From positions 1-64,000 of the forward strand of contig CAMYKY010000002.1 in assembly GCA_947259165.1 (NCBI GenBank): a stretch of DNA of 64,000 bases, in the 5' to 3' direction. The position numbers and the translations under genes were made by a program. Positions 1 through 64,000 of this stretch are shown here, piece by piece (position 1 is the stretch's first letter; each line of letters opens with the position of its first letter). Under the pieces are notes generated by a model. That model was not told where the DNA came from and made no database searches. It saw only the letters and a list, made by a program, of their open reading frames with translations. The DNA is from an uncultured Acidobacteriota bacterium (GTDB lineage Bacteria > Acidobacteriota > Vicinamibacteria > Marinacidobacterales > SMYC01).

Positions 1-306
1 GCTGTGGCAGCTCAAGCAGAGACCTTCCCCGAGGACGATTTCCCTGCCGAGCTCTACCATCTTCTCCGTGTCGAGACTCTTCCTCAGCTCCACCAGGCGA
101 GCCTCTTCCTCGGCTCTTGCGCGCTCCCGGGCGGCGATAACCGCCACGGCCTCGCTCCGGGGCGTCCAAGCGGGCTCCGGTCCGTTCAGAGGAGAGTGGT
201 AGCCGGCGAATCGAACGAGCATGAGGAACAGGAAGACGAGCGTGACGAGGCCCAGCAGAGGCGGTACGACGAACCGCAGCCGCATGTTCCTCGAGAGTGT
301 GCTCAC
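1..306 (-). CDS. membrane-anchored cytochrome c, 3'-truncated by the window edge
   Basis: Not in the ORF track. Reverse-strand reading from GTG at 306 (overlapping the TGA of the upstream gene) gives VSTLSRNMRLRFVVPPLLGLVTLVFLFLMLVRFAGYHS...GEGLCLSCHS: an N-terminal TM segment and a CxxCH haem motif at the edge. Confidence 0.75.
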   Translation of the reverse strand, partial: MSTLSRNMRLRFVVPPLLGLVTLVFLFLMLVRFAGYHSPLNGPEPAWTPRSEAVAVIAARERARAEEEARLVELRKSLDTEKMVELGREIVLGEGLCLSCHS

Positions 307-890
307 CGTGATTCCCGCTGTAGCCTTCGCACGTGCTCGACGATGGCCCATCGATCCCCGACGTTGATGGGAAAGGCGTAGCCTTCCATCAGCCCTCTAC
401 CCTCGCTGATGACTTCGAAGATCTCCCCGTCCGCCAGGTCGCGAACCCGGGGCTCGCGCAAGTCGGTGCTTTCGAGCCCGCTTCGCTGGTACACAGTCCC
501 TCGGCCGTCCCCGGAGCTCGCGTGACAGGGAGAACAATAGATACGGTATCGCTCTTCGCCACGCGCGAGCGTTTCCTCGCTCGGCTCCTGGGGATTGTCG
601 ATATAGCCACGCGCTGGAGCTCTACCGGTGACATAGGCCTCGTCTTCCTCGAGCTCGCCGCGCGCGATGGTCTCGGGAACCGGCGCCTGAGACGTCGAGC
701 CGCTGTAGAAGAAGGGGCTCGGGCCTTGGGCTCCATAGCGCGGCTGATCATCCATATTTGGGTTCAGGTGGATCGGTGGCCGGCGCGACGTACATCCCCG
801 GCAGCCGACCGCCACGAGGAGTGCGAGCAGCACCCCGGCCCGCGCCCCCGCGCGCATCACCGCGGTCACCACGTCATCCCGCGCTCGCAT
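303..890 (-). CDS. monohaem cytochrome c lipoprotein (ActE-like)
   Basis: Signal peptide with lipobox-like VGCRGC, CSPCH haem motif, C-terminal class I cytochrome c fold; follows ActB-like gene with 17-bp overlap. Confidence 0.75.
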   Translation of the reverse strand: MRARDDVVTAVMRAGARAGVLLALLVAVGCRGCTSRRPPIHLNPNMDDQPRYGAQGPSPFFYSGSTSQAPVPETIARGELEEDEAYVTGRAPARGYIDNPQEPSEETLARGEERYRIYCSPCHASSGDGRGTVYQRSGLESTDLREPRVRDLADGEIFEVISEGRGLMEGYAFPINVGDRWAIVEHVRRLQRESR

Positions 891-3873
891 CGCTTTTCCA
901 GTCAGGGTGAGGATTGTGGATTTTGGCCAGGTAGGACGTGCGCGGCTTGTTGTTCATCTCCTCGAGCAGGACGTAGTTTCTCCGGTTGCGTTTTTCTCGA
1001 GAGACGCGGCTTTCGAGATCGGCGACGTTGCCAAAGACGATGGCTTGCGAGGGGCAAGTCTGTTCGCACGCCGCTCGGACGTCTCCGTCGCGGAGCTGTC
1101 GTCCCTCGCCGTCCGCGGTAATCTTTGCCTCGTTCACGCGCTGCACACAGTAGGAGCACTTCTCCATCACTCCCCGGCTCCTCACGGTGACGTCGGGGTT
1201 CATGAGCATCTTGACGGTTTCGGTGTACTCGGCGGTGAAGTTGAAGAAGTTGAAGCGGCGCACTTTGTAAGGACAGTTGTTGGAGCAGTAACGGGTGCCG
1301 ATGCAGCGGTTGTACACCATCACGTTCAGGCCCTCCCCGTCGTGCACCGTTGCACCCACCGGACAGACCTGCTCGCACGGAGCATTCTCGCAGTGCATGC
1401 ACGGCACTGGCTGGAATGAAACTCGAGGCTCCTCGGGCCGACCCGAGAAGTAACGGTCGATGCGAAGCCAGTGCATCTCTCGGGAGCGCTCGACCTGGGC
1501 TTTGCCCACGACGGGAATGTTGTTCTCGCTCTGGCACGCCGTCACGCAGGCGTTGCACCCGATGCAGGCGTTGAGATCCACCGTCATCCCCCACTGGTAG
1601 TCGCCTTCCAGCGACGGCGCCTCCCATAGCGCGGGCGCGTCGTGCCCCAGATGCTCTCGGCCGGCTGGGGGCTCGTTCCGATAGTCTTCGAGCGTCGCCT
1701 CGCGCACGAGGTCGCGCCCCTCCATGCTCCAATGTTCCTGAGTGAAGGCAAAATCGTGGCGTCGTCCCACTCGATCGACGCCCAATCCCATGACGGCATG
1801 CGGCGCTTCGCTCGTTGTCAGCTGGAAGGCGTCGACGCCCACTCCGTCACCGACGCGTCCGGACTTGGTACGCCCGTAACCGAGCGCCAGCGCGATCGAG
1901 CCGTCCGCCTGCCCCGGAAGAACCATCAGCGGAGTCTCGACTCGATGGCCGCCAAGCTCGAGCGCCACTACGTCCCCGGTGTCGACGCCGAGCTCGCGAG
2001 CCGTCGCTGGACTCACCAGGGCCGCATTGCCCCACGTCAACTTTGTGATGGGATCGGGAAGCTCCTGCAGCCAGGCGTTGTTGGCAAAACGCCCGTCGTA
2101 GGTCGAGGCGGAGGGAACGAGGACAAGCTCGAGCTCTCCCTCGCGAGCCGAAACGTTCACGAGCGAGCCGAAAGCTCTTTGGACCGCTCCTTCTTCGAAG
2201 GAGATTTCCGGTGAATCCAATGCGCTGGATTCGAGCACACCATCGTGGAGCGTTCTCCTCCAGCGCGGCTCGACATCCTCTCCCTGGAAGACGTGGTCCT
2301 TCCAAGTGTCGCGAACCAGGCGGTAGCCCTCTTCGAAACGGTCCTCGAGCATCGAGGCGACGATCTCGATGGCGCTCCGACCACGAAAAAGCGGTGCTAT
2401 CAGGGGCTGTACGATGCTCAACGTCCCGTCGGCCGCGCGCACGTCTCCCCAGGCTTCGAGACTATGCGTCTGCGGCAAGTGCCAGCTGGCGTGATCGGAC
2501 GTCTCGTCGAGATGCGTGCTCAGCTGAATCACGTTGTCGACAGCGCTCAGGGCTTTCGAAAGCTCCAGGTCCGCCGGGGCCGTATAGACGGGGTTGCCTC
2601 CCAAGACGACAAGCGTCCGCACCGTCCCTCCGTGCATCGCCTCCGCGAGCTCGGCGAGCTCCGAGCTCCGGCCCCAGCTCAGATGGTCGTCCTCGTGCAG
2701 GGTGAGCGTCGTGCCGATCGCACCGAGGGCGCGATTCACCGCGAGGGCGAGGGCGTGCACCGCGGGAGGCTGGCGATAGCCCGTCGCGACCAGCGATCGC
2801 TCGGGAAAGGCGGCCAGGTCTCGCGCCAGGATCGCGATCGCGTCCCTCACGTCCTCGTCAAAGTCCGGAAGATCGACGCTCTCGACCCCCACCGGTACGC
2901 CGAGCCCTTCGAGCTCCACCGCGAGAGCGGCCAGCACCGCGCCAACGCGATGGCTGGGGACGGCAAGCCGGTGATCCGCGTTCGCGCCGGTCAGCGACAG
3001 CGTACTTTCGACCGCGTAGAGGCGGTTCATCTCTTCGTTGACGCCGTCCACCCGCCTTCCCCGCGCGAACCCGCGCGCTTGCGTCACCGCTTCGGCCTCG
3101 GTGAGCAGAATGTCCGCGTCGAGACAGACGATGCGCCGCGCGCGTTCCAGGTGAAGCACCGGGCGGAGAGCTCGTCCGGTGAGCCGTCGAACGCCTTCGA
3201 GCACGTTCTCCGGGCCGAGCGGCTCGTGCACGACCCAGCGAGCCTCAGGGAAGCGTTCCAGAAAAAGCTCCCTTTGTCGAAACAGGGTGGGCGAGCTGGC
3301 AGGCGCCGACAGCACCGCCAGATCCCCGCCGCGCGTGTCGTCGAGCTCGGGCGCCGTTTCTTCCCAAAACGTGAGAAAATCCTCCCACGACGAGGGAGAG
3401 AGCGGCGTCTCGTGCTCGGAGCGCCACATGACCCGAGAGGAACGATCGGGATCGTAGAGATCGAGAATCGAGGCCTGCATCCACGCGCTCGCTCCACCGA
3501 GCGAGAACGGGTGCAGCTCGTTTCCTTCCACCTTCGTCGGCCTGCCCTCGTGGCTCTCCACCACGACACCGTGACCGTGCCATCCCCACGGTAGCGTCGT
3601 GGCGTATCGCTTGGAGACGCCGGGAATCGTGCTCTCGGGAGCGATGACGAAAGGTACGATTTCGTGCTCGGGGCGCCGGCACGAGGCGAGCCCGGCGAGC
3701 GCGAAGGAGGCTCCCAGGAGCTCGAGCATCCCACGCCGCGTCACCCCTTTGGGGAGCTCGGCCGCGCCGGCTGGGAACTCCCCGTCCGCGAGCTCGGACA
3801 AGGCGGGCGAGCGATAGAGTCGCTCCAGGCTTCGCCAATATCGTTTGCTGGTCTCGGGTGCTGCCGGGTTCAT
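874..3873 (-). CDS. ActB-like molybdopterin-oxidoreductase/4Fe-4S ferredoxin fusion of alternative complex III
   Basis: 999 aa; twin-arginine-like RRGMLELLGASFALAGLASC; C-terminal ferredoxin clusters CIGCNACVTAC, CMHCENAPCEQVCP, CSNNCPYKVRRFNF. Confidence 0.88.
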   Translation of the reverse strand: MNPAAPETSKRYWRSLERLYRSPALSELADGEFPAGAAELPKGVTRRGMLELLGASFALAGLASCRRPEHEIVPFVIAPESTIPGVSKRYATTLPWGWHGHGVVVESHEGRPTKVEGNELHPFSLGGASAWMQASILDLYDPDRSSRVMWRSEHETPLSPSSWEDFLTFWEETAPELDDTRGGDLAVLSAPASSPTLFRQRELFLERFPEARWVVHEPLGPENVLEGVRRLTGRALRPVLHLERARRIVCLDADILLTEAEAVTQARGFARGRRVDGVNEEMNRLYAVESTLSLTGANADHRLAVPSHRVGAVLAALAVELEGLGVPVGVESVDLPDFDEDVRDAIAILARDLAAFPERSLVATGYRQPPAVHALALAVNRALGAIGTTLTLHEDDHLSWGRSSELAELAEAMHGGTVRTLVVLGGNPVYTAPADLELSKALSAVDNVIQLSTHLDETSDHASWHLPQTHSLEAWGDVRAADGTLSIVQPLIAPLFRGRSAIEIVASMLEDRFEEGYRLVRDTWKDHVFQGEDVEPRWRRTLHDGVLESSALDSPEISFEEGAVQRAFGSLVNVSAREGELELVLVPSASTYDGRFANNAWLQELPDPITKLTWGNAALVSPATARELGVDTGDVVALELGGHRVETPLMVLPGQADGSIALALGYGRTKSGRVGDGVGVDAFQLTTSEAPHAVMGLGVDRVGRRHDFAFTQEHWSMEGRDLVREATLEDYRNEPPAGREHLGHDAPALWEAPSLEGDYQWGMTVDLNACIGCNACVTACQSENNIPVVGKAQVERSREMHWLRIDRYFSGRPEEPRVSFQPVPCMHCENAPCEQVCPVGATVHDGEGLNVMVYNRCIGTRYCSNNCPYKVRRFNFFNFTAEYTETVKMLMNPDVTVRSRGVMEKCSYCVQRVNEAKITADGEGRQLRDGDVRAACEQTCPSQAIVFGNVADLESRVSREKRNRRNYVLLEEMNNKPRTSYLAKIHNPHPDWKSDASAG

Positions 3874-3898
3874 CGTCGAGCTCTACCTCGCGTTCGTT

Positions 3899-4546
3899 TC
3901 AGTGATGGCAAGCGCTACATTCGGTCGAGGGCGCGATTCGGTGATCCCGTTTGAAAGTTTCTGCGAACGTTGCGGGGTCCGATACCCTGGCCCACTTCGG
4001 GGTGGTGATCTGATCCAGAGGCCGGAAGTGAGGGTCCGGGTTGCGATGACAATCCAGACACCAGCGCATGCTCAGCGGCTCGACGAGCTCGATCTCCTCC
4101 ATCTCGGTGACGTCTCCGTGACAGCTCGCACATCCGATTCCCTTGCGGACATGAACGCTGTGATTGAAATACGCGTAGTCGGGGGTCTTATGGACGCGTA
4201 TCCAACGGATCGGCTCCCCCGTATCCGCACTCCTCAAGAGCGCGGCGACGCTCGGGCTGTCTCGAGCCACGAGAGCGTGGCAGTTCATGCACGTTTGTGT
4301 GGGAGGTAGGGAAGCGGCTGCGGACGTCTCCACCGAAGCGTGGCAGTAGCGACAATCGATGCCGAGCTCGCCGGCGTGAAGCTCGTGGCTGTAGGGTATG
4401 GGCTGGCGAGGCTTATAGCCGACGTCCGTGTACTCGGGCGAAAAGAAGTACCAGACGGCGAGCCCCCCCGCTACCAACGAGACACCAGCAGCGATGACGA
4501 CGTAGCGTGGAACATCGTTGACCCACTCCGGAAAGATCTCGGCCAC
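3899..4546 (-). CDS. ActA-like multihaem cytochrome c
   Basis: N-terminal TM and five CxxCH motifs (CRYCH, CMNCH, CASCH, CLDCH, CSACH); upstream of ActB-like gene. Confidence 0.85.
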   Translation of the reverse strand: MAEIFPEWVNDVPRYVVIAAGVSLVAGGLAVWYFFSPEYTDVGYKPRQPIPYSHELHAGELGIDCRYCHASVETSAAASLPPTQTCMNCHALVARDSPSVAALLRSADTGEPIRWIRVHKTPDYAYFNHSVHVRKGIGCASCHGDVTEMEEIELVEPLSMRWCLDCHRNPDPHFRPLDQITTPKWARVSDPATFAETFKRDHRIAPSTECSACHH

Positions 4547-4885
4547 GGCGCTTCCTAGCTACTTTCCATCTTTCTTTTCCAATTCGCTCCCCGGCCACTG
4601 GCCTTCGTGTCGTACGGGAGAATACCAAAGCCGCCAGCAAAAGAACATGTGCGTCTCGGCATGGCAATCCAGGGTGGCGTGGTGCGCACCTCATCCCTTG
4701 TGAGAGCCGATGGGCGGAGATAGACACACTGAGACAGTCGGTAGCTGAGATTGGGTCGAGGACGATGTCAGTCCCTTGTAGCCGAAATTCATCTGACGCA
4801 GCCAGGTGTTGCGCATGAGATCGTAGAGCTCGGACGCGTCGCGCTCGGCTGCTCACCTTCCGGCTGTGATACTTTGACGAACGCC

Positions 4886-5581
4886 ATGCACTTTGGACAC
4901 TCCGAGACTCTCTGGCAGGAGTTCCCGCAACTCGTCCCTGCGGTTTTGGTGCTCGATCCTATCGAGCCTGTTGTCGATCTGGAGGATCGGCTCGAGCCCT
5001 GGCTTCGACGCGCGCGGGAGCGCCTCGCTAAGGGGCCGGAAGCGGAGATGCCCGAGATCGCGGCGTGGCGCCGCGCTTACTCACAGATGGGCTTGAAACC
5101 GACCAAGTACCGTTCGGCCGGGGAGGCGCTCCTGCGTCGCTTCAAACGTGAGGGCGAGCTGCCGCGACTCCACTCGGTCATCGACCTCTGTAACGCCATG
5201 TCGCTTGCCTTCGCTCTTCCCGTCGCGGTCTTCGACCTCGCGCACGTGGATCAGTTCCTGGAGGTACGCCACGCCCGGGGCACGGAGACTTATCTTGCGT
5301 GGAGCGGCGAGACGGAAAGTGTTGCCGAGGGTGAGGTCATCTTCGCCGACGCAGCCGGCCATGCGCATGCTCGGCGGTGGACTTTCCGGCAGAGCCGCAA
5401 GTCAACGGTCGGGCCCGAAACCCGCCGCGCCCTCGTCGTCGCCGAGGGACTGCACGCGTCAGCAGACGCGGATGTCCGCGAGCTTCTCGAAGCGCTAAAC
5501 GAAGAACTCGCTGGAGGATCGGCGGACAAGAACAGCAGGCGCGCCGTCCTGACGGCAACATCGCCGACGTTGGATTTTTGA
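4886..5581 (+). CDS. B3/B4 tRNA-binding domain protein
   Basis: Internal ATG at 4886 gives MHFGHSETLWQEFPQL...; YSQMGLKPTKYRSAGEALLRR and LPRLHSVIDLCNAMSLAFALPVAVFD are typical of the B3/B4 family. Confidence 0.75.
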   Translation: MHFGHSETLWQEFPQLVPAVLVLDPIEPVVDLEDRLEPWLRRARERLAKGPEAEMPEIAAWRRAYSQMGLKPTKYRSAGEALLRRFKREGELPRLHSVIDLCNAMSLAFALPVAVFDLAHVDQFLEVRHARGTETYLAWSGETESVAEGEVIFADAAGHAHARRWTFRQSRKSTVGPETRRALVVAEGLHASADADVRELLEALNEELAGGSADKNSRRAVLTATSPTLDF

Positions 5582-5676
5582 TTTGCCGTTCATCGATCGC
5601 ATGCAAAATCTCAATTCTCCACCGCTCAACCGGTAGAATTCAGCCCGTCACGGCCACGCCCGCGAGATACAAGTTC

Positions 5677-6252
5677 CTAAACGTCTTCTCGGGCAAGCTC
5701 GCTCACCTCACGCCAATGATGTTGTCGAATACGTGGCCACTCGATTCTTAGCCACGGTGTGTATTTCGATGAATCCCGCCGGAGAGAGCGGTCGAGCTCG
5801 TCAGGATCAACGAATTCACACCGATGGATTTCAGTTGGGTTCGCGCCAACAGGTGATGTGAGTAGACCCGCGTAGACGGCGCAAATCTCTTTCTCGGTCC
5901 CGCGGTCCTCATACCGCGCTTCGTACTGAAAGGTGAATAGGGGTCGCAGCGGTAGGTCGACACCGAGTTCTTCGGAAAGGCGTCGCCGTGCAGCAATCAT
6001 TGCGTCTTCTCCCTTTCGGGGATGGCTGCAACAACTATTGGACCAGAACATAGGCCAGAGAGACTTGCTGCCGCTGCGTTGTTGTAGAAGAGTTTCGAGT
6101 CGCTTGTTGAAGAGGAAAACAGAAAATGCACGGTGGAGTAGCCCGTCTTCTTTGTGACAGTTTGCTTTCGTCTCGTAGCCAAGTATGTTGTCGTCGTTGT
6201 CGACGACAATCAACAACTCGGATTCGGAGGAAACTATTGGGTCATTAGCCAT
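5677..6252 (-). CDS. idi: isopentenyl-diphosphate delta-isomerase, type I (NUDIX fold)
   Basis: LLHRAFSVFLFN...LWPMFWSNSCCSHPRKGED...AARRRLSEELGV: type I IDI / NUDIX motifs. Confidence 0.87.
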   Translation of the reverse strand: MANDPIVSSESELLIVVDNDDNILGYETKANCHKEDGLLHRAFSVFLFNKRLETLLQQRSGSKSLWPMFWSNSCCSHPRKGEDAMIAARRRLSEELGVDLPLRPLFTFQYEARYEDRGTEKEICAVYAGLLTSPVGANPTEIHRCEFVDPDELDRSLRRDSSKYTPWLRIEWPRIRQHHWREVSELAREDV

Positions 6253-6471
6253 TGTCGCATTCCCAGACGATGAGTGAGTACCCGTCAGGCCATACCGTTG
6301 TGAAGGTTAGAACGAGCGCGAGTCTTCGATAACATCTCATCGCATCAGTACTCGCGCCAAAACATTCCGATCAACGACTTGGCTCGCGGGCTCATGGTCC
6401 GCATCGACAACTATTCCGCTGCGGCGGACGCGTACGTTGCCGCGCTGCACCCGTGAGATTCTTAGACCGCG

Positions 6472-7119
6472 TCATTGGTAGAAACGGTGACGGTCGATCC
6501 ACAACGCCCACCATGGGAAAACCCACATCGCTAAAGCCACGGCCGCCACCGCGTTCGAACTTGGCGGCGGAGGTGACCACGGTTGCGTGATCCAAATGAC
6601 GCTCGTGAGACCCACCAGTGCCCTGAACGCCCATTTGCCCACCGCGTCTCGAGGCTTCAGCGTGCGTACATAGATCGCGATTGCGACAACGAACAGCCCG
6701 CCCTCCACAATAATCGTCGCCGGGACGGAGTTCCAGAGTCCAAGCCCGAACTTCGGACCCCCAGGCCACAGAGGAAGGTCCGGTCGATGGGTCACAAAAT
6801 CAAGCACCCAGTGACTGACCACCACGGCTCCGACGAGTAGCGAAACCCGCTGGCTCTTGGTGATCCCGTAGGCTAACACCCAGCCAACCACTCCCCAGAA
6901 GGCGGCCATGATGAGGCTGTGGCTCCATGGGTAGGATTCGAACGCCAGAGGTGTGAATGCGGTATTGCCGGGCGCGACGGATACCGTTTCGACGCCGGCG
7001 AGAACGAGCAACGGCCACAGCAGGTCAAGACCAAAGGACGCAGCCACGAGCGCAGGCAACGGCGTTTTTGGCTCGAAAGCTTTCGCCCCGAGCGATACAG
7101 CCAGGTGCCCAACGAACAC
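6472..7119 (-). CDS. DUF457/YdjM-like integral membrane protein
   Basis: MFVGHLAVSLGAKAF..., SHSLIMA, SHWVLDFVTHRPDLPLWPG with multiple TM segments. Confidence 0.55.
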   Translation of the reverse strand: MFVGHLAVSLGAKAFEPKTPLPALVAASFGLDLLWPLLVLAGVETVSVAPGNTAFTPLAFESYPWSHSLIMAAFWGVVGWVLAYGITKSQRVSLLVGAVVVSHWVLDFVTHRPDLPLWPGGPKFGLGLWNSVPATIIVEGGLFVVAIAIYVRTLKPRDAVGKWAFRALVGLTSVIWITQPWSPPPPSSNAVAAVALAMWVFPWWALWIDRHRFYQ

Positions 7120-7143
7120 GATCTATCTACCTATTTGCCACCG

Positions 7144-8145
7144 TCACAAGGGCGCCGAGAAGACTGTTTGACCAAGTATTTCTTTGTTGATGTAGGCGAC
7201 CGTCTCGTGAAGTGTCTCGTAGGGGTCGCGGGCGCGAAAGCCGAGCTCGCGCTCCGCTTTTCCGGCGTGGAGGTACCAAAACCGTTGCCCCATCTCTGCG
7301 CTGATACGATCGACGGGCGGCGCTTTGTCGAGTTGACGGTAAAACGCGTCCACCGCCATCCCCGCAAGCGAGTACATCGACTCCGGCAGCTTGACTCGCG
7401 GGCCTTTCACTTTGCTGATGCGCTCGAGTCGTTCGAAGAACACCTTAAAGGTCCAGTTCGGTCCGCCGAGAAGATAACGCTCGCCGGGTTGACCTTTCTC
7501 CATCGCACTTCGAAGGGTCTCCGCGACGTCGCGGACGTCGACAAAATTCACGCCGCCAGGAGGGATAACGGGAACATCTCTCGCAAGAAACCTCAAAACA
7601 TCTTCCGTCGACGAGAGCTTCTTGTCGCCGGGGCCAAGAAGAAGACTCGGGTTCAAAACAACGAGCTCGGGACCCCCTTCACACTCCCGCCTCGCCGCCT
7701 CTTCCTGATAGAGCTTACTAGTGTAGTACGGCCAGCCGCCGATGAGCTCGAGCGGAGGACGCGCCGTTTCATCGGGCACCGTCTTGCCGTTGTCCGTTAC
7801 CGCGATTGTCCCGCTCGTTGACGCCAGCACGATGCGCTTCACACCGGCGCTTTTTGCCGCGCGACAAAGCGTCGTCGTCCCCTCGACGTGAACTCGGTAA
7901 AGCTCCCGCACGTCGTCCGGGTTGCGTGAAACTTTTCCGGCAAGGTGATAAATCTGCTCGACGCCATCGACGGCTTTTTCAACCGCCTCCGCATCGAGCA
8001 CCGACCCCTCGACACTCTCGACATCCGCAGCTGAGCCCGTTAGCCGACTCGCGCGCACCAACACCCGAACCTCGCCGGGCTCGAGTAACCGAATTAGATG
8101 CGACCCAAGAAACCCCGTCGCCCCTGTTACTAGAATCTTAGCCAA
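7144..8145 (-). CDS. NAD-dependent epimerase/dehydratase-like SDR (dihydroflavonol-4-reductase-like)
   Basis: The track ORF extends to 8412 into the upstream gene; likely TTG start at 8145 gives LAKILVTGATGFLGSHLIRLLE. GxxGxxG and YYTSK motifs present. Confidence 0.82.
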   Translation of the reverse strand: MAKILVTGATGFLGSHLIRLLEPGEVRVLVRASRLTGSAADVESVEGSVLDAEAVEKAVDGVEQIYHLAGKVSRNPDDVRELYRVHVEGTTTLCRAAKSAGVKRIVLASTSGTIAVTDNGKTVPDETARPPLELIGGWPYYTSKLYQEEAARRECEGGPELVVLNPSLLLGPGDKKLSSTEDVLRFLARDVPVIPPGGVNFVDVRDVAETLRSAMEKGQPGERYLLGGPNWTFKVFFERLERISKVKGPRVKLPESMYSLAGMAVDAFYRQLDKAPPVDRISAEMGQRFWYLHAGKAERELGFRARDPYETLHETVAYINKEILGQTVFSAPL

Positions 8146-8159
8146 AAGAAAAAGCTTTC

Positions 8160-11100
8160 CTATAATTTCTTCCCAACCGTGACCGGTTGTCGCGCTTTCT
8201 TCTCCGTCAAGAAGAACTCCCGCACGCCTTTGACTTCCGCTTCCAGATCGATTTTGGCTCCATCGCGCGCGTGCTCGACGATGCGTTGGGCGAGAAGGGC
8301 AACCGCGCGCTCTGAGTCCGAGCGTGACAGCCCGTCGGAGACCTGCAAAAGAGTCTCGTAGGAGAGAAAAGGACCGATGCTCGCGCTCACGTCCCTCGAT
8401 TGCGGGTACCACTTACCTGGAGGAAGCGCTCCGTAGGTGGAAAGATGCATGGGAAGGATTCCGACCTTCGCGCGTAGCACGAGGTGCCCGATGCCGCGCT
8501 GAAACGGCTGCATGACGCCCGAGCGAGACCGGGTTCCCTCGGGGAAAACGAGGACATTGTAGCCTTGCTCGAGCAAGTGAAAAGCCCATTCCAGGGATTT
8601 CCTCAAGGAACCCTTTCGCTCCATGGGAACCAGGTTCGTGAAGTTCTCGAAAACCGTGCGCTTGACTTTGTTATCGAAGAAGTAGTCGGCCGCGGCCAAG
8701 GCAATGAGGTTTTCTCCCGAGTCGCCGAGGGCCATCTTGACGAGCCCCATGTCGAGGTGAGACGAGTGGTTGGCAACGACGATGAAGTGGGTATGGTCGG
8801 GGATATTGGCTTGGCCTTTGAACTCAGGATTCAACGCGTCATGGTAGAACCAACGCTGAGCCACGGAGAGCCCCTTCTTTCCGATCTCCTGAACAAAGGG
8901 CGGAAGATCGATTTTCTCCGTCTGGTCTTCTTTACTTTTATCTGGCCCGCTTCTCCCAAATTGCTCGCCCGCTCGCGGTCCGCGTCTGAGACTATCGGCG
9001 AGCTCGCGAATCCCTGACAGGGACATCAAGACGTCGGGCGAAAGGCTCTCGCCGGTTCGGCTCTCGATGGCACCGGAGAGCTCGCTATACATCAAGCTAT
9101 CGAAGCCAAGCTCGTCGAGGCTCCCGTCGAGTTTCACCGCCTCACGAGGCTTCTCCGAGACTCGCGCCACGATATCCAAGAGCCAGTTTTTGTCGGCCGC
9201 ACTCAAGGTAACGTCCTTCGAATCGAGTTGGCGTTTATCCTGGAGCCATGCCACGAGCTCGCGCCGTTTGACCTTGCGGGTCGCCGTCCGCGGGAGCTCT
9301 TCATCCCTCAGCTCGAAGATCTTCACGCGTTTGTATAGGGGTAGTTTCGCAGAAACCTCGCGAACGTGAAGTTCTATTTTCTTGTCGAGGTCTTCTTCTT
9401 TCGAGTCACGATTGGGCACGAAGACCGCAGCGACTTGTTCGCCCGCACCATCGGGGAGCCCGACAACCGAGAGCTCCTGGATCAGGTCTTCATTCGCATA
9501 AAGCTCCTCGAGCTCATCGGGGTACACGTTCTTGCCGTTGCGATCGACGATCAGCTCCTTGGAACGTCCGACGATGTAGAGGTTCCCGTCCTCGTCCAGC
9601 CGGCCGAGATCACCCGTGTACAGCCAACCGTCGCGCAGCGTCTCGGCGGTGGCTTTTTCGTTCCCGTAGTAACCCGCCATCACGTTCGGCCCGCGAGCAA
9701 TGACTTCGCCGACGCCGCGCCGATCGGGTTCTTGGATTTTTATCTCGATACCAGGAAGCGGCCGTCCGACACTTCCGGACACGACACTTCCTTCGGGTCG
9801 CGTCACCGTGAGTACTGGAGAAGCCTCGGTCAGCCCATAACCTTCGTTCAAGTTGAAGCCGAGACCTCGGAACGTTTTGAGCGTCGGCTCCGAAAGGGCC
9901 GAACCCCCACTGATGAGGTAGCGAATCCTGCCGCCGAACGCAGCATGAACCGGCAAGAACAAAAGAGGCCCGAAGTTGAGTGGGGTCTCGTCTCGCAACA
10001 AGTAGTTGGCGTCAATGAGCGCCGATGCGATTTCCTCGAGCCGTGCAGAGCGATCCGAGAACCGGCCGAGGATACGCCTCTTCAGTAAGTCCCACAGGGC
10101 GGGCACACCGACGATACAGGTCACGTGACCCTTCTTGAGCTCGCGGTTGAGATTATCGCCGTTGACTTCCTTCAAATAGGTGATCTGAGCGCCACGACTC
10201 AACGGCAGAAGAAAACCGGTCGTGAACTCGAACGAATGATGAAGCGGCAAGACGCTCAGCATCCCGTCATCATGGTTGATGTCGTAGACCGAGAGAAGCT
10301 TCGCAAGCAGGCTCGTGAAGTTCTTGTGAGTCAGCATCACGCCCTTCGGGTTGCCGGTCGTTCCCGAAGTGAAGATAATCGATGCGGTCGTCCCCGGACT
10401 CACCGTCTTTGGAAGCTCGGAAATACGTTTTTGTTCCGTCGCTTCAGTCGTGAGCACGAAGACTTCGTCAAAGGTCCAGATCGCAATCGACTCGTCGAGG
10501 TCCTCGCGAAGCCCGGGGTGTTTTGCGAGAAGCTCGGGGCTGATGATGAGCCCGCGCGCATCGCCGAGACCGACGAGCCGGACAATCTCTTCGGTGCCGA
10601 CCTCCTTTTCGAGGGGAATGACGGCGGCACCGGTGCGAATGATACCGAAGTACGTCATGCCCCATTCGGGGCCGTTGTCGGACAGCAGGGCGATGCGGTC
10701 GCCTCCGCCAACGTTTTTGCCCTTCAGAAACGCGGCCGCGCGCAGCGCACACTCGCGCAAATCGCCGTAGGTGTAGCGCTCTTCGCGCCCATCGCGCTCG
10801 ATCCGCATCGCGAGGCGCCCGGTGTGGTTTTTAGTGCAAGCATCAAAAAGCTCGACGAGGTTTTTATAGGTGTAAACCCGGCGAGGCTTGGCCGTCTCCA
10901 CCTCGTCGAAGCGAGGGAATACCCACTTTTTCAACCCCGGCAGATGAACTCTCAGCCAGTAGTCGTACCAGTCGATTGCCTCCGGCTCGAACGTGAGCGA
11001 GCGGTCTTCAATCCGAGCGAAGAGTTTTCTCGTGTTGTCGGTGCGGAACACGTAGTTGTTGTCGACAATGAAGGGACGAAACGTGTCGTAGTGTTCTTCA

Positions 11101-12521
11101 CCTTCGCGGGCAAACGCTTCGAAGCGCTCCACCGCGTCTTTTGCCTGTGCGACGAGCGGGGCAAAGGGCCCAACTTGGCGCGCGGTCACGTGACCGAGTG
11201 CTTTCGAGATGTGCTTCGTCGCTTTGTGAAGAAGCGGCATCGAGTATTTCTCGAAGCTTTCCGGCTCGACCGCTTGAGCCTCCATCCGCGCCGCTATCTT
11301 GTTGAGAATTCGGCTGCCTGACGACTTCCCGAGAAAATACTGCCGTTTGTAGAGTCCGAGCAAATCCACCAGCCGGCCCAGCCGCGATGGATTGGTATCG
11401 CCCGACGCGACCTGATAGACGAGCTCGGGCTCCTCGAGCATCGTCTGAGCGCTGACCGCGAGCGCCGCCGAAGCGACCAAATCCACGGGGATGACGTCCA
11501 AGATGACGTCGGTGTTGACCGGGAACAAGTTCTGGCCCCGCATTGCCATCCGCACTAGCGGCGCGGTCGTGGTGAAGCCTTCGTTCCAACCGGGGAAAGG
11601 GAACTCGAGTGCGCTTTCAACAATCGCCGGTCTGAGGATCGCACGAGCGATCCCCTCTTCGGCGGCGACCAACTGTTCACCCAAGCTCTTGGTATAGGTG
11701 TAAATGTTGGACCAACCCCAGCCTTGCGCCTTCTCGATCCCGAGATCGGTCAGTCGCGATCGGATCCAATTCTTCCGTTCGCGCGCGATCGCGAGGCTCA
11801 TCGCTTTGTCGTCCCCGGGATCGCGGCCTTCTTCCAGGAAACGCTCTTGGGCTGCTTCGCGGAACCGATCGGCTAGTGATTTGTCGCGCGCCTCGTCCTT
11901 CACGCGCGCCGCGAGTCGCTCGCAATCATCAATCTCTTTGTCGACGGTAAACTCCGAGGACTCGACGCGCCGTCGCGGGAAATAGCCTATGAGGGGCTCG
12001 TTCTCCCAGACTTCTCCGGATCGATTCCCGGCGACGAAGCAGGTGCTCACGTGCACGAGGGCCGGGCGTTTCATCCGCTTAGCGAACGCGATCGTATTGA
12101 GGGTGCCGTTCACGTTGGTCTTGAGGGCCGCTTCGAGCGGCGGGTTGAAGGTCACCCGCCCCGAAGAGTTGAGAAGGACATCGATATCGTCGGCGATCGC
12201 CTGCGCTCGTTCTGCTCCGAGCCCAAGATGCTCGCTGGTGATATCGCCACCAACGACGACGACTTTCTCGCGAAGAAATTGGTCGACGTCTTTGCCGTAG
12301 TGCTTACGCAGCGGGTCGAGCGCAGGCGACGGGACGATCGACTCCCAGAACCGGCTCTCGCTTTCCGCTTCCGAGCTCGCGCGCACCATGAGATAGACGC
12401 GGCCGATACCGGGGAAGCGATCGAGGAGCATGCTCAGACAGACCTTGCCGAGAAAGCCGGTTCCGCCGAGCAGAAAAATGCGGCGGCCCTCGAACGTCTT
12501 GGTGAGGTCGATCGGATTCAT
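8160..12521 (-). CDS. multidomain fatty acyl reductase / AMP-ligase / ACP / PlsC acyltransferase (ElbD-like)
   Basis: 1453 aa. N-terminal FLLGGTGFLGK with YTYTK; TSGTTGNPKGVMLTHKN and YTGDLGRLDEDG; ACP LGFDSLMYSEL; PlsC NHSSHLD and FPEGTRSRSG. Confidence 0.9.
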   Translation of the reverse strand: MNPIDLTKTFEGRRIFLLGGTGFLGKVCLSMLLDRFPGIGRVYLMVRASSEAESESRFWESIVPSPALDPLRKHYGKDVDQFLREKVVVVGGDITSEHLGLGAERAQAIADDIDVLLNSSGRVTFNPPLEAALKTNVNGTLNTIAFAKRMKRPALVHVSTCFVAGNRSGEVWENEPLIGYFPRRRVESSEFTVDKEIDDCERLAARVKDEARDKSLADRFREAAQERFLEEGRDPGDDKAMSLAIARERKNWIRSRLTDLGIEKAQGWGWSNIYTYTKSLGEQLVAAEEGIARAILRPAIVESALEFPFPGWNEGFTTTAPLVRMAMRGQNLFPVNTDVILDVIPVDLVASAALAVSAQTMLEEPELVYQVASGDTNPSRLGRLVDLLGLYKRQYFLGKSSGSRILNKIAARMEAQAVEPESFEKYSMPLLHKATKHISKALGHVTARQVGPFAPLVAQAKDAVERFEAFAREGEEHYDTFRPFIVDNNYVFRTDNTRKLFARIEDRSLTFEPEAIDWYDYWLRVHLPGLKKWVFPRFDEVETAKPRRVYTYKNLVELFDACTKNHTGRLAMRIERDGREERYTYGDLRECALRAAAFLKGKNVGGGDRIALLSDNGPEWGMTYFGIIRTGAAVIPLEKEVGTEEIVRLVGLGDARGLIISPELLAKHPGLREDLDESIAIWTFDEVFVLTTEATEQKRISELPKTVSPGTTASIIFTSGTTGNPKGVMLTHKNFTSLLAKLLSVYDINHDDGMLSVLPLHHSFEFTTGFLLPLSRGAQITYLKEVNGDNLNRELKKGHVTCIVGVPALWDLLKRRILGRFSDRSARLEEIASALIDANYLLRDETPLNFGPLLFLPVHAAFGGRIRYLISGGSALSEPTLKTFRGLGFNLNEGYGLTEASPVLTVTRPEGSVVSGSVGRPLPGIEIKIQEPDRRGVGEVIARGPNVMAGYYGNEKATAETLRDGWLYTGDLGRLDEDGNLYIVGRSKELIVDRNGKNVYPDELEELYANEDLIQELSVVGLPDGAGEQVAAVFVPNRDSKEEDLDKKIELHVREVSAKLPLYKRVKIFELRDEELPRTATRKVKRRELVAWLQDKRQLDSKDVTLSAADKNWLLDIVARVSEKPREAVKLDGSLDELGFDSLMYSELSGAIESRTGESLSPDVLMSLSGIRELADSLRRGPRAGEQFGRSGPDKSKEDQTEKIDLPPFVQEIGKKGLSVAQRWFYHDALNPEFKGQANIPDHTHFIVVANHSSHLDMGLVKMALGDSGENLIALAAADYFFDNKVKRTVFENFTNLVPMERKGSLRKSLEWAFHLLEQGYNVLVFPEGTRSRSGVMQPFQRGIGHLVLRAKVGILPMHLSTYGALPPGKWYPQSRDVSASIGPFLSYETLLQVSDGLSRSDSERAVALLAQRIVEHARDGAKIDLEAEVKGVREFFLTEKKARQPVTVGKKL

Positions 12522-12531
12522 ACAGTCGGGT

Positions 12532-14127
12532 CTATTCGACGTCGGGAATCAGAATGGGTGGCAGGTGCAGCATCGTGATCTCGGCGGTGCGCCCTAAATG
12601 GCTTCGCGCGTTCGCGATCGCTTCGGCCAGGTTCTGGGCTCGATCCCAACCGAGCATCTCGGGCACGTGCTGGTTCTCGGCGCCGGCGGCGATGATTTTG
12701 CTGACATGGCGTCTTCCGTTCTCACCCCAGTACCACATGAAAAACGGGTGTGCGCCGTGGTACGCGTTGCCTTGCCGGTACATTTGTATATAGCTCGGAT
12801 TGTTAGCGAACTCCTCCTCGTACTTCTCGCGCAAGGTGAACGGGTCTCGTGTCTCCGGCAGCAAACGGTGAAAGAACTCGATGTAGCTCGGGTGGAATTT
12901 CGCGTCGAAATCGTCGTAGCACGGGTGGCACAGTATGAGCACCCCGCCTTCGCGCACGAGCGGCTTGCCGCGATAGAGGTTGAAGAAGTAGCCGGGACCC
13001 ATCACTTGAACCAAAAGCGGATTCAAGATCGAGTTCACGTTGTACGGCGAGATGTAGGGAACGCCGACGATCAGAATGTCGCACTGGCCTTTCACCTTGA
13101 CGGCGTACTGGTCGAAGCAACGCTCCAGTGTCTTGTCGTGCACGGGATCGGTGCGGCCGGCGTAGCAAGCGATCATCTCGAACGGCGAAGGGATGTTGTG
13201 GAAGAAGGTCCGTTTCATCGCCCTTGGGAGCTTCGACGTCGTCCACATGGTTGCTTTGAGCTTCATCCGGTCGAGCTCGGTGAAATCGTCTTCGTTCTTG
13301 CCGAGAAACTCGAGCTGGTCCGAGTACATGCGGTTGTTCAACACCGTCTCGATGTGGAACACGTTGAGATGCTCGTCCACGAGCGCCCCCATGCGCACAC
13401 ACTTGTGGTTGAGCTCGGACTTCGCCGGATCCATGTAACCGTTGGAGTCAATGATCGTTTGCGGCTCGTGGTGGTGCGTCAGGCTCGAGTAGTCACAAAG
13501 GCCTACCGTCACCGATTTGTGACCGCCGTCCATCGGGACGAGGTTGATGTTGATGTAGATGACGAGATCGCTTTCGCACGCGCGTCGATTGATACGCAGG
13601 TGCTCGCCGTGGCGAGTCTCGCCCAGGCTCACGAGCCCATCTGGTTGTTCGGCGTCGTGGCAATAGTAGCGAGCGGGGTAGAACGCGTCGTGTATTTCAG
13701 TCCCCACCATGCGACGCATCTCGCCTTCCGTCATTTTTCGATGGAGGGAGTTGGCGACGATAATGTGGATATCGTCGACGCCGTGGTCGGACAGAAGCTC
13801 GAGAACGACTTCGAGCGCCGTCTGGCGAGTATCGGGGGTCACCATCGGCGGCAACGGGAGGCTGATGTCGTCGACCGCAATCGTGATCTTCATCCCGGGT
13901 TGCAGTTGCGCATGGAGTGGGTCGCACCCGAGCGGATGATTGATCGCATGGCGAATGGCGCCCCGTGGATTCGGGAGTCCCTGGATCGGCGGCTTGGGGT
14001 AGATGACTCGGGTCCCGACGGGGAGGTCTTCTTCCAGGAAGTCTTCGCCGGATTGAATGATGCGCGGCGCGGAATCGGTATCGATATGTACCGTGCCAGG
14101 GTCTAGCTTTCTGCGTAAAACGGGCAT
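12532..14127 (-). CDS. LarA-like / DUF2088 family protein (putative nickel-pincer racemase-like)
   Basis: [40 protein letters not shown]..., [13 protein letters not shown] and GGHKSVTVG (Lys in the LarA pincer-lysine context); likely start ATG 14127. Confidence 0.78.
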
Positions 14128-14135
14128 GCGTTTTT

Positions 14136-14798
14136 CTATTGAAGGCTCACAATGGGCCAATCGTGGCGCAGAGCCGTGCTCTTGAGCCGAAGGTCAGGGT
14201 TGGTGGCCGTGGGATGTCCAACAACGGACAACATCGGCAAATCGCTCATGCTGTCAGCGTACGCGTAACAGTCGTTGAGTTGGAGGCCTTCTTTCTCCGA
14301 ATAGGTTCGTATCCAGGACGCCTTGGTCGCGCTTGCCATAATGGGTGGTTTCAGCCGCCCTGTCGCGCGGCCATCGACGAACTCGAGTTGGTTGGCAACG
14401 TACTCGGTAATACCCAGATAGCGGAGCAGCGGCTGGATAGTGATATCGAGTGCGCCGGTCACGACGACTTGTCGTAGTCCCGTGCGGCGGGAGCTGTCGA
14501 CCAGCGGGAGTGCGCCCGGGTAAACGGCTGGAAGGACCACTTCCTGAAACAAGTCTTCCGCCAAATAGCGAAGCCGATCTTCGGATTGACCTTTGTACCA
14601 TTTGAAGAAGATGTCGTTGAACACTTTGCGGCTGTAGGCATCGGCGGCCATGAACAGCGGGAGTCCGGCGACGGTTGCTAACGTGCGGCCCAGGCTCTTC
14701 AAGATTCCCTGGTCGTTGCGGGCATAGAAGGCGAACACATGCACCAGATTGGTGCTCACCAGCGTCCCGTCGAGGTCGTAAAAAGCTGCTCCAGCCAC
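14136..14798 (-). CDS. HAD superfamily subfamily IB hydrolase (phosphoserine phosphatase-like)
   Basis: [34 protein letters not shown] motifs. Confidence 0.85.
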
Positions 14799-14843
14799 GT
14801 CGTTATCCCTACTGCTCTCAAGCAGTTAGTTGTGAAACATTAC

Positions 14844-14872
14844 ATCTTATGTCTTTCGGGCGCGGCGCTCAA
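14844..14872 (-). promoter_or_regulatory. sigma70-like promoter for the HAD/LarA/megaenzyme/SDR operon
   Basis: Reverse strand TTGAGC - 17 nt - TAAGAT, about 45 nt upstream of the HAD gene start. Confidence 0.5.
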
Positions 14873-14931
14873 CCTTGACGCGAGCACACCCTTGCCGTGC
14901 GGGGGGCGTAAGTCGTAGCTACGTCTAGGGA

Positions 14932-14960
14932 TTGACCGGAAGGGAGCGTCGACGTAGGAT
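14932..14960 (+). promoter_or_regulatory. sigma70-like promoter for fabH
   Basis: TTGACC - 17 nt - TAGGAT, about 40 nt upstream of ATG 15001. Confidence 0.55.
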
Positions 14961-15000
14961 GAGGGATTATGTTGCCGTACACCCTGGAGGGCCCATCCTT

Positions 15001-16011
15001 ATGACACTCCGCCGCGCCGCCATCACCTCAGTCGGCCGTTTCTTACCCGAAAAGGTGTTGAGCAACCAAGATCTCGAGGTTCTCGTCGAGACATCCAATG
15101 ATTGGATCGTCGGACGCACCGGGATCCGAGAGCGCCGTATCGTCGAAGAGGGCACCGGCACGTCCGAGCTCGCCGCCGCGGCCGCCCAGGAAGCACTCGA
15201 CCGACGCGGTATCTCCGCTGACGATATCGACCTCATCATCGTTGGCACCGTCACCCCGGACATGATGTTCCCGTCCACCGCGTGCCTCGTGCAGGACAAG
15301 CTCGGGGCGTCCCGAGCCTGGGGGTTCGATCTCTCGGCAGCGTGCTGCGGCTTCGTCTACTCGTTGACAGTGGGCTCGCAGTTCATCATGAGCGGCGCAC
15401 ACGAGCGCGTTCTCGTCATCGGCGCAGACGTGATGAGCAGCATCATCGATTACAGAGACCGAGCGACGTGTGTCATCTTTGGCGACGGCGCGGGCGCAGT
15501 TCTCCTCGAGGCGGCGAACGGGGATGAGGGTCTCATCGGCTACCAGCACAAAATCGAGGGCCATGGCGGACAGTATCTGTACATGCCCGGCGGCGGAAGC
15601 CAACACCCCGCATCCGCGAATACCGTCGAGCAGAAGATGCACTACGTGCACCAGGACGGACGGCAGGTGTTCAAATATGCCGTGCGCCGAACCTACGAAA
15701 CAACGACGTCTCTTCTGGCACGCGAGGGTTTCACACCCGACGACGTGTCGCTTCTAATCGCCCATCAGGCCAACATGCGCATTCTCGACGCCACCCGCGA
15801 CCGGCTCGGACTTCCCGAAGAAAAAGTCGTCAAGAACATTCACAAGTTCGGCAACACCACCGCCGCGACTATCCCCCTCGCGCTCTACGACGCCCTCGAA
15901 GACCGCCGTCTCGACAAAGGCGACTTGATTCTCTTCAGCTCAGTAGGAGCCGGCTTCACCGCCGGGGCATCGCTATTCCGCTGGGGCGGGCTCAGAAGCT
16001 CCGGCGAATGA
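15001..16011 (+). CDS. fabH: 3-oxoacyl-ACP synthase III (FabH)
   Basis: [51 protein letters not shown]; start at ATG 15001 preceded by ggagg. Confidence 0.9.
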
Positions 16012-18044
16012 GCGCGCACGAAACCGACAACGCCAACCGGCTCATCGACGAAACCAGTCCCTACCTCCTCCAACACGCACGCAACCCCGTGGCGTGGTAC
16101 CCGTGGGGCCCTGAAGCACTCGAAAAGTCGCGCGACGAAGACAAACCGATCCTGCTCTCGGTCGGCTACTCCGCGTGCCACTGGTGCCACGTCATGGAGC
16201 GTGAGTCTTTCGAGAACGACGAAATCGCCGCGTTGATGAACGAGCACTTCGTTCCCATCAAGGTCGATCGAGAAGAAAGGCCGGACGTCGACGAGATCTA
16301 CATGAACGCGGTGCAAATGATGACGGGCTCAGGTGGATGGCCGCTGACCGTGTTCCTGACGCCAGCACTCAAGCCTTTCTACGGCGGTACCTATTTCCCT
16401 CCCGACGATCGCTGGGGACGACCCGGCTTCAAAACCGTACTCACCGAGCTCGCACGCGTGTTCTCGGAAGAAAAGGCGCGCATCCAGGAAGCATCCGACG
16501 CGCTCACCGAGCGCCTTCAAACCCTGTCTGTCACATCGAGAAGTCCCGAGATTCTCACCCGCAGCGCGGTGAGCCTGGCAGCCCGAGAGCTATCCGCCCG
16601 ATTCGATAGCCGGGAGGGTGGGTTCTCGCCAGCGCCTAAGTTCCCACCGTCGGGATCGCTATCGCTACTGCTGCGCCACTTCCGCACCAGCCAAGATCCC
16701 GAAGAGCTCCAGATGGTGGATCTCACCCTCGACAAGATGGCCGCGGGCGGGATGTTCGACCAGCTCGGGGGCGGCTTTCACCGCTACTCAACAGACGAGT
16801 ATTGGCTCGTCCCCCATTTCGAGAAGATGCTCTATGACAACGCGCTTCTCGTGCCCGTGTACCTCGAGGCCCACCAGGTCACGCAAAAGCCCGAGTATGC
16901 TCGCGTTGCTCGCGAGTGTCTCGAGTGGGTTCTCCGAGAAATGCAGGCGGAGAGCGGCGGCTACTACTCTACGCAGGACGCGGATAGCGAAGGCGTCGAA
17001 GGTAAGTTCTACGTTTGGTCTAAGGATGACGTGGTCGCTCTCGTCGCAGCGGACGCCGAGAAGTTCAGCAAAGCCTACGACGTAACACGCTCTGGCAACT
17101 GGGAAGGGGCCAACATCTTGCACCTGCCGGGTGGTATCGCATCATGGAGCGAAGAGCTCGAGTCCGCGCGACGGTCCCTACTGGAACAACGCGAACAGCG
17201 CATCCATCCCGGTCTCGATGACAAAGTGCTCACGAGCTGGAACGGCCTCATGATCATCGCGATGGCGCGTGGCTATCGCGTCCTGAGAGACGATCGGTTT
17301 CTCGAATCGGCTCGACGTGCGGCGCGGTTCGTCGAATCAACGATGTTCGATGGCGATCGTCTGCTGGCAACCTATCGGAACGGTCGAGCCAAGCTCAAAG
17401 CGTATCTCGACGACTACGCTTTCTTGCTCGCAGGCTATGTCGAGCTTTTTGCATGCGACTTCGACGTGCACTGGCTCGAGCAAGCGAAGCGACTCGCATC
17501 GGCGCTGAAAGAGCTGTTTCTCGACGACAACAGCGGCGGATTCTTCTTCACCGGAAAGGACCACGAAACTCTGATCACGCGGACCAAAACAGGCTACGAC
17601 GGGGCCATTCCGTCCGGAAACGCGATGGCCGCCACTGCCCTGCTGAAGCTCGCTGAGTTCACGGGCGACAGCGACTTCGAGCACCTCGCCGTCGAGACGT
17701 TGCATGCATTTCAGCTACAAATGGAGCGTTCGCCGAACGGTTTCGCCCAGATGTTGGCAGCTCTCGATTTCTATCTCTCCGACAAACGCGAAGTGGCCGT
17801 CGTCGGTCGAGCCGCCGCGCCCGCTGTGCAAGAAGCGATGGAGCAGCTTTGGGCGATTTACGCACCCAACGTCTCCATCGCACGCCTCGACTCCGAAGCC
17901 GAACCCCCGAGCGGGGTCCCGTTGTTCGAAGGCAAGACTCCCGGCGACGATCCAAATCTCCCGCGTTTGTATTTGTGCGAGAACTACGCCTGTCAGGCGC
18001 CGACCGACGATGTGAACGCGGTCATTTCGGCCCTCAGAAAGTAG
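16008..18044 (+). CDS. thioredoxin-domain protein of the DUF255/YyaL (SPATA20-like) family
   Basis: [55 protein letters not shown]; overlaps the fabH stop (ATGA). Confidence 0.9.
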
Positions 18045-18060
18045 ATGCTAGAATGAGTGC

Positions 18061-18492
18061 ATGATGCGGAGAATCGTCGCTTTTGTCGTCGCGGTTATCT
18101 TCCTGGCACCCCTCGCAAGCACCTCCACGGTCGCGGACGGGCCAGAGCTCAAACTCAAAGGCCCGCGGGCAACTTTCATGAAGCCGCGCATGCCCAACGA
18201 GCGAAGCCGTGGGGGCGTCTCAATCCGCATCAGCGCAATTCTCGAACAACTCGACGAAGCGGAGGACCCGGAAGAGTACTACTGCCTCGAGCAGGTTTGG
18301 GATTGGGACGACGAAACGGACTCTGAGTACGCCCCCGACTGTGACCCCTACGAAGAAGGCATGGAAATCGAGACCCGCTTTAGCTCGAGCCACCAGTATC
18401 GGTATCCTGGAAGCTATACCGTGTGGCTGCGATTGCAACGAAACGGCGAAACGGTGATCGCTGGTAATGTGAGAATTCAGATCCGCGGCTAG
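18061..18492 (+). CDS. small exported acidic protein, possibly PKD-like
   Basis: Signal peptide; WDWDDETDSEYAPDCDPYEEG then QYRYPGSYTVWLRLQRNGETV, which resembles a PKD/Ig-like strand pattern. Confidence 0.5.
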   Translation: MMRRIVAFVVAVIFLAPLASTSTVADGPELKLKGPRATFMKPRMPNERSRGGVSIRISAILEQLDEAEDPEEYYCLEQVWDWDDETDSEYAPDCDPYEEGMEIETRFSSSHQYRYPGSYTVWLRLQRNGETVIAGNVRIQIRG

Positions 18493-18646
18493 CGACTGCT
18501 CCCAAAATCTCGCCGTAGCCCAAAACGTGCCCGTGCCCGCGTGCGTGCCCGACCCGACGCGACCCCTCGCAAATCTCCCCAAGAAGCGTGTCGGTACCTT
18601 TATCTCGAGCTACCGCGATCTCGGGAACGGGAACGAGAGATTTCTT

Positions 18647-19519
18647 TTACGGACGGGAGTAGATCAACAACTCTTTGATTTTCCCTCGTCCCCCACCTTT
18701 GGAGTTGATCGAGCGCGGCACCTCCACTTCATCGATCGTCGGGGCGGGTGAGAGCGCCGAGTACAGGTCGCGAATTAGCGCGGTGTCGCTGTTCGAGAGA
18801 ATCACACAAGCCCCGCGAGCGGCCATAGCCTCGAATGCTTGTGCGAGTCGTTCTTGCTCCGGTCGGTGGAACCCGTCGCGCGTGTAGCTCGTGAACTGGC
18901 TAGTTTGAGACAGTGGATCGTAGGGCGGATCCAGATAGACGATGTCGCCGGCTCCACACTCGCTGGTGATGTCGCGAAAGTCGCCAGAACGAAGCTCGGT
19001 GCCCTCGAGCGCCGTCGCGACTGCGAGAAGGTTCTCTCGGTCTACGATCTTCGGGTTATCGTAACGGCCGATCGGAACGTTGAACCCGCCCTTTCGATTC
19101 ACCCGGTACAGGCCGTTGTAGCAGGTTCGATTGAGATAGATGAAGCGGGCGGCGCGCTCGACGGGTGCGTGTGGCACCCGGCCGCGCACGGCGTAGTAGT
19201 GCTCCTCGCTGTGCATCAGCGCGTGGGTTTCGAGCTTGGCGAGAACTTCGTCGACGCTGTCCCGAATCGCTCGATAGGCGCTGATGAGCTCCTCGTTCGA
19301 GTCACCAATGACGCCGGGAAGATCGGGAAAGCTGCGGCGCATCCAAAAGAACATAGCGCCGGCCCCTACGAACGGCTCGACGTAGCGACGGTAGGTTCGC
19401 CCCCTCGGAATGCGCTCAGCGATGGCACCCACGAGCGAGCCTTTCCCGCCGGCCCACTTGACGAACGGGTGCGCGTCTGGAGGAGAGAGCCGGACTTCGC
19501 CCGCAGCAGCATCGCTCAT
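18647..19519 (-). CDS. dam: DNA adenine-N6 methyltransferase, Dam/D12 class
   Basis: FVKWAGGKGSL (SAM-binding), YVEPFVGAGAMF, YLDPPYDP (DPPY). Probable start Met at 19519. No restriction gene adjacent. Confidence 0.85.
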   Translation of the reverse strand: MSDAAAGEVRLSPPDAHPFVKWAGGKGSLVGAIAERIPRGRTYRRYVEPFVGAGAMFFWMRRSFPDLPGVIGDSNEELISAYRAIRDSVDEVLAKLETHALMHSEEHYYAVRGRVPHAPVERAARFIYLNRTCYNGLYRVNRKGGFNVPIGRYDNPKIVDRENLLAVATALEGTELRSGDFRDITSECGAGDIVYLDPPYDPLSQTSQFTSYTRDGFHRPEQERLAQAFEAMAARGACVILSNSDTALIRDLYSALSPAPTIDEVEVPRSINSKGGGRGKIKELLIYSRP

Positions 19520-19589
19520 GACAGCGACGCTATTGTACAGGACTCGAAACAACGAAGCGCTCACCCAGTCTTAGCGGTGAGAGATTTGC

Positions 19590-20009
19590 TCAAGAGCTGT
19601 TGCGGGCTTGCCGTGCGGCAGCTAGACGAGCCTCGGCGCGCTCGAAGTCCGCGCGAGCCGTCTCCATCTCGTAGGCCGTGCCGAACTCCTGCAAACGTTG
19701 TTCGGCACGAGCTTTTGCGGATTCGGCGCGTTCTAGATCGATATCATCCGCGACCTCGGCGGTCTCGACGAGGATGGTGACCTTGTTGGGAAGCACTTCG
19801 GCAAAGCCCCAGTGAACCGCCACGAAATGGTGGTCCTTGCCCATTCGGTAGCGTAGCTGGCCGGCGCGAAGCTGGCTCATGAAAGGCCGGTGGCCAGGCA
19901 GCACACCGAAATGACCGAGGATTCCCGGCGCTTCGACTTCGTCCACATTCTCGCGAACGACGACACCTGCTGGAGTCACGATCTCGAGCTCGAGGTTTTG
20001 TTCTGCCAT
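19590..20009 (-). CDS. atpC: ATP synthase F1 epsilon subunit
   Basis: LEIVTPAGVV...GHFGVLPGHRPFMSQLRAGQLRY; follows atpD. Confidence 0.9.
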   Translation of the reverse strand: MAEQNLELEIVTPAGVVVRENVDEVEAPGILGHFGVLPGHRPFMSQLRAGQLRYRMGKDHHFVAVHWGFAEVLPNKVTILVETAEVADDIDLERAESAKARAEQRLQEFGTAYEMETARADFERAEARLAAARQARNSS

Positions 20010-20032
20010 GAGTCAGTCTTTCGCGCTACGGA

Positions 20033-22379
<2,347 letters not shown>

Positions 22380-22396
22380 AGCTAGAGCCTAGGGTC

Positions 22397-24554
<2,158 letters not shown>

Positions 24555-24558
<4 letters not shown>

Positions 24559-25100
24559 GACTTCGTCTCTTCCAACATCTCGATGCTGCGGTCGATGAGC
24601 TGCGTTTGGTCCTTGTCGGTCATGGTCGCCTCGAGCTTCTTGTGGGCCAGGGAGACCGACAACTCCGTAGCGCGCACATAAAGCTTTCGGCGACCGTTCT
24701 CGACTTCGTTGTCAATCTCTCTCTGGGCGATCTCTTTGATACGTTCGGCCTCTATCTGCGCCGCGTTCAAGATCCGTTCTCGCTCTGCCTCGGCGGCCTT
24801 TTTCGCTTCCTGCTTCGCTTCTTCGACTGCGTCGTCGAGGCTGGCCAAAAGGGCTGTGGCTTGTTGGAGCTCGACTTCGGCCTTGGCAGTTTTTTCTATG
24901 GCGTCAGCGAGCTCAGCACGGATTTGGTCGGTTCGCGCCTGCAGGTAACCCGCGAGAGGTTTCCTGACCGCCAGAACCAGAACCAGCGCCACGATAGCGA
25001 AATTCGTGATCCGTGGCAGGTTGCTTCCCTCGGCGGCGTACACGGGATTGGCAACGCCAAACAGCAGCAACAACAATACCGCGCGGTCAAGCCGGCTCAT
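24555..25100 (-). CDS. atpF: ATP synthase F0 b subunit
   Basis: N-terminal hydrophobic segment, VRKPLAGYLQARTDQIRAEL and long coiled coil. Confidence 0.85.
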
Positions 25101-25525
25101 GCAACGTCTCGCCCGAGAATCCGGCTTGCAATCTGGGCCGCTAGCGACTCGGCGTCGCTTTCGAGCTTCAAGACAGCTTTGTCGGCTTCGTCGGATAAGT
25201 GCTTTTTCGCTTCGGCAATTTGCTTTTGCGATGCGTCGCGTCCCTGGTCCAACTCAGCTCTCGCTTTTTGTTGCGCCTCCGATCGGGCGTCGTCCAAAAG
25301 CCGGTAACCCTGGTTACGCGTCTGTTGCACGGCCGCGGCAACATCGGCTCGAGAGTTGTTGATCGTTTGTTGCGCATCGTCCCAAGCGCTCGCGGCCCGC
25401 TCGATGCGAGCTTGTCGCGTCTCCATCGCGGTCGCAAGAGGCTCGAAAAACGCGTTTTTCAAAACGAAAACGAGTCCGAAGACGAGCACAGAAATGATCA
25501 GGGCTGTTACATCAATGGAAATCAA
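25097..25525 (-). CDS. ATP synthase F0 b' subunit
   Basis: Single TM plus coiled coil; FFEPLATAMETRQARIERAASAWDDAQ; 4-bp overlap with the b gene. Confidence 0.82.
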   Translation of the reverse strand: MISIDVTALIISVLVFGLVFVLKNAFFEPLATAMETRQARIERAASAWDDAQQTINNSRADVAAAVQQTRNQGYRLLDDARSEAQQKARAELDQGRDASQKQIAEAKKHLSDEADKAVLKLESDAESLAAQIASRILGRDVA

Positions 25526-25568
25526 GATTGGTTTCCCGGTAAGGCAAAAATGCCCAACAAAGCTTTTA

Positions 25569-25598
25569 ACTATAACACGCGCTGTTCGATGCCGTCAA
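25569..25598 (-). promoter_or_regulatory. sigma70-like promoter of the ATP synthase operon
   Basis: Reverse strand TTGACG - 18 nt - TATAGT upstream of the b' gene start (25525). Confidence 0.55.
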
Positions 25599-25643
25599 TG
25601 CAGCGCCGCGAAGCCAAAGGCTCCGAGATCTCACGATATATCA

Positions 25644-26042
25644 TTATGAAGAACCAAATTTCTTCAAATTGTCAGATCCGGGAACCTCACGTGGCGTTTT
25701 CGTTCCACTCATCACGCACTGCCCATCAAACTTCGCGCCTTCGTGGACGATCAGCACTTTGCAGTCAAGGCTGCATTCAGCATGAGCCGTCGGGAGCAGT
25801 TCCACTCGTTCGCTGGCGCGCACTGAGCCGCGAAGTCGTCCACTCACACTCACAATGGCGACATCGACCTCGGCATTGACGTCGGCCGATTCGCCAATCA
25901 CGAGGGTTTTGCCTGACCGGACAGCCCCTTCGAATTTGCCGTCGATCCGAAGCGTGTCGTGGAAGGAGACATCGCCAGAAAACGTCGTGCCCTCATCGAG
26001 AAAACCTTCGAGTTCCCCGCTCCCTTGTTCCTTTTTCCTCAC
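25644..26042 (-). CDS. bactofilin (polymer-forming cytoskeletal protein)
   Basis: FLDEGTTFSGDVSFHDTLRIDGKFEGAVRSGKTLVIGESADVNAEV: bactofilin repeat pattern. Confidence 0.9.
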   Translation of the reverse strand: MRKKEQGSGELEGFLDEGTTFSGDVSFHDTLRIDGKFEGAVRSGKTLVIGESADVNAEVDVAIVSVSGRLRGSVRASERVELLPTAHAECSLDCKVLIVHEGAKFDGQCVMSGTKTPREVPGSDNLKKFGSS

Positions 26043-26155
26043 GGTAGTGAAGCCCCTTTCTTGGTTGTGGCGGCGCGCGGTGTTGTCTCAGGAGTCTGGT
26101 GCTTGGGTCCATAGGGATCCTATCGCGAATCCCGGGTTCCAAGTGCTAGTCGCGG

Positions 26156-27037
26156 TCACGGTTGCGCACTCTTGCTCGAGCGGGCACCGTGCCGGACGAT
26201 CTCGTACAAGCGGTGAAGCTCGTCCTCGGAGTGGAAGTCGATCTCCACCCGCCCACGCTGTCGTTTTCCGCGGCCCTGCCGATGGATCCGGACAACAGTG
26301 CCCAGCATCTGCTCCATCCGGCGCTCGGCCTCGCGGGTATTCGGGTCAACTCTTGGGCTCGTCGGCTTTGCCGGCGGCGTTTTGACTGCCTGAACGCGGC
26401 GCTCTACATCGCGAACGCTCAAGCCTTTCGTAATGACGAGCTGCGCAATTTCGAGCTGGGTCTCGCCGCTCGCGAGCGCGAGCAAGGGACGGGCATGACC
26501 CGGCGAGAGTTGTGATTTCGCGATCAGTTCGCGCACATCGCGAGGTAGCCGCAGAAGTCGTAATAGGTTCGCAACGGTCGACCGATCCTTGCCCACGCGG
26601 GACGCGACCTGTTCCTGCGAATAGCCAAGCTCGGACACCAATCGACGATACGCGGAGGCCTCTTCGATGGGGTTGAGCTCCTCCCGCTGGATGTTCTCCA
26701 CGAGAGCAATTTCGAGGACTTGTTCGTCGGCAACGTCCCGAACGACAACGGGGACTTTTTCGAGACCGGCCTGCTGAGCGGCTCGCCATCGACGCTCCCC
26801 AGCAATGAGCTGGTAGCGGGACCCCGTCTTGCGGACAATTAACGGCTGAACAATGCCCTGTTCCCGCATCGAGCTCGCGAGCTCGGCGAGCTTTCCTTCG
26901 TCGATATGCTGTCGCGGCTGATCCGGATTCGGATCGATGCGTGCTGGATCGACTTCGAGTAGCACGCCGCTTTCTCCCCGGGCAGGCTCCTCGGGCAGAA
27001 GGGCAGCGAGCCCCTTACCGAGAGCTTTCCTCTTCAT
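26156..27037 (-). CDS. parB: chromosome partitioning protein ParB
   Basis: LGKGLAALLPE, LIAGERRWRAAQQAGL, VENIQREELNPIEEA, HTH VASRVGKDRSTVANLLRLLRLP. Confidence 0.95.
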   Translation of the reverse strand: MKRKALGKGLAALLPEEPARGESGVLLEVDPARIDPNPDQPRQHIDEGKLAELASSMREQGIVQPLIVRKTGSRYQLIAGERRWRAAQQAGLEKVPVVVRDVADEQVLEIALVENIQREELNPIEEASAYRRLVSELGYSQEQVASRVGKDRSTVANLLRLLRLPRDVRELIAKSQLSPGHARPLLALASGETQLEIAQLVITKGLSVRDVERRVQAVKTPPAKPTSPRVDPNTREAERRMEQMLGTVVRIHRQGRGKRQRGRVEIDFHSEDELHRLYEIVRHGARSSKSAQP

Positions 27038-27794
27038 GGCGTAAAATCTCCTTCGTCAAGGCCAGATAGGCCTCAGCTCCTTTGGAACGGATATCGTATA
27101 GCAGGATAGGTTTCCCAAACGACGGTGCTTCGGCCAGTCGAACGTTTCTTGGTATGATCGCATCGAAGACGACGCCTGGAAAAGCCCGGCGCACATCTTC
27201 AATCACTTGCGTCGTCAGATTTGTGCGCTCATCCACCATCGTCAACACAATACCCTCAACCCTCAGCTTGGGGTTGAAGCTGGCTCGCACGCGACCGACC
27301 GTCGACATCAGCTCACTGACGCCCGCAAGCGCAAAAAACTCGCATTGGAGTGGGATGAGAACCGCATCAGCCGCAACAAGGGCATTGACCGTCAACAGAC
27401 CCAACGATGGCGGGCAATCAACAAAAATCCAATCGTAGGCGCCCGCCAACGGCGCCAGCACTTCCTTCAATCGGTACTCGCGGCGAGGCTGATCCACGAG
27501 CTCGATCTCGGCGCCGGTCAGATTCCGCTCCGAAGGAATGAGCTTGAGCCGCTCGAGCGCGGTGTCGAGAATGAGCCCTTCAACGGGAGCGCCGTCGACG
27601 ATCCCGCGATAGATCGTGCTCCCGTTCAGTGATGCACCGTCGACACCGAGCCCGCTCGTCAGGTTCGCTTGTGGATCCATGTCGACGACCAGGGCGCGTT
27701 TTTCCGCAGCAGCGACCGAGGCGCTGACGTTGATCGCCGTCGTGGTCTTGCCCACGCCACCCTTCTGATTCACGATGGCAACAATGCGCGACAT
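27015..27794 (-). CDS. parA: chromosome partitioning ATPase ParA/Soj
   Basis: IVAIVNQKGGVGKTTTAINV deviant Walker A, VDMDPQANLTSGLG. Confidence 0.96.
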   Translation of the reverse strand: MSRIVAIVNQKGGVGKTTTAINVSASVAAAEKRALVVDMDPQANLTSGLGVDGASLNGSTIYRGIVDGAPVEGLILDTALERLKLIPSERNLTGAEIELVDQPRREYRLKEVLAPLAGAYDWIFVDCPPSLGLLTVNALVAADAVLIPLQCEFFALAGVSELMSTVGRVRASFNPKLRVEGIVLTMVDERTNLTTQVIEDVRRAFPGVVFDAIIPRNVRLAEAPSFGKPILLYDIRSKGAEAYLALTKEILRHEEESSR

Positions 27795-27946
27795 TGATTA
27801 TGGACTCGGATTTCGCCGTGAATTTCCACGGGGGTCCGAGAGCATAGCACAGCAAGATGGCACCTGTTTTTTCCCGCTCGTTGACGAGTCAGCCCGCCCG
27901 GAGCCCTGGCGGCAAAAGAGCGACGCCCGCGACACCGCCTGTCGGA

Positions 27947-27966
27947 AATGTTTCACGTGAAACATT
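27947..27966. promoter_or_regulatory. parS centromere site
   Basis: AATGTTTCACGTGAAACATT, a perfect 20-bp palindrome containing consensus TGTTTCACGTGAAACA (27949-27964), directly downstream of rsmG and upstream of parA. Confidence 0.96.
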
Positions 27967-28586
27967 CAAGAACGGACATCAGCGACCAAGAGGAACCCAC
28001 CGTCGCGCAGGAGTGGCATCGGGCCGGTACACAGAGCCCACCGACTCTCTAACTCCTCGCGCCCCGCCTTCAAAAGCACTTCGCTACTGATCCAGAGAAA
28101 ACGGCCCGTCGGTGCGAGCTGGCCTGCGATCTTCTCTAGCATATCGGGTCCAACCGCGACACCACGTACGATCACCACGTCGAGCGCAGGCTCCGGCTCC
28201 ACGTTCTCATACCGATCGTGGATCACATGAACGTTGCCAAGGCCCAGGGTTCGAACGGCCTCCCGCAAAAACAGCGCTTTCCGCTCATTCGCCTCCACCA
28301 ATGTCCACGCCACCGCGGGTCGCGCTATCGCAAGAGGCAGCGCCGGGCTGCCACCTCCGGAGCCGATATCGAGGGCTCGACCGTGCTCGGGAAGCCAACT
28401 CAGCGCCGCTAGCGCCTCGGCAAAATAGCGACGGTCTCGCTCTCCTCGAGTCTTGAAACCGACAAGCCTTATCCCCTGCCCCCAGCGAGAAACCAGCCCG
28501 TCGAGGGCTTCGAGACGCTCGAGCGCGACGGCCGGAAGCTGCTTTACTCCGGGGCCCAACACTTTTTCGAGGCGAGCCCTGAACAT
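27966..28586 (-). CDS. rsmG: 16S rRNA (guanine-N7) methyltransferase RsmG
   Basis: ALDIGSGGGSPALPLAIARP, YFAEALAALSWLPEHG; between parA and jag-like genes. Confidence 0.9.
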   Translation of the reverse strand: MFRARLEKVLGPGVKQLPAVALERLEALDGLVSRWGQGIRLVGFKTRGERDRRYFAEALAALSWLPEHGRALDIGSGGGSPALPLAIARPAVAWTLVEANERKALFLREAVRTLGLGNVHVIHDRYENVEPEPALDVVIVRGVAVGPDMLEKIAGQLAPTGRFLWISSEVLLKAGREELESRWALCTGPMPLLRDGGFLLVADVRS

Positions 28587-28622
28587 CTCGTGTCGATGTG
28601 GATTTCTGCTCGCCGGGTCTTT

Positions 28623-29120
28623 CTACGTCGGGATAATAACCACCCGCTTCATCACGCCATCGCCCTCACTTTCCGTCGTCACGCCCTCCAGCTCGGCGAC
28701 TGCCATATGCACGATGCGGCGCTCGTACGGGTTCATGCGGGCAAGCTCCTCTTCTTCTCCTGAGGCCCTAACTCGCTCGGAAACGCGGGCCGCGACCTCT
28801 ATGAGCTCTGCTTCTTTTCGCGCCCGGAATCCTTCACAATCGACGACAATGCGACGATCGCTCAACTCTCGGCCGAAAATGCGGTTCGTCAGATACTGAA
28901 ACACATCCAAGACCTCAGCCCGGTTCCGTATCAGAATCTCGCGGTCTTCACCGTAGAGCTCGACGCGCATCGTTTCCGGGTCGTCCCCGTGCACCTCCAC
29001 ATCCAGGTCCCAATCAAGGTGGTCGAGCATTTGGTCGATGAGCTCCTGAATCGAATCCTCCAAAGCCTCGCTTTCTATCGCGGCGCCTTCCGTCACGTCG
29101 TCCTCCCTCTTGTCCGTCAA
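28623..29120 (-). CDS. KH-R3H RNA-binding protein (Jag/KhpB-like, no obvious Jag_N domain)
   Basis: R3H signature MNPYERRIVHMAVAEL after a KH-like region; adjacent to yidC. Confidence 0.85.
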   Translation of the reverse strand: MTDKREDDVTEGAAIESEALEDSIQELIDQMLDHLDWDLDVEVHGDDPETMRVELYGEDREILIRNRAEVLDVFQYLTNRIFGRELSDRRIVVDCEGFRARKEAELIEVAARVSERVRASGEEEELARMNPYERRIVHMAVAELEGVTTESEGDGVMKRVVIIPT

Positions 29121-29133
29121 AGCCTAGGGTCCC

Positions 29134-30960
29134 TCACGGCTTCTTTGTCTTTCGTTTCTTGCCCGTCTTGATGCTCTTGACCGCTCCCGCGGACTTTTCC
29201 GCTTCCGCTTGCGCTTCGTCACGGTCCTTGAGGAGTCGGTTTGTGGCCTTTTGCTGGACCATCGACACCAGGTTGTTCGAAAACCAGTAAAGAACGAGCC
29301 CCGACGGTGCCCACAAGAGAATGAAGGTGAACATCACCGGCATGAACGCCATGATCTTCGCTTGCATGGGGTCGGCGCTCGTTTGAGGCGTCATTTTCTG
29401 GATCACGACCTGAGTGGCACCCATGAGAATCGGCAATGCGTACAGCGGGTCGTACTGCGAAAGGTCTTGAATCCAAAAAACGAACGGCGCGTGCCTCAGC
29501 TCGATGGACGCCATCAATAAGCGATAGAACGCAAAAAAGAACGGGATCATCAAGATCATCGGCAGGCAGCCAGATAGCGGGTTCACGCCTTGCTGCTTGT
29601 GCAGCGCCATGATCTCTTGATTCATTTCTTGATAGCGAGGGTCGGTCGGTTTGACCTTCTTGTAGCGATCTCGAATTTTCTGGGTCTGTGGCGCTATTTT
29701 TTGCATCTTCCGCATCGAGACGAAGCTGTAGTGCTTCAGCGGCAAGAGCAAAATGTTAATCAGAACTGTCAGCAGCACAATCGCCCAACCGTAGTTGCCG
29801 ACCCGGTCGTAGATCCCCATCAGCCCGCTGCGCAGCAGGAGCGCGGGGTAGCGCATCCACGCGCCGAGGTCGATGATCTCCTCCATCCCCTGGCCCGGCG
29901 ATAACGCCTGGAGGCGCTCGTACTCCTTGGGCCCAAGATACAGCGTAAACTGGGCCGTGCTCGGCTGCGCCAAAAGATGCGCCGTGATGACCTCTCGGGG
30001 GATGCGATTCGGTTCACCACCGGCATCCCGCGCCTTGGCGTCCTGCGCTTCGTCTACCAGGACGGTAGCCTTCTCGAGCCGGGATCCATAGTCCCCTGCA
30101 TCCGCGCGGTCCGGTAGCATCAGGGCGGCAAAATAGTGCGACGCAACACCGGTCGCTGTCACTGCGACGCCGCGGCCCTCCCCTTCCTCGACTTCGCTCG
30201 CGCTGAACAGCTCCACGTCTCCACGGGAAACAATCACCCCTTGATCCGCTACGATGTAGCGGCTGTTCGCGACTTCGTTTCCAATGCCTGCTCCAAAAAG
30301 CACGGACTTCGACACTTCCCGACCTTGCACCCGGACAGATACCTCGACGCCAACCCGGTAGGACGCCCCGCGGATCGTCAGTCGTTTCTCGACTTCCAGG
30401 CCCCGACCATCCGACCACAAGAGCTCGACGATCTTCTCTTCGTCATCCGAGACGGAGACCCTCGCTGGGCCCTGTACTTCGAACAGTGCCTCCCGAACAG
30501 ACGCCGTCTGGCGATCATCCGCGAGTCGGAGGTCCAACGGCCGAATGTCTAGCTGCTCGGCCGCGACCTGACCCACCATTTCGTAGGGCCGGTTCTCCGC
30601 GTCGAAGTGCTCCGACAGTTGGAAGCTGATCATGCGCGCACCGCGATTCGTCAGCTCCATGCGGTAGAGCGATGTTTCCACCACGACCGACTGCTCCGAT
30701 CCAGCCGCTCGAGCCTCCGCTCCCTCGAGTGCGCCCGTTTCCACCGGCTCCGACTCCAGGGGCGCGCGCTCGTGCCCTGCCGTCTCTGCCGAGCTCCCGC
30801 TCGTCCCGGGCGCAGCACGTTCGCTGACAACATCGGGCGACCCCTCTGCGGCCGGAACTGGCTCCGGAGCAGGAGGCGGTGGGAAGATCCGTGGCCACAA
30901 GGAGACGAGCAGAAACGTCACGCCGAAGAACAAAAGTAGTCGTTTTTCCATCTCGCCCAT
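29134..30960 (-). CDS. yidC: membrane protein insertase YidC
   Basis: GNYGWAIVLLTVLINILLLPLKHYSFVSMRKMQKIAPQ and NPLSGCLPMILMIPFFFAFYRLL. Confidence 0.96.
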   Translation of the reverse strand: MGEMEKRLLLFFGVTFLLVSLWPRIFPPPPAPEPVPAAEGSPDVVSERAAPGTSGSSAETAGHERAPLESEPVETGALEGAEARAAGSEQSVVVETSLYRMELTNRGARMISFQLSEHFDAENRPYEMVGQVAAEQLDIRPLDLRLADDRQTASVREALFEVQGPARVSVSDDEEKIVELLWSDGRGLEVEKRLTIRGASYRVGVEVSVRVQGREVSKSVLFGAGIGNEVANSRYIVADQGVIVSRGDVELFSASEVEEGEGRGVAVTATGVASHYFAALMLPDRADAGDYGSRLEKATVLVDEAQDAKARDAGGEPNRIPREVITAHLLAQPSTAQFTLYLGPKEYERLQALSPGQGMEEIIDLGAWMRYPALLLRSGLMGIYDRVGNYGWAIVLLTVLINILLLPLKHYSFVSMRKMQKIAPQTQKIRDRYKKVKPTDPRYQEMNQEIMALHKQQGVNPLSGCLPMILMIPFFFAFYRLLMASIELRHAPFVFWIQDLSQYDPLYALPILMGATQVVIQKMTPQTSADPMQAKIMAFMPVMFTFILLWAPSGLVLYWFSNNLVSMVQQKATNRLLKDRDEAQAEAEKSAGAVKSIKTGKKRKTKKP

Positions 30961-30977
30961 GTTTCTACGATGTCTCT

Positions 30978-31283
30978 CTAGGTGTGTCTTTCCGTCTGTC
31001 TTCCGTTGATTCTGGGGGGAACGGGATCAACACCGCCCGGATGGAACGGGTGACACCGCGCCAATCGAGCAATCGTAAGCCAAAGCCCTCTCAATGCCCC
31101 GTGGTTTCGAATCGCCTCGTCCGAGTACCGCGAACAAGAAGGCTCGAACCGGCACGCACCCCGAAACAGCACTCCCAGGCTCACCTGATAAATACCAATT
31201 CCGAGGCGGAGCAAACCGCTGAGCAGAACGCGATCAAGAAACTCAAGGTATCTTTTCAAGCAGTCTTCCCAGGCTACGAACAT
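30978..31283 (-). CDS. yidD: membrane protein insertion efficiency factor YidD
   Basis: [28 protein letters not shown]...[17 protein letters not shown]; start uncertain (31283 or 31292). Confidence 0.88.
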
Positions 31284-31608
31284 ACGCCGCATCGACGTCC
31301 CGGTACCGTGCCCGACCGATCGGCCCGCGGGCGACCAACACCACATCTGCTGACACCTCACGACGCGGTCGCCTCAAACGGAAAACTTCTCGAAGCAAAC
31401 GCTTCGCGCGGTTGCGCGTCACCGCCCCCCCGACGCGACGGCTTGCCACCACGCCCAAACGGAGAGGGCCGGCTCGATTCGTAACAACGAACGCAACAAA
31501 AAAACGACAGACCACACGCTGCCCCTCTTCGTACGCTCTTTTGAACTCTTTCCCCTGCCGGATTCGCTCGTCGGGTAAGAAGCCCTGCCCGCGGCGAGCG
31601 CTCGTCAC
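31243..31608 (-). CDS. rnpA: ribonuclease P protein component
   Basis: [31 protein letters not shown] start overlapping rpmH stop. Confidence 0.9.
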
Positions 31609-31739
31609 ACCGCCAGACGATAACGGCCCTTGCGACGACGGCGTGCAAGAACGGCCCTTCCGGCCTTCGAGCGCATACGGATCCGAAATCCGTGAGTCTT
31701 CTTGCGCCGGCGCCGATTCGGTTGAAAGGTTCTCTTCAT
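31605..31739 (-). CDS. rpmH: 50S ribosomal protein L34
   Basis: Not in ORF track (44 aa). Reverse strand: [44 protein letters not shown]. Confidence 0.97.
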
Positions 31740-31986
31740 CTCGCTACCTCAATCCCAAAAACACGATCGCCTGCACTCAAAGATTCCCATTGTTTCAGTG
31801 TCACAGCGAAACTCGACATCCTACAGTGCCAGGCGCGGTCTGTCAAACGTTGTTGTCTCTCAAAAAAACAGGCCTGCCAGATTTTTTCTTGTTCGACAAT
31901 CCGACCCTATGCTAGTGTACGTCCCTCGTCCGGTCGACATAGACGAATATAATTTCCAACGGGGATGGGGTCCCTCGTATGGCGTT

Positions 31987-32018
31987 TTTTCCACATTTGT
32001 TGAAAAACCTGTGGATAA
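31987..32018. promoter_or_regulatory. DnaA-box cluster upstream of dnaA
   Basis: TTTTCCACA (31987-31995, 8/9), TGTTGAAAA (31998-32006, reverse 7/9), TGTGGATAA (32010-32018, perfect reverse of TTATCCACA). Confidence 0.75.
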
Positions 32019-32101
32019 GTCCCTCCTTGCGGAGGACCGCCCGGAAGCCCCAATCATCATGTTTTGTACTAGTAAACCTCTTACTTTCAGCTATATAGAA
32101 C

Positions 32102-33475
32102 ATGAATCTCTGGGAAGAAATACTCCAAAAGGTCGAGTCCAAGGTCAACCGACATAGCTTCAATACCTGGTTTCGTCCGACACGACTTCTTTTTGAAACT
32201 GGCGATACGGTTGGCGTTCTTGTCCCCAACGCTCAGTTCAGGGACTGGCTCAACAAACACTACTCCGGCATCATCCACGAGTCGCTCGACGAGTTGCACC
32301 GCCCCGATCTCGAGGTTGTTTTCGAGACCGACGCGCCTCGCGACGCTGTGATCTCTAACGGCCAGAATTCCTCCTCGTCTCATCCTTCGTTCGGCTCTCA
32401 GCGTAGGGAAGCGGGAGGTGATTCACAACGCGGCAATGCGTCGCGAGAGGCCCACCCACAGCCGCCGCTCAATCCAAAATATCGTTTCGAGAGCTACGTT
32501 GTTGGCACCAGCAACCAGTTCGCAAACGCCGCGGCCCGCGCCGTCGCGGAAGCGCCGTCGCGCGCGTACAACCCGTTGTTCATTTACGGCGGTGTCGGGC
32601 TGGGAAAGACTCATCTTCTCCACGCCATCGGGCACCAGATTCTAGAGCAAGCCCCTTCGTCGAAACTCGTTTATATTTCCGCGGAAAAGTTCATGAACGA
32701 TCTCATCAACGCGATCCGCTACGATCGGATCCTCGACTTCCGCGACAAACATCGATCCTTCGACGTGCTACTCGTCGACGACATTCAATTCATCGCTGGC
32801 AAGGAACGCACCCAGGAAGAGTTCTTTCATACCTTCAACGCGCTCTACGACTACCAGAAACAAATCGTCCTTACCAGTGATGCGCTGCCCCGCGAGATCC
32901 CTACGCTCGAGGAACGCCTGCGCTCGCGCTTCGAATGGGGTCTCACCGCAGATATCCAAGCTCCCGACCTTGAAACCAAGATCGCTATTTTGCGTAAGAA
33001 AGCAGACGCCGAAAACTGTGACCTGCCGGACAACGTCGCTATCTTCATCGCCTCGCGCATCAAGTCGAACATTCGAGAGCTCGAGGGCTCTCTCATTCGG
33101 TTGATCGCCTACTCTTCACTCACCGATCGCGCGATCGACCTGGCTCTCGCACAGGAGGTCCTTCGCGACCTCCTATTGAGCGAGGAGAAGCTGATCAACC
33201 TCGATTCGATTCAGAAATTCGTCGCGGATCACTACCGTCTAAAAGTTGCCGACCTCAAGGCCCGCAACAACGCCAGGTCCGTCGCCCTTCCCCGTCAGAT
33301 CGCCATGTACATGGGAAAGTCCCTCACCAAGGCGAGCCTTCCCGACATAGGCAAAGCTTTCGGTGGAAAACACCATTCCACCGTCATTCACTCCGTCCGC
33401 AAGATCGCAACCCTGCGGCAAACCGACCCTGAGTTTGACAAGACGATACAAGGTTTTCTCGACACGTTTCGGTGA
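32102..33475 (+). CDS. dnaA: chromosomal replication initiator DnaA
   Basis: NPLFIYGGVGLGKTHLLHAIGHQ, LLVDDIQFIAGKERTQEEFFHTFNAL, GKHHSTVIHSVRKI. Confidence 0.98.
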   Translation: MNLWEEILQKVESKVNRHSFNTWFRPTRLLFETGDTVGVLVPNAQFRDWLNKHYSGIIHESLDELHRPDLEVVFETDAPRDAVISNGQNSSSSHPSFGSQRREAGGDSQRGNASREAHPQPPLNPKYRFESYVVGTSNQFANAAARAVAEAPSRAYNPLFIYGGVGLGKTHLLHAIGHQILEQAPSSKLVYISAEKFMNDLINAIRYDRILDFRDKHRSFDVLLVDDIQFIAGKERTQEEFFHTFNALYDYQKQIVLTSDALPREIPTLEERLRSRFEWGLTADIQAPDLETKIAILRKKADAENCDLPDNVAIFIASRIKSNIRELEGSLIRLIAYSSLTDRAIDLALAQEVLRDLLLSEEKLINLDSIQKFVADHYRLKVADLKARNNARSVALPRQIAMYMGKSLTKASLPDIGKAFGGKHHSTVIHSVRKIATLRQTDPEFDKTIQGFLDTFR

Positions 33476-33506
33476 CCGATGACGGAAGAAGACGAAGTCG
33501 AGCGAC

Positions 33507-33756
33507 CCTTCCACAAAATCGATCCACATGTGTGTGCATGGTTGTGCGGATACCCCATGCAACCCCGAACCACCCTCTTTTTTCACAGATCCACACATCC
33601 GATCCACTGGGAAATCCACACAAGATGTTAATTATAAATTCTTTAAATTCATATACTTAGGATGCCAATGGATTTCTATTAACAGGCCCTTATTGATATA
33701 ATTACTAAATAGAACCTTTCTTCTACTAGAGGAAAGAACAATAGGTATGGAAATAG
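33507..33756. other. putative oriC: DnaA-box-like sites plus AT-rich unwinding region between dnaA and dnaN
   Basis: CGATCCACA (33520-33528), AGATCCACA (33587-33595) and AAATCCACA (33612-33620), each 7/9 to TTATCCACA, next to an AT-rich stretch 33626-33720; genes diverge in strand around this region. Confidence 0.75.
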
Positions 33757-37411
<3,655 letters not shown>

Positions 37412-37416
37412 CGGGA

Positions 37417-37497
37417 CACTAGTGGGCTGTAACAGTTGAGCGTTGCGCAAAAGGACCCGCGATTTTGGCAACGAATAACTGTTACAGCCCACTAGTG
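37417..37497. repeat. long near-perfect inverted repeat between gyrB and gyrA
   Basis: Outer arms CACTAGTGGGCTGTAACAGTT (37417-37437) and AACTGTTACAGCCCACTAGTG (37477-37497) are perfect 21-bp complements; inner stem cgttgc(g)caaaa/ttttggcaacg; 10-nt loop; no T-run. Confidence 0.95.
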
Positions 37498-37543
37498 GCG
37501 CAGGGTCTACCCGCGCACCAGGTAACGTACCAGGGAGACAAGT

Positions 37544-40000
37544 ATGGCCACCACGGCTGACCGAACGCCGGTCAATATCGAAGACGAGATGAAGCGGTCC
37601 TATATGGACTACGCCATGTCCGTCATCATCGGCCGGGCGCTTCCCGATGTACGCGATGGCCTGAAGCCGGTCCATCGCCGTGTACTCTATGCGATGTACC
37701 GCGAAGGACTCCTCTCCTCTCGTCCCTACTCGAAGTGTGCCGGTATCGTCGGAGAGGTGCTGAAAAAGTACCACCCTCACGGAGACGCTGCGGTTTACGA
37801 CACGCTCGTTCGCATGGCGCAAGCGTTCAACCTGCGAGCGCCACTCATCGACGGCCAGGGGAATTTCGGCTCGGTCGACGGCGACCCCCCGGCAGCGTAT
37901 CGATACACCGAAGCGCGCCTCACTGCTCTCGCCGAGAGCATGATGCGGGATATCGACAAGGACACCGCCGATTTCGTTCCTAACTTCGATGGCAACACCA
38001 AAGAACCAACGGTGCTTCCCTCTGCGGTACCGAACCTTCTCGTCAACGGAACGACCGGTATCGCCGTCGGCATGGCGACGAATATCCCGCCGCACAACCT
38101 TCGCGAAGTCGTCGACGGCATTCTCTTCGCCTTAGAAAACAAGCAACTCGACGAAAACGAGCTGACCGAGAATCTTCTGGGTATCGTCTCCGGGCCTGAT
38201 TTTCCCACGGCCGCCTTCGTGCACGGCAGGCGCGGGATCGAACAGGCTTACCGCACCGGTCGTGGCACCATCCAGCTTCGCGCGCGCGCGACCATCGAAG
38301 ACACGGGGAAGGACCGGCAGTCCATCATCGTCACCGAGATCCCGTACCAGGTGAACAAGGCGAAACTCCTCGAAAAAATCGGGGAACTCGTCCGTGAGAA
38401 GAAGCTCGACGGCATCTCCGATATGCGGGACGAATCCGATCGAAACGGTATGCGCGTCGTCGTCGATTTGAAACGCGGAGAAGTGGGTCAAGTTGTTCTG
38501 AACAATTTGTACAAGCACACGACGCTTCAGACGAGCTTCGGCATCATCCTTCTCGCCATCGTTGAGAACCGACCCAAGGTGCTCAAGCTCGTAGAGCTCG
38601 TGCGCTTGTTCATCGACTTCCGTCGCGACGTGGTACGTCGTCGTACGGCGTACGAGCTACACAAGGCGGAGGAGCGCGCCCACCTCCTCGAGGGCTTCGT
38701 GATCGCCCTCGACCACCTCGACGATGTCATCGAGCTCATCAAGGCGTCGGAGAACCCCGCGGTAGCGCGTGCGGCGTTGATCGCAACCTACGAGCTCACA
38801 GAGATCCAAGCCCAGGCCGTTCTCGATTTGCAATTGCACCGCCTCACGGGAATGGAGCGGGACAAGATCGTCGCCGAGTACAAGGAAATCAAGGCGCGAA
38901 TCGAGGAGCTCAGGAGCATCCTCGCGAGTGATGAGCGAATCGACCAGATCGTCAAGGACGAGCTCGTTGATGTCAGGGAGAAGTTCGGGGACGACCGCCG
39001 AACCGAGATCATCGCCAAAACTCAGGAGATCAGCATCGAGGATATGATCGCCGAAGAAGACATGGTCATCGCCGTGTCCCACACTGGCTACATCAAAAGG
39101 AGCGCCGTCAGTGTCTATCGAGGACAAAAACGCGGCGGCAAGGGGCGCAAAGGAATGCGTACCCGCGACGAAGATTTTGTCGACCACCTGTTCATCGCCT
39201 CGACCCATTCCTACATCCTGATCTTCACCGATCGCGGAAAAGTCTATTGGTTGAAAGTCCACGAGATCCCGAGCGTCGGCGCCGCAGGCAAGGGCAAGGC
39301 GATCGTCAATCTCGTCGCCATGCGGCCCGAAGAAAAACTCGCCGCCGTGTGTGCGGTCAAGGAATTCCCCGAAGACAGGTTCGTTCTCATGGCGACGCGC
39401 AAAGGGATTATCAAGAAGACCCCGCTCTCCGCGTTCAAGAAGCCTCTGTCGCGCGGTATCATCGCCATCGGGATCGATGAGGACGACGCGTTGATTGCGG
39501 CCTCCGTCACCGAGGGCGATAGCCAAGCGGTTCTCGCGTCGCAGGGTGGGAAAGCCATCCGCTTTACAGAGACGGACGTCCGCACGATGGGTCGCACCGC
39601 GCGAGGCGTCAAAGGCATCGCGCTCTCGTCCGGTGACGTCGTGGTCAGCATGGCTGTCGTCGAGCCTGAGGGGACACTGCTCACCGTTACCGACAAAGGT
39701 TACGGGAAACGAAGCCGAATCGAGGACTATCGCCTCCAGACCCGAGGCGGCAAAGGGATCATCAACGTCAAAGCGACCCAGAGAAACGGTAAGGTCGTAG
39801 CTGTTCCCTGCGTCACCGATGACGACGAAGTGATGGTCATTACCGCCGAGGGCATGATCCTGCGTCTCGAGGTGAAGGATTTCAACATCCTGAGCCGTAT
39901 CACTCAGGGTGTTCGGCTCATCGATGTGGATGAAGGCGACCACGTAGTCGCCGTCGCGAAGCTTGCCGAAAAAGACGACGACCCAACGACTGGCGCCTAG
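37544..40000 (+). CDS. gyrA: DNA gyrase subunit A
   Basis: RSYMDYAMSVIIGRALPDVRDGLKPVHRRVLYAM; C-terminal beta-propeller repeats. Confidence 0.97.
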   Translation: MATTADRTPVNIEDEMKRSYMDYAMSVIIGRALPDVRDGLKPVHRRVLYAMYREGLLSSRPYSKCAGIVGEVLKKYHPHGDAAVYDTLVRMAQAFNLRAPLIDGQGNFGSVDGDPPAAYRYTEARLTALAESMMRDIDKDTADFVPNFDGNTKEPTVLPSAVPNLLVNGTTGIAVGMATNIPPHNLREVVDGILFALENKQLDENELTENLLGIVSGPDFPTAAFVHGRRGIEQAYRTGRGTIQLRARATIEDTGKDRQSIIVTEIPYQVNKAKLLEKIGELVREKKLDGISDMRDESDRNGMRVVVDLKRGEVGQVVLNNLYKHTTLQTSFGIILLAIVENRPKVLKLVELVRLFIDFRRDVVRRRTAYELHKAEERAHLLEGFVIALDHLDDVIELIKASENPAVARAALIATYELTEIQAQAVLDLQLHRLTGMERDKIVAEYKEIKARIEELRSILASDERIDQIVKDELVDVREKFGDDRRTEIIAKTQEISIEDMIAEEDMVIAVSHTGYIKRSAVSVYRGQKRGGKGRKGMRTRDEDFVDHLFIASTHSYILIFTDRGKVYWLKVHEIPSVGAAGKGKAIVNLVAMRPEEKLAAVCAVKEFPEDRFVLMATRKGIIKKTPLSAFKKPLSRGIIAIGIDEDDALIAASVTEGDSQAVLASQGGKAIRFTETDVRTMGRTARGVKGIALSSGDVVVSMAVVEPEGTLLTVTDKGYGKRSRIEDYRLQTRGGKGIINVKATQRNGKVVAVPCVTDDDEVMVITAEGMILRLEVKDFNILSRITQGVRLIDVDEGDHVVAVAKLAEKDDDPTTGA

Positions 40001-40130
40001 CTGGTCGCGCCGAGCGCAGGGACGCCGTTTCGAGTGCTCGGTAGCGGTGGTCGGCTCGCATACGCTACACTCAACTCAACCTTGTAGGGGAGTTCGATGG
40101 CCCCGTCCCGCGCCGTTTCCCGGGAAACCC

Positions 40131-41015
40131 ATGCTCAAGCTTCTGGTGCTCGTTTTCAGTCTGCCTGGCCTCGTCGCGGTCGTTGCTTGCGTCGATCGCT
40201 CGGAGGAGCTGTTTTCGGACGCTCGCCGTGCTATGGAGGAGGACAGCTACGAAACGGCGGCCCGGCTGTACCAAGAGGTAACGATCCAAGCGCCGGACAG
40301 CGCGTTTGCGGCGGAGGCGTATTTCGAGCTCGCGCAGATCTACTACCTCCGGCTCCGCAACGTCGAGGCGGCGAAGAACAGCCTCGTCAAAGTGATTCAG
40401 GATTACCCGGACTCGCGGGTCAACGTGGATGCGCGGCGGCTTCTCGCGCGGTTGTACGAGGAGGACTTGCAGGATCCGCAACGGGCGCTGAAGCTCTACC
40501 GCGACTTGCTAGCCGAAAACCTCGAGGCAAGGACGAGACGACAGACACTTATTGATCTCGGCGATTGCCAATATCGTATGGGCGAGCTCGATGCGTCCGC
40601 CAATACATATCGCCTGGCCCTTGGCCTCCCCTACCACCCGGAGATGGATAGCGCGTTCATGCGTCTCGCTAACCTCGAGTGGCTCGCAGGCTCCGCGGAT
40701 GAATCGCTTCGCTTGTTGCGAGAGCTCCAAGAGCTGACCGTCGTCGAGGACTATCGCCACGAAGCCATGCTGAGTGAAGTCGAAGTCCTGGTGAGTCTCG
40801 GCCGGTTCTCGGTGGCGCACGCGCGTGTCCTGGTTGCTGAGGAAGCGTTTCCGAATTCGCCTGACCTGATTGAAGTCGCCGCCCGATTAGCCGACACCGA
40901 GGCCCAGCACCAGCCGTTGGATGGGGAGGGTGAAGAGGAAGCTTTGTTGCAGGAACTTCAGAAGAAAATAAGATGGGGCGGTGGTCGAAGGCGTCGAACG
41001 CCTCCGTCGCAATGA
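40131..41015 (+). CDS. TPR-repeat lipoprotein (outer-membrane biogenesis or tol-pal YbgF-like style)
   Basis: MLKLLVLVFSLPGLVAVVACVDRSEELF lipobox start followed by tetratricopeptide-like repeats. Confidence 0.7.
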   Translation: MLKLLVLVFSLPGLVAVVACVDRSEELFSDARRAMEEDSYETAARLYQEVTIQAPDSAFAAEAYFELAQIYYLRLRNVEAAKNSLVKVIQDYPDSRVNVDARRLLARLYEEDLQDPQRALKLYRDLLAENLEARTRRQTLIDLGDCQYRMGELDASANTYRLALGLPYHPEMDSAFMRLANLEWLAGSADESLRLLRELQELTVVEDYRHEAMLSEVEVLVSLGRFSVAHARVLVAEEAFPNSPDLIEVAARLADTEAQHQPLDGEGEEEALLQELQKKIRWGGGRRRRTPPSQ

Positions 41016-41115
41016 GCAACCGACCTCCAGGCTGACGGACCGGAAGGGCCTTGCCGCCGATCACCAGCCGACTTGCCGAGAATCAGAGTGAGTGCGCAGT
41101 AAGCACGAAAGAGCA

Positions 41116-41826
41116 ATGAACCCTCGGGCCGCGATTGTGGCTGTCGGCCTCGGTCTATCCATGGGCTGCGCCGGAGCCGAGCAGGAGCTCATCGAGCGAT
41201 ACCTTGCGGCGAGCCAGCAAGGTGACAACGACACGCTTGCCGCGTTGTCGATGGTCGCCTTTCCCGAGGAGGTGGAATCATGGAATGTGCTCGAAATTGG
41301 CATGGTACGACGCGAGCCCTACCTCCTGCCCGAGCTTCGGCAAGACGTAGGCAGGGTCGAAGACGAGCGCGACGTTCAATCCAAGGTTTTCGGCGAGTTT
41401 CGTCAAGGGAACTACGAGGCATTGCGCCGAATTGGTGAACGCCTTCGAGTAGACGCCGAGTATCATTTCCCGGGACGACTTGGCGAGCTCCAAGACGAGT
41501 GGGAGTTGCTCCGTCTAGAGCGTCGGCAGGTCGTTGCGAAGCTCCACGACGCGGAGATCGCGTTCGAGCAAGAAATTCGTCGCGTCAACAAATCGCTGGA
41601 GCGCGAGTCGAATTCTGAACATTTGACTGGGGAGATATTGAAGAAAGACGCGCTGGTGCGCGTGACGACGCCCGACGGAGACAAACGCTACAGTCTAAGT
41701 TTGAGCCGATACGAACTGACAAACCCGTTCGACGCCCTCGTCCCTGCCCGGTGGATCATCACCGCTGTGACCCCAGCAGATCAGCACGCGACGTTCAAAG
41801 CAAGCAGCGCGTGGAATGAGCTCTAG
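41116..41826 (+). CDS. hypothetical lipoprotein
   Basis: MNPRAAIVAVGLGLSMGCAGAEQELIERYLAASQQGD: lipobox LSMGC; long coiled-coil-like segment. Confidence 0.6.
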   Translation: MNPRAAIVAVGLGLSMGCAGAEQELIERYLAASQQGDNDTLAALSMVAFPEEVESWNVLEIGMVRREPYLLPELRQDVGRVEDERDVQSKVFGEFRQGNYEALRRIGERLRVDAEYHFPGRLGELQDEWELLRLERRQVVAKLHDAEIAFEQEIRRVNKSLERESNSEHLTGEILKKDALVRVTTPDGDKRYSLSLSRYELTNPFDALVPARWIITAVTPADQHATFKASSAWNEL

Positions 41827-43949
41827 CTAATCACTTCCAATTTGGCATACTGCGCTACCAGGCGTTTGCGGCCGGCTTTGTGGAACAAAACCGTGACGCG
41901 TCGGTCGGGGCCACTCCCCGACGCGTCCAGGACTTTGCCTTCGCCAAATTTCTGGTGGTGGACGCGCGCGCCGCGCCGCAGCAGGCCGCGGTCTTCGCTC
42001 GGCGCGACACCGTCGAAAGTCCCAGTCGAACGAGCACGACGTCCGTGGGGGCCAGCCTTGAGGCTCCCGGCGGGGATTTCGGTCAAGAAGCGAGAAGGCC
42101 GGCGCGCGCTCGTTTGGTAGGAAAACCGGCGCGACTCGGCATAGGAGAGATGAAGCCCACGTTTTGCTCGCGTCATCCCGACGTAGAAGAGTCGCCGCTC
42201 TTCCTCGAGGGCCTTCACGTCGCCGCTCGCGCGGATATGGGGAAACAAGCCTTCCTCCAGACCAGCAAGGAACACCGTGTCGAACTCGAGACCCTTCGCG
42301 GCGTGGAGCGTCATGAGCAGGCACGGGGTAGCGCCCATCGTGTCGATGTCCGTCAACAGGCCGACTCCGTCGAGAAACCCAGCGAGAGAAGGGGAGGACC
42401 CGAGCTCGTACTCTGCCGCCGCGGCAATGAGTTGATCCAGGTTCTCTTTGCGCTCGCGGGCGACGGCTTCCCCTTCTCGTTCGAGCTCATGGACCAGTCC
42501 CGTCTCCGAAAGCACGTTTTGCAAGACGCGCGAAGGGTTTTCGTTTGCTGATTTCCGCGCGAGCGCGTCGATGAGCTCCCGAAATTGAGTGAGGCCGATT
42601 CGAGCGCGAGAGGGCAGCAGATCGTCGCCCAGCGCCACCACCATCGCATCCCACAGGGACGAGCTGTCTTGCTTCGCCTGCTGGTCGAGGATCGCCAAGC
42701 TGGCCTTTCCGACGCCGCGGATAGGCGTGTTGGCGACACGTAGGAAGCTCGCGTCGTCGTGACGGTTCAAGATCAGTCGCGCATAGCCAAGGGTGTCTTT
42801 GATCTCTTTGCGGTCGTAAAAGCGCAACCCTCCCAACACCCGATGAGGGATGCCGCGAGCCAGAAGCTCTTCTTCGAAGACTCGTGTCTGCGCGTGGGTT
42901 CGCAAAAGAACCGCCGCGTCCGCGTTAGGGTCTGTCCTGAGTCTTTGGAGCTGACGTGCGACGTGAGCCGCCTCGTCGCGCTCGTCCTCAGCCGCGTAGA
43001 GCTCGGGCGGCTCACCCTCGTCGTGGTCAGCGATCAATCGCTTTGCCTTCCGGGAACGATTGTTCTCGATAACAGCGCTCGCCGCGCGCAAAATAGCGCC
43101 CGAGGAACGGTAGTTAACCTCCAGCTTGATCGCGTTCGCGCCGGGAAAATCGGTTTCGAAGTCGAGGATGTTGCGCATATCCGCGCCCCGGAAGTTGTAG
43201 ATCGACTGGTCGTCGTCGCCGACGACAAAGACGTTCTTGTGGGGAGCGAGAAGCCGCAACAATCGGTACTGGATGCGATTGGTGTCCTGGTACTCGTCGA
43301 CGAGCACGTAACGGAAGCGGTTCGCGGCAAACGCCTGGGCGCGCTCAGAGCATTCCATGAGCTCGACGGCTCTGAGCAGGAGGTCATCGAAGTCGACGGC
43401 GCCCTGCGCATCGAGCTCTTTTTGATAGCGCAGCGTGACGGTGTCGATGATGCGCTCGAACCGACCGTCGCCGAAGCTGCCGCCGTCGAACGCGCGAAGC
43501 TTGTAGGCGGACACGGCCGACGCGATCCGCGACAAAGGGAACTCGCGCTCGGCGACGCTTTCGTCGCGACAGATACGGCGAAGCAAACTCTTGCGCTCGT
43601 CCGTGGCGTAGAGCGTGAAGCCCTGACGAAGGCCGATGTCCTCGCCAAAGCGGCGCAAAAGGCGCAGGCACAACGCGTGAAATGTGTGAACCGCGGCGTC
43701 GTTGCCCGACGACATCAGCTCGCGCGCGCGGCCGCGCATTTCATCCGCCGCCTTGTTCGTGAACGTCACCGCAAGAATCGACTCCGGGGAAACGCCTCGC
43801 GCCGCCACGAGGTAGGCCATGCGATAGACGATGACCCGCGTCTTGCCCGAGCCAGCACCAGCGAGCACCAGAACAGGGCCGTCGGGTGTGGTGACGGCGT
43901 CTTTTTGTTGTTCGTTGAGATCGTCGAGAAAATCAGGCGCCATCGCCAC
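41823..43949 (-). CDS. UvrD/PcrA-type superfamily I DNA helicase
   Basis: LNEQQKDAVTTPDGPVLVLAGAGSGKTRVI, VDEYQDTNRIQYRLL, VGDDDQSIYNFRGAD, TLHAAKGLEFDTVF. Confidence 0.95.
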   Translation of the reverse strand: MAMAPDFLDDLNEQQKDAVTTPDGPVLVLAGAGSGKTRVIVYRMAYLVAARGVSPESILAVTFTNKAADEMRGRARELMSSGNDAAVHTFHALCLRLLRRFGEDIGLRQGFTLYATDERKSLLRRICRDESVAEREFPLSRIASAVSAYKLRAFDGGSFGDGRFERIIDTVTLRYQKELDAQGAVDFDDLLLRAVELMECSERAQAFAANRFRYVLVDEYQDTNRIQYRLLRLLAPHKNVFVVGDDDQSIYNFRGADMRNILDFETDFPGANAIKLEVNYRSSGAILRAASAVIENNRSRKAKRLIADHDEGEPPELYAAEDERDEAAHVARQLQRLRTDPNADAAVLLRTHAQTRVFEEELLARGIPHRVLGGLRFYDRKEIKDTLGYARLILNRHDDASFLRVANTPIRGVGKASLAILDQQAKQDSSSLWDAMVVALGDDLLPSRARIGLTQFRELIDALARKSANENPSRVLQNVLSETGLVHELEREGEAVARERKENLDQLIAAAAEYELGSSPSLAGFLDGVGLLTDIDTMGATPCLLMTLHAAKGLEFDTVFLAGLEEGLFPHIRASGDVKALEEERRLFYVGMTRAKRGLHLSYAESRRFSYQTSARRPSRFLTEIPAGSLKAGPHGRRARSTGTFDGVAPSEDRGLLRRGARVHHQKFGEGKVLDASGSGPDRRVTVLFHKAGRKRLVAQYAKLEVIS

Positions 43950-44061
43950 AGTGTACAGTTTTTCGGCGTCGGGATTTCGTCAACTCAGAAGAATTGAGCT
44001 CACGAGTCCGAGTTGCGCGATCCCCTCTCCTCACGTGCGCGATGACCGAGCCAAGGCGGCA

Positions 44062-45012
44062 TTAGAGCTTGAAGACACCGGATGCCCGGGATTTGTCTTC
44101 TTCTTGCGCGAGGTCGGTGAGAAGTGCCGCAGCGAGGACACCCAAGCGGAGACCCGGGTTGGCTTCGCCCGGGCGGATCTGGATGCGCATCTTGTTCCCG
44201 CCCGAAAGCAGTCCGCCGAGCCCCGAGAATCCCCTTTCGATGCTTCCAACCGGCTCCTCCATCACATCGAGAATCTTGAGCGTGAACGGGTGCAGAAGCT
44301 GGTTCTGGACGAGCAGCTTGCTGCCATCTACGGTGGAGCACACTTCATACTTCTTCCACACCAAGTGAAACTTCCAGTCGGTGTAGGCGAACATGAGTCC
44401 TTTTTCATCCAGGACTCCCATCCGCTGGCGCGTCAGCCCTTCGGTGCGCTTGAGCACGTATCGCGCTCCGCTGAGAGCGTCGAAAGCGTCAAAGTGGAGG
44501 TCGGGCACCTCGAACAAGCTGCGATTGGTCGCTTCTTGTATCATTTCGTTCTCGCGCTGGCTAACCGATCCGATCGAGCTGCCGTTCGGCGAGAGAATTG
44601 CGTACTCGCGACGAAACGCATTCCCGAAGAGCTGCTTGGCGCCACCCTCTTGTTGGAGGATGAACTCATCGAAATCCGCGATCGAACCACCGGTCGTAGC
44701 CGAAGCGATCCGCGAGCTGAGCTCCCCGTCATAGATTCCCTCCGCCACGGCCCCGGCGGCAGGCGCATGGACCGCGTCGAGCTCGGTCGGCTCACCCGCG
44801 GCTTGCATTGCCTGCGTCAGGCGGGTCCGCTCCGCTGTCTCCTCGTCTTCGCGCTCGAGCCTTTGTACGACGAGCTGTCGGACTTGCTCCCACTCGTCTC
44901 CGTCAATCGTACCGTTTCCGTCTTTGTCGAATTGGGCTTTGACGTCAGGGTCGTTCTGGATGAGGGTTCGCATGCGACGGAGCTCATCGCGCAGGCGTGC
45001 GGCGTCGACCAT
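44062..45012 (-). CDS. EF-hand plus scramblase/LURP-one-like domain protein
   Basis: EF-hand loop DKDGNGTIDGDEW at N-terminus; C-terminal MLPTGSS-type pattern YVLKRTEGLTRQRMGVLDEKGLMFAYTDWKFHLVWKKYEVC...ILDVMEEPVGSIERGF. Confidence 0.6.
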   Translation of the reverse strand: MVDAARLRDELRRMRTLIQNDPDVKAQFDKDGNGTIDGDEWEQVRQLVVQRLEREDEETAERTRLTQAMQAAGEPTELDAVHAPAAGAVAEGIYDGELSSRIASATTGGSIADFDEFILQQEGGAKQLFGNAFRREYAILSPNGSSIGSVSQRENEMIQEATNRSLFEVPDLHFDAFDALSGARYVLKRTEGLTRQRMGVLDEKGLMFAYTDWKFHLVWKKYEVCSTVDGSKLLVQNQLLHPFTLKILDVMEEPVGSIERGFSGLGGLLSGGNKMRIQIRPGEANPGLRLGVLAAALLTDLAQEEDKSRASGVFKL

Positions 45013-45161
45013 CGTGTAACTCCTTGTATTTGGTGGAAGCTCCAACTATTGTGCGATCGACAGCCTACGAATACAAACACCAGTGACGTGTTGCCTCGAG
45101 ACGGACGCCAGCTAGGGCGAACCGCCTCGATTTCGTCCGCAATCGGAGCTAACATCGATCC

Positions 45162-46094
45162 ATGATCCACACGAGCCTGCCCGCCCGCGTCAACATCGTG
45201 GACGTCGGACCGCGAGACGGTTTTCAAACGGAACAGGCCTTCATCCCCACCGAGCTGAAAATCCGCGTAATCGACGCGATTTCTGAGACCGGTGTCCCGA
45301 AGATCGAAGCAACCTCGTTCGTCCACCCGAAAGCCGTGCCTCAAATGGCCGATGCGCGCGAGGTGTTGCGCGCTATCCGGCGAGCTCCTGGCGTGGCCTA
45401 CACGGTACTGGTACCGAACACGAAAGGTGCTGAGCTCGCCGTCGAAGAGTCTATCGACGCGATTCGCCTGGTCGTCTGCGCCAGCGAGACGTTCAATCAG
45501 CGCAACGTGCGTATGTCAGTCGAAGAATCCGTTCGCGATTGCGAGGAAATCGTCAAGATCGCCTCGCGCCGAGACGTTCCAGTGGAGGTCGCCATCGGTG
45601 TGTCGTTCGGGTGCCCTTTCGAGGGCCCGACCCCGGAGAAACGTGTCGCGGAGCTTGCGCGGACGTTCGCCGGGATGGGCATTCGTGAGATTTCGATCGC
45701 TGACACCGTGGGGATGGCGAACCCAACGCAAGTGACCCGACTGATGACGCGTCTTCGAGCCGATCTCGACGGCGCGAAGCTGTCGCTGCACATTCACAAC
45801 ACGCGAGGGCTCGGATTTGCGAACGCGCTCGCCGGACTCCAGGCCGGAATCGATACTTACGACGCGTCTATCGGCGGTCTCGGCGGGTGTCCGGTGACCC
45901 CGGCCGCAACCGGCAACCTCCCGACCGAAGACCTCGTCAACATGTGCGAGGAGATGGGTATCGAGACCGGGATCGATATCGACAAGGTCATGGAAGCCTC
46001 TCGCCTAATGGAAGAGTTCCTTGGAAGACGCCTGCCGTCTCACGTGCTTCTCGCTGGAACGAACCAACAGGCGGTCGCCCGTCACCAGGCTTGA
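45162..46094 (+). CDS. hydroxymethylglutaryl-CoA lyase
   Basis: VNIVDVGPRDGFQTEQAFIPTELKI, IEATSFVHPKAVPQMAD, GLGGCPVTPAATGNLPTEDLV. Confidence 0.92.
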   Translation: MIHTSLPARVNIVDVGPRDGFQTEQAFIPTELKIRVIDAISETGVPKIEATSFVHPKAVPQMADAREVLRAIRRAPGVAYTVLVPNTKGAELAVEESIDAIRLVVCASETFNQRNVRMSVEESVRDCEEIVKIASRRDVPVEVAIGVSFGCPFEGPTPEKRVAELARTFAGMGIREISIADTVGMANPTQVTRLMTRLRADLDGAKLSLHIHNTRGLGFANALAGLQAGIDTYDASIGGLGGCPVTPAATGNLPTEDLVNMCEEMGIETGIDIDKVMEASRLMEEFLGRRLPSHVLLAGTNQQAVARHQA

Positions 46095-46117
46095 GACGCA
46101 TCCCGTCCCGAAGCCTC

Positions 46118-47035
46118 CTAATCGAACCAACCTAGGGGGAGAAAGCGGCTGCCGTCCGAGTGGGTCACGGATGTGATCGCGGCCGTGATCCGTCCTGTCG
46201 CCACTGGCCGGGGGGCGGCGAATGCGAGCAGGTACCGAAAGCCGTAGAGCTCTCCGGGAAGGGGCCTCGAGTGGGTGAAGACCACAGCGAGGCCGATGTC
46301 ACCCAGGGTCGAGACGGTGTCCGAAAAGACCCGTGATCCGGCGGGTGCGTCCAGCAAGACCACGAATCGTCTCACGGTTTCGGGTACAGCGGCGTCCTCG
46401 GGACGAGCGATCGCCCAGAAGCTCGTTGCGTTGTGAGGATCCTCCTGAACGGCGTTATCGAGGGTCTCGAGCCCGTAGAGACGCGCCGCGGCCAGGCTCG
46501 CCACCGCGGCCAGGGTGCCGTCTCCGCGCTTCACTCGCTCCGCCGCCGCGGCCGTGGAAGCGGTCTCCTCACGCGGGATGCCGTGGAAGTGGGCGTCGAG
46601 AAACGCGCCGGATTCTCCGAGGGCATTTGGATGAGAGAGGATTCTCTGGACTCCGTCGCGCGAGGTCCCGGGTTTTACGAGGAGGTGTAGCTCGATCGGG
46701 AGGACGAGCTCGGCGACCACGCGGAAGCCCGGATCGGGCCCGCCGAGAAACAGGCGGGACGACTCCGCGGGAAAACCCGCGACCGTCGAGGCGACGGGCA
46801 AAATGCCGCGAGAGATCTGACCTGCCCGCAGCGCTTCGACGACATGCGTCATAGTCTCGAAGGGAACGCTCGCTCCTACCTCCGGCGTCCCTCGGCGATA
46901 GGCGTTCGCCGCTTGCTCGCTGAAGGTGCCTCGCGGACCGAGAAAGCCGAGCTCTCCCGTGGCGGCCGTCAGCACGGTCGAGCCCCCCAACGCGAGCGCA
47001 ATCGCCCAATAGCTCAGCCGTTGGTGAAATTGCAT
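46118..47035 (-). CDS. exported prephenate dehydratase/ACT-like protein with divergent catalytic motifs
   Basis: Signal-peptide-like MQFHQRLSYWAIALALGGSTVLTAATG then LGFLGPRGTFSEQAANAYRRG; ACT-like HSRPLPGELYGFRYLLAF. Confidence 0.75.
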   Translation of the reverse strand: MQFHQRLSYWAIALALGGSTVLTAATGELGFLGPRGTFSEQAANAYRRGTPEVGASVPFETMTHVVEALRAGQISRGILPVASTVAGFPAESSRLFLGGPDPGFRVVAELVLPIELHLLVKPGTSRDGVQRILSHPNALGESGAFLDAHFHGIPREETASTAAAAERVKRGDGTLAAVASLAAARLYGLETLDNAVQEDPHNATSFWAIARPEDAAVPETVRRFVVLLDAPAGSRVFSDTVSTLGDIGLAVVFTHSRPLPGELYGFRYLLAFAAPRPVATGRITAAITSVTHSDGSRFLPLGWFD

Positions 47036-47173
47036 CGTTCCGGCTGTTATTGGCATTCGAGGTTCGAGGGTTCAGAATTGGCCAGGATATCAGACGGCGC
47101 TGGATTCCGAACGACTGACGAGGCGACAACTCCCGATCGGCAACCCGCCGTACGCGGGCTAGCGCCGCTGACG

Positions 47174-49015
47174 CTACTCGACGGTGACGGACTTTGCGAG
47201 GTTGCGCGGCTGGTCCACGTCGCAGCCACGCCGCACGGCGATGTGGTAGGCGAGGAGTTGCAGCGGCAGGACGCTCACCAACGGAGAGATGGCGTCGGGG
47301 TGTCGCGGGAGCCGGATCACACTGTCGCGATCTCCGTCGAGCACCGGGAGGAGGCGATCGTCGCCTTCAGTCGTAATGGCGATGATCCGGGCGCCGCGCG
47401 CTTTCGCTTCTTGAATGTTGCTGGCGATCTTCTCGAACAACGGGTTGTCGAGTGCGAGGGCCACTAGAGGCATCCGGTCATCGATGAGCGCGATGGGGCC
47501 ATGTTTCATCTCGCCGGCGGGATATCCTTCGGCGTGAATGTACGACAGTTCTTTCAGCTTTAGCGCGCCTTCGAGTGCTATCGGGTAGAGGTGGCCTCTG
47601 CCGAGAAACAAGAAATTGCCGACCAGATAGAATTCACGAGCGACGTCCACGATGGACGGTGCCATCTCGAGCGCCGACTCCATCACGTGTGGAGCCCTGG
47701 CGAGATCTTCGAGGCGCGCTCGCGCGGCGTCGGGACTCAGCCGCCCCAACCGCTGCGCGAGGTGAAGAGCGAAGAGGTACAAACAAACGACCTGGGAAGT
47801 GAAGGTCTTCGTCGCCGCGACCCCGATCTCGGGGCCGGCATGAGTGTAGAGAGTCTGGTCGCAGACTCTCGTCGCCATGGAGCCCATGACATTGCAGATC
47901 GCGAGGGTCGTCGCTCCGGCCTCTTTTGACGCTTTGAGCGCAGCGAGCGTGTCGGCGGTCTCGCCGGACTGGGTGATGCCGATGACGAGCTGGTTCTCAT
48001 CCAGGATCGGATTTCGGTATCGGAACTCGGAGGCGACATCAACATCGACAGGAATGCGAGCGAGCTCCTCGATGTAGAACTTTCCGACCTGTGCCGCGAG
48101 CCAGCTCGTCCCGCAGGCAGCAATCGAGATTCGGCTCAATCGCTCGACGAACGCGTCGTCGAGAGCGACTTCGTTCAAGTGAACCAGCCCGGTGTCGAGC
48201 GAGTATCTTCCCAAGAGCGTGTCGCGGACCGCGCGGGGCTGCTCGAAGATCTCTTTGAGCATGAAGTGTTTGAAACCCTGCTTTTCGACCTGGACCGGAT
48301 CCCAGGTGATTCGCTGAGGTGGGCGCTCCTGCTCCGCCCCGTTTGCGTCGACGACGGTGACGTCTCCCCTTCTTAGAATCGCGATGTCGCCGTCATCGAG
48401 GTAGACGGCGGAGCGTGTATGGTTCAGGAACGCGGGCACATCGGAAGCGATGAACGATTCGTCGTCGCCAATCCCGAGCACGAGTGGTGGGCCGTTGCGT
48501 GCGCCCACCAAAACATCTGGTTCGTTGGCACTGAGCGCCACGAACGCAAAAACCCCCTCGAGCTCTTCGAAAGAGCGTCTCACGGCAAGAGCCAAGTCAC
48601 CGTCGAAGTGTTTTTCGATCGTGTGCGCGATGATCTCGGTATCGGTCTCGGTGACGAACTTGTGCCCTTGCTTCGTGAGTTTGGCCTTGAGGTCTAGGTA
48701 GTTCTCGATGATGCCGTTGTGGACGACGACAATGGTTCCGCTGCAGTCGCGATGAGGATGAGCGTTTTCTTCGTTGGGACGACCATGGGTCGCCCACCGC
48801 GTGTGACCGAGACCGTAGGAGCCGTTCAAACCTGTCGGGTCGACCTGTCGGACGAGGTTGTCGAGTTTGCCCTCGCAGCGAAGGAGCTTGAGCTCACCGT
48901 TGTCGACGACCGCGACGCCCGCGGAATCATATCCGCGATACTCGAGTGAGCGCAGTCCTTGGAGAAGCATCTCCGACGTGGAGCGCTCACCGATGTAGCC
49001 GATTATGCCGCACAT
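47174..49015 (-). CDS. glmS: glutamine--fructose-6-phosphate aminotransferase
   Basis: MCGIIGYIGERS N-terminal Cys; ITQSGETADTLAALK; C-terminal LPRNLAKSVTVE-like RNLAKSVTVE. Confidence 0.97.
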   Translation of the reverse strand: MCGIIGYIGERSTSEMLLQGLRSLEYRGYDSAGVAVVDNGELKLLRCEGKLDNLVRQVDPTGLNGSYGLGHTRWATHGRPNEENAHPHRDCSGTIVVVHNGIIENYLDLKAKLTKQGHKFVTETDTEIIAHTIEKHFDGDLALAVRRSFEELEGVFAFVALSANEPDVLVGARNGPPLVLGIGDDESFIASDVPAFLNHTRSAVYLDDGDIAILRRGDVTVVDANGAEQERPPQRITWDPVQVEKQGFKHFMLKEIFEQPRAVRDTLLGRYSLDTGLVHLNEVALDDAFVERLSRISIAACGTSWLAAQVGKFYIEELARIPVDVDVASEFRYRNPILDENQLVIGITQSGETADTLAALKASKEAGATTLAICNVMGSMATRVCDQTLYTHAGPEIGVAATKTFTSQVVCLYLFALHLAQRLGRLSPDAARARLEDLARAPHVMESALEMAPSIVDVAREFYLVGNFLFLGRGHLYPIALEGALKLKELSYIHAEGYPAGEMKHGPIALIDDRMPLVALALDNPLFEKIASNIQEAKARGARIIAITTEGDDRLLPVLDGDRDSVIRLPRHPDAISPLVSVLPLQLLAYHIAVRRGCDVDQPRNLAKSVTVE

Positions 49016-49077
49016 GTCAGTTTCCAATTCCTATCAAGGATAGAAGATGCACGCTGGAATCTCCCTGTCTCCACTCA

Positions 49078-50208
49078 TCAGTTCTTGCTTCTTCGATTGG
49101 CCCAGTTCTTTTTGATGATTTGGTGGCTTCTTGCCAGAGCGAGGGCGTTGGCAGGGACGTCTTTGACGATGCAAGAACCTGCAGCGACGAAAGCGCCCTT
49201 GCCGATCTTGACCGGGGCGACGAGTTGGACGTCGCTTCCGATGAAGGCTCCGTCGCCGACGACCGTACGATTCTTGACACGACCATCGTAGTTACACGTG
49301 ATCGTACCGGCGCCGAGATTGGCGTTTTTGCCGATCGAGGCATCGCCGACGTAGCTCAGGTGCGACGCCTTCGCGCCCGCACCGAGCTTCGCGTTCTTGA
49401 TCTCGACGAAGTTGCCGATGCGCGCGGCGTCGCCCACATCGGAGTCGGGGCGCAGGTGTGCGAAGGGGCCGATAGAAGCGTTCTTGCCGATGCGACTGTC
49501 GCGAATGAAACAGTGATCGAGAACCTGGGTTCCGGCGCCGACGCTTGCATTGACGAGGTGAGAAAAACTCCCCAGGGTGCAAGCCTTGCCGATGCGCGAT
49601 GCGCCCTCGACGAGCACGTAGGGCGACAACAGCGTGCCCGCGCCAACCGCCACCTCCGGGTCGATCGACACGCTCGCGGGGTCCGGCACCAAAACACCGT
49701 GACGCATGAGGGTCGCCACCTTCCGTTGCCGCAAGATGCGGTGGGCATCGCTCCATGCCTGAGCGGAATCGACAAGAACAAGCTCGTCGTCGTCGACGAA
49801 CACGGGATCTGGCTTGAGCCGTCGAGCAAGGTCTTGGAGCGAGCTCGGCAGGCCGGCTTTGATGGTTTTGAGTGCCCGGACGTCCGTGGCGATGACAACA
49901 GGATCCCCGCCGCCGCTTCGAAACAAGGCGTGGGCACGGCTTGCGCTCGCCTTCACGACCCGCTTGAGCGCACGCGCGACGAGGCACGGAGCCTCGGCGG
50001 GAGCGAAGAGAATCGAGCCCCGCAGCGATGCGAGCTGGCTCACGGAAATCGAAGTGAGTGCGGGCGGGCCGTCGCCTCCTACCCAGAGAATGCGCCGGGG
50101 CTTCAAGGCCCGGATGGCGTGGAGACTTCGCTGCCAGACCGGCTGACCCAAGAGCATCGCGGACACAAACACGTTGCCGCGTTGGGGCCAGAGAGCTACC
50201 GTCGTCAC
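49078..50208 (-). CDS. GlmU-like acetyltransferase with degenerate N-terminal nucleotidyltransferase domain
   Basis: C-terminal hexapeptide repeats, ASHLSYVGDASIG, GTITCNYDGRVKNRTVVGDGAFIGSDVQLVAPVKIG; probable GTG start 50208 overlapping yvcK stop. Confidence 0.82.
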   Translation of the reverse strand: MTTVALWPQRGNVFVSAMLLGQPVWQRSLHAIRALKPRRILWVGGDGPPALTSISVSQLASLRGSILFAPAEAPCLVARALKRVVKASASRAHALFRSGGGDPVVIATDVRALKTIKAGLPSSLQDLARRLKPDPVFVDDDELVLVDSAQAWSDAHRILRQRKVATLMRHGVLVPDPASVSIDPEVAVGAGTLLSPYVLVEGASRIGKACTLGSFSHLVNASVGAGTQVLDHCFIRDSRIGKNASIGPFAHLRPDSDVGDAARIGNFVEIKNAKLGAGAKASHLSYVGDASIGKNANLGAGTITCNYDGRVKNRTVVGDGAFIGSDVQLVAPVKIGKGAFVAAGSCIVKDVPANALALARSHQIIKKNWANRRSKN

Positions 50209-51215
50209 GATCGTGTTGCCGTGACGCGTGCGCGTCGGAAGAGTGCTTGCAGCGCGAGCGCGCACTTCTCACCGTCGTGACGGAACACCGGACTTGGGTG
50301 GATCAGGTCCGTGAGTACGAGTGGGCAGCGAAGCGCGTTTTCGCTGGAAGGCTCGACGGGATAGGCGCCTTCCTCGCGGTAGCGAGCCAGCGTCGTCTCC
50401 GGCACACTCGTCGAGTTTGCGAGAACGTGAGACAAAATCAATTTCGGCGCGTGCTGTCTCAGGGCTTCCACATGATCGGCAAGGGAGTAGCCCGTTGTCT
50501 CGCCTGGTTGGGTCATCATATTCGAAAGGTAGACGACGAGCGCGCCCGAGGTCTGAATGGCGTCCACCACGCCCGGGACCAGCAGGTTAGGAATGAGACT
50601 CGTGTACAGCGACCCGGGGCCGATTAACACGAGGTCGGCCTGTGCCAGCGCTTCGAGCGCGTCGTCGGGGGGACGGCAGCTCTCTGGATCGAGATGCACC
50701 CGATGGATCGGTTTCGTGGACTGGCTGATGTTGGTTTCGCCGGCAATGCGCTCGCCTCCCTCGAGCTCCGCGATGAGGGAGACCCGCTGGTTGGTCGAAG
50801 GAAAAATGCGGCCGCGAATCGCGAGTACGTGGCTTGCAGCGCGAACGGCCTCACTGAAATCGCCGGTGACAGCCGTGAGCGCAGTCAGGAACAGGTTCCC
50901 GAAATTGTGACCAGCGAGCTCGCCCCCACTCTCGAACCGGTGTTGAAACAGTGACGAGAGAAGCGACTCGTCCTCGGACAGTGCCACGAGACAGTTGCGG
51001 ATGTCTCCCGGCGGCAGCATCTGGAACTCGTCGCGCAACCGCCCCGAGCTTCCGCCGTCGTCGGTCACCGTTACGAGAGCGGATAAGTCGGCGAAATAGA
51101 CCCCGTCTCTAGACTCTCCGGGCGGAGGCGGGTCGATGAAGAGTTTGAGCCCCGAAAGCAGCGCGGAGAGCCCCGTGCCGCCCCCGATCGCGCAAACCCT
51201 GAGGCCGTAGATCAC
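50205..51215 (-). CDS. yvcK: YvcK/CofD-like gluconeogenesis factor family protein
   Basis: VCAIGGGTGLSALLSGLK, TVTDDGGSSGRLRDEF, PPGDIRNCLVALS, GHNFGNLFLTALT. Confidence 0.93.
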   Translation of the reverse strand: MIYGLRVCAIGGGTGLSALLSGLKLFIDPPPPGESRDGVYFADLSALVTVTDDGGSSGRLRDEFQMLPPGDIRNCLVALSEDESLLSSLFQHRFESGGELAGHNFGNLFLTALTAVTGDFSEAVRAASHVLAIRGRIFPSTNQRVSLIAELEGGERIAGETNISQSTKPIHRVHLDPESCRPPDDALEALAQADLVLIGPGSLYTSLIPNLLVPGVVDAIQTSGALVVYLSNMMTQPGETTGYSLADHVEALRQHAPKLILSHVLANSTSVPETTLARYREEGAYPVEPSSENALRCPLVLTDLIHPSPVFRHDGEKCALALQALFRRARVTATRS

Positions 51216-51227
51216 AGCGAGGAGTCG

Positions 51228-51773
51228 CTACGATGCGTCGTCGAGAAGCACCGCGACCTCAGTGGCGTCCCACACGCGCGCAAAGTCGTCGTCGACTCTG
51301 GCGTGTACACGCGCCGAGGGATCACTCCCGATCGCCTGCTTGAGAAGCTTCGCGGTAGCCGGAGCGTCTCCGGACAAAGCGTGGGCGGCTGCCAGGCAGT
51401 ACTGAACGTGGGAGCTCTTGGGCTCGAGGTCGAGGGCTTTCGTCAAATGCTTGATGGCCTGGGAGTGGTCCCCGTCGTTGAGGGACATCACACCGGCGGT
51501 CACCATTTCCTCGGCGTTTTTCGGCCGTCGCTGCGGCGATAGCCGTTGGTCGCAAACGATCAGGTAGGAGCCGACGCGATCCATCAATTCTCTTTCTTCG
51601 GGGTAGGTTTCCTGCAGGCGGACGAGCTGCTCTTTCGCCTTGGCGGGGTCGTCCTTGTAGAGCGCTTTCAGGGCCTTTTCGAGTCCGTCGAGTGCTTTTT
51701 GATAGGGTTCGCTTGTGGCGCGCCCTAGTTTTTTTGCGGTGTCACCCTTGGAGCGCGTCGTCTTCTGTCCCAT
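51228..51773 (-). CDS. tetratricopeptide repeat protein
   Basis: MGQKTTRSKGDTAKKLGRA start; repeats such as VMSLNDGDHSQAIKHLTKALDLEPKSSHVQYCLAAAHALSGD. Confidence 0.7.
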   Translation of the reverse strand: MGQKTTRSKGDTAKKLGRATSEPYQKALDGLEKALKALYKDDPAKAKEQLVRLQETYPEERELMDRVGSYLIVCDQRLSPQRRPKNAEEMVTAGVMSLNDGDHSQAIKHLTKALDLEPKSSHVQYCLAAAHALSGDAPATAKLLKQAIGSDPSARVHARVDDDFARVWDATEVAVLLDDAS

Positions 51774-51908
51774 GGGACCTCCTTCATTGGCGACAAGTGC
51801 CTCCGAGACCAGGCACCCTGAGAATCGGAAAAGCGGAAGTCGCCGTTCCTTGCTGCACTCGGACGTGCTCGGTCGCCAGCCGAGACACACTTGGTTGGGA
51901 ACCTGGAA

Positions 51909-52928
51909 TTATACGGGGATATGGCCTCGTGGGTCAAACTGTGACGCAAGCTCTTGTTCCAGAAGTTGTATGGGGGTGAGGCCCGCAGGTTTCGCTCGCA
52001 TCAGGAGGCGCTCAGTCCTGTCCCCGATGGCTTCGATGGCATCGAGGCTTCGCTTCTCGCCTTGAAGGAGAAAGCGGACGCCTTGAATCAGAGCACCGGC
52101 GTTGGCCAGGTAATCGGGTACGAACACGATGTTGCGCGCCGCGAGCGCGTCTCCGACGGCCGCGGTTGCCAGGACATTGTTCGCCGAGCCGACGACGATG
52201 CGAGCCGCGAGGTTCGCCGTCGTTTGCTCATCGAGCACGCCGCCAATCGCGCACGGCGCGAACAGCTCGCATTCCACGGAATAGATGTCATCGACGCGGA
52301 CCTCTTGAAAAGAGACCGACTTCGCGAGCTCGTCGAGCGCGTCACGGCTCGGGTCGCACACGTAGAGCTCCGCCCCCTCCTCCGATAGTTTTCGGGCGAG
52401 CCACGCACCAACGCCCCCCGCACCTTGCAGAGCCACTCGAACTCCCTCGAAATCGGATCGGTTCAGATGGAAGGCCAGCGCAGCTCGGGCCGCGGCGACC
52501 ACACCGAGCGCGGTTGCCAGATTCAGGTCACCGACACCCTCATCGGATTCGTCCACCATATGGGAGGTTTCGCGGCGAATTACTGCGCCGTCTTCGATCG
52601 GGAGTCCGACGTCTCTTCCTGCCAGGAATCGTCCTCCCATGCCCTCGAGGACTCGCCCGATGGCAAGGAGTGTGTCGTGTCGTTTTGACTCCGGCGGCTT
52701 GATCAAGACGATCTTCCCGCCTCCCACCGGGAGACTTGCCGCTGCCGCTTTGTACGTCATCGCGCGCGCGAGCCGGATCCCGTCCGCAAGCGCGTCGTGC
52801 TCACTCGCGTAAGGATAGAGACGAATACCGCCAGTCGCCGGACCCCGCGATGTGTTGTGGATCACCATGAAACCCTGGAGGCCGCTCGCGGGGTCGGAAA
52901 GCGCGATGGCTCGTTCGAAGAGGTTCAT
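51909..52928 (-). CDS. leucine/Glu/Phe/Val dehydrogenase family protein
   Basis: NTSRGPATGGIRLYPY, RAMTYKAAAASLPVGGGKIVLI, VALQGAGGVGAWLARKL. Confidence 0.9.
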   Translation of the reverse strand: MNLFERAIALSDPASGLQGFMVIHNTSRGPATGGIRLYPYASEHDALADGIRLARAMTYKAAAASLPVGGGKIVLIKPPESKRHDTLLAIGRVLEGMGGRFLAGRDVGLPIEDGAVIRRETSHMVDESDEGVGDLNLATALGVVAAARAALAFHLNRSDFEGVRVALQGAGGVGAWLARKLSEEGAELYVCDPSRDALDELAKSVSFQEVRVDDIYSVECELFAPCAIGGVLDEQTTANLAARIVVGSANNVLATAAVGDALAARNIVFVPDYLANAGALIQGVRFLLQGEKRSLDAIEAIGDRTERLLMRAKPAGLTPIQLLEQELASQFDPRGHIPV

Positions 52929-53743
52929 GTGCCGAACCGATTATAAACGTCGCGGGCCGGCAAACCGTGCTCCTTTGCCAATCGCTTCGACGCTTCTCTC
53001 GCGCTCAGGCCCTCTTCACGGAGACGTTTGAAGCTCGGCTCGAGCGAATCGACGGTGACCTTCGGTTGAGGCGGTGTCGGCCCGACGACGAGAGTGATCT
53101 CGCCCTTCAAGCTGCGCGGCTTCGCCCACGCGGCGAGCTCACGAAGCGTACCGTCTCGATGCTCTTCGTGAAGTTTCGTCATTTCTCGAAGCAGGCACGC
53201 TGGTCGCTCCGGATCGATCGTCGCGAGCTCTTGCAGGAGCTGGGAAACACGTTTCGGAGACTCGAACAAAGCGAACGTGCCAGCGATGCCCGCAGCTCGG
53301 GCGATAACCTTTTTGCGTGCCGCTCCGCGCGCTGGCGCGAAGCCGAGAAACACGAAGCTCGATGTCGGGAGTCCGGAAACTGCAAGAGCAGCGAGGAGTG
53401 CGCTCGCTCCCGGAATCGCGCGTACGGAAATGCCCTGCTCGCGTGCGGCGCGAACGAGACGATAGCCTGGGTCCGACACCAGGGGTGTGCCAGCATCGGA
53501 GACCAAGGCGATGTCGTCGCCGTCGCGGAGTCGCGCAATGAGCCGCGGCGTGCGTTGAGCCTCGTTGTGCTCATGGTACGAGAAGGTGGGCGTGCGGATC
53601 TCCCAGTGGCGTAGGAGTTTGCCAGTCGTCCTCGTATCTTCGCACGCGACCGCGGAAACGGATGCGAGGACTTGGACCGCACGATGTGTCAGATCCTGAA
53701 GGTTACCGATTGGAGTCGAAACCACGTAGAGCGTGCCGGTCAT
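52925..53743 (-). CDS. rsmI: 16S rRNA 2'-O-ribose C1402 methyltransferase
   Basis: GTLYVVSTPIGNLQDLTHRAVQVL, CEDTRTTGKLL, LVSDAGTPLVSDPGYRLVR. Confidence 0.95.
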   Translation of the reverse strand: MTGTLYVVSTPIGNLQDLTHRAVQVLASVSAVACEDTRTTGKLLRHWEIRTPTFSYHEHNEAQRTPRLIARLRDGDDIALVSDAGTPLVSDPGYRLVRAAREQGISVRAIPGASALLAALAVSGLPTSSFVFLGFAPARGAARKKVIARAAGIAGTFALFESPKRVSQLLQELATIDPERPACLLREMTKLHEEHRDGTLRELAAWAKPRSLKGEITLVVGPTPPQPKVTVDSLEPSFKRLREEGLSAREASKRLAKEHGLPARDVYNRFGT

Positions 53744-53820
53744 CGCCCGTCGATCGTATCAACATTGCACGCTCATAGCGCCTGTGGTACTTTTTTCGGT
53801 CACGCAATCGAGGAGTTTGC

Positions 53821-54645
53821 TTGCCCGACCTGAAGATCAAAGGGGAAAAACGCGTCGAGCTTTCGATCGTTTTTCCTGCCTACAACGATGCCGGCACCAT
53901 CCCCAGCATGGTGATCGGTGCACGAATCGCCGCGCGCAAGCTGGCTGATGACTTCGAGATCGTCGTCGTCAACGACGGGAGCGTGGATCACACGGCCGAC
54001 GTGCTCGCAGAGCTCGAAGCAGTGTTTCCCGAACTGCGCGTCGTGCACCATCCCCAAAATCGCGGTTACGGCGGCGCTCTGCGAACGGGCTTCGGCGCCG
54101 CAACCAAAGAGCTGATCTTCTATACCGATGGCGACGCACAATACGATCCGCGGGAGATGGAGCGGCTGTTCGACGCCTGGGAGCCGTCGAGCGATTTTGT
54201 CAACGGTCGGAAAATCGGCCGTTCGGATCCGCTCCACCGGGTCCTCATCGGGCGCCTCTATCACTGGAGCGTCCGCTTTGCCTTCGGACTGAGGTTGTCC
54301 GACGTGGACTGCGACTTCCGTTTGTTCCGGCGCCGCATCTTCGACAAGGTCGAGCTCACCAAGGATAGCGGCGTCATTTGTGTCGAGTTGATGAAGAAAG
54401 TTCAGGACCACGGTTTTCGCATCCAGGAAGTACCGGTGAACCATTTTCATCGTGCCTACGGCAAGAGTCAGTTCTTCAACTTCCCGCGCGTCGGCAAAAC
54501 CCTCCTGGACCTTGGGCGCCTGTGGGTCGATCTCGTGGTCCGAAAAGTGCACTTGCAGGCATCTGCTAGCGGGCCTCCGGGTGAGAGCGCCTCTGGAACT
54601 GCTGGGCACTCCCCAACCCGCGATACTGAGACCGCCGTGCGTTAA
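53821..54645 (+). CDS. family 2 glycosyltransferase (dolichol-phosphate mannosyltransferase-like)
   Basis: ELSIVFPAYNDAGTIPSMV, IVVVNDGSVDHTADVLAEL, FYTDGDAQYDPREMERL; likely TTG start. Confidence 0.9.
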   Translation: MPDLKIKGEKRVELSIVFPAYNDAGTIPSMVIGARIAARKLADDFEIVVVNDGSVDHTADVLAELEAVFPELRVVHHPQNRGYGGALRTGFGAATKELIFYTDGDAQYDPREMERLFDAWEPSSDFVNGRKIGRSDPLHRVLIGRLYHWSVRFAFGLRLSDVDCDFRLFRRRIFDKVELTKDSGVICVELMKKVQDHGFRIQEVPVNHFHRAYGKSQFFNFPRVGKTLLDLGRLWVDLVVRKVHLQASASGPPGESASGTAGHSPTRDTETAVR

Positions 54646-54672
54646 CGAGGTGCTCCCCTCGCGAGCAGCAAA

Positions 54673-55689
54673 GTGACTCAATCCAAGAAAGACCTCTATC
54701 GCGAGACCTACGAGAACAAGAAGGTTCTCATCACCGGTGGGCTCGGCTTCATCGGCAGCAATCTCGCGCACGCACTCGTGCCGCTTGGCGCAGACGTCCT
54801 ACTCGTCGACTCTCTCATTCCCGATTACGGTGGTAATCTCTTCAACATCGAGAACATCAAGTCCGACGTCACCGTGAACATCGCTGATGTTCGTGACGCC
54901 AACGGAATGCAGTACCTCGTCCGGGATCAGGACTATCTCTTCAACCTCGCGGGCCAGGTCAGCCATATCGATAGCATGGTGGACCCGATGACCGACCTCG
55001 AGATCAATTGTCGGAGCCAACTGTCGATCCTGGAAGCCTGTCGCCATGTAAACCCCTCCGTGCGCATCGTCTACTCGAGCACACGACAGATTTACGGCAA
55101 ACCACTCGAGCTTCCGGTTACGGAAGACCACGTTCTCCGGCCGACCGATGTGAACGGCATCAACAAGACGAGCGGTGAGATGTACCACCGGATTTATTCG
55201 GACGTGTACGGTCTTCGTACGACGTCTCTGCGCCTCACTAACACCTACGGCCCGCGTCAACTCGTGAAGCACAACCGGCAAGGGTTCGCCGGCTGGTTCA
55301 TTCGTCGCGTCGTCCTCGGCGAGGAAATTCTTTTGTTCGGTGATGGCGAGCAGAAACGGGATTTCAACTATGTCGATGACGTGGTGGACGCGTTTCTTCT
55401 CTCCGCGGCCTCGCCAGCAGCAGAGGGCGAGACGTTCAATCTTGGCGCGACGCCGCCGGCGACGCTTCGCGAGTTCATCGAGCTCTTGTACGACGTTTCC
55501 GGAAAGGAGCCGACGTACAAGCTCGTGCCCTTTCCCGAAGAGCGCCGCCGCATCGACATCGGTGATTTCTACGCCGACTACGGAAAGATCCAACGAGCGA
55601 TCGGATGGACGCCCGAAACGTCGTTGCGAGAGGGTGTGACCAAGACCCTCGCGTTCTACCGAGAACACATCGAGCGCTACTTGAGTTGA
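54673..55689 (+). CDS. NAD-dependent nucleotide-sugar epimerase/dehydratase
   Basis: VLITGGLGFIGSNLAHALVPLGADVLLVDSL; extended SDR sugar-nucleotide family pattern. Confidence 0.87.
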   Translation: MTQSKKDLYRETYENKKVLITGGLGFIGSNLAHALVPLGADVLLVDSLIPDYGGNLFNIENIKSDVTVNIADVRDANGMQYLVRDQDYLFNLAGQVSHIDSMVDPMTDLEINCRSQLSILEACRHVNPSVRIVYSSTRQIYGKPLELPVTEDHVLRPTDVNGINKTSGEMYHRIYSDVYGLRTTSLRLTNTYGPRQLVKHNRQGFAGWFIRRVVLGEEILLFGDGEQKRDFNYVDDVVDAFLLSAASPAAEGETFNLGATPPATLREFIELLYDVSGKEPTYKLVPFPEERRRIDIGDFYADYGKIQRAIGWTPETSLREGVTKTLAFYREHIERYLS

Positions 55690-56789
55690 GGGATCGCACG
55701 ATTCAGTTCAACGACCTCGCCCCAGGCGACGACGAGCTTTCTCGGGAGATCGACGCGGCCATCCGACGCGTCGTTTCCTCGGGTTGGTATGTGCTGGGAC
55801 CGGAGGTCGAAGCCTTCGAGGAGGAATTCTGCCGAGCCCTGGGCTTTGCCCACGGAGTCGGTGTCGCCTCGGGAACCGACGCCCTGAGCCTCTCGCTTCT
55901 CGCGCTCGGAGTCGGTGCCGGAGACGAAGTCATCACGTCGCCGCTCACGGCGGCGTTCACGGCGATCGCGATCAGCCGTGTGGGAGCGCGACCCGTGTTT
56001 GCCGACATCGAGGAAGAGACCTTGACGATCTCGCCTGCGAGCGTCACCGATCGCATCACGCCTCGCACCAAAGTCATCGTCCCGGTACATCTCTACGGAA
56101 ATGCGTGCGAGATGGACGCCCTCATGGGTGTGGCTGAGCGCCATTCGCTCACCGTGGTCGAAGACGCTTGCCAGGCGCACGCGGGCCGGTACCATGACAA
56201 ACCTCTCGGTAGCTTTGGCCGGGCGGGAGCGTTCAGCTTCTATCCCACGAAGAATCTCGGTGCGCTCGGCGACGGAGGTTTCGTCGCAACGAGTGATCCC
56301 GAACTTGCTGCGAGCGTCAGAAGTTTCAGAAACGGGGGTCAGTCGAGCCGCTACGTTCACGAGACCGTCGGATTCAACAGCCGCCTGGACGAGCTCCAAG
56401 CGGCGGTGCTTCGTGCGAAGCTTCCATACCTCGAACGCGGGAACGAGAGACGCCGGGAGATTTCTTCGCGCTACGAAACCGCGCTCGAGGGCACCGACCT
56501 TGTTCCTGTCACGCCTCGCCCGGGCACGGTGTCGGCGCGGCACCTCTTCGTCGTCAAAGCACTCGCGCGGGACCCGCTGGCGGATCGTTTGCGCGACCGC
56601 GGTATCCAAACGCTGATCCACTACCCCGTACCGGTCCACTTGCAACCGGCCTATCGCGAGCTGGCACACGAGGGGAGTTGTCCCGTGGCCGAAGCTGCCG
56701 CAACGAGCGTCGTCTCTTTGCCGCTATATCCGTCCATGCGCGACGTCGACGTCGACGCCGTCATCGCGGCGCTACACGAAGTGACATGA
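55686..56789 (+). CDS. DegT/DnrJ/EryC1/StrS aminotransferase
   Basis: GVASGTDALSLSLLALGVGAGDEVITSPLTAAFTA, VEDACQAHAG, FSFYPTKNLGALGDGGFV; likely TTG start 55686. Confidence 0.93.
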   Translation: MRDRTIQFNDLAPGDDELSREIDAAIRRVVSSGWYVLGPEVEAFEEEFCRALGFAHGVGVASGTDALSLSLLALGVGAGDEVITSPLTAAFTAIAISRVGARPVFADIEEETLTISPASVTDRITPRTKVIVPVHLYGNACEMDALMGVAERHSLTVVEDACQAHAGRYHDKPLGSFGRAGAFSFYPTKNLGALGDGGFVATSDPELAASVRSFRNGGQSSRYVHETVGFNSRLDELQAAVLRAKLPYLERGNERRREISSRYETALEGTDLVPVTPRPGTVSARHLFVVKALARDPLADRLRDRGIQTLIHYPVPVHLQPAYRELAHEGSCPVAEAAATSVVSLPLYPSMRDVDVDAVIAALHEVT

Positions 56790-57857
56790 AGCGGCGAGGG
56801 CGTCTAGGGGTTCTTACCGGAGGTGGCGACTGCGCCGGTCTCAACGCCGTAATCCGCGCCGCCGTGAGAACCGCGGACTCGCTCGGTTGGGAAAGCGTTG
56901 GGATCCAGGAAAGCTTCGGCGGGCTCTTGAACACCAAGAGGAGTCGCGTGCTTCGGCCTGTCGACGTCCGAGGGATCCTGCACACCGGCGGTACGATTTT
57001 GGGGACGACGAATCACGGCGATCCTTTCAGGTTTCCCCGAAGGACTCCGGACGGTGTCGTTTACGTCGACCGTTCGGCCGAAGTCGTCGCGAACTTCAAA
57101 AAGCTGCGGTTGAACGGACTCATCGTCATCGGCGGTGACGGCACGTTGAAGATAGGCCACAAGCTCTCCGAGATGGGGGTTCCCGTGGTCGGTGTCCCGA
57201 AGACGATCGACAACGATGTAGCAGCAACGCTGATGACGTTCGGGTTCGACTCGGCCGTGCACGTCGCCACCGAGGCGTTGGATCGCCTGCATACGACGGC
57301 ATCGAGTCATCGGCGGGTCATGGTGCTAGAGACCATGGGGCGCAACGTGGGGTGGATCGCTCTACACTCGGGCGTCGCCGGAGGCGCCGACGTGATCTTG
57401 ATTCCCGAGATCCCTTTCGATATCCACAAAGTCTGCGAAAAGATTCGGGATCGCGCCCGCCGCGGTCGTCGCTTCAGTATCGTCGTCGCCGCCGAGGGCG
57501 CGGTTCCCATCGGAGGCGTCCAGCGCTTTCAGGAAAAAGCCGGCCTCGGCTTCGAAGGCAGGCTCGGCGGTATCGGCGAGCTCGTTTCAGAGCGCATCAG
57601 CAAGATCACCGGAGCGGAGACGCGCTCGCTCGTTCTCGGCCACCTCCAGCGCGGGGGGCGGCCCACGAACTGGGACCGGCTTCTGGGGACTCGCTTTGGA
57701 TCCGCCGCGGTTCGTGCCGCGGTGGAAGGTCATTGGGGACAGATGGTGGCGCTCCGGCCGCCGACGATCAAGCTCGTCCCGTTGTCGAAGGCGGTAGCCC
57801 ACTTAAAGCGAGTTCCCAAAGCGAGCGACATCGTGCGCGCGGCTCGGGACCTCGGCA

Positions 57858-57874
<17 letters not shown>
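56786..57874 (+). CDS. 6-phosphofructokinase family protein
   Basis: LGVLTGGGDCAGLNAVIRAAV, VIGGDGTLKIGHKL, VGVPKTIDNDVAAT; ATG 56786 overlaps aminotransferase stop. Confidence 0.92.
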
Positions 57875-58922
<1,048 letters not shown>

Positions 58923-58943
58923 AGAGAACGACAAGTCTTGGAT

Positions 58944-60542
58944 TTATTGAATGTAGCCGAGCGTACGCAATTGCTGCACGGCGGCGGGGTCGAGGCCTTC
59001 GAGCTCGGCGTCTTCCTCGGCGCTGTTGTCGAGATCTCGCGCCGGATCCTGCTGCATCCACGATTCCAGTAAGGGAACGAGCTTTCCCGCCTCGCCCGGA
59101 AGTTCGTGGAAAAGATTCTGCGTTTCGCCGGGATCGCTCACGAGGTCGTAGAGCTCATAGAGGTCTCCGTCAGGGTGAGGGATGCGGATGAGCTTCCACC
59201 GTTCAGTCCGCAGCATTCGCCACTTCCCACGATTGCCGTCGAAATACACCCGTTCGTGCTCGGGAAACATGGAACGGCGGGGTGCACTCTCGGCGAACGC
59301 GTTCAAGAAAGGAAGCGTGCCGCCCTTGACGAGCGGTACCAGACTCACCGCGTCGCTTTGCTCGAGCGGGCCGAGCTCCACATCAGCGAGCTCGAGGAGC
59401 GTCGGCGCAAGATCCATAAGGCGTACTTGCTGAGAGACTTCCGTCCCGGGTGGAATAGAGTCCGGGTAGCGCAAAACGAGTGGGACGCGCAAGACTTCAT
59501 CGTAGAGCGCGAAATCGTGCGTGAAATAAAGCCCGTGCTCACCGAAAGCTTCGCCGTGATCACCGGTGACCGCCACGACAGTTGAAGTTTCGACACCGAG
59601 ATCGGCAAGCGATTTCATAATCCGTGCGAGGTTGTCGTCGGTGTAGGTGATCGCGCCGTCATACAGCTCTCGGAGCTCGGAGACGGTGTCCGCGCTGTAG
59701 CGTTTCCCACCAAAGAATATACTCCCGCGGGATCGCCGCCAAAAAGCGAGATCCAAAAGCGCTTCGTTGTCGGGGTAATGAGGGAAGACGAGGTCGTAGT
59801 AGGGACCTCCGGGAATATCGGCGTAAGGTGTCGGCTCGAAGGTGTCGTGCTCGCGCTCGACCATCGAACGCAAATGCTGAACCCGCGGCTCGTCGGCGTG
59901 TTCTTCGCGAAAGAGGGCAGAATAGGGATAGCTCGGCGTGTAGGGGAGATGCGGATCGAGGAAGTGGAGCCACAAGAAGAACGGCCTTTCCGGGTCGCGC
60001 GCGTCGAGCCAGTCCACGGCAGCGAGAGAAAGGCTGCGTGCGTCGAGCCCGGCCGAGAACTTGTTGTTGTGGTACTCATCGAAGCCTTGGTCGAGTCCAG
60101 ATTTGCGGCGAAGCCATGTGTGGCGTGTCATCGCCGCTGTTTGATACCCGGCAGCGCGAAAGCGTTCGGCGAGGGTCTCGAGCTCCGGGGCCAGTATCGC
60201 CGGGTGGTTGCGAACGCCGTGGCCCGGGGGCGTCCGCCCGGTCATGAGCGAGGCGATCGACGGCAGCGTGAAGGGCGCCTGGGCCAAGGTGTTTTCGAAC
60301 CGGGCTCCCTGAGCGGCGAGTCGGTCGAGGTTGGGAGTCGTGTTGCGACGGTAGCCGTAGGAGCCGACGTGATCGGCACGCAGCGTCTCCACGGTGATGA
60401 GCAGCACGTTGGGCCGTTCGCTCGGGCCCGTCGGGCGGGTTCCGTTGCAGGCAGCGATCGCACCCAAGCCGAACACTACGGCGATCTTGACGCCAGCGCG
60501 AGCTATCAACCCGCGCACGCTACAACTCCCCTGACCCACCAT
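58944..60542 (-). CDS. sulfatase-family lipoprotein
   Basis: NVLLITVETLRADHVGSYGYRRNTTPNLDRLAAQGARFENTLAQAPFTLPS; lipobox-like GAIAACNG. Start may be GTG 60518. Confidence 0.87.
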   Translation of the reverse strand: MVGQGSCSVRGLIARAGVKIAVVFGLGAIAACNGTRPTGPSERPNVLLITVETLRADHVGSYGYRRNTTPNLDRLAAQGARFENTLAQAPFTLPSIASLMTGRTPPGHGVRNHPAILAPELETLAERFRAAGYQTAAMTRHTWLRRKSGLDQGFDEYHNNKFSAGLDARSLSLAAVDWLDARDPERPFFLWLHFLDPHLPYTPSYPYSALFREEHADEPRVQHLRSMVEREHDTFEPTPYADIPGGPYYDLVFPHYPDNEALLDLAFWRRSRGSIFFGGKRYSADTVSELRELYDGAITYTDDNLARIMKSLADLGVETSTVVAVTGDHGEAFGEHGLYFTHDFALYDEVLRVPLVLRYPDSIPPGTEVSQQVRLMDLAPTLLELADVELGPLEQSDAVSLVPLVKGGTLPFLNAFAESAPRRSMFPEHERVYFDGNRGKWRMLRTERWKLIRIPHPDGDLYELYDLVSDPGETQNLFHELPGEAGKLVPLLESWMQQDPARDLDNSAEEDAELEGLDPAAVQQLRTLGYIQ

Positions 60543-61251
60543 CGAAGTTCAACTCCGTCGTCGTATCGTCGATGGTGAGCACGCGGCTCGAGCGTCGTGA
60601 CGGGTCGAGGTTCCAAACCGTTGCCGTGTAATCGCCGATCGGTAGGCGAGGTGTCGAAAACGCACCATCCCGCTCCGCCACCACGGCGTAGGGCGTTTCG
60701 GTCGCGACAATGATCGCGGCCATCGACGGGTGTACGCCGCACGATACATCGAAGACCGAAGCGGTCTCGAACACGTAGTCGTAAGCGCCGGTCACGGGTG
60801 TCGCGACGTTGAACGCGGTCTCGCGGGTCACAGTGTCGATGACATGGACGTTGTGAAGCGTGTCTTCGCTGTTTTTGAACTGGACCGTTTGGCCGACTCG
60901 GACGATCAGCAAGCGGGGGTGGAAATCCGTGTTGTATTGGTCCATGAGGGCCGGTTCCTGCGGTATCGGGGTTGGGCCCGGGACCTGAGGCTCGAAAAGT
61001 ATGACCGACGGGAAACCGCCAGTTGCGCGCGGTGCCGTACCCGTCAGGATGTCAGCCGTTGCGACCGGCAGCTCTTCATCTTTTGGAGTCGTCGTCTCGG
61101 GCTTTGCGGGACCGCTGGTACACCCGACGAAGAAAAGTCCGAAGAGGCTGCCGAAAACTGCGGCTTCAAGCCACGGCGGACGTGCGCGCAAAGTCAAACG
61201 AGACCTAATTCGTCGTTCCGTGACCCGGCGCCGGGACGGGCTGCGTCGCAA
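60520..61251 (-). CDS. cupredoxin-domain lipoprotein (plastocyanin-like)
   Basis: FFVGCTSG lipobox; TLHNVHVID and CGVHPSM type-1-copper-like ligands. True start downstream of the track start is likely. Confidence 0.72.
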   Translation of the reverse strand: MRRSPSRRRVTERRIRSRLTLRARPPWLEAAVFGSLFGLFFVGCTSGPAKPETTTPKDEELPVATADILTGTAPRATGGFPSVILFEPQVPGPTPIPQEPALMDQYNTDFHPRLLIVRVGQTVQFKNSEDTLHNVHVIDTVTRETAFNVATPVTGAYDYVFETASVFDVSCGVHPSMAAIIVATETPYAVVAERDGAFSTPRLPIGDYTATVWNLDPSRRSSRVLTIDDTTTELNFDGGSGEL

Positions 61252-63700
61252 GCGACTGCGCCGTCAATGCGAGCTCGCCGTCATGGAGCGAGACCGAAAC
61301 CCGATCACCTCTTTTGAGCTCGCCGCTGATGAGCCGTGCCGCAAGCACGTTCTCTAGCTGAGACTCGATCTCGCGCCGAAGGGGTCTTGCTCCGTAAACT
61401 GGATCGTAGCCATCGGCGGCGAGTTTGTCCTTCACGGCATCGGTGACTTGAATGGCGAGGTCTTGCTCCGCGAGACGTTCGCTCAGATCGGCGAGCGTGA
61501 TGTCGACGATGCGTCGGATGTGCTCTCTTTCGAGCTGATGGAAGACGATCAAATCATCGATGCGGTTGAGAAGCTCCGGCTTGAACACCGTCTTCACCTG
61601 GCGCATGACACGATCTTTGATCTCTTCATACTTTCGGGAAGACAGTGGAGTCGAAAAACCGATGCCGGTGGACTCGCGCGTGATGTCTTCGCTGCCGATG
61701 TTGGACGTCGCGATGATGATGGTGTTGACGAAGCTGATCGTCCGACCCTGAGCGTCGGTCAGGCGACCATCTTCGAGAATCTGGAGCATCATGTGGTAGA
61801 CGTCCGGGTGCGCTTTCTCGATCTCGTCGAGCAGCAAGACGCTATAGGGATTACGCCGGACTTGTTCGGTGAGCTGCCCGCCTTCGCCGTAGCCGATGTA
61901 GCCCGGGGGTGAGCCGATCATTTTGGAGACGGAATGGCGCTCCATGTACTCACTCATGTCGAGGCGGATGAGACGGTCCTCGTGGTCGAGAAGAAACTCT
62001 GCGAGAGCCTTGGCGAGCTCCGTCTTGCCGACGCCGGTAGGTCCTAGAAATATGAACGACCCGATAGGGCGCTTTTTGCCCTTGAGTCCGGCGCGATTGC
62101 GACGAATGGCGTCGGAAACGGCGCGCACAGCGTTGGCCTGGCCGACGATCCGCTGGTGGATGTTGTCTTCCATGCGGGAGAGTTTTTGCACCTCGGACTC
62201 TAGCATCCGAGTGACGGGAATTCCCGCCCACCCCTGGACGACGCGAGCGATGTCCTCGCTCTCTACCATCGAATCCTGGGGCAGCTGGCTCTCTTGCCAC
62301 GCCTTCATCATCTGTTTCAGGTCGGACTCGAGCCGCATGATGTTTTGCTGGCAGATGGCGGCCCGCTCGTAGTCTTGCGATTGGTAGGCCTCGCGCTGTT
62401 GCGCAATGAGTTTGTCGCGGTCACGCTTCGTGCGGCGAACTTCCGGCGGCGAGTAGACGAGCTCGAGATGCTTTCGCGATCCCGCCTCGTCCAGGAGGTC
62501 GAGAGCCTTGTCGGGAAGGAAGCGATCGGCGATGTAGCGTTCGGAGAGCTTCGCCGCCGAGTCGATGGCTTCATCGCTGAAGGTGACGTTGTGGTGCGCT
62601 TCGTAGTGGCGCTGAAGTCCCTTGAGGATGCTGACGGTATCGCCGACCGTTGGCTCCTTGACGATCACGCTTTGAAAGCGCCTCTCGAGTGCTTTGTCTT
62701 TTTCGATGTGCTTCTTGTAGTCGTCGAGCGTCGTCGCCCCGATACAGCGGAGCTGACCCCTCGCCAGCGCACTTTTCAACATATTGGATGCGTCGAGACC
62801 TCCCTCGACGTTTCCTGCGCCGACGACGGTATGGAGCTCATCGATGAACAGAATGACCTCCCCTTGAGCTGCGAGGACTTCGTCCTTGATGTTCTTCAAG
62901 CGCTCTTCGAACTCGCCGCGAAACTTCGAGCCCGAGACCACCTCGCTCATCTCGAGCAATAGCACGCGCTTGTTGGCCAGCGTATCGGGGACTTCGGCGT
63001 CTGCGATCCGCTGGGCGAGGCCCTCGACGATGACGGTCTTGCCCACGCCAGGCTCGCCGATGAGAACGGGGTTGTTCTTCTTGCGCCGCAGCAGGATTTG
63101 GATGAGCCGGTGGATTTCTTCTTCGCGTCCGACAACGGGGTCGAGTGAGCCTTTGCGGGCCATCTCGGAGAGATCGGTCGTGTACTTCGCCAACGTTTCG
63201 AACTTCGTGTCACCGCGCTTGTCGTCCACATTGCGGTTTCCGCGTTGGCGGACGTACGCATCCTTGGTCCGCTCGTAGCGAAAGCCCAGGTCTCGCAGGA
63301 TACGCGCCGAAAGCCCCGCGGGCTCGCGATGAAGGGCAAGGAGCATGGCGCCGATGCCGACGAAGCGGTCACCCATGTTGTCCGCTTCTTCCTTGGCCAT
63401 TCGCAGCACCTCGGCGGTCTGCGGTGAGACGAGGATCTGGAGCGATCCTTCACGGCGGAGCTTCAGCTTGTTCCGCTGGGCTGCGTGGATGAGATCGACG
63501 ATGGATTTTTTCGTCCGTGGCGCGGGGTGGCCCAACTCGCCGATGAGCCGCAGCGCCTCCGAGTTGTCCTGCTCCAAGAGCCCCAACAGAATGAACTCTG
63601 GCGTGAGCTCGTTTTGTCGAAGGTTCACGAGCTCCATGGAGCCGATATTCACTGCCTCGATAACGCGTTCTGTGCAGTGGCGGAAGAGGACGTTATTCAT
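61205..63700 (-). CDS. clpC: ATP-dependent Clp protease ATP-binding subunit ClpC
   Basis: Clp_N repeats, two AAA+ modules (GEPGVGKTVIVEGLAQRI; GPTGVGKTELAKALAEFL), UVR-like middle segment. Confidence 0.93.
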   Translation of the reverse strand: MNNVLFRHCTERVIEAVNIGSMELVNLRQNELTPEFILLGLLEQDNSEALRLIGELGHPAPRTKKSIVDLIHAAQRNKLKLRREGSLQILVSPQTAEVLRMAKEEADNMGDRFVGIGAMLLALHREPAGLSARILRDLGFRYERTKDAYVRQRGNRNVDDKRGDTKFETLAKYTTDLSEMARKGSLDPVVGREEEIHRLIQILLRRKKNNPVLIGEPGVGKTVIVEGLAQRIADAEVPDTLANKRVLLLEMSEVVSGSKFRGEFEERLKNIKDEVLAAQGEVILFIDELHTVVGAGNVEGGLDASNMLKSALARGQLRCIGATTLDDYKKHIEKDKALERRFQSVIVKEPTVGDTVSILKGLQRHYEAHHNVTFSDEAIDSAAKLSERYIADRFLPDKALDLLDEAGSRKHLELVYSPPEVRRTKRDRDKLIAQQREAYQSQDYERAAICQQNIMRLESDLKQMMKAWQESQLPQDSMVESEDIARVVQGWAGIPVTRMLESEVQKLSRMEDNIHQRIVGQANAVRAVSDAIRRNRAGLKGKKRPIGSFIFLGPTGVGKTELAKALAEFLLDHEDRLIRLDMSEYMERHSVSKMIGSPPGYIGYGEGGQLTEQVRRNPYSVLLLDEIEKAHPDVYHMMLQILEDGRLTDAQGRTISFVNTIIIATSNIGSEDITRESTGIGFSTPLSSRKYEEIKDRVMRQVKTVFKPELLNRIDDLIVFHQLEREHIRRIVDITLADLSERLAEQDLAIQVTDAVKDKLAADGYDPVYGARPLRREIESQLENVLAARLISGELKRGDRVSVSLHDGELALTAQSLATQPVPAPGHGTTN

Positions 63701-63808
63701 GCAAATCCCCTGTTAAAATTGGGCGCGGCTGAGGGAAGCGCGTACAGCGGAAGCATAGCACAAGCGGCTCCGCTTCAACGCTCGGTTGGTTATAATCAAC
63801 CCTCCGCT

Positions 63809-64000
63809 GTGAGAATCCTCACCGTCACGTCCTCCTACCCCAAGTACGCAGGGGATACGACAGCGCCTTTCATTGCCTCGATCACGAGGGCGTTGGCGGA
63901 GCGAGGGCACGAGCTGACGGTCGTTTTGCCCGCCCGGGTGGATCTCGACCCGGAGCCCATCCCCGGTGTCCGGTTCTGCCCCTTCCGGTACGCGCCGACC
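63809..64000 (+). CDS. glycosyltransferase (GT4-like), 3'-truncated by window edge
   Basis: GTG 63809: VRILTVTSSYPKYAGDTTAPFIASITRALAERGHELTVVLPARVDLDPEPIPGVRFCPFRYAPT; not in ORF track. Confidence 0.7.
   Translation, partial: MRILTVTSSYPKYAGDTTAPFIASITRALAERGHELTVVLPARVDLDPEPIPGVRFCPFRYAPT

Follow-up and report, generated by a model that had tools for sequence, protein, structure and literature searches.

Organisation of the elb locus

Four closely spaced genes in the genome of an uncultured acidobacterium raise the question of whether they direct the synthesis of ether lipids and, if so, which of their products could form the ether bond, a question that bears on the aerobic, AGPS-free route to alkyl-ether lipids in bacteria. 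Myxococcus and other soil bacteria build ether-bonded membrane lipids with the elb operon, and there is a relationship between alkyl-ether lipids and the branched tetraethers, which serve as climate proxies. The locus lies in the window, the 64,000-nucleotide stretch of DNA analysed here, which belongs to a metagenome-assembled genome (MAG) of 5.0 Mb in 172 contigs with a completeness of 84%. The four genes span the minus strand from position 14798 to 7144 and are separated by gaps of 8, 10 and 14 bp, bearing out the single-strand arrangement with short gaps described in a sequence-only reading of this DNA. They are listed below, under the names of their elb counterparts, together with the neighbouring features.

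14136..14798, minus strand: elbB, HAD-IB phosphatase of 220 aa (PF12710, 1.4e-34; TIGR01490, 121.7 bits, cut-off 98.3)
12532..14127, minus strand: elbC, LarA-like protein of 531 aa, single-histidine type (NF052592; 9q2u/9q3j; fold of 9q3k; residue mapping)
8160..12521, minus strand: elbD, FAR / acyl-AMP ligase / ACP / acyltransferase of 1453 aa (Pfam modules; 7eoz)
7144..8145, minus strand: elbE, extended SDR of the NAD-dependent epimerase/dehydratase family (PF01370, 1.8e-30)
14844..14872, minus strand: weak sigma-70-like promoter match, TTGAGC-17-TAAGAT (8/12 positions)
14932..16011, plus strand: fabH, beta-ketoacyl-ACP synthase III, divergent neighbour (TIGR00747, 377 bits, cut-off 292)

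The elbC gene starts at an ATG at 14127, the longer open reading frame beginning at 14160, while elbE has a TTG start and its reading frame can be extended into elbD. The recognisable promoter that had been placed before the operon is present as a sequence, but falls below the cut-off of the promoter scan (9/12 consensus positions), and five other sites in that stretch score better, where 2.1 are expected, so that the match is without evidential value.

Domain architecture of ElbB, ElbD and ElbE

The ElbD protein carries a FAR, an acyl-AMP ligase, an ACP and an AGPAT-like acyltransferase, the module order of the published ElbD (PMC9131029). Pfam places PF07993 at residues 19-352, PF00501 at 564-952, PF00550 at 1112-1176 and PF01553 at 1233-1360, with an AMP-binding_C domain (PF13193) at 1003-1083 beyond the four modules, and the motifs TGFLG, YTYTK, FTSGTTGNPKG, LGFDSL, NHSSHLD and FPEGT are legible in the translation. 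Both the four motif-bearing modules and the likeness to ElbD that had been claimed for this gene are thereby upheld. ElbD also gives a sub-threshold Pfam match to the Sterile domain, which typically occurs in fatty acyl reductases, and among solved proteins its closest relative is 7eoz, a fatty acyl-CoA reductase, matched over residues 8-535. The motifs DLDGT and DSMSDLP are found in the translation of ElbB, and TGATGFLG and YYTSK in that of ElbE, which also matches an HpnA-like NCBIfam model with 235 bits, under the equivalog cut-off. An OleABCD-type head-to-head hydrocarbon pathway, brought to mind by the combination of ligase, SDR and KAS III, was rejected because the KAS III is a true FabH (377 against 292) and the SDR scores 69 against the OleD cut-off of 580.

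The M. xanthus operon encodes a HAD phosphohydrolase (elbB), a protein of unknown function (elbC) and a FAR/ACS/ACP/acyltransferase (elbD) (PMC9131029), and with its NAD epimerase/dehydratase the elbB-elbE parts follow one another in the same order as those of the window. The adjacency of HAD, elbC, elbD and epimerase/dehydratase genes is thus found in both, with M. xanthus elbC matched by position alone. The assignment of the window genes as elbBCDE counterparts is supported by published architecture and gene order, rather than by alignment.

Conservation and gene neighbourhood

When the proteins of the window were searched by tblastn against the fetched loci, elbB-elbC-elbD-elbE was recovered on a single strand wherever the sequence was long enough; elbE is present at nearly all of these loci, and was not found downstream of elbD at L032 and L046. 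The order is kept throughout the taxonomic order of the window and in the Blastocatellia, including Pyrinomonas methylaliphatogenes K22 (L021). The neighbourhood survey that had been proposed thus recovered the HAD-LarA-megaenzyme-SDR order in dozens of genomes, which argues that the arrangement is not due to chance. Relatives of ElbB are present at 39 loci, variant operons counted, and ElbC is the best or nearly the best kept of the four proteins, with identities across loci of 65-90% as against 46-79% for ElbD. All 14 listed genomes that belong to the family and order of the window carry elbC, as does one further genome within the class, so that the gene seems to be characteristic of the order. 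Relatives of ElbD in the genome contig search came from the Acidobacteriota and from one Gemmatimonadetes contig. Among 149 genomes of the phylum, which form the sample of the lar gene survey below, all 13 that encode ElbC also encode ElbD or its FAR part, nearby in 12 of the 13. In four genomes whose ElbD-like protein is distant (33%), ElbC was not found, and it is thus not tied to every such protein.

Upstream of the elb genes in the window's group lies a divergent fabH-DUF255 pair, fabH occupying the same place at L009-L014, L026, L027, L034, L036 and L042. The flanks of the Blastocatellia loci differ and fabH was not found beside them, which would set the pair outside the system; being divergent and missing there, fabH was rejected as a part of the operon and probably lies outside the elb system. 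A DagK/YegS-family lipid kinase adjoins elb in about 20 standard loci, usually tail to tail, as well as in both variant types described below, and is located on another contig in the window's genome.

Variant operons and the reduced core

In two genomes (G095 and G131; L068 and L069) the third gene of the operon encodes the FAR part of ElbD alone, matching residues 1-538. This gene lies between elbC and elbE, followed on the same strand by the DagK/YegS lipid kinase gene, and PlsY is a neighbour at both loci. A further arrangement is found in G148 (L070), where dagK is followed by a distant elbD (about 31-33% identity), which precedes elbB; after elbB come the gene for a zinc alcohol dehydrogenase and an elbC that is also distant (35%). 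G008 (L071) likewise has dagK, elbD, elbB and a zinc dehydrogenase, with elbC close to the end of another contig, and elbE was not found at L070 or L071. It would thus appear that the operon can lack ElbD's ligase, carrier and acyltransferase. The exchange of the SDR for an unrelated zinc dehydrogenase suggests that its role is probably a plain carbonyl/alcohol step. The core that persists would comprise ElbB, ElbC, the FAR and one oxidoreductase, often with the adjoining lipid kinase, and the pathway would seem to touch a glycerolipid phosphate group that is removed and then restored.

The product of the operon

The acidobacterial elbBCDE operon probably makes alkyl (ether) glycerolipids, and does so without AGPS. 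In M. xanthus, insertion in elbD strongly reduces both vinyl and alkyl ether lipids, inactivation of elbE also reduces ether lipids (PMC9131029), and fatty aldehyde is lost in elbD mutants. The glyceryl ethers made by P. methylaliphatogenes K22 are built on iso-C15, iso-C17 and iso-diabolic acid and amount, with the membrane-spanning part included, to >40% of the membrane lipid (PMC4644332). The coincidence of operon and ether lipids in K22 is a correlation in one organism, though the lipid is the one expected of a bearer of the operon. The ether-lipid function suggested in the sequence-only reading gains from both observations, in that the whole set corresponds to elbBCDE and a cultured bearer makes alkyl glycerol ethers. 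It is improbable that the operon instead yields fatty alcohols, wax esters or another reduced acyl product, with ElbC and ElbB engaged in a side reaction. Fatty alcohols are common products of FAR modules, the acyltransferase of ElbD could use an alcohol, distant ElbD-like proteins exist without ElbC, and Pontiella carries ElbD with ether lipids undetected (PMC11868695), but such products are at odds with the phenotypes of the M. xanthus elbD and elbE mutants, with the quantity of glyceryl ethers made by K22, and with the lipid kinase and, at L068 and L069, PlsY adjoining elb.

Fold and active site of ElbC

By its residues ElbC is a LarA-like protein of the single-histidine type, an identity that is new here. 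ElbC scores 815 bits against NF052592 (LarAH14/15/16; curated cut-off 740), and when 33 ElbC sequences were searched as a profile against the PDB, the first to be returned were 9q2u (2.7e-56) and 9q3j (8.6e-46), both single-histidine LarA-like proteins, followed by true LarAs. A fold search with the AlphaFold2 model of ElbC (mean pLDDT 88) agrees with this ranking, single-histidine LarA-like proteins again being ahead, with 9q3k at the top (TM-score 0.77 by query, 0.85 by target). As modelled, ElbC has the LarA fold, and the solved structures closest to it are nickel-pincer proteins of the single-histidine, LarA-like type. A plasmid search for ElbC relatives returned ordinary LarA only.

The LarA residues D72, H108, K184 (the cofactor lysine) and H200 (the nickel ligand) correspond to D87, H129, K204 and H220 of ElbC, all of which are invariant in the alignment of 33 sequences, down to 35% identity, making cofactor binding by ElbC plausible. 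The position of R75 is occupied by Leu, Met or Gln in the ElbC family, a lysine at the K298 position is absent from the alignment, and ElbC has no counterpart of H174, the other catalytic histidine in LarA, the aligned segment being four residues shorter and free of histidine. With this histidine missing, two-base racemization of the LarA type is improbable, and a role of ElbC as a simple racemase appears unlikely. The name of the NF052592 family and the retention of K204, H220 and the first catalytic histidine H129 might suggest that ElbC is an ordinary hydroxy-acid racemase or epimerase of the nickel-pincer kind, which supplies a chiral building block. This role is nevertheless doubtful, given the shortened, histidine-free H174 segment, the loss of Arg and Lys at the R75 and K298 positions, and the fact that lactate racemization was not found for the nearest solved proteins, the single-histidine LarAs (PMC12611868). 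LarA relatives without these residues may run another hydride-mediated reaction, as proposed by Desguin et al. (PMC7583248).

Distribution of the nickel-pincer cofactor genes

The larB, larC and larE genes are all present in the window's genome, which also encodes a canonical LarA (L084) that could itself account for them. Among the 13 ElbC genomes, larC is present in 12, larB in 11 and larE in 11, with all three in ten, and across the 149 genomes the association of elbC with larC (p 0.11) and larB (p 0.22) is not significant. In G095, an elbC genome, larE was not found, and none of larB, larC and larE was found in G141 (98% complete), which has elbC; the three sister genomes of G141 have all three genes, on separate contigs. 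G141 retains a canonical two-histidine LarA with an intact site, and its loss of the lar genes is therefore not specific evidence about ElbC. That ElbC is a LarA descendant, structural or otherwise catalytic, which no longer uses the nickel-pincer cofactor is a real possibility, if a tentative one. The gaps in G141 and G095 and the lack of a significant association point in this direction, as does the judgement of Desguin et al. (PMC7583248) that group 16 of the LarA family is not NPN-dependent; it is countered by the invariance of the cofactor-holding K204 and H220 even in sequences of 35% identity, by the full set of cofactor genes in 10/13 ElbC genomes, and by the canonical LarA kept in G141.

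Proposed pathway for ether lipid synthesis

In the proposed pathway the ligase of ElbD would activate a fatty acid and load it onto its own carrier domain, for which there is a precedent in M. xanthus ElbD, where the ACS and ACP activities were confirmed in vitro (PMC9131029) and the AT and FAR activities were undetected. Judging by its domains, the reductase would convert the thioester to a fatty aldehyde, and possibly to the alcohol. ElbC may then, with ElbB as phosphatase and ElbE as oxidoreductase, join the reduced chain to a glycerol backbone or process it there, the acyltransferase domain of ElbD would add the second chain, and the often adjoining DagK-type lipid kinase could send a neutral lipid back to the phospholipid pathway.

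A second M. xanthus ether operon, MXAN_1676-1674, encodes AGPS, a FAR-AT and an SDR (PMC9131029). The FAR, acyltransferase and SDR parts are held in common with the window, whereas AGPS stands where the window has ElbB plus ElbC. An AGPS-like gene was not found in the MAG of the window, in which, at 84% completeness, absence is not proof; the FAD-oxidase_C matches in this genome are, as judged by eye, glycolate-oxidase-like (GlcD/GlcE-like) and lactate-dehydrogenase-like. Subtracting the parts common to both M. xanthus operons, and with no AGPS-like gene found in the MAG, ElbC with ElbB emerges by analogy as a candidate for the ether-bond step. Among the neighbours scanned, AGPS was not found beside the distant ElbD-like genes without ElbC, an arrangement that would have favoured replacement. 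The CarF/TMEM189 desaturase family of the plasmalogen pathway (PF10520) has 0 matches in the window's genome and equally 0 in the control genomes. A mechanism in which ElbC replaces AGPS can be drawn, although we consider it a long shot. The nickel-pincer cofactor would take a hydride from C2 of the glycerol and, with one histidine, return it to the same face, C2 being briefly a ketone while the reduced chain takes the place of the oxygen substituent on C1, and ElbB and the lipid kinase would remove and restore the phosphate. This hidden-redox exchange would parallel the one that AGPS carries out with dihydroxyacetone phosphate.

Comparison with known ether-lipid systems

The M. xanthus elb operon was reportedly described by Lorenzen et al. 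in 2014 (MIBiG BGC0000871). With four equal parts in an equal order, the window locus is a member of this known kind, and the suggestion that it represents an undescribed system does not hold, elbB and, by position, elbC having been part of the operon described in 2014. It differs from the M. xanthus operon in its phylum, the Acidobacteriota, and in having a divergent fabH instead of elbA upstream. The view that the roles of the HAD and LarA-like proteins are undefined agrees with the 2022 review of myxobacterial plasmalogens, in which no elbC mutant is reported (PMC9131029). Within the literature library searched, no paper was found that ties ElbD to lactate racemase or DUF2088 to ether lipid. 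What the present analysis contributes of value is the identity of ElbC, together with a core reduced to the reductase, the phosphatase, the LarA-like protein and one oxidoreductase. If true, the link of a nickel-pincer cofactor family with the ether lipids of membranes would be a novelty in either field.

The single-histidine LarAs 9q2u, 9q3j and 9q3k (PMC12611868) share with ElbC the fold over the whole length and the loss of the second catalytic histidine, but at 20-22% identity, and their genes occur in a carbohydrate context, whereas elbC belongs to a lipid operon. Within the phylum, subdivision 4 of the Acidobacteria has been reported to carry the entire elb operon (Sinninghe Damste et al. 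2018, as cited in PMC10087280), and elbD-like clusters are known from sponge Acidobacteriota (PMC9426513). The fetched Blastocatellia and sponge loci have the same genes in the same order as the window; the window and the sponge loci have the fabH-DUF255 pair upstream, whereas the flanks of the Blastocatellia loci are different.

Genomic context and variants of the elb operon

The elb operon of G095, in which the third gene is reduced to the fatty acyl reductase (FAR) part of ElbD, is adjoined by a divergent gene for a radical-SAM protein resembling Tes, the tetraether synthase, and a second copy, with a canonical LarA gene a few kb away, is encoded in the window's own genome.

L068:11943-14102, +, Tes-like radical-SAM protein of G095 (scores 316 bits, short of the 450 set as family cut-off)
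G000:C24:25982-27994, Tes-like copy in the window's genome (73% identical to the L068 protein)

The Tes-like gene beside elb suggests that genes for ether lipids and membrane-spanning lipids may cluster. In the window, a type 1 isopentenyl-diphosphate isomerase gene is located two genes downstream of the elb operon, which lies approximately 17 kb from a likely origin region, recognised from consecutive ORFs named by eye from their translations.

5677-6252, -, type 1 isopentenyl-diphosphate isomerase (157 bits against a cut-off of 127)
32102-40000, dnaA-, dnaN-, gyrB- and gyrA-like ORFs

Both elbC and a canonical two-histidine LarA are retained in G141 (98% complete; loci L089 and L093), while none of the cofactor genes larB, larC and larE were found in this genome; its sister genomes encode all three on separate contigs. 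Cofactor salvage, ongoing loss or assembly gaps may account for this pattern.

A variant operon, dagK - elbD-like - elbB - zinc alcohol dehydrogenase (- elbC), occurs in two loci, within which elbE was not found.

L070:7263-16239, variant operon
L071:5369-12683, variant operon

On the Gemmatimonadetes contig L049, FAR, two AMP-ligase and acyltransferase genes are consecutive but separate, resembling ElbD split into its parts.
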